NCBI GenBank assembly: GCA_022824225.1 | Contig: JAJEAH010000086.1 | Span: 1 to 38,812, forward strand | DNA length: 38,812 nucleotides | Direction: 5' to 3' | DNA from: Chloroflexota bacterium | GTDB taxonomy: Bacteria; Chloroflexota; UBA11872; VXOZ01 | Part shown: positions 1 to 38,812 of the stretch, piece by piece | Layout of the letters: each line of letters opens with the position of its first letter | How positions within the stretch are numbered: the stretch's first letter is position 1 | Notes under the pieces: generated by a model | Databases searched by the model: none | Told to the model about the DNA's origin: nothing | What the model saw: only the letters and a program-made list of their open reading frames with translations | Position numbers and translations under genes: made by a program

Positions 1-95
1 TGTCGTGCCCCTACACCATCGAGACAACGCTGCCATCGTGTAAGCAAGGCAGTTTCGCCGCACTTGACCCAGCCTGAGCTAAATGCGACAGCATT

Positions 96-108
96 GGGGA
101 CAAGCCCC
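96..108 (-). terminator. Weak hairpin downstream of gmaS
   Basis: A short GGGG/CCCC stem with a 5-nt loop lies about 25 nt beyond the gmaS stop codon on the minus strand. No T-run follows, so an intrinsic terminator is only a possibility. The rest of 1-131 shows no gene. Confidence 0.2.
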
Positions 109-131
109 CGCGCTACACAGACGGTCAGAGA

Positions 132-1466
132 CTAGAATACGCCGATGTAGGTATCCAGCTCCCACTGGCTCACGCTCAGGTGGTAGCGGTTCCACTCATC
201 GCGCTTGACGGCAATGAAGTAGTCGGCGTACTCGCGGCCTAGTGCTTCCTTGAGAACGTCGTCCTTGTCCAGTTCGTCCAGTGCCTCGGGGAGGCTGGTG
301 GGCAGGAAGGTGATGCCGCGGCGGCGGAGTTCGTCTTCGTCGAGTTCGTAGAGGTTGTCGTCGTTGCGCACGCCGGGGTCCATCTTATTGGCGATGCCGT
401 CGAGGCCGGCGGCGAGCAGCACGGTGTATGCCAGATAAGGATTCGTCGCGCCGTCCACAATGCGGTTCTCGATGCGTCCCGGATCGGGGATGCGGATCAT
501 CTGGGTGCGGTTGGAGCCGCCGTACGTGCCGTACACCGGCGCCCACGACGCGCCGGAGCGCGGCTGGCCGCGGATGAGGCGCTTATAGCTGTTGACGATG
601 GGGCAGGTAACGGCAGTGAGCGCGCGGGCGTGGTGCAGGACGCCGCCGGTGAACCAGTACGCAAGCTGGGAAAGTCCGTTCTCGTCGTCTTCATCCAGGA
701 AGAGGTTGGTGGTATTGGCCGGGTCCCACAAGCTCACGTGGCAGTGCGCGCCGTTGCCGGTCAGGTTTTGGAACGGCTTGGGCATGAACGTGGCCGTGAG
801 TCCGTTTTCCTCAGCGACCGTCTTGACCATCCACCGGAAGAACGTGTGGCGGTCGGCGGTCGTGAGCGCGTCCGAATAGAGCCAGTTGAGCTCGAACTGG
901 CAGGTGGCATCCTCGTGGTCGGACGCATACGGCTCCCAACCCAGTTCCTGCATATGACCCACCAGCGTGGTAATGACGTCCAGGTTTCGGTAGAGCGCGC
1001 GCACGTCGTAGCAGGGCTTGTCGAGCGTATCCAGCGCGTCCCAGGGCGCATAGCCGCCGTTTTCGTCTTGCTTGAGCAGCATGAACTCGGCTTCGGTGCC
1101 CACGTTCATGAGGTAGCCCGCCTGCGCTGCCTTATCCAGTTGTTGCTGCAGAATGGTGCGCGGGCCGTAGTGCCAGGGAACGTCGTTGACGTGGATGTTG
1201 CCGGACACCCAGGCGATGTCGGGACGCCACGGCAGGATGAGAAGCGAATTGAAGTCCGGGTGGCAGAGCATGTCGGGGTCGTGGGGACTCTGGCCCATCT
1301 CGCCGGCGGCAAACCCGGCAAAGCCGGCGCTGCCGTCGGCCATGTCGTCCACGTGGGTCGCGGGAATCAACTTTGCCTTGGGCGCGCCGCTCATTTCCAC
1401 ATAGGAACAGAGAAAGAACTTGATGCCGCGCTCCGCTATAAGCGCTTTCACTTGGTCGAGTGTCAT
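132..1466 (-). CDS. gmaS: Gamma-glutamylmethylamide synthetase (glutamine synthetase family)
   Basis: A cytoplasmic glutamine-synthetase-fold ligase of 444 aa. By family and context it joins methylamine to the gamma-carboxyl of glutamate using ATP, the first step of the NMG pathway. Visible landmarks are the metal-ligand motif EAEF (125-128), DHEDATCQFELN (183-194), NLTGNGAHCHVSLWD (234-248), the SYKR and PRSGASWAP segments (293-310) and RIENRIVDGATNPYL (331-345). The start at 1466 is chosen because GGGAGG lies about 8 nt upstream; an in-frame upstream extension to 1553 runs into the mgdA tail and has no conserved sequence. It is the last gene of the operon, 19 nt after mgdA. Sequence alone cannot exclude an ordinary GlnA-type synthetase or another gamma-glutamyl-amine ligase. 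The link to complete mgs and mgd gene sets is what makes GmaS the best call. Confidence 0.85.
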   Translation of the reverse strand: MTLDQVKALIAERGIKFFLCSYVEMSGAPKAKLIPATHVDDMADGSAGFAGFAAGEMGQSPHDPDMLCHPDFNSLLILPWRPDIAWVSGNIHVNDVPWHYGPRTILQQQLDKAAQAGYLMNVGTEAEFMLLKQDENGGYAPWDALDTLDKPCYDVRALYRNLDVITTLVGHMQELGWEPYASDHEDATCQFELNWLYSDALTTADRHTFFRWMVKTVAEENGLTATFMPKPFQNLTGNGAHCHVSLWDPANTTNLFLDEDDENGLSQLAYWFTGGVLHHARALTAVTCPIVNSYKRLIRGQPRSGASWAPVYGTYGGSNRTQMIRIPDPGRIENRIVDGATNPYLAYTVLLAAGLDGIANKMDPGVRNDDNLYELDEDELRRRGITFLPTSLPEALDELDKDDVLKEALGREYADYFIAVKRDEWNRYHLSVSQWELDTYIGVF

Positions 1467-1485
1467 CGCTGAACCTCCCACTAAA

Positions 1486-2751
1486 CTAGTGTGACACTGC
1501 TGCCGCCGCTTTCTCTCCCACCAGGGTCTCGTTGCGGAAGCGGGAGAGGGCAAATGGTTCGATGAGTTCCGGCGTCTTGCCGGTCGCTATGCATTCCGCC
1601 AGGTACTTGCCTGCCACAGGTCCCGCCTTGAAACCGTACGTACCCCAGCCCACGTCCAGATAGTAACCCTCCAGGCCCTCCACGCCGCCGATGATGGGTG
1701 AAAAGTCCGGGGTCATATCGCAAATGCCGGCCCATTGCCGCAAGACGCTCACGTTGTGCAACTGCGGAAATAGCTCCAACGTGTAGGTCGCCATCTGTTC
1801 GAGCGTCGGCAGTGTGCCCAACATGCTGTACGACTGGAGCGGGTCCACCTCCGCGCCCATGACCAGGTCGCCCCGGTCGGTCTGGCTGACGTAGACGTGC
1901 AGATTCGCCGAGACGATCACCTTGTCGAGAAACGGTTTGAGCGGTTCGGTCACGCAAGCCTGCAACGGCTGGGTCACGATGGGCAGGGAGACCCCGGCCA
2001 TGCGTGAAACCACCGTTGCCCAGCCGGCGGTGCAGTTCACTACCGTCTTGGCGGCGATGCCGCCCTTGGCGGTCTCCACACCGGTGATCTTACCCTCCGG
2101 CGGCTCGATGCCGGGCGGCGTGTCAGCGGCGTTTCGGCTCGCGGGGCCGGTCGCGTGAATGTCTGTTGCTTCCGTGAACGGGTGAATCTCGATACCCATG
2201 CGGTCACACGCCCGGGCGTAGCCCCAGACAACGGCGTCATGCCGGATGATGCCTCCCGGCGGATGGTAGAGCGCGGCCAGCACCGGCAGGCGCGGCCGGT
2301 CGCTCATGTCCAGGGCCGGCACCAGTTTCGCGATCTCGTCGCGATAGATCACCCGGCTGTCCACACCCATAATCTGGTTGGTCTCGGCGCGCACGCGCAG
2401 GCCGTCCACCGAAGAGTCCGTATGCGCCAGTGTCAGGTGGCCGCACTGGTTGAAGAGCAGATTCCACTCGAGCTCACGTGACAAGCTCTCATAGAGGGCC
2501 AACGAACGGGCGAAGAACGGCACGCCCTCCGGCGTACGGTAGTTGGCGCGGATGATGGCGGTGTTGCGCCCGGAATTTCCGGCGCCAAGGTAGCTCTTTT
2601 CCAGCACCGCCACGTTCGTAATGCCGTGGTCTTTGCCGAGATAGTATGCCGTGGCGAGACCGTGTACGCCCGCGCCGATGATGACGACGTCGTAGCTGCG
2701 CTGCAGGTCGTGCGTACGCCACATCCGTTCCTTGCGAAACAACTGGATCAT
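1486..2751 (-). CDS. mgdA: N-methylglutamate dehydrogenase subunit A (sarcosine oxidase beta-like)
   Basis: A 421-aa FAD-dependent amine oxidoreductase of the SoxB/DAO family, the substrate-oxidising subunit of the MgdABCD complex. The N-terminal dinucleotide-binding motif is GAGVHG (26-31), followed by an acidic residue after VAVLE. H171 in RHDAVVWGYAR lines up with the histidine that carries covalent FMN in sarcosine oxidase beta subunits (family knowledge). The C-terminal WGTYGFKAGPVAG segment is the usual FAD-closing motif. The ATG at 2749-2751 overlaps the mgdD stop as ATGA, so translational coupling decides the start; in-frame codons further upstream lie inside mgdD. The length matches SoxB proteins. 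A true sarcosine oxidase is the alternative, but the adjacent gmaS and mgs genes argue for N-methylglutamate as substrate. Confidence 0.82.
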   Translation of the reverse strand: MIQLFRKERMWRTHDLQRSYDVVIIGAGVHGLATAYYLGKDHGITNVAVLEKSYLGAGNSGRNTAIIRANYRTPEGVPFFARSLALYESLSRELEWNLLFNQCGHLTLAHTDSSVDGLRVRAETNQIMGVDSRVIYRDEIAKLVPALDMSDRPRLPVLAALYHPPGGIIRHDAVVWGYARACDRMGIEIHPFTEATDIHATGPASRNAADTPPGIEPPEGKITGVETAKGGIAAKTVVNCTAGWATVVSRMAGVSLPIVTQPLQACVTEPLKPFLDKVIVSANLHVYVSQTDRGDLVMGAEVDPLQSYSMLGTLPTLEQMATYTLELFPQLHNVSVLRQWAGICDMTPDFSPIIGGVEGLEGYYLDVGWGTYGFKAGPVAGKYLAECIATGKTPELIEPFALSRFRNETLVGEKAAAAVSH

Positions 2752-3458
2752 CGGTCGCCTGCTTGCTGGTCTGCCACTGCCGCGCTGCCTACTGGCATTA
2801 TGCCCAAATGACGGCCGGTTTGCAGGATTGCATCCCAGGCATACTCGGCGTATTCGGCGCCGACAAGCAGACGATACGCGAGCACTCCCGCCATATCGCG
2901 GCGCAACACCCGCGCATGGAGACCGGCGACTCTGGCGCTGAGGCACGATTCGTTTGGGAGCGCGCCGTCAGAGACATCAGGCGCCGCGAGTCTCTGCAGG
3001 ACTTCACGGCTCGCGGGCCCCGCAAGGAGCAAGGCGGCGTAGACCGACGTGACGTCTGTGGTGTGGAGGCATGGCGTTTGCGACTGGGCCTCCGGTTTCA
3101 CTGGGCTTTCGGGTTCGCCGGTAGTTTGCGCGACGAACCCCGCGATGGCTGCGACTAGAGCGTTCTTGTCCGGCGGATCGCACGTGATCAGTGAATGTCC
3201 CCTACCCAAATGCCAGGCGTTGCCCGCGGGGAGCCGCAGCGCCCGCAGGAACTGCGTCCGGCCCTTCACTTCCAGCTTGGTCAGCCAGGAGACGTCGGCG
3301 AGTCCCGCGTTGGTTGTCAGGACCTCTCGTTCACTCTCGTGACTGCCAAAGCGCGCGGCAACTTCCCAGCCGTGAACGACACCTAGGGTTGCGCCCCGCT
3401 TGCGGGCGGCGTGGTAGAGGGGTGACCGTTTCAGGGGTTCTTGTGCCGCCATTTTCAT
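2748..3458 (-). CDS. mgdD: N-methylglutamate dehydrogenase subunit D (sarcosine oxidase gamma-like)
   Basis: A 236-aa protein of the SoxG/GcvT-like fold, the small gamma-type subunit of the heterotetrameric dehydrogenase. Recognisable family features are the opening SPLYHAARKRGATLGVV, the GLADVSWLTKLEVKG block (about 52-66) and a C-terminal GLHARVLRRDMAGVLAYRLLV segment read in two halves. A Pro/Glu/Gln-rich stretch at about 113-128 looks like a lineage-specific insertion. The gene overlaps mgdC upstream (ATGA at 3455-3458) and mgdA downstream (ATGA at 2748-2751), so all three are probably made in fixed ratio by coupled translation. This subunit diverges fast in the family, so position in the operon carries much of the weight. 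Confidence 0.75.
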   Translation of the reverse strand: MKMAAQEPLKRSPLYHAARKRGATLGVVHGWEVAARFGSHESEREVLTTNAGLADVSWLTKLEVKGRTQFLRALRLPAGNAWHLGRGHSLITCDPPDKNALVAAIAGFVAQTTGEPESPVKPEAQSQTPCLHTTDVTSVYAALLLAGPASREVLQRLAAPDVSDGALPNESCLSARVAGLHARVLRRDMAGVLAYRLLVGAEYAEYAWDAILQTGRHLGIMPVGSAAVADQQAGDR

Positions 3459-6247
3459 TGCCGTAGCCGCTCCTGCGCCGGATCGTAGAAGGGCTGGTCC
3501 GCGATTGTGGCCGTGACGAGCCGGCCGTTGACGCGCATGCCGATGGTCCCGCCTGCCGCCGCGAGGTCTGCGGACACCCAGGCCAAGCCAATGACCTTCT
3601 CGTTCACCGGCGAGTGGCGCACGCTCGTGATGCGGCCCGCCGGCCGGTCGTCTGCGATTATCACGCAGCCGTCGGGCGGCAGCACGTTGTCATCCATGAC
3701 GAAGCCCACGAGCTTTTCGCGGGGCGGCCGGGCTTGAGCGCGGCTGATGGCGGCCTTGCCGATGAAGTCTCCCTTGTCGAGCTTCGCGACCCAGGCCAAG
3801 TCGGATTCGATAGGATTGCTCGTTGCGTCAGTATCGACGCTTACGATCACGTGTTTCTTCTCAAGACGCAGCACGCGTTGGGTTTCCACGCCGAAAGGCC
3901 GGATGTCGAATTCCTTGCCGGCTGCCATGATGGCGTCCCACACGTGCTCGCCGTGCTCCGCCGGATAGTGCACTTCCCAGCCGGTTTCCCCGACGAAGCC
4001 GATTCGCAACATGAGGCTGGGTACACCCGCCACCTGGGCGCGGCGGCAGCGCATGTAGCCGAAACGCCGGTTGCCGAGGTCGCGGTCGGTCAGCTTTGCC
4101 AGCGTGTCACGGGCCTTGGGCCCGGCCACGTTCACGGCAGCCAGGCCGCCGGTCACATTCGTCACGTGCACGCACCAACCGCTGCCAGCCTGCCACCATT
4201 CCAGCCACTCCTGCACGAATTCGATGTTGCCGGTGGTAGTGGTAATGAAGTAGCGGTCGTCGGCTACGCGGGAGACCGTGCCGTCGTCCAGGATAATGCC
4301 CGCTTCATCGCAGATCACGCCGTAGCGGGCGCGGCCCACGCGCAAGTCCGAAAACCGGTTCGTGTAAACTTTGTCCAGCAGCTTGCCGGCATCGGCGCCG
4401 ACGACTTCCAGCTTGCCGAGTGTGCTCAAGTCTATCAGGCCGACCCGCTGCCGCACGGCCCAGTACTCTTGCTCCACCGACGCTTGCTTGCTCTCCGGCG
4501 CGCCGTAGTAGAGCGGCCGCTTCCACTCGCCCATATCCATCCAAACACAGCCAAGCTCGTCGTGCTTCGCGTGCAAGGGCGTGCGTTTGACCGGATGCAG
4601 GTGCGGACCGGCGAGCGCGCCCAGAGGCACTGGGGCGGTCGGCGGACGCGAGGTTGTCCGGCCCGTTTCCCGCACCGTGCGGCCAGTTTCTTGGGCGCAC
4701 ACGTCGATGGCGGCCTGCTTGCACATCTTGCCCTGGCAGGGCCCCATGGTGGTTGTGGTATAGCGCTTGAGCGTCTCGATGTGATCGAAGCCTTCGGCGA
4801 TGGCGGTGGACAGGTCGTGGAGCGATACGTCCTCACAGGGGCACACGAAAGTCTTCTTGGCATTGGCGCCGTTCTTCCTTGCCGTGTCCAGGCTTGGCGG
4901 CAGCCCGGCGCCGGTTGCCGCGCCGACTGCCGTGACGCCGGGGGGTAGCGCGCCGGTGGCGAACACGCCGCGAGCTTCATCCCATTCGATTTGGCCGCCG
5001 GCCTGCGCCGCGAGTCCGGCGTCCGGCGCCCAGTTGCCGCACACAACGACCAGATCGCAGGCAAGCAATTCAGTAGTAGTCTTGAGGCCGGTCACGTGCT
5101 TGCCGCCAACGGCTTTGACGACGTCTGCTGGACCAACGACACCCGCAACCGTGACGCCGGCGGCCTGTAGGGCTTGGGAAGTTGATTCCGCTCGCTCTGC
5201 TTGGCCGACGACGACCGCGCGTTCACCGGGCTTGACCCCGTGCAGACCGATGAGGCGCAGAGCGCCGCTGCTCAACATAACTCCCGGCAGGTCGTTATTC
5301 TCGAAGAGCAGCGGAGCTTCACTCGCGCCGGTGGCGACGACAATCTGGTCTGTCCGCAGTTGCGTGAGCCGCTGGGCGGCAGGAGAGTCCAGCCCGCGGT
5401 GGGCGATGGCGAGGAGGTTTCCCTCATAGACGCCAAAGCACGTGGCGTCGGTATAGACGGTGATCTGGGGGTGGTCCAATACGCGGCTGATGACCGCGGC
5501 GAGGGCTGATTCGTCCGTGTCTCCGGTGAATGCTTTGGGTAGCGTGCTGTTTTCACCAGGCGCGTACCGCAAATGCCCGCCCAGGGCCGGTTGGTCGTCA
5601 ATTAGGACAACGTCTTCACCACGCTCGGCTGCGTCGAGCGCGGCCTGCAGGCCGAACGGGCCCCCACCGACTACTGTCGTTTCGGTATGCGCGAACACAT
5701 GCTCATAGTCGTGGTTGGCCTCCGGCCTGAATTCGCGGTCAATGCGCCCCAGACCCGCGGCGCGGCGAATGAGGGGCTCGGCGATTCGCCACATCCACGG
5801 GTGCGTAAACGTCTTGTAGTAGAAGCCCACCGGCATGGCCCAGGAAAAGCGCTCGGCAAGGGACATGAAGTCGGTGTCCAACGATGGGTACGCGTTTTGG
5901 TGGGTCACCTGCATGCCGGCCTGGACCGGCTGCGTGCAGGCGCGCACGTTCGGCGTGCCGTCCACGTTCATCAAGCAGTTGGGGCACTTTCCCGCAACGC
6001 ACAGCAGGCCGCGGGGACGGTGGTACTTGAAGCTGCGGCTGAACGTACGGCGACCGGCGCGGTAGAGCGCCGACGCTACCGTGTCTTGGGGCAAGGCTTG
6101 GATGGGTCTGCCATTGAAGGAGAAAGTGACGGGTGATTGCCGGGTACTTCCGGCGTTGGTGCTTACGGAGTTTGGGGATGTCGATGATTCGTCACTCCCG
6201 CGCGGGCTGGCCCCGTGCCGATGCGCGGAATCCGTCTTGTCGCTCAC
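3455..6247 (-). CDS. mgdC: N-methylglutamate dehydrogenase subunit C (sarcosine oxidase alpha-like)
   Basis: A 930-aa multidomain subunit. After a low-complexity Ser/Thr-rich N terminus comes a ferredoxin-like Fer2_4 domain (about 40-125; cysteines 83, 88, 91 and 104 in LLCVAGKCPNCLM and VRAC). Next is an FAD/NAD-binding domain (GGGPFG at 194-199), a BFD-like cysteine region (CPCEDVS and GPCQGKMC, about 470-525) and a C-terminal GcvT/aminomethyltransferase module (about 580-920). In sarcosine oxidase the GcvT module passes the methyl-derived C1 to tetrahydrofolate, so 5,10-methylene-THF is a likely product (inference). The start is GTG, overlapping the mgdB stop as GTGA, with GAGGAGG about 6 nt upstream. 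The length and domain order match SoxA. It is the largest subunit and the scaffold of MgdABCD. Confidence 0.85.
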   Translation of the reverse strand: MSDKTDSAHRHGASPRGSDESSTSPNSVSTNAGSTRQSPVTFSFNGRPIQALPQDTVASALYRAGRRTFSRSFKYHRPRGLLCVAGKCPNCLMNVDGTPNVRACTQPVQAGMQVTHQNAYPSLDTDFMSLAERFSWAMPVGFYYKTFTHPWMWRIAEPLIRRAAGLGRIDREFRPEANHDYEHVFAHTETTVVGGGPFGLQAALDAAERGEDVVLIDDQPALGGHLRYAPGENSTLPKAFTGDTDESALAAVISRVLDHPQITVYTDATCFGVYEGNLLAIAHRGLDSPAAQRLTQLRTDQIVVATGASEAPLLFENNDLPGVMLSSGALRLIGLHGVKPGERAVVVGQAERAESTSQALQAAGVTVAGVVGPADVVKAVGGKHVTGLKTTTELLACDLVVVCGNWAPDAGLAAQAGGQIEWDEARGVFATGALPPGVTAVGAATGAGLPPSLDTARKNGANAKKTFVCPCEDVSLHDLSTAIAEGFDHIETLKRYTTTTMGPCQGKMCKQAAIDVCAQETGRTVRETGRTTSRPPTAPVPLGALAGPHLHPVKRTPLHAKHDELGCVWMDMGEWKRPLYYGAPESKQASVEQEYWAVRQRVGLIDLSTLGKLEVVGADAGKLLDKVYTNRFSDLRVGRARYGVICDEAGIILDDGTVSRVADDRYFITTTTGNIEFVQEWLEWWQAGSGWCVHVTNVTGGLAAVNVAGPKARDTLAKLTDRDLGNRRFGYMRCRRAQVAGVPSLMLRIGFVGETGWEVHYPAEHGEHVWDAIMAAGKEFDIRPFGVETQRVLRLEKKHVIVSVDTDATSNPIESDLAWVAKLDKGDFIGKAAISRAQARPPREKLVGFVMDDNVLPPDGCVIIADDRPAGRITSVRHSPVNEKVIGLAWVSADLAAAGGTIGMRVNGRLVTATIADQPFYDPAQERLRQ

Positions 6248-6504
6248 GGCGCCTCCTCGGGCAGGCTGGTCTCAGTGACCTCATTGGTAAGCGTATCCCG
6301 CATGGCAAAGAACCATTGCCGGCAACCATGGGTGTGGTACCACCACTCCTTTTGCGGACGCTCGCGGTTTGCGGTGGCGTAGCTGTAGCTTAGCCAGGCC
6401 TCGGCGGTCGACCCTGGCGCGGGCCGCGACTTTACCTCGCCGCCAAAGCGAAACTCATAGACGCTGCGCTTACCGCAGTTAGGACAAGGAATCAAGAATG
6501 ACAT
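6244..6504 (-). CDS. mgdB: N-methylglutamate dehydrogenase subunit B (sarcosine oxidase delta-like)
   Basis: An 86-aa zinc-binding delta-type subunit. The N-terminal CPNCG (C7, C10) and the C-terminal HTHGC (H57/H59, C61) provide the Cys2-His-Cys zinc site known in SoxD, and YEFRFGGE and EWWYH are family blocks. A modest SD (GGTGA) precedes the ATG. It is translationally coupled to mgdC by a GTGA overlap. It is the first gene of the mgd half of the operon but is separated from mgsC by the AAA/TOPRIM cassette plus an 88-bp spacer (6505-6592), in which I see no gene. Confidence 0.85.
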   Translation of the reverse strand: MSFLIPCPNCGKRSVYEFRFGGEVKSRPAPGSTAEAWLSYSYATANRERPQKEWWYHTHGCRQWFFAMRDTLTNEVTETSLPEEAP

Positions 6505-6592
6505 AGGTTCACCGGGAATTTCGGTGTGTTTCTTCTAACGTCAATGCGTGCTGCAATCCGAGACTGACCCACGTGCGATGCACCTACAACTC

Positions 6593-7132
6593 TCAGGTAA
6601 TCTCAAGGTGTTTCCTGCAAAAGTACGCAAGTGACTCGTTCTTTCGCTGGGCGATGTCCAAAGAAAATTTCTTGAGGACATCCATCCTAAAGTCTATCTC
6701 AGAATTGTACATATCAGGGAGGAGCCGCTTGAACTGTTCCTTGGTGACGGAGTTTGTATTCTGAAACTCCCGAATGCCGAGAGCCGCACACGCCTTACCG
6801 TCTAGTCCAGCGAGGTACCAAGCCTCGATCTCAGGGGCTACCACCATAATTCTATCCGGTTGCAGGAGGGGATGCCTGCGAATAGCCGCGTCTTTCTTCT
6901 TGGTCACACAGGGGTGCACTTCTGAGTCAAGATCGGCGCACCACAGGTAATCCAGAATTGCATGCGACCGCGTGACCTCATGCAGTTTCTTGTTTATTGA
7001 ATCAGTGGATCGCTCCGCATAGGAACTCTTGAAAACTCTCTCGTACTTTCTACCCAAATGAGGCTCCAGAGCCCTCTCAAAGAATAGCTCATCGGAAGGT
7101 CCCTCAAGCCACACGAAGAGTATCTTGGGCAT
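6593..7132 (-). CDS. TOPRIM-like protein (DUF4276-type), partner of an AAA ATPase
   Basis: A 179-aa protein whose layout fits a small TOPRIM-like nuclease fold. It has an N-terminal strand ending in E10-G-P-S-D14, an internal D67-L-D69-S-E71 acidic cluster, and P100-E-I-E-A-W (E101, E103), a motif I associate with DUF4276 proteins. The gene starts 3 nt after the stop of the AAA ATPase, so the two form a unit. Such AAA plus TOPRIM pairs (OLD/Gabija-, PARIS- and AbiL-like) are known anti-phage or abortive-infection modules, in which the ATPase senses and the TOPRIM protein cuts nucleic acid. The specific role here is inference. Base composition is lower in GC than the surrounding mgs/mgd genes, suggesting recent acquisition. 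A DUF4435-like (AriB) assignment is less likely because the protein is shorter. Confidence 0.7.
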   Translation of the reverse strand: MPKILFVWLEGPSDELFFERALEPHLGRKYERVFKSSYAERSTDSINKKLHEVTRSHAILDYLWCADLDSEVHPCVTKKKDAAIRRHPLLQPDRIMVVAPEIEAWYLAGLDGKACAALGIREFQNTNSVTKEQFKRLLPDMYNSEIDFRMDVLKKFSLDIAQRKNESLAYFCRKHLEIT

Positions 7133-7135
7133 TCA

Positions 7136-8434
7136 CTAGACTTCCAGCAAGTCGTCAACGTAGAGCTGATCGATGCCAATATCGTTTTCGAGGAAACGCT
7201 TTACCATAGTCTTGTCAGCCGGGCGTGAAATCTGCGAGAAGCCATTCTCGTCGCGAGAGACGAAGAGAAGGTTCTCAACGCCAGCGTAGCGCACCATCTC
7301 AGGATGGTGGGTCGTGACGATAATCTGTTTCCTCTCTGACACCTCCTTCATCATCTCCACCATGCGGGACATCAGCTTAGGGTGCATTGCCCGGTCAGGA
7401 TCCTCAAATATCAGAAGAGAGTTTTCCTCAAAATAGAGTGCAACAACGAGCGCGATTGCGGCTACTGTCCCCTCAGACATCATGCCGGCGTAGAGTTGCG
7501 TCTCATCCGTGAAGACCTCCTTCACATAAAGTGAGGAAGACTCATCTGTTACGTTCTGAACACCTATGTCATTGATAAACGGCAAGAGATATCTGACAAG
7601 GTTTAGAAATGTCTTGCGCGAATTCCCGTCGGAGAGGATTCGATCCAGCACTGGCGCAAGGTTCGAAGCGCTTTCGGTGAGTGCCGCAGATGCCCGAATC
7701 GACTGGGACTGACGGGATACTCTCGGATCAGCACGGTAGATGCCTGGATCACGTATAGTGCTGAACGGCGGGGCAATTGACCCCGTGAGCAGATAGGTGA
7801 ATAACCGCGACTCTAAGAGCAACGAATCCTTCGGAAACAAGTCTGAGTCAAAGTGTCCGACTTCCTTCTTCTCGTTAAGGAGTTCAATGAGGGATTTGTC
7901 TCCGTGATACGCTCGTTTTAGGGTGTTTTCCTCTCGCCAAGCCGAGAACTCTAACGTGCCAATCAGACCTTTCGCATGGGCCCTATCGTCATCTCTTGCC
8001 CGACTAGGATAGACGGAGAAGTCTCGCGCAACGCGATCACGTTGTATACTCCAGTTGTCAGCATGGGGGACACGGTTCTCCGCTGGAAAGTCAAGCGAGA
8101 AGCCATAGTACATATTATTGACACGTACAAAATACCGTGTCTCCTCATCATGAGTCGACACCACTTCATATGCGATATCTTGTACGTCAGTGATGTCCAT
8201 ACTAAGCGGTACTGTCGTCCCTATGCGAAGGTTTTGAGCATAGCGGCTACCGCCTTGCAGTGCTACGGCGTTGCGCAAACCATCCTTGCGGATGTCTCTC
8301 AGAAAGCGGAATATCTCGACGAAATTCGATTTTCCAGAAGCATTAGCGCCGATGAGCACGTTGAAGTCGCCAAGCTCAACGTCTAACTTGTTGAAGCTGC
8401 GGAAGTTGGAGACTTTGAGACGGCGGATAGCCAT
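7136..8434 (-). CDS. AAA/OLD-type ATPase (AAA_21 family), defence-like
   Basis: A 432-aa SMC/ABC-like ATPase. It opens with the typical LKVSNFRSFNKLDVELGDF, followed by Walker A GANASGKSN (29-37). A signature-like MMSEGTVAAIAL lies at 318-329, Walker B SLLIFEDPDRAMHP at 339-352 (E344/D345) and the switch motif IIVTTHHPEMV at 371-381. The insert between Walker A and the signature is moderate, as in AAA_21 proteins, with no fused nuclease domain. It begins 18 nt after the mgsC stop on the same strand, so it is probably read from the methylamine operon promoter; its own SD is weak. My counts in 60-base lines (7201: 32 GC, 7381: 28, 8101: 24) are below a line of mgsC (8881: 39), pointing to transfer. 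With the TOPRIM partner it looks like a two-gene immune module. DNA repair is a less likely alternative. Confidence 0.8.
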   Translation of the reverse strand: MAIRRLKVSNFRSFNKLDVELGDFNVLIGANASGKSNFVEIFRFLRDIRKDGLRNAVALQGGSRYAQNLRIGTTVPLSMDITDVQDIAYEVVSTHDEETRYFVRVNNMYYGFSLDFPAENRVPHADNWSIQRDRVARDFSVYPSRARDDDRAHAKGLIGTLEFSAWREENTLKRAYHGDKSLIELLNEKKEVGHFDSDLFPKDSLLLESRLFTYLLTGSIAPPFSTIRDPGIYRADPRVSRQSQSIRASAALTESASNLAPVLDRILSDGNSRKTFLNLVRYLLPFINDIGVQNVTDESSSLYVKEVFTDETQLYAGMMSEGTVAAIALVVALYFEENSLLIFEDPDRAMHPKLMSRMVEMMKEVSERKQIIVTTHHPEMVRYAGVENLLFVSRDENGFSQISRPADKTMVKRFLENDIGIDQLYVDDLLEV

Positions 8435-8452
8435 AGGAGCAGGCTTTCTTGC

Positions 8453-9802
8453 CTAATGCCCGCGCTCATCCCAGCCCGGGCCGCCGCCGACGATGCGGTT
8501 TGTGCCCACCAGCGGAATGCCGCAGATCATCGAGGCCTCGCCGGTCAGGGCGCGCAGGTCGTCCGGGTCCAGGTCGTGCACGTCGGCTTTGCCGCAGGCG
8601 CGCGCCAGCATCTGCATCTCCGAGACCATGGAGCGCAGGAAGCTGGTGACACGTTCGGCGGCCTCGTCGATGGGCAGCCGTTGCATGAGGTCCGGGTCCT
8701 GTGTCGTGATACCCACCGGACAGCGCCCCGTGTGGCAGTGGTGACAGAAACCCGGCTTCGTGCCTAGCTTCTCGTAGTCTTCCACGTATAGAGAGCGATT
8801 GCAATTGAGCGCGATGAGAGCGGACGTGCCGATGTAGACCGCATCGGCGCCGAGCGCAAGGGCTTTCGCGGCGTCCACGCCGTGGCGAATGCCGCCGGCA
8901 ATGATGAGTTGCACTTCCCCGTACAGGCCCAGGTCTTCCAACGCGGCGCGCGCCTCGCACACGGCGGCCAGGGTGGGAATACCGGTGTGTTCCTGGAGCA
9001 TCTCCGGCGACGCTCCGGTGCCGCCTTCCATGCCGTCCACGACTACAGCGTCGGCTCCCGCTTTGGCGGCCAGGCGCACGTCATCGAATACGCGGGTAGC
9101 GCCCATCTTGATGAAGATTGGCACCCGCCAGTCCGTGGCTTCCCGGAGTTCCTCCACTTTGATAATCATGTCGTCGGGACCCAGAAAGTCCGGATGCCGC
9201 GCCGGGCTGCGCTGATCGACTCCAATGGGCAAGTCACGCTGTTCGGCAATCACGTCCGAGACCTTGGAACCAAGGAGCAGCCCGCCGGTGCCGGGCTTGG
9301 CGCCTTGGCCAATAGTCAGTTCGATGGCGTCCGCGGCGCGGGCGTGGTGGATGCTCACCCCGTAGCGGGACGGTAGCACTTCGTAGACCAGGGTCTTGCT
9401 ATGTTCGCGTTCGGCTTCCAGCATGCCGCCGTCGCCGGTTGTATTCGAGGAGCCCACCGCAGCCGCGCCCTGGGCCAGCGCGACCTTCGCGTTATACGAA
9501 AGCGCGCCCCAACTCATGCCCGTGATCATGATGGGTATGTCGAGCTTGATCGGCTGTTCGGCATACCGGCTGCCAATGACGGTCGTCGTCGAGCAGTGCT
9601 CGCGGTAGCCTTCCAGAGGTATGCGCGTGAGTGTGCAGGGGAGAAATGTAAGGTCGTCGAAAGTTGCCCAGTTCCGTTCGCGCAGCGTCCCGTAGCCCCG
9701 CATGAGATAGCGGCCCAGTTGCGCTTTCTCTTGGATTTCGGCGATTATCTCAGGCGAATAGGTTCCACTGGCGCGCAGCCGGCCGTTCTCGCCGTCTGAC
9801 AT
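8453..9802 (-). CDS. mgsC: N-methylglutamate synthase subunit C (FMN glutamate synthase domain)
   Basis: A 449-aa TIM-barrel flavoprotein equivalent to the FMN-binding synthase domain of glutamate synthase. Visible motifs are QGAKPGTGG (166-174), DGMEGGTGASP (256-266), GGIRHG (303-308) and the iron-sulfur cysteines C353, C356 and C361 in CHHCHTGRCPVGI. With MgsA and MgsB it transfers methylamine from gamma-glutamylmethylamide to 2-oxoglutarate, giving N-methylglutamate (known for the pathway). GAGGAG precedes the ATG by about 9 nt. It is separated from mgsB by a 277-bp spacer, unusual in an otherwise tight operon. GlxD of rhizobial glx clusters belongs to the same family; the presence of gmaS favours MgsC. 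Confidence 0.85.
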   Translation of the reverse strand: MSDGENGRLRASGTYSPEIIAEIQEKAQLGRYLMRGYGTLRERNWATFDDLTFLPCTLTRIPLEGYREHCSTTTVIGSRYAEQPIKLDIPIMITGMSWGALSYNAKVALAQGAAAVGSSNTTGDGGMLEAEREHSKTLVYEVLPSRYGVSIHHARAADAIELTIGQGAKPGTGGLLLGSKVSDVIAEQRDLPIGVDQRSPARHPDFLGPDDMIIKVEELREATDWRVPIFIKMGATRVFDDVRLAAKAGADAVVVDGMEGGTGASPEMLQEHTGIPTLAAVCEARAALEDLGLYGEVQLIIAGGIRHGVDAAKALALGADAVYIGTSALIALNCNRSLYVEDYEKLGTKPGFCHHCHTGRCPVGITTQDPDLMQRLPIDEAAERVTSFLRSMVSEMQMLARACGKADVHDLDPDDLRALTGEASMICGIPLVGTNRIVGGGPGWDERGH

Positions 9803-10079
9803 AGTCCCTGGCTCCTCTATGCGGGCATCTGCGTTACAGGTTCTGGGTTAAAGTCCGGGAGAGGCGTTACCGAAATTCTGCACCACACAGGCAGCAGCTT
9901 CGCTGCCGTTCTAGCGGTGACAGTCACTTCCGTGTGTGCCGGCTCCGCGTTCCTCGACAGGACTAGGCGCCCTGCAAAGGACTTCCAAGCCACTTCAAGA
10001 CTGCATACTTCCGGCCTACCACGCGTTAGCCCCAAATACACGGCCACGGGCGGTGTTTGGCGCGGGACGATCTTCCGGC
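9803..10079 (-). other. 277-bp mgsB-mgsC spacer with hairpin
   Basis: No convincing gene. A GGCAGC/GCTGCC hairpin with a 6-nt loop lies at 9890-9907. It has no T-run on the minus strand, so transcript processing or attenuation is more plausible than termination. An open frame crossing the spacer shows no recognisable motif. Confidence 0.4.
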
Positions 10080-10793
10080 TTAGACTACCTGCTGCCAGAC
10101 TTCCCAATCAGTCTTGTCAAAATTCCACAGGCGGCGGCCGGACTGAACTTTCTTGAATTCCTTGAGCCGCGCCTGCAACTCGGTCAATCGGTCGGGCAAG
10201 TGTTCCGCAAAGCTTGCTTCCAGATAGGCCGCGTCGTCGTTGGTAAGGTCCGCGATCACCGCGTCATTGCCCAGGTCTTCGATTTTTCCGCCAACGTAGC
10301 ACACTGTCTCGTACATAGAGTCCGCAAAGGCCTCACCCACGTCGCCGCACACAACGATAGCGCCCCGCTGCCCCATGAAACCGGCCATGTAGCCGCAATT
10401 GCCGCCAATCAAGAGCAAGCCGCCTTTCATGGCGACACCGGCGCGGGCGGCGGCATGGCGGTGAATGACCACGGTGCCTCCGCGTATAGTGGCCGCGGCG
10501 CCGTTGCCTGCGCTGCCGTGCACGACCACCGTGCCGGAGAGCATCGATTCCGCCAGGCCCCAGCCGGTGCTTCCCTCGATCTGTACCGTGGCGCCGTCCA
10601 TCAGGCCGCCGCAGAAGTACCCCACACTGCCGTCAAAAGTCACTGTGGCGGGTTCCAGCAGCGCAACGCCCAAGTTGTGCCGGGCGCCGGGATTGCGCAC
10701 GAGCACGTCACTTTCACCGGCGGCGATGGCTTGCTTGATGGCAGTATTGATCTCGCGGATCGACTTGCCGGCGCAATCTAGTTCAACTGCCAT
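10080..10793 (-). CDS. mgsB: N-methylglutamate synthase subunit B (GXGXG domain)
   Basis: A 237-aa right-handed beta-helix protein like the C-terminal GXGXG domain of glutamate synthase and GlxC. The repeated short turns are visible at about 50-165 (VGYFCGGLMDG, STGWGLAESM, SAGNGAAATIRGG, GGNCGYMAGFMGQRG, GDVGEAFADSM). This domain has a structural role, coupling the amidotransferase (MgsA) to the synthase subunit (MgsC). The ATG at 10791-10793 lies inside the end of mgsA (16-nt overlap), so the two are translationally coupled. The C-terminal tail of about 60 aa (LTNDDAAYLEASFAEHLPD onward) is longer than the bare domain but usual for GlxC/MgsB. Confidence 0.83.
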   Translation of the reverse strand: MAVELDCAGKSIREINTAIKQAIAAGESDVLVRNPGARHNLGVALLEPATVTFDGSVGYFCGGLMDGATVQIEGSTGWGLAESMLSGTVVVHGSAGNGAAATIRGGTVVIHRHAAARAGVAMKGGLLLIGGNCGYMAGFMGQRGAIVVCGDVGEAFADSMYETVCYVGGKIEDLGNDAVIADLTNDDAAYLEASFAEHLPDRLTELQARLKEFKKVQSGRRLWNFDKTDWEVWQQVV

Positions 10794-11689
10794 ACCTGGA
10801 CTTCCTTGGCTTGGGCCTCGCGCACGCCGCCAATGCCCGGAAACGCGCTCTCGATGGCGATTTCTTCAGTGGCGACGACAACGGTGTCATCGGTTTCGGT
10901 AAAGAGGAGCGGCTTGAGGGCAAAACGGTCTTTGGCAAAGCCCAATTCGTTCTGCGTGGCGGCCAAGTAGCTGAAGGAGCCGTCGAGGTCGTACAAAGAG
11001 GCGTCGAGCGCCTCTCGCAGCGACATGCCCTGGGCGAGGCGGTCGGCGAGATACACGCCAATTACTTCCGAGTCGTTGTCGGTGTAGAAGCGAATGCCGT
11101 GTTGTTCATAGCGGCGGCGCAGATTGTGGTAATTCGTGATATGCCCATTGTGGACCACTGCCAAGTCCGGCACGCCGTGGGCCCAGAACGGTTGTGAGTG
11201 GCTGAGGTCTACTTTGGATTCGGTGGAAAGGCGCGTATGCCCAATGCCGTGGGTGCCGGTGATGCGGGAAACGCCGTGGGTCTCCTCGAGGTTCTGCGGC
11301 GAGCCAACTTGCTTCACGATTTCCAGGGCGTTCCCCAGGCTAACCACTTCGACGTCAGCCGCTTCGGATTCGATGAGCGCGCTGAGCCGCGCGGCATCGC
11401 CCTGGTAGTCGAGTTCCAGGCGCAAGTATTCATCCGTGGTAGAAATGTCGAGAATCTCACCCAGGTCTTGCACCCGCGCGGCAATGCCCTCACGGCGCAA
11501 TTCGAATTCACCATTCTCGCCCAGCTTGACCCGCAACACGGAGCGGCGCCTTGAAGGCGGCGAATAGAGGGCGACGCCCGCCGAATCCGGCCCGCGGCAC
11601 GCCAGGGCATCGAGCATGGTGAGCACGGTCTTACCGACCGGCGCTTGCCCGGCGGCTGCCTTGTCCAAAAATCCAATGATGCCGCACAT
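10778..11689 (-). CDS. mgsA: N-methylglutamate synthase subunit A (class II glutamine amidotransferase)
   Basis: A 303-aa class II (Ntn) amidotransferase domain like GlxB. Cys2 directly after the initiator Met is the expected nucleophile (MCGIIGF). RGPDSAG (about 33-39), GIGHTRLSTES (about 147-157), HSQPF and HNGHITN (about 178-184) are the glutamine-site motifs. In MgsABC it would release methylamine from gamma-glutamylmethylamide for channelling to the synthase subunit. AAGGGA lies about 9 nt upstream of the ATG. It is the first gene of the operon and overlaps mgsB. The insert between the PDSAG and HTRLS motifs, of about 100 aa, is typical of the stand-alone subunits and not of glutamate synthase itself. 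Confidence 0.85.
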   Translation of the reverse strand: MCGIIGFLDKAAAGQAPVGKTVLTMLDALACRGPDSAGVALYSPPSRRRSVLRVKLGENGEFELRREGIAARVQDLGEILDISTTDEYLRLELDYQGDAARLSALIESEAADVEVVSLGNALEIVKQVGSPQNLEETHGVSRITGTHGIGHTRLSTESKVDLSHSQPFWAHGVPDLAVVHNGHITNYHNLRRRYEQHGIRFYTDNDSEVIGVYLADRLAQGMSLREALDASLYDLDGSFSYLAATQNELGFAKDRFALKPLLFTETDDTVVVATEEIAIESAFPGIGGVREAQAKEVQVWQLN

Positions 11690-12112
11690 GCGACGTCCCT
11701 TACACGTTTCAGACCTAGTTCTGATCTATCCGACCGGCACTAGTACTAGACTCTGGGATTGGCGGCGAGGCGCCCTGCGCAACGCCGCGCCAACTGCGCT
11801 GCTCACACGTCCGGCATCGCAGCTTTGGGAGCCAATCCATACTATAGCATTCCAGGGCGTAGGGCGTATACGCGCCGCCTCCTCGTCACGCCGGCGTGAT
11901 GAGCTTAAGTCAGCCTGCGGAATTCGCCCACGGCTAGGCTGGCGGCGCAGGACACCGCGCCCCACTGTGTGGAGTCTGGCGATGAACACGACACGCGGAG
12001 CACAGACGGCAGGTCTTGGGAGACACGCCGCCTGCGCCAGGCGATGCCAAGACTGAATACCCCTCGCCAAGTACAATGGCAATAGAATTCTGCTGCCGGT
12101 ATGGAGGTTCGT
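11690..12112. promoter_or_regulatory. Divergent control region between mgsA and a methyltransferase gene
   Basis: About 420 bp between divergently transcribed genes, with no supported gene. It contains two perfect palindromes: CTAGTACTAG at 11740-11749, 50 nt upstream of mgsA, and TCACGCCGGCGTGA at 11886-11899. Either could be an operator for the methylamine operon. I could not identify a convincing -35/-10 pair for mgsA. A TACAAT at 12072-12077 could serve the plus-strand gene, but no good -35 accompanies it. Confidence 0.4.
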
Positions 12113-12940
12113 ATGGCGGGACAAAGTCAAGCGGACGCAAGCGCGTTCCATGAATTCGAACGAGCGGGGTGGGAGCGGGTCGCCGGCGACTATCACCGGT
12201 ACTTTGCCGAACTGACGACCCGTTTCATCGAGCCCTTGCTGGACGCCGGCGACGTGGGTCGGGGATCGCGGGCGCTGGACGTTGCCACCGGGCCGGGCTA
12301 TGTCGCGGCGGCAGCAGCGCGCCGGGGCGCAGATGTAGTTGGGCTTGACTTTGCGGCGGCAGCCGTGGCAGTGGCGCGGCAACAAAACCCGGATCTGGCG
12401 TTTCAGGTAGGCAGCGCTGAAGAGCTGCCCTTTCCCGCTGCCAGCTTTGACGCAGTCCTTATGAATTTTGGGCTCTTGCACGTTGCCCAGCCCGAGCTGG
12501 CCCTGGCCGAGGCCCACCGCGTGCTGCGCAGCGGTGGCCGTCTCGCCTTCACGGTGTGGGGCGACCCGCAGTCGTGCACAGGCTTCAAGATCATCCTCGA
12601 TGCCATTGCCAAGCACGGAGATGCGAATGTGCCTCTGCCGGAAGGGCCGCCATTCTTCCGGTTCAGCGATCCACAAGAGTGCACACGCGCCCTGACGGCA
12701 GCCGGGTTCACGGACCCTACCGTCAGCGAGGTGCGCGTGGCGTGGGAGATGCAACGCCCCGATACGCTCTTCGAGACGTTTCTCTTTGGCGCCGTGCGCA
12801 CCGGCGCGCTGCTGCAGGCGCAGCAACCGGAGGCGCAGGAGGCGATCCGGAGGTCAACGCGAGAGGAAGTGATGAGATTCGCCGAGCACGGCCGCCTGCG
12901 CTTGCCCATGGCTGCTGTGCTCTCCGCGGCCCGCAAGTAG
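12113..12940 (+). CDS. SAM-dependent methyltransferase (class I, UbiE-like)
   Basis: A 275-aa class I methyltransferase of the Methyltransf_11/UbiE type. Motif I is ALDVATGPGYVAAAA, followed by VVGLDFA for adenosine binding, AEELPFPAASFDAVLMNF (motif II region) and HRVLRSGGRLAFTVWG (motif III). The start at 12113 is preferred over the ATG at 12101 because GGAGG sits 5 nt upstream of 12113 and lies within the first codons of the longer form. It is divergent from mgsA, so any shared role is speculative. The substrate cannot be read from sequence; small molecules or quinone-like substrates are common in the family. Confidence 0.8.
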   Translation: MAGQSQADASAFHEFERAGWERVAGDYHRYFAELTTRFIEPLLDAGDVGRGSRALDVATGPGYVAAAAARRGADVVGLDFAAAAVAVARQQNPDLAFQVGSAEELPFPAASFDAVLMNFGLLHVAQPELALAEAHRVLRSGGRLAFTVWGDPQSCTGFKIILDAIAKHGDANVPLPEGPPFFRFSDPQECTRALTAAGFTDPTVSEVRVAWEMQRPDTLFETFLFGAVRTGALLQAQQPEAQEAIRRSTREEVMRFAEHGRLRLPMAAVLSAARK

Positions 12941-13048
12941 CCGCCTCGGCTCTTCAGCACCAGCGCAGCGACCCTTGTCGGCGATTAGTAGATATTCACT
13001 CAGGCTGCAAAGGTAAGAGTTTCAGGGCAAACGGCTGTTCCTCGAAAC

Positions 13049-13229
13049 TGTCATCTTGAGGAGCGCAGCCGGAATGTCACTCAGTGATGCGCAGCCGGAA
13101 TGTCACTCTGAGGAGCGCAGCCGGGATGCCATTCTGATGGATGCAGCCGGTATGTCATTCTGAGGAGTGCAACGACGAAGAATCTAGAGTCCGGAGCACA
13201 CTAGATTCCTCGCTGCGCTCGAAATGACA
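13049..13229. repeat. 26-bp tandem repeats leading into a MITE-like inverted repeat
   Basis: Four 26-bp units start at 13049, 13075, 13101 and 13127 (pattern TGTCAnTCTGAGGAGCGCAG then CCGGAA). A fifth start at 13153 runs into a left arm ending GAAGAATCTAG. The right arm CTAGATTCCTCGCTGCGCTC plus GAAATGACA (13201-13229) is its inverted complement. Related arms occur at 34405, 34776-34879 and 34977, so this is a dispersed family. The remainder of 12941-13489 shows no gene. Confidence 0.75.
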
Positions 13230-13489
13230 TGAGCTCTAGCCCAGCCATGCGATCTAACCCAGCAAGGAGTTCAAGTCTATGTCTACTTATCCCCCGTGTC
13301 GGTGGTTGTACAGAGAGTAGAAAAGCAAGTATACTCCCATGCATGAACAGAGCCAATTGGCTGGGGAGACCAAGCGAGACGCAGGCGGGCGCAGTGCCCG
13401 CTGCCAGCGGAAGGAGGCAGTCGCGGACGATGCCCTGCTCCGGTAAGGGGTTGGTGAAGATCAGCTTGTGTGGAGAATAGGAGATTCTG

Positions 13490-14896
13490 ATGGTAACCAG
13501 ACGCACACTTCTCGGTGGTGTAAGCGCGATGTCGCTGGCGACTGTACTCGCAGCGTGCGGCACGGCGACGATGGAACCGGAGATGGCTCCGGCGGAGGAA
13601 GAAGCGCCGCAGGCCGAAGCCGAAACCGCGCCGGCCGCCGAGCCGGTGGACGTGGTCTTCGTGCCGAATCCCGCGTTCCAGTTCCATGAAGAAGGCCACG
13701 TGTCCGGCGGCCTCGTCACGTCGTTTGGGGAGGAATTCCCCAATATCAACCTAATTGTGGAACCTTATACAGGCAATCGCAATGAGGCATTTGCGGCCGC
13801 GGCCGCCGGGGACATCCCCTACGACGTCGTGACCGGCGGCGAAGGCACGCCCATCGACCGGGGTCTGCAGGGCTCGGTACTGCACCTGAACGACTACATC
13901 AAGGCCACAAACCTGGATATGAATGACGTTTGGGAAGGCTTGATGGAGCCGGTAGTTTGGCGCGACGGCCGCGTGTTCGGCATGCCCTACGGTCCCGACA
14001 TGCGGGTGCTTTATCTCAATATAGACCTCTATCTGAACGGCGGACTGGATCCCGCCACTGGGCCGCAAACGTGGGACGAGTTCGAGGAAGCGATCCAAAA
14101 GACTACCCAGAAGGACGCCGCAGGCAACCTTACCGTCGCGGGCTTCCCGCCCGACTGGGGCTCGAACGGCACCTGGCTCTTCATGCTCCCGCTGCTGCAA
14201 CTTGGCGGCAGCCGGACGAACGAAGACCGCACTGAGATGACGTTCAATACACCGGAAGCCATCGAGGCCTTTACGTTCGTCAAGCGGCTGTGGGACTTGC
14301 AGGATGGGTTTACAGCCGTCAAGGCCTTTCAGGAATCTGCCCGGCCCTCGGGTAGAGATCGCGGCGCGGCGCTCGTCAACGCCAAGTGCGCCAGCATCTA
14401 CATGACGTACGCTGAACGCAAGCAGCAGATCATTCCGATTGACCCGGACTATGAGTTCGGCTACACGGCGTTCCCGCTGCCGGCCAATCCTGCGCGCCAG
14501 GTAAGCCTTGGCGGCGCCTGGATCCACATGGTTTCGGCTTGGACCGACGTGGCGGAAGAGTCTTTCGCGTGGCTAGAGTACTTGGCGCGGCCGGAGAACA
14601 CTCTGGCGTTCACCAAGACCTTCGACCGAGTGCCGGTGCGAAAGTCGGCAACGTTGTCCGAGGAGTTCCACGAAAACGATCCGTTTGTGCTCCACATGTC
14701 GGAGAACATGCAGCATCGAACGTCAACCCTGGGCTTTGGCGTGCCCGGCTCCGATCAGATGCGCATTGAAGTCCTCACTGGCGGATGGGTTTCATCGCTC
14801 TGGAGCGGTGAGGTTGGCATCCAAGAGGGCCTCGCCACGGCAGAAGAGATGATGAATATCATTGCCGAGCAGTGGCGCACTGAACTCGGACTCTAG
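13490..14896 (+). CDS. Extracellular solute-binding lipoprotein (ABC sugar-type)
   Basis: A 468-aa family 1 extracellular solute-binding protein. The N terminus MVTRRTLLGG has a Tat-like twin arginine and is followed by a hydrophobic stretch and lipobox LAAC (C23). An acidic Ala/Glu/Pro linker (about 28-52) is typical of surface lipoproteins. The mature part has the type I binding-protein pattern, including TWDEFEEA and GGAWIHMVSAWTDVAEESFAWLEYLA, the latter cited in parts: GGAWIHMVSAW and AWLEYLARPENTLAF. AGGAG lies about 7 nt upstream of the ATG. No permease or ATPase gene is adjacent, so the transporter must be encoded elsewhere or the protein acts as an orphan receptor. Sugars, polyols or glycerol-phosphate-like compounds are usual ligands; the actual ligand is unknown. 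Confidence 0.85.
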   Translation: MVTRRTLLGGVSAMSLATVLAACGTATMEPEMAPAEEEAPQAEAETAPAAEPVDVVFVPNPAFQFHEEGHVSGGLVTSFGEEFPNINLIVEPYTGNRNEAFAAAAAGDIPYDVVTGGEGTPIDRGLQGSVLHLNDYIKATNLDMNDVWEGLMEPVVWRDGRVFGMPYGPDMRVLYLNIDLYLNGGLDPATGPQTWDEFEEAIQKTTQKDAAGNLTVAGFPPDWGSNGTWLFMLPLLQLGGSRTNEDRTEMTFNTPEAIEAFTFVKRLWDLQDGFTAVKAFQESARPSGRDRGAALVNAKCASIYMTYAERKQQIIPIDPDYEFGYTAFPLPANPARQVSLGGAWIHMVSAWTDVAEESFAWLEYLARPENTLAFTKTFDRVPVRKSATLSEEFHENDPFVLHMSENMQHRTSTLGFGVPGSDQMRIEVLTGGWVSSLWSGEVGIQEGLATAEEMMNIIAEQWRTELGL

Positions 14897-14921
14897 GCGG
14901 CCCACGCCCGGCTGGCCCTAG
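14893..14921 (+). terminator. Hairpin at the 3' end of the binding-protein gene
   Basis: CTAGG/CCTAG plus GCC/GGC pairs form a bulged stem starting in the stop codon region. No T-run follows, so termination is uncertain. The remaining spacer up to 15144 holds no gene that I can support. Confidence 0.25.
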
Positions 14922-15144
14922 ACTGAGGTCACGTCTATAGGATTTGTGACCGACGCGCAGGCTGGTGAAGCGAGGAGAAGATGCCCTGCGGGAGTTCATC
15001 TAATCCTCGCTTCGCTCAACTTTATCCAAGTTGCCCATGCGGCTCATCTGCATATGGCGTGTTGGGTTTCGCGAGGACTGGGTGACACACTGGGATTCAG
15101 CCGCTGCAGGTTGCGGCACATGCAAATAAGAGAAGGAGCGCTTC

Positions 15145-16683
15145 GTGGCAGGCGACATTGACATAGCGGTTGTCGGCGGTGGGCACAACGGTCTGGTGGC
15201 CGCCACATATTTGGCGCGCGCGGGACTCAATGTGCATGTCTTCGAGCGGCGTCCCTTTACCGGCGGCGCGGCGATTACCGAAGAACTGTGGCCGGGCTTC
15301 AAGTTCTCGACGTGCGCCCACATGGTCCACGGCATTCATCCAAAAATATTCCGCGACTTTCAGCTCACGGAGCGCGGCCTCGACGTAATTCCCCGGCAGG
15401 GCCTGCAGGTTCTGCCGGACGGCACGTATTGGGGGCCCAGCACGCACGAATCGCCCCGCAATCGCGCCCTGCAGTTGACGCCGGCCGAACGCGAAGGACA
15501 GCGCCGGTATGCAGACTTCAAGAATACGCTGCAGCGGACGATCGCCCCGTACCGTCTGCAGCCGCCGCCTTCGCTGGCGGAGGTGCGCGCCAAGATTGTG
15601 GGAACCCCGGCGGCGGACGTGCTGGAAAAAGCCCTTAGCACGCGCATCCACGAGTTGCAGGACGAGTTCTTGCCCGACGGCCCCCTCAAAGACCGGCTTG
15701 GCAACGAGGCCGGCGCCATCGGCAGGAATCCCTTGGGATTCCAATTCGCCTACGCGTCCCTGAACGCGGTAGACGAGGAGACGGGCATCAAGCCTCCCAA
15801 TGGCTACGTACGCGGCGGCGTGGGCGTGGTGAGCCGTCTCTTTCTGGAATCGGCAGTTGCCGCCGGTGTCACGGTCCATATCGACCATGAAGTCAGCGAG
15901 TTCATCGTTGAAGGCGGTGACGTGGTCGGCATTCGGCTTGCCGACGGCGCAGAAGTGCGCAGCCGGGTGGTGGTCTCTAACCTCGATCCCAAGCGTACGC
16001 TCCTGCGGCTCACACCGGCGGAGCACCTAGACGATGGCTTCCGCGCGCGCCTCAACGACGTTGTCACCCACGTGAGTTGCTACAAATTCCTGGCGGTGAT
16101 TTCCGAGTTGCCGCAGTGGAGCGCGTGGGACGGCGACCCGTACGCGCCCAGCACCGGTTCCGTGGTGCTCAGCCTGAACCGGGCGGAGATGGGCGCGGCC
16201 TACGATGATCTGGAAGCAGGACGGCCGCCGCGCAGGCCCTTGGTGAGCTTCTCGATCCCGTCAGCCGTGGACGACAGCCTCCGGCAGCCAGGCTATCATA
16301 CTGCCTCAATCTGGATCTATCCCGCTCCGGCCAAGCTCCGGAGTGGCACGTGGGACGATGTCCGGGAGTCGGTGGCCGAAGGGCTCATCGACCAAATCTC
16401 GGCCCATGCGCCGAATTTCCGCAAGTCTATCCGCGACTACAAGCTGCGCACTCCACTCGATCTCGAGCGGGAGAACGGACTCACCGACGGCTGCATTTGG
16501 CACGTGCAACACGCCGGCGAGCACCTGGTGTGGAATCGGCCCCTGCCTGAGATCGCCCACTATCGGGCGCCGCTGGCCGGTCTCTATCTCTGCGGCGCAG
16601 GACAGCATCCGGGCGGAGAAATCAGCGGCGTGCCCGGCCACAATGCCGCCCACGAGGTGCTTAAGGACCTCGGCCAGCTTTGA
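15145..16683 (+). CDS. FAD-dependent oxidoreductase, PYROXD2/phytoene desaturase-like
   Basis: A 512-aa protein of the COG1233 family (phytoene desaturase and PYROXD2-like flavoproteins). The N-terminal Rossmann motif is VVGGGHNGLVAATYLARAG, with an acidic end at FER, followed by the GG doublet in PFTGGAA. The C-terminal FAD-binding motif is GLYLCGAGQHPGGEISGVPG. The start is GTG with AAGGAG about 7 nt upstream. This subfamily is common in marine and soil bacteria and generally uncharacterised; carotenoid desaturation is unlikely without crtB or other carotenoid genes nearby. Oxidation of an amine, amino acid or lipid-like substrate is possible. It follows the solute-binding protein on the same strand after 248 bp, so functional coupling is only suggested. 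Confidence 0.8.
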   Translation: MAGDIDIAVVGGGHNGLVAATYLARAGLNVHVFERRPFTGGAAITEELWPGFKFSTCAHMVHGIHPKIFRDFQLTERGLDVIPRQGLQVLPDGTYWGPSTHESPRNRALQLTPAEREGQRRYADFKNTLQRTIAPYRLQPPPSLAEVRAKIVGTPAADVLEKALSTRIHELQDEFLPDGPLKDRLGNEAGAIGRNPLGFQFAYASLNAVDEETGIKPPNGYVRGGVGVVSRLFLESAVAAGVTVHIDHEVSEFIVEGGDVVGIRLADGAEVRSRVVVSNLDPKRTLLRLTPAEHLDDGFRARLNDVVTHVSCYKFLAVISELPQWSAWDGDPYAPSTGSVVLSLNRAEMGAAYDDLEAGRPPRRPLVSFSIPSAVDDSLRQPGYHTASIWIYPAPAKLRSGTWDDVRESVAEGLIDQISAHAPNFRKSIRDYKLRTPLDLERENGLTDGCIWHVQHAGEHLVWNRPLPEIAHYRAPLAGLYLCGAGQHPGGEISGVPGHNAAHEVLKDLGQL

Positions 16684-16749
16684 GCTAGGCGGCCAGGGTA
16701 GAACGCCTCTGGGCACACCGAATAGGAACGATCAACAGGTGGGCCTGTG

Positions 16750-16778
16750 GGTAGCGCAGGTTGCAGGCCTGCGCTATC
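16750..16778. repeat. GC-rich hairpin between two plus-strand genes
   Basis: Perfect 9-bp arms TAGCGCAGG (16752-16760) and CCTGCGCTA (16768-16776), extendable by two more pairs, around a 7-nt loop. It is REP-like or a transcript-end hairpin for the upstream oxidoreductase, with no T-run. The rest of 16684-16956 has no supported gene. Confidence 0.45.
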
Positions 16779-16956
16779 GCCATGTGGATGGGTTCATTCG
16801 GGGCCGCGACCGTTAGTCTTTCGAGAGCAGACCGTGGGTGCCTTGCGCGTGGGCGCGCGGGGCCGTGCGAAATGTCCCGCCCGGGCCCCACCGACTTCCA
16901 GGCGGCCCAGTGGAAAGCGCACACGTTGCCATTCAGGAAGGGGAAGGTTCAAGGCC

Positions 16957-19320
16957 ATGACTGAGACACGTACCCAGGCAGTCTTATCGGCAGGACAGGA
17001 AGGTGTGGAGTGTCACACGCCCCACGCCGTGCGCAGCGGAGAGACAACGTGGGCGGCTTGGCAGGGCTACCGGCACGATGAGGAGCAGATTTACGCGCGG
17101 GCGATTCAGGGCGAAACGCTCTCGCCCATAGAATCACTCACTCCCGATGGCGGCAGGAACCACTCACCGTGCATGGGTCTCGTGCGCGACGTGCCGACCT
17201 GCGTGTGGATCAGCCGGGATTCCGAAGGTACCTATGCCGTTGTTAGCTCCCAGCGAACACTCGCCGGGTGGGACGCGCCGCGCGCGTTGGGGAGCGACGG
17301 CTTCGCGGTCTCATTGCACAGCGATTCGGCGGATGGAAGCATGGCGGTAGTGTGGTGTGAAGCCGCCGCGCCCGGCACTTACGTCATCCGCCTCACCGTT
17401 AACGCAGGCGGCGGCTGGTCGGCGCCCATAGACGTCGCGGACGGCTCCGGCTGGGTGCAACGACCGGAAGTGGCCGTGAGCGCCACCGGCTGCTGGGTTG
17501 CCTGGGATGAGTACGCCGGCGGCACATTCGGCATCCACGCGGCATTTGTAAATAGCGACGGCGCCGTAGAGGCGCGTGAGGTGGTTTCCGACCGCGCCGC
17601 GCAGACGTCCATGGTTACCGCTGAGGCGTGGCAGCTTGTTCCCTCGCTTGCGTTGGATGCCAGCAGGGAGCCGTGGATTGCGTGGCTGTGCCGGCAGGAA
17701 GTCGTCAGCGACACCAACGTGCTCGACCAGTGGCCCGTCGCCCGCGTCGCGCGGCGCAGCGAAGGTCAGTGGCAACTCGTGCATGATGCCGACGGCTCGC
17801 CGGACCTAGGCGTGTTGGCATGGGGCATGTTGGAATGGCAGGGCATGGGTGTGTGGGGTTACTTGGGTAGGCGGCGCAAACCGCTGCTCACGGCTGACCC
17901 TGAAGGCGGCGTGCGTCTGCTGTGGGAGCGCAAAGACCGATGCAATGGCAATACGAGAACGGCAGAGGGCGTGCTCTGTGCTCGCTCTATCTCTGCCGGC
18001 GGAGCCCATGGGGCGCCGCGCGTGGAGCCAACGCAGGTGGTCGCCACAGGCCCCCGCTACTACACGCCCGTTACCGATGCCGGCCCGCCGCGCCGGGAAC
18101 TATGGTTTACGGGACGGGTCGCGCCGGAAGTCTCCGTGGAAGACGTCTGTCTGGTTGCCTACGATGCCGATAGCGCGCCGCCATTTCGCGACGAGGGCGG
18201 CTGGCACGGTTGGGGTCCCGTTGCGGTGGACGAGCCGCAGCTTGACCCCAGGCCCGAAGTGACAATTCGGGGCGAAATGCGTCCTGGGCGCATCAGTTCA
18301 GTCGAAGAAGTGCAGCTCAATCTCTATTGGGCGGACTTGCACGTACACTCGACGCATTCCGCCGACGCCGAGGGCTACGTGGACGAACTCATCGCCTACG
18401 CCCGCGACAAGGCGCATTTGGATTGCGTCGCCTTCTCGAACAACGACAAGCATCTCCTGAGCATGACCTCTTCGGAATACGATCTGGACTACCACTTTGC
18501 CCGGCACTTTCGTCAATTGGGGGATCTGGTGCTGCTGCCGGCCTATGAGTGGTCTCAGATGAGTCTGGATTCCGGTCCGCGCCGCACGAACCACCGCACG
18601 GTAATCGCCGGCGATAGAGACCTGCCGGTACTACGGTACACCGAGGCCGGCTCAGACCCGCTGGCGGCGCTGGCCGCTCATGCGGAAGAATATGGCGCCA
18701 TCCTGCATCCTCACCACGAGCGCTGGGAGTATCTCTCCGACTCGCGGACGGAAACCAACATGGAAGTCTGTTCGGGCTGGGGCGTGCACATGCTCGATCC
18801 GGTATATCGTGAGAAGATACATGCTGTGTTGAACGACGGACGCAAGCTGGGGTTCATCGGCTGCAGCGACGGCCACCGCCGCACGGCCGGCACCGGCGGC
18901 GGCTTGACTGGCATCTATGCCGAGTCCCTGTCGCGCCGAGCCATTCTGGAGGCGCTGCGCCAGCACCGCTGCTTCGCCACAGACGGTTCCCGCATCGCCG
19001 TCCAGTTGTGGGCGGCCGGTGAGTTCATGGGCGGCACGGCAGCGTCGCAAGGCCCGCCGGAAGTGCGCTGGCACGTGCAACTGACGCAAGCGCCGGCGGT
19101 GGTCACGCTGGTGCGCGACGGGGACGCGATCGCGAGCTGGGACGCCGCGGAGAGCCAGGCGCAGGGCACGTTCATTGACGATGACGCCGCGCCCGGCGCA
19201 CACTTCTACTACCTCTGCGTAGAGCAGTCCATGGGTTGGCGCAACCACATCTCGAACGTATCCCCGGCCTGGGGGCCGCGGGCGTGGTCGAGTCCGGTCT
19301 GGGTGGAGATCGCGCCGTAG
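16957..19320 (+). CDS. CehA/McbA-type PHP metallohydrolase with large N-terminal beta-repeat domain
   Basis: A 787-aa protein in two parts. Residues 1 to about 445 contain repeated WAAW/AW.D/WISRD-type strands (WAAWQGYRHDE, CVWISRDSEGTYAVV, WVAWDEYAGG, WIAWLCRQE) that look like a BNR/sialidase-like beta-propeller. From about 455 there is a PHP-type metallohydrolase with DLHVHSTHSADA (about 460-471), HPHH (about 583) and CSDGH (about 636-640), followed by a C-terminal beta domain resembling DUF3604 (GLTGIYAESLSRRAILEAL, RCFATDG). These histidines and aspartates are the expected metal ligands. CehA is a carbaryl hydrolase, but the family is broad and the natural substrate is unknown. No signal peptide is visible, so it is probably cytoplasmic. 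The ATG at 16957 is chosen over earlier in-frame codons because conserved repeat sequence starts just after it and a purine-rich GGGAAGG lies upstream. Confidence 0.75.
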   Translation: MTETRTQAVLSAGQEGVECHTPHAVRSGETTWAAWQGYRHDEEQIYARAIQGETLSPIESLTPDGGRNHSPCMGLVRDVPTCVWISRDSEGTYAVVSSQRTLAGWDAPRALGSDGFAVSLHSDSADGSMAVVWCEAAAPGTYVIRLTVNAGGGWSAPIDVADGSGWVQRPEVAVSATGCWVAWDEYAGGTFGIHAAFVNSDGAVEAREVVSDRAAQTSMVTAEAWQLVPSLALDASREPWIAWLCRQEVVSDTNVLDQWPVARVARRSEGQWQLVHDADGSPDLGVLAWGMLEWQGMGVWGYLGRRRKPLLTADPEGGVRLLWERKDRCNGNTRTAEGVLCARSISAGGAHGAPRVEPTQVVATGPRYYTPVTDAGPPRRELWFTGRVAPEVSVEDVCLVAYDADSAPPFRDEGGWHGWGPVAVDEPQLDPRPEVTIRGEMRPGRISSVEEVQLNLYWADLHVHSTHSADAEGYVDELIAYARDKAHLDCVAFSNNDKHLLSMTSSEYDLDYHFARHFRQLGDLVLLPAYEWSQMSLDSGPRRTNHRTVIAGDRDLPVLRYTEAGSDPLAALAAHAEEYGAILHPHHERWEYLSDSRTETNMEVCSGWGVHMLDPVYREKIHAVLNDGRKLGFIGCSDGHRRTAGTGGGLTGIYAESLSRRAILEALRQHRCFATDGSRIAVQLWAAGEFMGGTAASQGPPEVRWHVQLTQAPAVVTLVRDGDAIASWDAAESQAQGTFIDDDAAPGAHFYYLCVEQSMGWRNHISNVSPAWGPRAWSSPVWVEIAP

Positions 19321-19654
19321 CCGGGAGGAGTTCTCCCCGGTTGGGAGCGGCGGCTTGACAGGGGCGTAAGGTCGCATCTGCCCGGTTGGACGGTAGTTCG
19401 TCGGCGGTAGACGTTGCCGTGGTCAGGAAGGCCCTCAAAGTAGTAGCGCGTTTTTCGTTCGCGTGGGGCGCTCGATTTCAGATGGCGACGGCAACTGTAG
19501 TAGAGTTAGGTGAACGTCTGCGCGGTCTGGCAACCAAGACGTCACGTATGCGGTTCGGCCAGGCAGCGAGGGTCTAGGAACGATCGCAAGCGGTGGGAGA
19601 CCTCCTGGCGGTTAGCAGGAAGTGTCGCGCTGTGCCAAGAGCAGGGAGGCAGCC
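19321..19654. other. Intergenic, with a terminator-like hairpin
   Basis: Immediately after the metallohydrolase stop, 19321-19340 can fold into a CCGGG...CCCGG-type stem with one mismatch and little loop. It lacks a T-run, so it is only a candidate terminator. The remainder of this 334-bp stretch shows no gene or clear regulatory site. Confidence 0.3.
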
Positions 19655-21250
19655 TTGCAACCGCTATTGATGTTTACCGCCGCGGCGGCGCCGGGCCTTG
19701 CGCTCATTTGGTACTTGCACGCCCGACCGCAATATCCGCAATCCCCGGCCATACTCTGGGCAACGTTGGGCCTGGGCATTCTCGCCACGTTCCCGGCTAT
19801 TGTTTTGGCCTTTCCCGTCTCAATCCTATTTCCCGTAGTCTTTGATCTTACGAACAGTACGCTCCTCGTCATTGTGGTGCAGGCGCTCCTGGTCGCGGCG
19901 GTTTTGCAGGAGTCCTTCAAGTATGTCGTGCTGGCAAACTACTCCTGCCAGCGTAGGCGGCTGGCCGAGCCCTTCGACGGTGTCGTGTACGGTGTGGCCG
20001 CTTCCTTGGGCTTCGCCACGCTGGCGAATATCTCATTCGTCATCGAGGGCGATACGCTGGGCGCGTGGCTGCGGGCCTTGACCTCAGTGCCCATGCACGG
20101 CGCTTTGGGCGCAATCATGGGGTACTACCTGGCCCAGAACGCCTTCTCGGCCGACGGCAGCAAGCGCGCTGCGCGCTTGGCTTGGCTGGCGCCGGTGTCC
20201 CTGCACGCCGTCTACGAATTCCCATTGCTTACGGGCATACCGTGGTTGTTGCCGCTCTCCCTTGTTGTGCTCGCCTTGGCGCTGTTCTGGGCCTGGCGCC
20301 TTGTGGGACGGGTGCAATCCGGACAGCGCCGCCGCAGTGTGGCGATTTGGGGCGAATCCGGCTCGAAGCCGCGCCAGTTTAGTTCGCCGCATGCCGTCGC
20401 GTTGGATGCTGAAGGCAACGTGTACGTGGCGGATACCTTGAATAACCGCGTACAGAAGCTCTCGCCCGCGGGCGATGCCGCGGCCGAATGGGGCACCACC
20501 GGACAGGGGCCTGGCGAGTTCCGGTCGCCCCACGCCCTAACCATTGACGCGGAAGGCAACATACTGGTCGCCGATACGCTCAACCACCGGGTGCAAAAGC
20601 TGTCGCCGGAGGGCAAAGCGCTCGGCCAGTGGGGCGAGCAAGGCGCAAAGCCCGCGCAGTTTCGGTCGCCAAGCGGCGTGGGCGTGGACGCCAGGGGCAA
20701 CATCTATGTGGCTGACACCGGAAACCATCGCATTCAAAAGCTCTCGCCGGACGGCGAACTGCTAGCCATTTGGGGAGCGCACGGCAGCGAGCCGGGTGAA
20801 TTCCGCGCGCCCGTGGGGGTTGCCGTGGACTACGAAGGCTGGGTCTATGTATCTGATTCCGGCAACCACCGCATCCAGAAACTCTCGGCAGATGGCGAAC
20901 CCACGCAGCATTGGGGCGAGGAGGGCACCGAACCGGGGCAGTTTCGCAATCCCAACGGCATTGCCCTCGACCGACGCGGCAGAATCTACGTGGCTGACAC
21001 GTGGAACAATCGCATACAGGAACTATCGGCCGCGGGCGAGCCGCTCTTCCAGTGGGGTGTGTTGGTAGCGGGACGGCAGGGACAGTTCGAAGACCCGTGC
21101 GGGATTGCCGTTGACGAACTGAACCACGTCTACGTGGCCGATACGGGCAACGACTGCATCCACAAGCTCCACCCGTTCAGCACACTCATGTCGAGCCCGG
21201 AAGCAGAAAGCGCCGAGGAGGCCGAGGCGTCGCCTGCCGAGGCGGAATAG
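19655..21250 (+). CDS. PrsW-like intramembrane protease domain fused to six NHL repeats
   Basis: A 531-aa fusion. The first 220 residues are hydrophobic with several membrane segments and the PrsW pattern: a motif 1 region QESFK (85-89), EPFDGVVYGVAASLGF (105-120), a motif 3 histidine in MHGALGAIMGYYLA (H148) and a later HAVYEF. The first Glu of the usual EExxK is Gln, and the Glu expected in the FxxxEN region is Ala (ATLANI), so proteolysis may be lost. From about 223 there are six tandem repeats of about 47 aa (WGxxG..PGQFR.P.GIA.D..GN.YVADT.N.RIQKLS), a complete NHL propeller, then an acidic Glu/Ala tail. TTG at 19655 is chosen because GGAGG lies 5 nt upstream; a GTG at 19622 and an ATG at 19670 are alternatives. 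It is likely a membrane sensor or scaffold with an outside or inside propeller. Confidence 0.75.
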   Translation: MQPLLMFTAAAAPGLALIWYLHARPQYPQSPAILWATLGLGILATFPAIVLAFPVSILFPVVFDLTNSTLLVIVVQALLVAAVLQESFKYVVLANYSCQRRRLAEPFDGVVYGVAASLGFATLANISFVIEGDTLGAWLRALTSVPMHGALGAIMGYYLAQNAFSADGSKRAARLAWLAPVSLHAVYEFPLLTGIPWLLPLSLVVLALALFWAWRLVGRVQSGQRRRSVAIWGESGSKPRQFSSPHAVALDAEGNVYVADTLNNRVQKLSPAGDAAAEWGTTGQGPGEFRSPHALTIDAEGNILVADTLNHRVQKLSPEGKALGQWGEQGAKPAQFRSPSGVGVDARGNIYVADTGNHRIQKLSPDGELLAIWGAHGSEPGEFRAPVGVAVDYEGWVYVSDSGNHRIQKLSADGEPTQHWGEEGTEPGQFRNPNGIALDRRGRIYVADTWNNRIQELSAAGEPLFQWGVLVAGRQGQFEDPCGIAVDELNHVYVADTGNDCIHKLHPFSTLMSSPEAESAEEAEASPAEAE

Positions 21251-21275
21251 GCACGGCGCGGCGGGAACGAACTAA

Positions 21276-21308
21276 GCCCGCTCTGCGTAGACGTGCGGTC
21301 GAGCGGGC
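21276..21308. terminator. Candidate bidirectional terminator between convergent genes
   Basis: GCCCGCTC (21276-21283) pairs perfectly with GAGCGGGC (21301-21308) around a 17-nt loop in the 62-bp gap between the converging PrsW-NHL gene and tlyA. There is no T-run on either side, so position and stem strength are the only support. Confidence 0.45.
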
Positions 21309-21312
21309 GGTC

Positions 21313-22203
21313 CTATTCGGCGGCTTCGGTTGCCGCCGCCTCCGGTTGCAGGTGAAAGAAGATCTCGCGGTCGCCGTGCTTGCCGGGGAGCGGACATTCC
21401 ACCGCGCCCTGGACGGCAATGCGGTGCGCGCGGCACCAGGCGCTGAAGGCCTCGCAGATGGGGCGCTGCGTCGCTTGGCCGCGGATCCGGGTGACGTTCA
21501 TTGTCCCCGGCCCTGACCCTTCGAATTGCGGTTTGAGCAGGGCTACGATGTCCGCATTCTTGGCCATGAGCGTACACACGTGGGGCACAACGAGGCGCAA
21601 CGAGATGAAGGAAACGTCGATGGCGGCAATAGCCGGACGTTCCGGCAACGAGTCCAGGTCTCGAATATCCGTCCGCTCAAATGTCATCACCCGTGGATCG
21701 ACGCGCAATTCCGGGTGCAGTTGGTTTGCGCCCACGTCCACGGCGTAGACACGCTTTGCCCCGTGTTGCAGGAGTTGCCAGGTGAAGCCGCCGGCGCTGC
21801 TGCCCACGTCGAGGGCTATCTTCCCGGCGCAGTCGATGCCAAAGTGTTCGAGGATGCCCGCCAGCTTGCGCTCGCCCCGCCCGATGCGCAAGGAATTCTG
21901 CTTGTTTACTTGGATGCAGGCGGCCGCCGATACTCTGGCGGCAGGTTTGATGACCGTGCGCCCGTCAACGCGCACGCCCCCGGCGCGAATGGCGTACGCG
22001 GCCTTCTCCCGGCTTGTGAAGTAACCTTGTGCGGAGAGAAGTCGATCCAGGCGCGTGACAGCAGCAACTTCCGCCTGAGGGTCGGCCTTGGGAGTTTCCA
22101 TGAGTCCTGTTCCCAATCCCGGACCGGGAGAAGAGTCCTCGCCTGAGATGAGACTTCCGCTGGCGAATCGTGAGGCCGGAAGGATGCGTCTGTGCTTTTG
22201 CAT
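21313..22203 (-). CDS. tlyA: TlyA family rRNA 2'-O-methyltransferase (S4 + FtsJ domains)
   Basis: A 296-aa protein with an S4 RNA-binding domain (about 50-100; RLDRLLSAQGYFTSREKA, AGGVRVDGR) and an FtsJ/RrmJ-type methyltransferase (ALDVGSSAGGFTWQLL at 130-145, AAIDVSFISLR, LLKPQFE). The family methylates the 2'-O of cytidines in 16S and 23S rRNA and determines capreomycin/viomycin sensitivity in mycobacteria (known). The stretch before residue 48 is longer than in typical TlyA. I keep the ATG at 22203 because GGAGGG sits 4-5 nt upstream. An internal ATG at 22101, with only AGGA before it, would give a more standard 262 aa. It is convergent with the PrsW-NHL gene. Confidence 0.85.
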   Translation of the reverse strand: MQKHRRILPASRFASGSLISGEDSSPGPGLGTGLMETPKADPQAEVAAVTRLDRLLSAQGYFTSREKAAYAIRAGGVRVDGRTVIKPAARVSAAACIQVNKQNSLRIGRGERKLAGILEHFGIDCAGKIALDVGSSAGGFTWQLLQHGAKRVYAVDVGANQLHPELRVDPRVMTFERTDIRDLDSLPERPAIAAIDVSFISLRLVVPHVCTLMAKNADIVALLKPQFEGSGPGTMNVTRIRGQATQRPICEAFSAWCRAHRIAVQGAVECPLPGKHGDREIFFHLQPEAAATEAAE

Positions 22204-22526
22204 CTTGCCCTCCGGTCAGAACCTTGCTGGAACTCCGCAATCAGGGCAAAGCACGTGAACCTGCAACACGGCGAACTTTCCGACCTCCCGCCTACAAGAG
22301 CCACCGCCAACGTTCCACGTGCGCAGGCAGTGCGGGCGGTGGCTGGCACAGTTTGGCCCAGCGCACCAACCATGTAAACGGCCAGCCTTCTACAGAGGAC
22401 GACCCGGCGACCGGAGACGCTGACTGTCAAGGCAATCGGCAGCGGGCGGCAAACAAGGTAATTGCCGCCCGCTTGCCGAGTGTGGACGCTGCCAACCGGA
22501 CTACGGGAAGCTTTATCCCGGCGGGC
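22204..22526. other. Intergenic region with two strong inverted repeats
   Basis: 323 bp without a supported gene, between tlyA and ridA (both minus). GCCACCGC (22300-22307) pairs with GCGGTGGC (22336-22343). A stronger stem of about 15 bp with one bulged T spans 22438-22477 (GCGGGCGGCAA/TTGCCGCCCGC core, 9-nt loop). The second lies about 50 nt past the ridA stop on the minus strand and is a candidate ridA terminator or tlyA leader structure. No T-run is seen. Confidence 0.45.
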
Positions 22527-22997
22527 CTAGTCTTCTACCTCGGCGATTAGCTCGATTTCCACTGGTATATTGTTGGGCAAGGAGCCCATTCCCACCGCCG
22601 AGCGGGCGTGCTTGCCCTTGTCGCCGAAGACCTCCACCAGAAGGTCGGAGCAGCCATTGATGACTTTCGGCTGGTCGGCAAAATCGGGCGTACCGTTGAC
22701 CATGCCCAGCACCTTGACAATGCGCTTGACCTTACTCAGATCGCCAGTGGCGTCCTTGAGGGCGCACATGAGATTGAAGGCCGTCTGCTGTGCAGCCTTA
22801 TACCCCTCTTCGATGCTATACCGCTCGCCGACCTTGCCGTCATATTCGGGCAAACTGGAATCACCGACTCGGTTGGGTCCCTGGCCGGACAGGTAGACGA
22901 GATTACCCGTGCGCACCCAGGGCACGTAATTGGCAATCGGCGCATTGGGTGTTTGCAGTTCGAACCCCAGTTCTTTGAGTTTCTCTTCCGGCGTCAT
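22527..22997 (-). CDS. ridA: RidA/YjgF/YER057c family protein (enamine/imine deaminase-like)
   Basis: A 156-aa Rid-family protein. The fold signature NLVYLSGQGP (32-41) and the C-terminal ARSAVGMGSLPNNIPVEIEL (131-150) are present. R132 matches the arginine required for imine hydrolysis in RidA and E147 matches the conserved acidic residue. The family removes reactive enamine/imine intermediates released by PLP enzymes. It is about 30 aa longer than E. coli RidA because of an N-terminal helix (TPEEKLKELGFEL), placing it in the longer Rid subgroup; the exact substrate class is open. The start is at 22997 because AGGAG lies 9 nt upstream. It is divergent from the nucleotidyltransferase gene at 23210. 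Confidence 0.82.
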   Translation of the reverse strand: MTPEEKLKELGFELQTPNAPIANYVPWVRTGNLVYLSGQGPNRVGDSSLPEYDGKVGERYSIEEGYKAAQQTAFNLMCALKDATGDLSKVKRIVKVLGMVNGTPDFADQPKVINGCSDLLVEVFGDKGKHARSAVGMGSLPNNIPVEIELIAEVED

Positions 22998-23197
22998 GCT
23001 ATTCTCTCCTTCAGCACTGTAATACTGGCAGACGGGCATAACATTCTGTGGCGAATGCCCGTTGTGCATTGTACGGTGACACCACACCCAGGTCAAAGCC
23101 AGTGTCCGGCTGCGTGCGCTTGGGCGGGATTGCTGACTCTTTGCCGCAGCGCTGGTAGGGAGTGCGCGGCTGCCTGCGCCCAGGTGGAGAATCCCCA

Positions 23198-23203
23198 TAT
23201 AAT
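23198..23203 (+). promoter_or_regulatory. TATAAT -10 box placed for a leaderless transcript
   Basis: A perfect TATAAT ends 6 nt before the ATG at 23210, which puts the expected transcription start at or next to the A of the start codon. No Shine-Dalgarno lies between them. The -35 region (TGCGCC at about 23175) is poor, so confidence is moderate. Confidence 0.45.
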
Positions 23204-23209
23204 GTGTGC

Positions 23210-24259
23210 ATGAGAACGACTATGCAGACCAGCATTCACCCGCACGTCGTTCGCGACCTGGCGCAACTGCGGCAAGGAATTCTCCGGAGCGTCCCGGATG
23301 CGGCGGCATTGATTCTCACCGGCAGCTTTGCCCACGGCGAAGGCGCGTTTCGGGAAACCGATGCCGGTCTCCAGCCGGTGAACGATTACGACGTGGTGGT
23401 CGTGGCCCGAGTAGAGCCGGATCAAGACGCCCTAGAGCAAACCGGCGGCCGCCTGGCGCGTCGTTTGGGCATGCGCGGCGTGGACCTCTTGGGCGTAGGG
23501 CTTCACCGCTTTGCCTGGCTGCCGCCGAGCATATTCAACTATGACCTGCGGCACGCGGGCCAAGTTTTCCATGGCGACGCCGGTATCCTGGACTTGCTGC
23601 CGGATTGGGACCCGTCCGACATTCCTCTGATCGAAGCGCACGTGCTCTTACTCAACCGCATGGTGTGCCTGCTGGAGTGCGTGGAGGAAGGTACTGACGC
23701 GCCGGGACGTGAGCCGGAGGCGCAGGGCTTCGTCGCCTACCAGACTGCCAAAGCCGCGTTTGCGCTGGCGGACGCCACGGCCCTGTTGCACGGCGCGTAT
23801 GCCATCCGGTACCAGGACAAGCTGGACCTGCTGCGTTCGCTGGCTCTCGCCGGGAGTGAGGTCCGGCAGCTTGCGGAGGCTGCCTGGCGGTTTCGCGCGG
23901 GGCTGGACCTTGCGGCGCTCGACATGCCCGTCGCGCACTTTTGGCAACGGACGCGCCATGCTGTGCTTGCCACCTTTCGGTACGTGATGGACTGGATGTA
24001 CGCGGCGCACCGGCCATTTGAGGACTTCGCGGAGCTTGGCCGCTTCTTGGCTAACCTCAACGTGACCGATCCCCGCCGCGCCGCTATCGAGGCGGCACAA
24101 TACCTTACGCTGGCTGCGTGGGATCCAGGCGAGCCGGATGAGCGCGCAATCGCCTTGGCGCGCGAGTTTTTGGCGCGGATCGATATTGCCGTGCCGGATA
24201 GCGAATGGCCGTCGCTGCGGCGTACTGTTGTGTCTGCCTGGTTTCGCTACTGTCACTGA
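23210..24259 (+). CDS. Nucleotidyltransferase-domain protein
   Basis: A 349-aa protein with an N-terminal nucleotidyltransferase (Pol beta/MNT superfamily) motif. LTGSFAHGEG (G38-S39) is followed by NDYDVVVV (D59-x-D61), the expected metal-binding pair. The rest (about 100-349) is largely helical, with no motif I can name; it contains LDLLRSLALAG and FWQRTRHAVLATF-type segments that could form a HEPN-like or substrate-binding region. The stop codon is 1 nt before the ATG of the phosphodiesterase-glycosyltransferase gene, so the two are an operon and probably one pathway. Activation or transfer of a sugar or nucleotide in glycan synthesis is a reasonable guess. An antitoxin-like role is less likely given the length and partner. 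The start at 23210 has no SD; the ATG at 23222 is an alternative. Confidence 0.65.
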   Translation: MRTTMQTSIHPHVVRDLAQLRQGILRSVPDAAALILTGSFAHGEGAFRETDAGLQPVNDYDVVVVARVEPDQDALEQTGGRLARRLGMRGVDLLGVGLHRFAWLPPSIFNYDLRHAGQVFHGDAGILDLLPDWDPSDIPLIEAHVLLLNRMVCLLECVEEGTDAPGREPEAQGFVAYQTAKAAFALADATALLHGAYAIRYQDKLDLLRSLALAGSEVRQLAEAAWRFRAGLDLAALDMPVAHFWQRTRHAVLATFRYVMDWMYAAHRPFEDFAELGRFLANLNVTDPRRAAIEAAQYLTLAAWDPGEPDERAIALAREFLARIDIAVPDSEWPSLRRTVVSAWFRYCH

Positions 24260-24260
24260 C

Positions 24261-26735
24261 ATGTCAACGTTTGTGCACCCACCCCTCGCCCTCATCATGA
24301 TCGACGCCCTGCGGCACGACTACGTGACGCCGCAGAGCGCGCCGTTCCTCTACAGACTGATGCAGGAGGGGCACTCCGGGCCGCTCATTCCTAGCTATGG
24401 CTTCCAGGAACATCCCGGTTTTCTGACCGGTCGCCTGCCCCAGGAAACGTCTATCGGCCACACCATGTATATGCGCGACCCGGCGGCCTCTCCCTTTGCC
24501 CGGATTGACGTCCCCTCACCGTCTGTGCTCGAACGGCACCCGGGACTGGAGCGCGCGCTGCGACCGGTGTGGGACCGCAAGACTTGCGAGATCGAAAACG
24601 CCCGGTGTCACAGCGCTTCGGCCTGTTACGGCAATACGGCGCAGATTCCACCCGCGCTGCTCAAACAGTTTGCTTTTGGCTGGGTGCACGATTCTCAGGA
24701 ACCCCAGGCCTTGGGCGTGACCAGCGTCTACGATTTGCTGCGCGCTGCGGGAAAATCGTGGTTGGCCCTCGGTCACCCCCGTGACGACCAGCGAACGGAG
24801 CCACTGTTGGCCCAGTTCCAGGCGGCCGTCAGTCCGGAGCACACGCTGGTCTACCTCCATTTTGGCGCGCTCGACTGGTTGGGACATGAGCATGGGCCGG
24901 GCAGCCGCCGGGTCCTCGCCGAACTGCGCGGGCTCGACCAGGCGGTAGAGCGCGTGCTCGCCCGCCTGGAAGAATTGCACGGCAATGTTGCCGCTCTGGT
25001 CTTTGGCGACCATGGCATGGTGGCGGTGGAAAGCACGGTGGACGTGCAGGCGGCCCTTGACGGTACCGGCTTGATGGTGCCAGACGACTACGTGTACTTC
25101 TTGGATTCTACCGCCGTGCGGCTGTGGCCCGCCCACCACAGCGCGGCAGCGGCGTTGCGCGGGGCGCTCGATGGCTTAGCAGGGCTGCGCGCCATCGAGC
25201 GTGAGGAAATGGCGGAGCTTGGGATCGCGTATGGCGGCGACTCCCCCTTCCAGGCCGTCATGTACGCCGCGGAGACTGGGGTGCTCGTTTGCCCGAACTT
25301 CTTTCTATCGGAGTCAATTCGTGGGATGCACGGTTATCTGCCAGACGTTACCGACAACTGGAGCCGCTACATTGCGCACAACGTGTCGTGGATGCCGGGC
25401 CGCGCTACACTAACGATGCAGGAGCTCTTTCCCATAATCGTGCGAGCGCTTGGCATGGAGCAAGAGTTGGAACAGGCGGAAACCCTAGCGCAGGATGCGG
25501 CCGGCGGCCCGGCGCCAGAGACCACGGGAAACAACGGCGCCGCCGTGGAGAGCCGCGCGCAAGCTGTTCCCGGTAGATTGCCGCGACCCCGCGCGGCCAT
25601 GCCGGATGCTGAGACCGCGTCCACAATAGCGCCGGGCGCCGCGCCGCTGGTGAGCGTCATCATCCCTACCTACAACCGCGCCCGCCTCTTGCCCCGCCTG
25701 GCCGAGGCCCTGGCGGCGCAGAGTCACGCCGGAAGTGAAGTGGTTTTCGTGGATGATGGGTCGGATGACGACACGCCCGCGGCGCTGGGCGAGATCTGTG
25801 ACCGGCACGACGGCTGGCGCATGTTTCGCCAGGAAAACGCCGGCCCGGCAGCAGCCCGCAATCTTGGCGTGGGCGCCGCTAGCGGGGAATTGTTGGTATT
25901 TCTGGATGATGATTGTGTGCCGCATCCCCGCTTCATCGAAGAACACGTGCTCACCCACGTGACCAGAGGCAAAGGCTATGCGGCAGCCGGGCACACGCCG
26001 TGGCATCCCGATCTGGAGGTGTCGCCCTTCATGGAAATGGCACTGCGGGGCGTGCTCTTTGCCTTCAACCGCATCACCGATCATGACAACCTGTCATTCA
26101 CGTGTTTCTATACCGCGAACTGTTCGGTACGGCGGGATGACTTGGTAGCCATCGGAGGCTTTGACGAGGCATTGCGCTTCTATGAAGACGCCGATCTGGC
26201 CTATCGTCTGCGCGAGCGGGGAATCAGCCTGGTGTACAACGAGCGCGCCGTCGCCTATCACGCCGAGCCGGTTGACCTGGCGCAGTTTCTCACGCGCCAG
26301 CGCGCCGCCGGCACGTCAGCCGTGCAAATGGTGAGGAAATACCCGCACCTGGCGGATGAAATTGGCGTCACAGAGATTGCCAACCCGCAACTGCGCGAGC
26401 AGTACTATGCCACGGAATTGCGCCATGCCTTCATCCAGGGCGTAGAAGATGCTCTGCGTGAATCGAAAGGCGCAGATGCGCCGGAGGCGGTCACACGCGA
26501 CCGGTTTGAGGAATGGATGCACGGTTGGGTGAGCGACCTTGTGGCGCGCCATGCCGAGCTGGAAGGCCGGTTGCACGCCTTGGAAGACACGGTCATGCAG
26601 AAAGACCAGTACATCCGAGAACTGGTGCAGTCCAAAGACGAAACGATCAATGGGCTGGAAGCAACGCTTCAGCGCTACCACAGCATGCCGCCGTTTCGGC
26701 TGTATTTCTGGCTGAAGGAACGCCTGCGCGGCTAG
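24261..26735 (+). CDS. Fusion: alkaline phosphatase/type I phosphodiesterase domain + GT2 glycosyltransferase
   Basis: An 824-aa two-enzyme fusion. Residues 1 to about 400 form an alkaline-phosphatase-superfamily (NPP/type I phosphodiesterase) domain with metal ligands in MIDALRHDY (D15), ALDWLGHEHG (D205, H209), FGDHGM (D250, H251) and GMHGYLPD (H357). The Thr nucleophile usually seen about ten residues before the TG of motif 1 is not evident (SYGFQEHPGFLTG, 45-57). A Gly/Ala-rich linker (about 405-460) leads to a GT-A family 2 glycosyltransferase with VSVIIPTYNR (464-473), VFVDDGSDDD (496-505), the DxD region FLDDDC (547-552) and FYEDADLAYRLRERG. The C-terminal 120 aa are helical, ending in a coiled coil (about 770-805) and FRLYFWLKERL, possibly membrane-associated. 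No signal peptide is seen. It is co-transcribed with the nucleotidyltransferase. A role in making or remodelling a surface glycan or phosphoglycan is likely but unproven. Confidence 0.78.
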   Translation: MSTFVHPPLALIMIDALRHDYVTPQSAPFLYRLMQEGHSGPLIPSYGFQEHPGFLTGRLPQETSIGHTMYMRDPAASPFARIDVPSPSVLERHPGLERALRPVWDRKTCEIENARCHSASACYGNTAQIPPALLKQFAFGWVHDSQEPQALGVTSVYDLLRAAGKSWLALGHPRDDQRTEPLLAQFQAAVSPEHTLVYLHFGALDWLGHEHGPGSRRVLAELRGLDQAVERVLARLEELHGNVAALVFGDHGMVAVESTVDVQAALDGTGLMVPDDYVYFLDSTAVRLWPAHHSAAAALRGALDGLAGLRAIEREEMAELGIAYGGDSPFQAVMYAAETGVLVCPNFFLSESIRGMHGYLPDVTDNWSRYIAHNVSWMPGRATLTMQELFPIIVRALGMEQELEQAETLAQDAAGGPAPETTGNNGAAVESRAQAVPGRLPRPRAAMPDAETASTIAPGAAPLVSVIIPTYNRARLLPRLAEALAAQSHAGSEVVFVDDGSDDDTPAALGEICDRHDGWRMFRQENAGPAAARNLGVGAASGELLVFLDDDCVPHPRFIEEHVLTHVTRGKGYAAAGHTPWHPDLEVSPFMEMALRGVLFAFNRITDHDNLSFTCFYTANCSVRRDDLVAIGGFDEALRFYEDADLAYRLRERGISLVYNERAVAYHAEPVDLAQFLTRQRAAGTSAVQMVRKYPHLADEIGVTEIANPQLREQYYATELRHAFIQGVEDALRESKGADAPEAVTRDRFEEWMHGWVSDLVARHAELEGRLHALEDTVMQKDQYIRELVQSKDETINGLEATLQRYHSMPPFRLYFWLKERLRG

Positions 26736-27075
26736 AGGCACTTTGCAGGGAGCAGAGCGCGGCGTTCACCGGAGACACCGGGCCGAAGCGGCAGGCGCTT
26801 GTTCAGACTTAGGGAAACTGTAGTCCTGAACATCCCGATCGCGATGAGTTCAGATTGCATGGAGCAACACGTGGCGGTACGTGGCGTTCACGGCCAATTG
26901 GCCGGCTGGGCTTGGCGGAGAAATGGGCGCCACCGGGGTGTGGGGACGCGCCGGCCGGGGCATTCTGCGTGTAGTCATGCGCCAGTGGTCCCGCAATGTG
27001 GGAAAAGACCGGAAGTTTGGCGACCACTGCGGGACGCTGTCTGAATGGGCTCCCCGGCCCCCGCCCGCCAACGCC
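26736..27075. other. Intergenic between convergent genes, with a 14-bp palindrome
   Basis: 340 bp with no supported gene. CGGCCAATTGGCCG at 26891-26904 is a perfect palindrome. AGTGGTC and GACCACT form a looser inverted repeat further right (about 26990-27030). Either could contribute to transcript ends of the two converging genes; nothing else stands out. Confidence 0.35.
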
Positions 27076-28125
27076 TCACTCCTGTACCGGAAACGTGATC
27101 GGCGCGCCGCCCTGGGCAGCGGACTGCACAGTCGCGATGAGGATTTCCACCACGCGGCGTCCGTCGTGGGGCCCCGAAATCTGCGGCAGTGTGCCGCGTC
27201 CCTCCATGAGCGCTATGAGTTCCTCGATAGCTGCCGCGCTGCCGGAGACTGTGGTGGCGTGTGGCGCCAACTGCTGCATGCCGTCGTCGGTCTCCATGTC
27301 GGCGCGATCGTTGCCCAGGCGGATGCGGCCGTTCTCGCCCATGATCTCTAATTCGAAGCGGGGAAACACATTCTGTGACCCGCTGTAGAAGGCCCGGACG
27401 CCGCTATCGAAGAGGAAGTACGCGCAGACGCCGGGGTCTGTCTTCGGGTCGTGGCCGCCGTCACCGGCGTAGCGGGGGCCGTAGTCAGTGAAGTCGGCGT
27501 CATAGTGCGCGGTCAGCCACGCCGGTTCGCCGTCGGCAAAGAAGCACATGGCGTCCACCAGGTGCGTACCGTTGCGGAAGAGCATGGCCCGGGCGCCGCC
27601 GAGCTTGCCGATGATGGTGCGCACCGCGCCGATGGCGCCGTTGCGCACCGCCTCTCTGGCTTCATACCAGGTAGGTTGCCACCGCCGGCTGTGGTCAACG
27701 GAAAGGTAGAAACTGTGTTTCTCGACTGCCGCAATCATCCGGTCGGCGTCGGCGAGTGTAGTGGCAAGGGGCTTTTCACAGAAGATGGCGCGGGCGCCGG
27801 CTTGTGCCGCGGCTACTACGATGTCGGCGTGGCGGTGGTCGGAGGTCACGACGCTCACCAAGTCGAGGTTCTCTTGCGCCAGCATTTCGCGGTAGTCCTG
27901 ATACTGGGTGATGCCCGGCCACCGGTGCTGCCAGGCAGCCACGAAGCTCTGGGTGCGCTCCGGCACCAGGTCGCACACCGCTACCACTTCCGTCGCCGGC
28001 GTCACGTTGTAGCCCGCGGCATGGGAGTGCGGCGCGGCCGCGCCCAAGATAGGATGGGATGCGGCCTGGGCGGGGGCGCTGGCGATGCCGGTGCATCCGA
28101 CGATTCCAACCCGATACGGTGCCAT
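27076..28125 (-). CDS. Gfo/Idh/MocA family oxidoreductase
   Basis: A 349-aa NAD(P)-dependent dehydrogenase of the glucose-fructose oxidoreductase/inositol dehydrogenase family. The N-terminal Rossmann motif is VGIVGCTGIAS, the catalytic lysine motif is FCEKPLATTLADAD (about 115-128), and the C-terminal substrate domain has RNGTHLVDAMCFFADGEP. The Gly-rich first loop is slightly unusual (GCTGIA where GxGxxG is common). Oxidation of a sugar, inositol or aminosugar is the usual reaction; the substrate is not deducible. AGGAG lies 7 nt before the ATG. It is divergent from the tRNA-Ala gene, with no operon partner. Confidence 0.82.
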   Translation of the reverse strand: MAPYRVGIVGCTGIASAPAQAASHPILGAAAPHSHAAGYNVTPATEVVAVCDLVPERTQSFVAAWQHRWPGITQYQDYREMLAQENLDLVSVVTSDHRHADIVVAAAQAGARAIFCEKPLATTLADADRMIAAVEKHSFYLSVDHSRRWQPTWYEAREAVRNGAIGAVRTIIGKLGGARAMLFRNGTHLVDAMCFFADGEPAWLTAHYDADFTDYGPRYAGDGGHDPKTDPGVCAYFLFDSGVRAFYSGSQNVFPRFELEIMGENGRIRLGNDRADMETDDGMQQLAPHATTVSGSAAAIEELIALMEGRGTLPQISGPHDGRRVVEILIATVQSAAQGGAPITFPVQE

Positions 28126-28170
28126 CTCAAGACTCCTTTGGCGCTCAGACTGCCGGCTGCTGCGGCCATG

Positions 28171-28200
28171 TTTACGCGTGTCCCAATGGAATGCTACAAT
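28171..28200 (+). promoter_or_regulatory. Promoter of tRNA-Ala
   Basis: TTTACG (28171-28176) and an extended -10 TGC-TACAAT (28195-28200), separated by 18 nt. The expected start near 28207 would leave a 7-nt 5' leader on the tRNA. Confidence 0.55.
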
Positions 28201-28213
28201 TATAGTCGAATGC

Positions 28214-28289
28214 GGGCCCGTAGCTCAGTTGGGAGAGCGCGTGAATGGCATTCACGAGGTCGTCGGTTCGACCCCGATCGGGTCCACCA
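28214..28289 (+). tRNA. tRNA-Ala (anticodon GGC)
   Basis: A complete 76-nt cloverleaf. The acceptor GGGCCCG pairs with CGGGTCC, including the G3-U70 wobble that is the alanine identity element. The D arm is GCTC...GAGC. The anticodon stem CGTGA/TCACG encloses loop ATGGCAT, giving anticodon GGC. The T arm is GTCGG-TTCGACC-CCGAT. The CCA end is encoded. It reads GCC/GCU alanine codons. A weak GAACCT/AGGTTC hairpin at 28306-28325 follows and could end the transcript. Confidence 0.95.
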
Positions 28290-28428
28290 ATCTAAGTGTC
28301 GTCGAGAACCTTCGCCTGGAGGTTCCGTCCTGTGGAATGCACGGGTTCCCCCGTTTCCTCTCCGTCAGGTTAGAACCCTGCCACCGCTTCTCTCAGAACT
28401 ACCAACGGATACTCCCGCATAATCCGTC

Positions 28429-28448
28429 ATTCCGGCGCAGGCCGGAAT
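28429..28448. repeat. REP-like palindrome, copy 1
   Basis: ATTCCGGCGCAGGCCGGAAT: perfect 8-bp arms around GCAG. The identity with the copy at 28534 continues for a few bases on both sides (CATTCC... ...AATCCAG), so the repeat unit is a little longer than the palindrome. Confidence 0.85.
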
Positions 28449-28533
28449 CCAGAGATACACTCCCTGCCCGCAATCGCCCAACAGCGGTTCTTCACCGCTA
28501 CTCTTGCCTAGCCCGCCAATTGCTGAACCCGCC

Positions 28534-28553
28534 ATTCCGGCGCAGGCCGGAAT
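28534..28553. repeat. REP-like palindrome, copy 2
   Basis: Identical 20-bp palindrome to the one at 28429, in the same orientation 105 bp away, again followed by CCAG. Dispersed palindromes of this type are common in intergenic DNA of many bacteria. Confidence 0.85.
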
Positions 28554-28864
28554 CCAGGGGTACTCTCGCTGACCTCATTTGCTTAACGTCGCTTCTTCAC
28601 TCCTATCCTGCCTACACCATCAATAGGATGGAGTGGCGCAATGGAACCTTGCGGGCGTAAAGATCTCCGGTAATTCCCTTGCGCATTGTCGTATCGGTTG
28701 CCCTTCATACCCAGCTTGAGTAGAGTACCGTCAAGCTACAATGAGAGGTGCTGAATACGAAGCGTTCAATGGCTGCGCGCTTGCACTGGCGAATCCCAGC
28801 GAACGGAGCTTCCCGCGTGGCAACTGCGCGGATTCTCCGTGTAGAACTAAGGAGTCAACGGGGA

Positions 28865-29233
28865 ATGAAATCATCGCTTACGGAGTTGATCGCCCGCGCG
28901 CCTTGGCGGGAGGCGGTTACCTATCGAGAGACGTGGCCCCACGAGTACGTGCTGTCCGAGAAAGACAGTCAGCAGGAGTTGCTGGCGGCGGTCAGCGCGC
29001 GCTTCCGCGCCGGCGAGGGCGTGGCGTGCCGCTTCTTTCGCATGCACAACACCTACCTGTTCATCGGCGACCACAAATACTGGCTGATGACCCATTGGGA
29101 CGACTTGAAACCGGGCGTGAACTACGTGCTCAACCGCGCCCGCCTCTACCGCGACCGCCGGGATTTTGTGATCCAAGACGGTGACACGGGCAAGCGAGAG
29201 GACTATCCAGCGAACCCGGCCCAGCAAAGGTAG
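28865..29233 (+). CDS. Conserved small hypothetical protein
   Basis: A 122-aa soluble protein with no signal peptide or membrane segment. It is rich in aromatic residues (YRETWPHEYVLSEKD, CRFFRMHNTYLFIGDHKYW, THWDDLKPGVNYVLNRARL), suggesting a compact alpha/beta fold. I recall similar small proteins of unknown function in environmental genomes, sometimes beside nuclease genes, but cannot name the family. AAGGAG lies about 10 nt before the ATG at 28865; a GTG start at 28748 would add 39 non-conserved-looking residues. It lies 21 nt upstream of the nuclease-like gene, so co-transcription is likely. Confidence 0.65.
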   Translation: MKSSLTELIARAPWREAVTYRETWPHEYVLSEKDSQQELLAAVSARFRAGEGVACRFFRMHNTYLFIGDHKYWLMTHWDDLKPGVNYVLNRARLYRDRRDFVIQDGDTGKREDYPANPAQQR

Positions 29234-29254
29234 TTCGGCCCTTGGAGGTCTCTG

Positions 29255-31174
29255 ATGTCTGACGACAACACACCTATGGCTCATTTGGTTCCAAGGCTCA
29301 CTAGCCAGGTCGAAAGTGCCGCCACCGACGCGCTCGGCTACATCCTGAACAGATCACCGTCATCCATGCAGGCGCTGAATGACCTGCTCCAGGAAGGCGG
29401 CTTTGATATTGAGCCGATTGCCAAAGTGGAGACCCAAATAACGTACGAAGATGGCTCCCGGCCCGACATGGCAGGCTATGACAAGAACAACGTGAAACGC
29501 TTGCTTGTCGAGGCGAAGTTCTGGGCCGCTCTCTTGGAAGGCCAAGCCAGTGGGTACGTCCGACAGTTCGACCATCCGGGTCCGGCAGTGCTCTTGTTTA
29601 TTTGTCCCGAGATCAGAATCCCGACGTTATGGGTTGAGGTGGAAAGGCAGTTCGAAAGTCAATCGGTCTCATTAGCCTCGATCAATTCTGCTCAAGGAAC
29701 TCTTAGGGCCAAAGTGACTGGCACAGAGCGGCACGTGATGCTGGTTAGCTGGGTCCGCTTGCTCGATAGGATGGATGCAATGGTTGGCGATGATGGCGTC
29801 AAGTCAGACATTAGACAACTGCGAGGGCTCGCCCACGTACAAGATGCACAGGCGTTCTTGCCGATTCACTCTGAAGAGATGAGCCCGGGTCTCGGACGTC
29901 GAGTAGCTTGGTACAACCAAATTGTCGACGATGTGGTCTATTCCAAAGGCGTTCCACAGGGATGGATGAACACCAAGGGCCTAAAAGCTGTGTCACTAAA
30001 GTATGGATATGGGCGGTATTTTCGCTTCTCCGATGCGGAAGGGTGGACATTTTGGTTTGGGGTCAACCATGATCGGTGGGCTGATAAAGGCGATACTCCA
30101 CTATGGCTGCGTTCATACAAGGGCCAGGAGGATAAGGGCTGGATGCCAATTCACCCCAAATTAGGCGTGGAGTATTCTGAAGTTCTGGATGATGTAGTGT
30201 CCCAGCTAAAAGAGAGGATAGCTGAGATTGTTGCCGCCAAAATGCATGCAAATAATCCTGACGAACTCCAACAGCCTGACGCGCTTGATGACATTGACCT
30301 TCCAGAGCCAATACCGGAGCAACGTGAAGCCTTTCGCCAGCGCATGTCAGACCCATCTGTGTTCATGACAGAACTATATCAATCCGATGGCAGTCTGGTA
30401 GTCGGCGAAGGATATATAGTCTTTACGCCAGAACGCCGGCGCAGACTCAATGCCCAAAACATCGCATCCAGTATCGTGCTCTACCAAAACGACAATAAGC
30501 TCTCCATTGCGCTGGGATTGGCGCCAAAACCTGAAGATGAGAGCGACGAAGAGCGTGAAGAACGCCTTGTGGAAACGCAATTGCTGGCAATGGGGTTAGC
30601 AGGGCAGGGCGAGTTCGATGTAGCTATCGAACTCGGTTATTTGCCGAAACCCAAGGTGGAACCGGAGCCGCGCAAGGTTGATACGGACGGCAACCTGGTG
30701 CAGGCAGCAATTGCCATCGAGTTTGCGGCGGAGAAAAGAGCAACGCCCAGGAAAGCAGGGCCCATAGATAACTCTAATGACGACACATGGCCTCCGCCAG
30801 AGGCAGAGCTCAAGGCTAGGCGCGAAAAAGAGAATGAAGAGTTCGAGGCTGCGCGACACGCATTCTGGAAGCTTGTGCCCGACGCGCGGACAAAGGCAGA
30901 GGTGAGAGCCACGGGCCGTGACGTGTACGCCGCACGAACAAAGGAAGAGTTGGAAGCTGCACGTACTTTGTTCTGGGAACTTGAGAATGCTGAAGATGGT
31001 GCGCCAGTATGGGAACGCACTGGATGGGAACGAACAGGAATAATGATGATTGCCGCGTGGGCCGAGGCGTACCCCTACCCAATGTCAAAGGAGATGATAG
31101 AAGCCAGGCGCGACGGAAGGACAGATTTCGAGATGGAATGTGCACGCTGGCGTCTCTCTTCACCCCTCTCCTAG
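29255..31174 (+). CDS. PD-(D/E)XK nuclease-like protein, large
   Basis: A 639-aa protein. The N terminus fits a PD-(D/E)XK nuclease core: E20 in SQVESAATDAL, D71 in GSRPDMAGY, and E86-A-K88 in LLVEAKFWA. The middle (about 200-420) has no recognisable motif. The C-terminal part is charged and helical with internal repetition (EEFEAARHAFWKLV and EELEAARTLFWELE, about 525-575). GGAGG lies 6 nt before the ATG. The sequence is visibly lower in GC than housekeeping neighbours (line 30361: 26 of 60 by my count), consistent with an acquired gene. A restriction or other DNA-targeting defence role is inferred only from the nuclease motif and context. The reading frame may be truncated by a frameshift near its end; see the tail at 31175. 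Confidence 0.65.
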   Translation: MSDDNTPMAHLVPRLTSQVESAATDALGYILNRSPSSMQALNDLLQEGGFDIEPIAKVETQITYEDGSRPDMAGYDKNNVKRLLVEAKFWAALLEGQASGYVRQFDHPGPAVLLFICPEIRIPTLWVEVERQFESQSVSLASINSAQGTLRAKVTGTERHVMLVSWVRLLDRMDAMVGDDGVKSDIRQLRGLAHVQDAQAFLPIHSEEMSPGLGRRVAWYNQIVDDVVYSKGVPQGWMNTKGLKAVSLKYGYGRYFRFSDAEGWTFWFGVNHDRWADKGDTPLWLRSYKGQEDKGWMPIHPKLGVEYSEVLDDVVSQLKERIAEIVAAKMHANNPDELQQPDALDDIDLPEPIPEQREAFRQRMSDPSVFMTELYQSDGSLVVGEGYIVFTPERRRRLNAQNIASSIVLYQNDNKLSIALGLAPKPEDESDEEREERLVETQLLAMGLAGQGEFDVAIELGYLPKPKVEPEPRKVDTDGNLVQAAIAIEFAAEKRATPRKAGPIDNSNDDTWPPPEAELKARREKENEEFEAARHAFWKLVPDARTKAEVRATGRDVYAARTKEELEAARTLFWELENAEDGAPVWERTGWERTGIMMIAAWAEAYPYPMSKEMIEARRDGRTDFEMECARWRLSSPLS

Positions 31175-31233
31175 GCGAAGTGCACGATGCTGACGGCAAC
31201 CTCGTGCAGAAAGAAGTCACCATCAAGTTCTAG
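31175..31233 (+). pseudogene. Out-of-frame tail resembling a segment of the upstream nuclease
   Basis: Just past the nuclease stop, in a different frame, the sequence reads GEVHDADGNLVQKEVTIKF and then stops. This mirrors RKVDTDGNLVQAAIAIEF inside the upstream protein (about residues 475-492). It is either a module duplicated and then cut off by a frameshift, or debris of a related gene. Short length keeps confidence low. Confidence 0.35.
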
Positions 31234-31287
31234 TCCCCAGGCAGGATCCGCATGATGACGTCTTGATCCAAGCTAAGGGAGATTTCG

Positions 31288-31428
31288 ATGCCCGACACCG
31301 ATTCTCTGCTCGCGGGGGATGGAACGCGTTCGGACTTGGTGTGTTTCGACGAAACCTTCGTAGAACTAGTGCTCAACGAGGTAAACCAGGGCCGCGTCGC
31401 TGGGTTGGATTCGTCCGGTGGATGGTAA
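31288..31428 (+). CDS. Small ORF, 46 aa, possibly a truncated gene
   Basis: ATG at 31288 with AGGGAGA 6-8 nt upstream, TAA at 31426. The product (MPDTDSLLAGDGTRSDL... ending GLDSSGGW) is acidic, soluble and not recognised. It sits between the two convergent nuclease-like genes and could be the surviving N terminus of a lost gene. The good SD is the main reason to list it. Confidence 0.35.
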   Translation: MPDTDSLLAGDGTRSDLVCFDETFVELVLNEVNQGRVAGLDSSGGW

Positions 31429-31440
31429 AGTCACCAACAA

Positions 31441-32874
31441 CTAGCTTTGCTCTTCAGCTTCGTATTCGCGTAGACAGTTGACAATAATCTCGTTCATTGC
31501 GGGGAATTCATTTGCGGCGAACCGCGCTACCCATGCCTCTACCTTGGCACGAGTGCTGCCGTCATCCCAACCAACCCCGTAATCGGCCTCATCCAGAATA
31601 GAGTCGGCTTCGTCGTGCAAAACTGCCCAACTCTTGGGCGGCGTGGTGCTTTTCGGTCTGAAAAGGCGGGGATGTTGTCGCACCGCTTCGAACAGCCATT
31701 GTCTCAGGCGATCGTTAGATTCGTTCTCAGGAGAGAGTGCGAGATCAAGCCTAGGACGCCTGGGCTCGAACCTAAACTGGGAAAGCAACAAGGCCTTGGA
31801 CGGGAGCCAGCCGCTTCCTGTCTGAGTTGCCTCATACCGGTCCCAATCGGTTGACCGGAAGCGAACGTAATTTGGGCTCTCTATGTCCAATTTCCACTCG
31901 CTGTGTTGTGAGACAGCTTCCTTGAGCCACTGCTTAGACTCAGCCACCCAGTCTGGCTTATGGGCGATAATTTGGTCTATCGCCTCCCAGTGCTCCAGAT
32001 AGATTTTCCGGGCCAGTTGTGGGACGCTGGTTTCTGGCATGATATTTCTCCTCAGCGCGGTTGCGTATTGGCGCAAGAATACACGGATGTCCTCGTTCGT
32101 TGAATTGCCGGTATTTTCAAGTATCTGCTGAACGATATCGAAAACCGCGGAGTAGGTGAGAGGTGTCCAGTGCCCCTTCTCTTCCTCTCTGAAAGCAAGG
32201 TCGCCCCGCGGTGTCAAGAACACGTGGTATCTGGTGAACGCCGAGTAGTCGTTCTCCAACGCTAACCGGTAACGGGTCAGTTGCTCACTGTGTTCATTGG
32301 AAAACACTTTGTTCTCGATGGCACATAAGACCTGATGTGCTTCGTTGACGATCAGAATGTCCAAGTATCCCTGTTGCCCATCCACCACGTTTTCCCATTC
32401 CCGGATCACTTCTGTCTCCGACCAATCAGAAGAGTACCCGGCCAGCCTCACCCCGGCACGGTAAAGGAAGTCCTTTAGGAACTGGTCGCCGTGGCCGTGG
32501 TTTTGCATTGGGTCCAGTAGCCAAGCTAGCACGCCAGAGTGGAAGTCCTCCGATCCCCAGAGGTCACGGCCTCTGCCAAACCTCAATTGACCAATAAAGT
32601 CGAGCGCATCAAACTCCCTACGTTGCTTTGTGACAAGTATCTCAAGTCTCTCTAGATCCTCATGGGCCTCGAAGTTGTTGAGGCTTGTCAGTAGCGGCGC
32701 CTGATCCGTCGCAAGTACCTTCTCCAGATGTTCCAAGTCAGAGATGACGTTGTGAAGGGCGACAATTCGAGCGCCACTGGTGTTCTCAATGAGCCTATCA
32801 AGACGCTCAAGGGCGGGGATTGCGGTTTCCAGCAATGGCTCCTGCCCTGCTGGCTTCTCATTGTCCATTGACAT
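31441..32874 (-). CDS. PD-(D/E)XK nuclease superfamily protein (PDDEXK_4-like)
   Basis: A 477-aa protein with the PDDEXK_4 layout. SEDFHSGVLAWLLDP (108-122) is followed by HGHGDQFLKDFL, then the catalytic strand pair D172 (GYLDILIV) and E187-x-K189 (CAIENKVFSNEHSEQLTRY, with Q198). The C-terminal half has no motif I recognise. The start at 32874 (GGAGG 4 nt upstream) is favoured over the ATG at 32895, which precedes that SD; 32868 is also possible. It is convergent with the other PD-(D/E)XK gene and similarly less GC-rich. The family is common in orphan and defence-associated genes; the target is unknown. Confidence 0.75.
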   Translation of the reverse strand: MSMDNEKPAGQEPLLETAIPALERLDRLIENTSGARIVALHNVISDLEHLEKVLATDQAPLLTSLNNFEAHEDLERLEILVTKQRREFDALDFIGQLRFGRGRDLWGSEDFHSGVLAWLLDPMQNHGHGDQFLKDFLYRAGVRLAGYSSDWSETEVIREWENVVDGQQGYLDILIVNEAHQVLCAIENKVFSNEHSEQLTRYRLALENDYSAFTRYHVFLTPRGDLAFREEEKGHWTPLTYSAVFDIVQQILENTGNSTNEDIRVFLRQYATALRRNIMPETSVPQLARKIYLEHWEAIDQIIAHKPDWVAESKQWLKEAVSQHSEWKLDIESPNYVRFRSTDWDRYEATQTGSGWLPSKALLLSQFRFEPRRPRLDLALSPENESNDRLRQWLFEAVRQHPRLFRPKSTTPPKSWAVLHDEADSILDEADYGVGWDDGSTRAKVEAWVARFAANEFPAMNEIIVNCLREYEAEEQS

Positions 32875-33003
32875 AATCCCTCCGCAGTGAACCAATGTGA
32901 GACTCTGCTGTCAAAGCCTATTGAAGAATACCTGCGTGGTAGGATGGGAGGTATCCGCCAAACCAACCTACCAGGCAGGAGGGTACCATAGTCGCACAGT
33001 GCC

Positions 33004-33072
33004 GGGAGATACGCCAATGATCTGAAGGACCGGCAGTGGGCAGTAGTGCGCCCACTGTTGGTTCTGAAGTGG
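33004..33072 (+). pseudogene. Remnant of an IS5-type transposase N terminus
   Basis: One frame reads GRYANDLKDRQWAVVRPLL followed by VLKW, matching the characteristic opening of IS5-family (DUF4096) transposases (pattern DLTDxQWxxxxPLL). No open frame continues beyond, and no DDE domain is present in the window, so only a fragment survives. The inverted repeat CAGTGGGC/GCCCACTG at 33034-33057 falls inside this coding remnant and probably needs no separate explanation. Confidence 0.55.
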
Positions 33073-33119
33073 AGAGTTCCCCGCGAATTCCTGAAACCGA
33101 CACTCCATTCAGAGGAAAC

Positions 33120-34163
33120 ATGGACTACAAGAAACTGAGAGTCGCGATCATTGGCTGCGGTCGGATGGGTCAAGAGTACGCTAAGTTCTATAGCGTGCTC
33201 GACAACACTGAGATCGTTGCTATTGCCGAGTACAACGATGACAGGCGTAGAGCCGTTGGCGAGCGTTTCGGCGTCAAGGCACTGTACAAAGACGCCGAAG
33301 AGATGTATCAACGGCCGGGTGAGGTCCCCGATCTCGCCGTCACTGTTCTTCCCGGCAAGTTCATCAAGGACGCTGTGATTGCCTCGGCGCAAGCTGGTGT
33401 GCGGGGCGTCTCCACCGATAAGCCCATTGGCGCCCGGCTTGCCGACGTGGACGCGATGATTGACACCTGCGCGGAGCGCGGCGTCGTCTTCCACGGCGGC
33501 AACTTGCAGCGCGCCCGCGCCGACGTGCAGGAGGCCGCGGGCTGGCTGCGGCGCGGCGACTTTGGCGAGATACTGGGCGCAACGGTACATGGGTGGGGCG
33601 GCGAGATTTCCGGCGGCGGTTGCCAGCACATTGCTGTGCTCAGGCTGCTCACCCAGGCCGAAATCACCGAGGTGGTCGCGTGGGGCAAGCCGCAGGAGGC
33701 CCTGGCAGCGGACGAAGACACCGGACTCATCATCAACGGCCGGTTCACGCTGAGCACCGGCGTCGAGGTACCCGTCTTTGGCGAGCCCACACCCTATCGC
33801 GGCGTAGACGTCTGGACCGAGGACTCGCTTCTGCGCTGGGATTGGGGCGAGGAGATGGAGGTCTACCAGGGGTTCGACCGTAACGGCAGGCGCATTAAGT
33901 CAGACCGCACGTTCACGCGGTTCGCCTGGCCGGAGTACGGCTACCTGGCAAGCTCGATCCTGTCCTTCATCTCCGCCGTCGAGAACGGTACCGAGATGGC
34001 GGTTTCCGCCCACGATCTGCGCCAGTCGCTAGAAGTCGCCATTGCGGCCAAGTATTCGGCCCTGTGGGGTTCGACGCCGCTCTCGCTGCCGCTGCAGGAC
34101 CGTTCGCTTACGCTCTATCCTCGCCCGTATCGTTGGCTTGGCGGCGACATTGCAGCGTTCTGA
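33120..34163 (+). CDS. Gfo/Idh/MocA family oxidoreductase, divergent
   Basis: A 347-aa NAD(P)-binding oxidoreductase. The Rossmann motif is VAIIGCGRMGQEYAKFY, and the family lysine motif appears as STDKPIGARLADVDAM (DKP instead of the usual EKP, Lys kept). A GGGCQHIAVLRLL segment replaces the longer GGG..D.G.H..D motif. The C terminus is WGSTPLSLPL followed by a short tail. GAGG lies 4 nt before the ATG. The substrate is unknown; dehydratase- or isomerase-like members also exist in this family, and the altered motif leaves that open. It is preceded by IS debris and followed by about 1 kb of repeats, with no operon partner. Confidence 0.8.
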   Translation: MDYKKLRVAIIGCGRMGQEYAKFYSVLDNTEIVAIAEYNDDRRRAVGERFGVKALYKDAEEMYQRPGEVPDLAVTVLPGKFIKDAVIASAQAGVRGVSTDKPIGARLADVDAMIDTCAERGVVFHGGNLQRARADVQEAAGWLRRGDFGEILGATVHGWGGEISGGGCQHIAVLRLLTQAEITEVVAWGKPQEALAADEDTGLIINGRFTLSTGVEVPVFGEPTPYRGVDVWTEDSLLRWDWGEEMEVYQGFDRNGRRIKSDRTFTRFAWPEYGYLASSILSFISAVENGTEMAVSAHDLRQSLEVAIAAKYSALWGSTPLSLPLQDRSLTLYPRPYRWLGGDIAAF

Positions 34164-34404
34164 TCCCTCCGCGCACAGATCGCTCCGGCTGGCCGAGGTT
34201 GAGCCGGCCCGTAGTCCGGTAAACGACGGTCAATTGCGCGGTTTGGGGTTTGACCCCTACCCGGTGGCAGGAACCCATGGGGTGGGATTGGGCCAACCAG
34301 CGTCCGGGTCGGCGTTGCGAGTCGTTCCGATCCCGGTCCCGGCGCCGGCCCGTGTTTCCGTATTTTCGGGCGCATGTGGCGTGCGGTTCGAGCGGCGCGG
34401 CAGG

Positions 34405-34433
34405 TTAGATTCCTCACTCCGTTCGGAATGACA
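34405..34433. repeat. Single arm of the dispersed inverted-repeat family
   Basis: TTAGATTCCTCACTCCGTTC plus GGAATGACA matches the right arm of the elements at 13201-13229 and 34851-34879. It runs directly into the 20-bp tandem array, whose units share the GTTCGG...TGACA core. Confidence 0.7.
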
Positions 34434-34436
34434 AGA

Positions 34437-34516
34437 GACAGTTCGGGCTGACAGGGGACGGTTTGGGGTGACAGGGGACAGTTCGGACTGACATGAGACA
34501 GTTCGGACTGACATGG
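34437..34516. repeat. Tandem array, 4 x 20 bp
   Basis: Units at 34437, 34457, 34477 and 34497 with consensus GACAGTTCGGACTGACATGA; units 3 and 4 are nearly identical, unit 2 is most diverged. The array probably arose from the end of the adjacent inverted-repeat arm. Confidence 0.85.
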
Positions 34517-34567
34517 CTCCTTCCGAGTTCTCAGGTGCCAAGTAATCCGTAAACGGAGTCCCTTCTT

Positions 34568-34678
34568 GAATGGCTAGAAGCAATTTGAGTGGCTAATAGC
34601 ACTGTGAGTGGCTAATAGCACTGTGAGTGGCTAGTAGCACTGTGAATGGTTAGCAGAACTGTGAGTGGCTAGTAACAC
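34568..34678. repeat. Tandem array, about 5.8 x 19 bp
   Basis: Units begin at 34568, 34587, 34606, 34625, 34644 and 34663 with consensus GAGTGGCTAATAGCACTGT. Units 2 and 3 are identical; the last unit is partial. No spacers are present, so this is not a CRISPR. Confidence 0.88.
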
Positions 34679-34775
34679 ACCTTGTGGCGCCAAGGGCGCT
34701 ACTCATGTCAGTTGTATGTTGTAGAAGACGGGGAGACGGGGGAGGGTGAAGAGGAAGCGCGAAGGGTGTATCGAA

Positions 34776-34879
34776 TGTCATTCCGAACGGAGCGCAGCGC
34801 AGAGAGGAATCTAAGGAGCCGCGCCAAGCGGGCGGCACGTTGCGCGGGGGCTAGATTCCTCGCAGGGCTCGGAATGACA
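34776..34879. repeat. MITE-like inverted repeat element
   Basis: Left arm TGTCATTCCGAACGGAGCGC, continuing to GAGGAATCTA (about 34776-34814); right arm CTAGATTCCTCGCAGGGCTC plus GGAATGACA (34851-34879). The arms are imperfect complements around a GC-rich centre. It encodes nothing. Confidence 0.7.
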
Positions 34880-34976
34880 AAAGACAGGGAACGCACATCC
34901 ATGCCACGCCGAACGCAGCACGCGCCCACGCCAAACCGAACGCTGCACCCCCTATGTCATTTGGAACGGCACTCAA

Positions 34977-35006
34977 TGTCATTCCGAGCGGAGCGAGGAA
35001 TCTCAG
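34977..35006. repeat. Single arm of the dispersed inverted-repeat family
   Basis: TGTCATTCCGAGCGGAGCGA followed by GGAATCTCAG, a left-arm copy without a partner nearby. A degenerate copy of the same start (ATGTCATTTGGAACGG) lies just upstream at about 34954. Confidence 0.65.
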
Positions 35007-35190
35007 GAAGCCCGGAGGTGGAGCCATTCGTTGGGGAAGTGCTCCTGTGTCTTGCGGCGGGCACACAGCCTTGTGGCCGGCCCACGCGAGGCCTGTCGCG
35101 GGGCGCCCGCTGGTGCGAGCGGCACTCAACGGTGGCGCCCCAGTCACGCCAGTCTATCCCCAGAAATTCTGAAACCCGGAACGGAATCCC

Positions 35191-35220
35191 TTGACACCGG
35201 GGCGCCAGGTTTGGTACATT
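35191..35220 (+). promoter_or_regulatory. Sigma70-like promoter of the 23S rRNA gene
   Basis: Consensus TTGACA (35191-35196), an 18-nt spacer, and extended -10 TGG-TACATT (35212-35220). The expected start is near 35228, about 75 nt before mature 23S. Its presence directly before 23S supports independent transcription from any 16S gene. Confidence 0.7.
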
Positions 35221-35836
35221 AGTCTTTGCGCCTCAGAAATGGGGCGGCACGTTAACAGGTGAATACTGCGCAAGCAGAACTTCAATTTTGCCGATTCGAA
35301 GCAGGCTAAGTTACTAAGGGCGTACGATGGATGCCTTGGTGCCAAAGGCCGAAGAAGGGCGCGGTTGACTGCGAAAAGCTGCGGGGAGTCGTCAGCAGAC
35401 TTTGATCCGCAGGTGCCCGAATGGGGAAACCCGGCGAGGGTGATGCCTCGTCACCGCATGCTGAATTCATAGGCATGTGGAGGGAACCGTCTGAACTGAA
35501 TCATCTTAGTAAGGCGAGGAAAAGAGATTATTCCCTGAGTAGTGGCGAGCGAAAGGGGAACAGCCCAAACTCACGCTGTGTGATAGGTTGCAGCCGTTGC
35601 AGTGTGAGGGTTGCAGGCCGCAATAGAGCCCCCTGCAAGGGGTTCGGAGAGTTGGAAAAAAGCTGTGGTTAGTGGAAGGTCCTGGAACGGACCGCCAGAG
35701 AGGGTGAGAGCCCCGTACACGAAAACCACGGCTCTCTCGTTGCTGTGCCTGAGTACCACGGGACACGTGTAACCCTGTGGGAAACTGGGGAGCCCACTTC
35801 CCAAGGCTAAACACCTTTGGCGACCGATAGTGAACG

Positions 35837-35867
<31 letters not shown>

Positions 35868-37410
35868 GGGAGGGGAGTGAAATAGAACCTGAAATCGTAC
35901 GCTTACAAGCAGTCAGAGGGCTATGCCGTCTTGCAGAGACGGCGTGTCTGCGCAAAGCACGCTCTTCGGAGCATGCGGCGCGCGCATGCCGGTCTCGCAT
36001 CATAGGACGGAAAGCCTGATGGCGTGCCTTTTGGAGAATGAGCCGACGAGTTACTATGCGTGGCAAGGCTAAGGTCGGAGGGCCGGAGCCGTAGCGAAAG
36101 CGAGTCCAAACAGGGCGTCTTGAGTCGCGTGGAGTAGACCCGAAACTGAGTGAGCTAGCCATGGCCAGGGTGAAGAGAGAGTAACGTCTCGTGGAAGCCC
36201 GAACCCACCAGTGTTACAAAACTGGGGGATGAGCTGTGGCTAGAGGTGAAATGCCAATCGAACTCAGATATAGCTGGTTCTCCCCGAAATGCATTGCGGT
36301 GCAGCCTCAGGTAAAGTGTCTCGGAGGTAGAGCACTGGATGGGCTAGGGGCCAAAACGGTTACCAAACCCAACCAAACTCCGAATGCCGTGTACATGTTG
36401 CCTGGGAGTGGGACGGTGGGGGATAACCTTCATCGTCAAAAGGGAAACAACCCAGACCCTCAGCTAAGGTCCCCAAATCCAGACTAAGTGGGAAAGGATG
36501 TCGGATTGCCCGGACAGCCAGGAGGTTGGCTTGGAAGCAGCCATCCTTTAAAGAGTGCGTAACAGCTCACTGGTCAAGCCGTCTGGCGCCGAAAATTTAA
36601 CGGGGCTCAAGTCTGGTACCGAAGCTAGGGCAGCGGCGCTCCTACGGGTAGCGGCGCTGGGTAGGGGAGCGTTCTCTGGGCAGTGAAGCTCGATCGAAAG
36701 AACGGGTGGAGCGCAGGGAAGTGAGAATGTCGGCATGAGTAGCGTTAGCCGGTGAGAATCCGGCTCACCGTAAGCCCAAGGTTTCCTCAGGAAGGTTCGT
36801 CCACTGAGGGTTAGTCGGGCCTAAGCCGAGGCCAACGTGGCGTAGGCGATGGACATCCGGTTGATATTCCGGAACCGCCCATGTTCGTTATGAGCGAAGG
36901 GGGGACCGGGTAGGGTAGGAGAAGCGTGTTCTTGGCTATACACGTCCAAGCTGGTAGGCGGGAGCGATAGGTAAATCCGTTGCTCCATTCAACGCCGAGA
37001 AGCGATGGAGAGTCCGCGACGCAAGTCAACGGCGATTTCTTTGAGCCCAACCTGCAAGAAAAGCCTCTAGCCAGAATATGGGCGCCCGTACCGCAAACCG
37101 ACACTGGTGGGCGGGGGTAAATGTCCCAAGGTGAGCGGGAGACCCTCTGCTAAGGAACTCGGCAAATTAACCCCGTAACTTCGGGAGAAGGGGTACCGCG
37201 GAGCGTGCACCGACCTTGCGTCGGGAAGCGATCCGTGGTGACACTAAAGAGGCCCAACCGACTGTTTAGCAAAAACACAGGTCTCCGCGAAAGCGAAAGC
37301 TGATGTATGGGGGCTGACGCCTGCCCGGTGCCGGAAGGTTAACTAGAGGGGTTCACGCCCTGACGGGAAGCCCCGGTGAACGGCGGCGGTAACTATAACC
37401 GTCCTAAGGT

Positions 37411-38072
37411 TCAATTCGCGAGCCTTAGTAAAACCGGACCATATGCGGGAAACTCCTCACACAGCCGTCTGGTACTCGTCCACTCTTCGGGGTGGGCAGT
37501 AAAAAGCCAGGTGGACATGGGGACAATCCGCAGGGAAGACTCTCACATGACTGACACGAGAGAACCCTCAGAGACTTTACGTCCGGCCTCGTCCCAACGG
37601 TTGACGGCGCAATGGGTCTGCGGATTCGTCGATGGAGAAGGATGCTTCTACGTCGGCATCAATCCGCACCAGCAGATGACCTCCGGTTTTCAGGTACTGC
37701 CTGAATTCACCGTGGTCCAACATGAACGCGACGTGCAATTGCTCTATGCACTCAAGACCTTTTTTGGGTGCGGGGTGGTACGCCGCAATCATGGCGACCG
37801 CATGTGCTATCGGGTGCGCAGCGTGCAACACCTCCGGGAACGGGTTATCCCGTTCTTCGAGAAGCACGAACTGCGTTCCAAGAAGCGAGTGGACTTCATC
37901 AAGTTTCGACGCATCCTCTTGCTGATGGAGCGTGGAACGCACTTGACCACGGAGGGCATTGCAGAGATCCGCGCCATCGCCAGTCAGATGAATACAGGAC
38001 GAGTGAAGAGAAAGTCCGGCCCCTCTGGAAACAGAGTGGGATAAGTTGCGGCGGAGACGCCGCGATGTACCG
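37411..38072 (+). mobile_element. Group I intron in 23S rRNA (E. coli position 1931/1932)
   Basis: 662 nt splitting CCTAAGGT from AGCGAAATTCC. P1: exon CTAAGGT (37404-37410) pairs with GCCTTAG (37422-37428), leaving the diagnostic U-G pair at the splice site. P10: intron TTCGC (37415-37419) pairs with 3' exon GCGAA (38074-38078). P3: CCGGAC (37434-37439) with GTCCGG (37581-37586). P4: TGCGG (37444-37448) with CCGCA (37528-37532). P7: GACT (37573-37576) with AGTC (38013-38016). The last intron base is G (38072). A GCGGCG-GAGA-CGCCGC hairpin near the 3' end is a likely P9 element. The P8 loop carries the endonuclease gene. Confidence 0.92.
37547..38044 (+). CDS. LAGLIDADG homing endonuclease (intron-encoded, single motif)
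   Basis: A 165-aa protein with one LAGLIDADG motif (AQWVCGFVDGEGCFYVGI, about residues 23-40), so it should act as a homodimer like I-CreI, which is of similar size. The rest has the expected alpha-beta pattern (LPEFTVVQHERD, LLYALKTFFGCG, ERVIPFFEKHELRSKKR). It would cleave intronless 23S genes at the 1931 site and spread the intron. The ATG at 37547 is preceded by AGGGA 11 nt upstream; an ATG at 37517 would add 10 residues. Codons for the N terminus include the P7/P3 strands of the intron, and the C terminus (KRKSGPSGN) covers the 3' P7 strand, so protein and ribozyme constrain each other. Confidence 0.88.
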   Translation: MTDTREPSETLRPASSQRLTAQWVCGFVDGEGCFYVGINPHQQMTSGFQVLPEFTVVQHERDVQLLYALKTFFGCGVVRRNHGDRMCYRVRSVQHLRERVIPFFEKHELRSKKRVDFIKFRRILLLMERGTHLTTEGIAEIRAIASQMNTGRVKRKSGPSGNRVG

Positions 38073-38111
<39 letters not shown>

Positions 38112-38369
38112 TGGCGTAACGAGTTGGGCACTGTCTCAGCAGGGGACCCGGCGAAATTGAAGTACCAGTGAAGATGCTGGTTACCTGCGGAAGGACAAAA
38201 AGACCCCGTGGAGCTTTACTGCACCTTGGCATTGGATCGGGGCCGTCGATGCGTAGGATAGGTGGGAGCCTGTGAACCTTTCCTTTTGGGGATTGGGGAG
38301 GCACAAGTGAAATACCACCCTTCTACGATCCTTATTCTAACCCCTTGCCGTAATCCGGGAGGGGGACAT

Positions 38370-38411
<42 letters not shown>

Positions 38412-38567
38412 ATAACGGAGGCGCCCAAAGGTTCCCTCAGGCTGGATGGAAATCAGCCTTAGCGTGTAAAGGCACAAGGGAGCTTGACTGCGAGACATAC
38501 ACGTCGAGCAGGGACGAAAGTCGGGCTTAGTGACCCTACGGTTCCGAGTGGAAGGGCCGTGGATTAT

Positions 38568-38598
<31 letters not shown>

Positions 38599-38674
38599 TA
38601 TCTCCCCCAAGCGTTCACAGCGACGGGGAGGCTTGGCACCTCGATGTCGGCTCAGCGCATCCTGGGGCTGGAGC

Positions 38675-38709
<35 letters not shown>

Positions 38710-38712
38710 CGC

Positions 38713-38750
<38 letters not shown>

Positions 38751-38812
38751 ACTCTATCCGCCGCAGGTGTAGGAGGCTTGAGAGGGTCTGTCCGAAGTAC
38801 GAGAGGAGCCGG

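Follow-up and report, generated by a model that had tools for sequence, protein, structure and literature searches.

A putative split OLD-like ATPase–TOPRIM nuclease pair as an accessory of a methylamine operon in Chloroflexota

Between two intact genes of a methylamine-type operon in a Chloroflexota bacterium lie two adjoining genes which we interpret as an accessory cassette at the mgsC–mgdB junction, a split, OLD-like nuclease gated by its ATPase and likely employed in defence. We assign this explanation, taken as a whole, a probability of roughly 0.55. The window, by which we mean the whole analysed stretch of 38,812 nucleotides, carries the operon on its minus strand in the order mgsA, mgsB, mgsC, ATPase, partner, mgdB, mgdC, mgdD, mgdA-like DAO gene and glutamine synthetase, with the following features.

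10080..11689, minus strand: mgsB and mgsA (domain matches)
8453..9802, minus strand: mgsC, glutamate-synthase-like FMN domain, intact, upstream neighbour of the pair (Pfam Glu_synthase, 5.4e-97)
8435..8452: gap of 18 nt from the mgsC stop to the ATPase start, without a terminator-like site on the operon strand
7136..8434, minus strand: ABC/OLD-type ATPase, 432 aa, putative sensor/regulator subunit (Pfam AAA_21, HEC-01A, Foldseek)
6593..7132, minus strand: TOPRIM nuclease partner, 179 aa, putative effector (AlphaFold2, Foldseek, hhalign, conserved residues)
6505..6592: gap of 88 nt from the partner stop to the mgdB start
6244..6504, minus strand: mgdB, SoxD-like, intact, downstream neighbour of the pair (Pfam SoxD, 6.3e-25)
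3455..6247, minus strand: mgdC, SoxA-like (domain match)
1486-2946, minus strand: DAO gene, SoxB/mgdA-like (domain match)
132-1553, minus strand: type III glutamine synthetase (domain match)

The assignment of the operon to the methylamine (N-methylglutamate) type is supported by the mgsA, mgsB and mgsC domains, the SoxD-, SoxA- and SoxG-like subunits, the DAO gene and the glutamine synthetase. A sequence-only reading had placed the pair on the same strand as its intact neighbours and had described it as less GC-rich than the flanks. The open reading frames and Pfam domains confirm the arrangement in every particular checked, mgsC and mgdB being of full length with intact domains despite the pair between them, and the difference in composition is borne out by a GC content of 0.508 in the ATPase gene and 0.500 in the partner gene against 0.60–0.65 in all eight operon genes, and by a GC3 of 0.59–0.60 against 0.70–0.83. 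The two genes of the pair are 3 nt apart by their ORF coordinates. A promoter scan of the junction returned one promoter-like site, a number not above that of shuffled sequence, the terminator-like sites found there lie on the other strand only, and a search of the junction for RNA elements in Rfam gave no match. Judged by spacing and strand, the pair is probably read from the operon promoter and co-transcribed with the metabolic genes. Insertion by a mobile element was considered and rejected: an integrase or transposase ORF and a flanking repeat are both absent from the junction, where the repeat scan yielded only matches of 12–14 nt, approximately at chance level. The idea that the pair stands in for mgdA was likewise discarded, since the SoxB-like DAO gene is present. 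Elsewhere in the window, an ORF at 19622-21250 joins a PrsW-like protease part to a ScyF/NHL-like part, which is an unusual combination.

The 179-aa partner is in all probability a TOPRIM nuclease, a conclusion based on its BpOLD-like residues, its fold hits and the family matches of its relatives. All the acidic motifs that had been noticed by eye are in place, namely E10, D14, D67-L-D69 and E101-I-E103, and they are accompanied by K131. E10, G11, D67, E101, E103 and K131 are invariant in 62 relatives and D14 is nearly so, the invariance of E101 and E103 being partly ascertained by search patterns that contained this motif; position 69 is Asp in 39 relatives and Asn in 23. As E10, D14, D67 and K131 lay outside those patterns, their conservation is no effect of ascertainment. 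By order and spacing rather than superposition, E10, D14, D67, D69, E101, E103 and K131 correspond to BpOLD E400, E404, D455, D457, T506, E508 and K562, the residues of its two-metal site (PMC6755086). The AlphaFold2 model of the partner (pLDDT 94.2) has an alternating alpha/beta core with strands at residues 4-9, 32-37, 60-67 and 95-98 and helices at 12-26, 43-55 and 76-86. E10 ends the first strand and D67/D69 end the third, as in TOPRIM domains, and D14, E101, E103 and K131 would provide the second-metal residues and the lysine of the OLD type. In the PDB, Foldseek gave GajA as the sole sensible match (probability 0.84, TMq 0.48, with a weak E of 0.057), and among viral models an RloB-like protein (probability 0.98).

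Profile comparisons place the partner in the same neighbourhood. Against a small DUF4276-type set hhalign reached 95% probability (E 3e-8); the corresponding value was 11% against the OLD TOPRIM, where the motifs aligned in register, and did not exceed 0.3% against eight unrelated operon proteins. Pfam and NCBIfam models gave the protein no name, and a PDB search for its sequence relatives returned none. Its earlier designation as ‘DUF4276-type’ is upheld by the profile–profile result and through the relatives and does not extend to the window protein itself, which scores 15.3 bits against DUF4276 (PF14103), under the Pfam gathering cut-off of 30.2; we keep it as a weakly supported label. The 62 relatives match OLD-like_TOPRIM (20), DUF4276 (18), DUF3226 (17) and DUF4435 (6), and also the models HEC-01B (59), AriB (18) and mad4 (16). 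The structure prediction and HMM searches that the sequence-only reading had proposed thus support the TOPRIM fold and did not reveal its absence, and fold, active site and relatives' families agree with its notion of an AAA ATPase coupled to a TOPRIM protein.

The ATPase matches Pfam AAA_21 (8.6e-31), and its best PADLOC family is HEC-01A (2.7e-44); it scores 118.7 bits with the MADS mad3 model (NCBIfam NF047739), under the threshold of 420. The predicted ABC/OLD motifs were recovered: Walker A (GANASGKS), the signature (MSEGT) and the H-loop (TTHHPE) are all intact, and Walker B reads FEDPD (residues 343-347, window 7394-7408), with Asp at position 345, the usual place of the catalytic Glu. 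This Asp occurs only in the window and in one genome of the same genus (G004), while 47 of the 49 aligned rows have Glu, and it may slow hydrolysis. The ATPase shares 40–83% identity with relatives having the same partner. Its structural model (pLDDT 84.6) retrieved PtuA, the T. scotoductus OLD protein, GajA, and Rad50 and SMC heads, with E of about 1e-11 to 1e-12.

That the two proteins belong together is evident from their distribution. A partner profile search of GTDB genomes found 74 loci in many bacterial and archaeal phyla, and in 70 of these the partner gene is directly preceded by an ATPase ORF of the same strand, the gap usually being −4 to +12 nt; the pair is therefore one two-gene module, with separate ORFs for ATPase and partner in the window as well as at the related loci. 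Its synteny is kept inside the Halanaerobium, Methanolinea and Ignavibacteria groups. Transport and metabolism account for most of the 122 genes neighbouring the module at 33 loci, and PADLOC matches are few among them, the commonest being mad3 (5 matches), which are likely general ABC ATPases; clustering with defence genes was not observed in this set. Phage and plasmid records in annotated collections contained no close homologue of the pair. A distant copy is present in the viral contig IMGVR_UViG_3300011829_000020 (L121:6727-8519), and the source genome of the window also bears a canonical AAA + DUF4276 pair (L200:3832-5708, G000:C56), beside sugar-metabolism genes.

What could such a module do? 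We consider it probable that it is an ATPase-gated, split OLD-like system. The ATPase, resembling the RecF/SMC/OLD type of head, would most likely assemble with the small two-metal TOPRIM nuclease and restrain it, a step proposed by analogy with the sequestration of AriB by AriA in PARIS. On sensing some trigger, or a changed nucleotide state, the ATPase would then allow the nuclease to act on DNA or RNA, tRNA, the known target of AriB-type enzymes, being a candidate RNA substrate. In the lineage of the window, the most likely use of this activity would be to protect the cell from phages or other invading elements. The weak Foldseek E value of the partner, the fact that 23 of 62 relatives have Asn at position 69, and the Asp in Walker B of the ATPase count against this explanation.

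Split ATPase–TOPRIM systems are already known, and the pair is a new variant of this kind. The closest known system is PADLOC HEC-01, a Hma-embedded candidate, which likewise consists of two adjacent genes whose models are matched by the ATPase and by 59 of the 62 partner relatives, although the window partner itself matches HEC-01B weakly (6.7e-5) and the clade of the module is, in one archaeal family, resident rather than island-bound. In the literature examined we found no assay of HEC-01, which is a candidate class, and we know of no phage assay for the family to which the pair belongs. Several Hma-embedded candidates, including HEC-06, are reported in a paper on archaeal immunity to have antiviral activity (PMC12988326). 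PARIS, the ‘class 4 OLD’ composed of the ABC ATPase AriA and the TOPRIM tRNase AriB, shares the split into adjacent genes, and AriB is matched by 18 of the 62 partner relatives; the window partner, however, has no AriB or DUF4435 match at the thresholds used and is not placed among AriB effectors. The AriA hexamer of PARIS keeps AriB sequestered, and a phage protein acts as the trigger of its release (PMC12409363). The OLD classes 1–3 and Gabija GajA also combine an ABC ATPase with TOPRIM and have a matching set of two-metal residues, and the folds match 6P74 and GajA, but these are single chains in place of two genes, and the pair lacks an adjoining retron RT or GajB helicase gene. The pairs of DUF4276 with AAA_21 have the same motif order, yet in the archaeal family of a Methanoregula genome the distribution is opposite, with the module in 71 of 100 genomes and canonical DUF4276, at scattered sites, in 17 of the same 100. 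Finally, Cran1 (class 5 OLD) of Sulfolobales resembles the pair, by description, as an OLD-family ATPase–nuclease stably kept in an archaeal lineage, and differs from it in being one chain; it is apparently not a defence protein, and a housekeeping role has been proposed for it (PMC12796447).

The pair is accessory in the window genus and discordant with the operon phylogeny. Of the window genome and five further genomes (G001, G002, G003, G004 and G005), only the window and G004 carry it, at the same junction. In G001, G002, G003 and G005 mgsC is followed by mgdB after merely 157–238 nt, so the insertion is real; the pair is absent elsewhere in these genomes, and remnants of it in the empty junctions did not rise above noise. 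The window occupies the outermost position in the operon tree and G004 is nested among the others; the presence pattern hence needs either two losses or two gains. This comparison of junctions had been suggested as a check on the sequence-only reading, and carriage by all related genomes with matching phylogeny, which would have spoken against an inserted module, was not seen. Between the two carriers dS is 0.45 in the ATPase gene versus 0.73–1.33 in mgsA, mgsB, mgsC, mgdC and glutamine synthetase (mgdA was left out as unreliable, owing to a frame problem), the synonymous sites of the partner gene are saturated, and nucleotide identity drops sharply, from roughly 0.85 to roughly 0.6, where the ATPase and partner genes meet. 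These patterns of substitution are best explained if the locus underwent recombination or transfer, probably with exchange of the partner allele. The ATPase dN/dS of 0.21 indicates purifying selection.

Whether defence is the main role is an evenly balanced question. It is favoured by the kinship of the pair to HEC-01, PARIS, MADS and OLD, by its accessory and recombining character in the genus, and by the distant copy in a viral contig. The label ‘anti-phage’ is less sure, because HEC-01 is a candidate system, the neighbours are metabolic, and the module is near-core in the family of the Methanoregula genome. The last observation speaks for a possible but doubtful alternative, in which the same biochemistry serves a cellular task such as replication, repair, or chromosome or RNA turnover, and what is seen in Chloroflexota is a patchy remnant or a local loan. 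Each of the 71 archaeal genomes has exactly one copy, and at 14 of 20 sampled loci (L201-L220) the downstream gene is the same; the conserved downstream genes are of the flavodiiron/ODP type, then a desulfoferrodoxin, then a TrkH-like protein. The synteny within the three groups named above, the scarcity of defence neighbours and the precedent of Cran1 point in the same direction. Against a housekeeping nuclease count the absence of the pair from four of the six genomes of the window genus, the recombination between carriers, and the absence at E 1e-25 from 395 of 400 sampled genomes of the phylum, the exceptions being the window, G004, G246, G288 and G163. In the family of a Halanaerobium genome the module occurs in 4 of 14 genomes, and the shortened partner that is all two of these have also counts against this reading: in L116 and L117, at about 8010-8279, an 89-aa partner ORF follows an intact ATPase, which suggests decay of the nuclease gene. 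A narrower version, which we think unlikely, combines the single-copy, syntenic and near-core state in Methanoregulaceae-type methanogens, beside genes detoxifying oxygen and superoxide, with the lodging in a formaldehyde-generating operon of Chloroflexota, and would give the clade a conserved cellular role in handling nucleic-acid damage instead of phage defence.

We find it quite improbable that the pair is a selfish or toxin–antitoxin-like module that harms cells losing it and offers no protection from phages. Its layout of effector and regulator in two genes, its patchy presence and its recombination would suit such a module, and Pfam annotates AAA_21 as a putative AbiEii toxin of a type IV toxin–antitoxin system. 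AbiEii is a nucleotidyltransferase; the partner is a nuclease by its active site, so that the Pfam label is merely a name. Moreover, two losses (or gains) within one genus have left no visible remnants, and in the archaeal family the module has resided at one site in single copy over the long term.

The same junction is occupied in a second Chloroflexota family of the same class, represented by G246 and G288, where the pair is again found between mgsC and mgdB. In these genomes an ORF of about 600 aa resembling homocysteine S-methyltransferase plus methyltransferase precedes the pair in the junction (L044:6586-8379, L045:3973-5826). In concatenated trees of ATPase and partner the four pairs embedded in operons group together as a single clade (99/92 under the mixture model, 99/95 under LG), and the tree of the ATPase alone does not unite the copies of the two families. 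The likely though not certain history on the phylogenetic evidence is a single ancient insertion followed by losses, or else a transfer that included the flanks; two independent insertions, a possible alternative given the long branches and biased composition, are suggested by the ATPase-only tree but not by the concatenated ones. A functional part in methylamine metabolism, as regulator of the operon or RNA processor, could be read from the shared junction, the common clade and the 1-nt spacing of partner and mgdB in L110, and is nevertheless highly improbable, given that four of the eight operons of the window type lack the pair (the remaining mgsABC clusters of the class being of another type), that the mgs/mgd operon surrounds only the Chloroflexota loci L047, L050 and L110 and is missing from the other 71 of the 74, that the partner has a catalytic nuclease site, that the proteins of the pair have diverged much faster between the families than mgsC, mgsA and mgsB, and that the ATPase tree separates their copies.

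Viewed as a split, ATPase-gated cassette, the pair offers a clean two-gene module of about 430 + 180 aa for studying how an ATPase gates a minimal TOPRIM nuclease. Specialists will probably be most surprised by what lies outside the window, namely that a module accessory in one Chloroflexota genus is near-core in an archaeal family. It thereby provides a test case for the question of whether every OLD-type nuclease serves in defence: with its near-fixed residence in a family of methanogenic archaea, the job of the module may go beyond antiviral protection.
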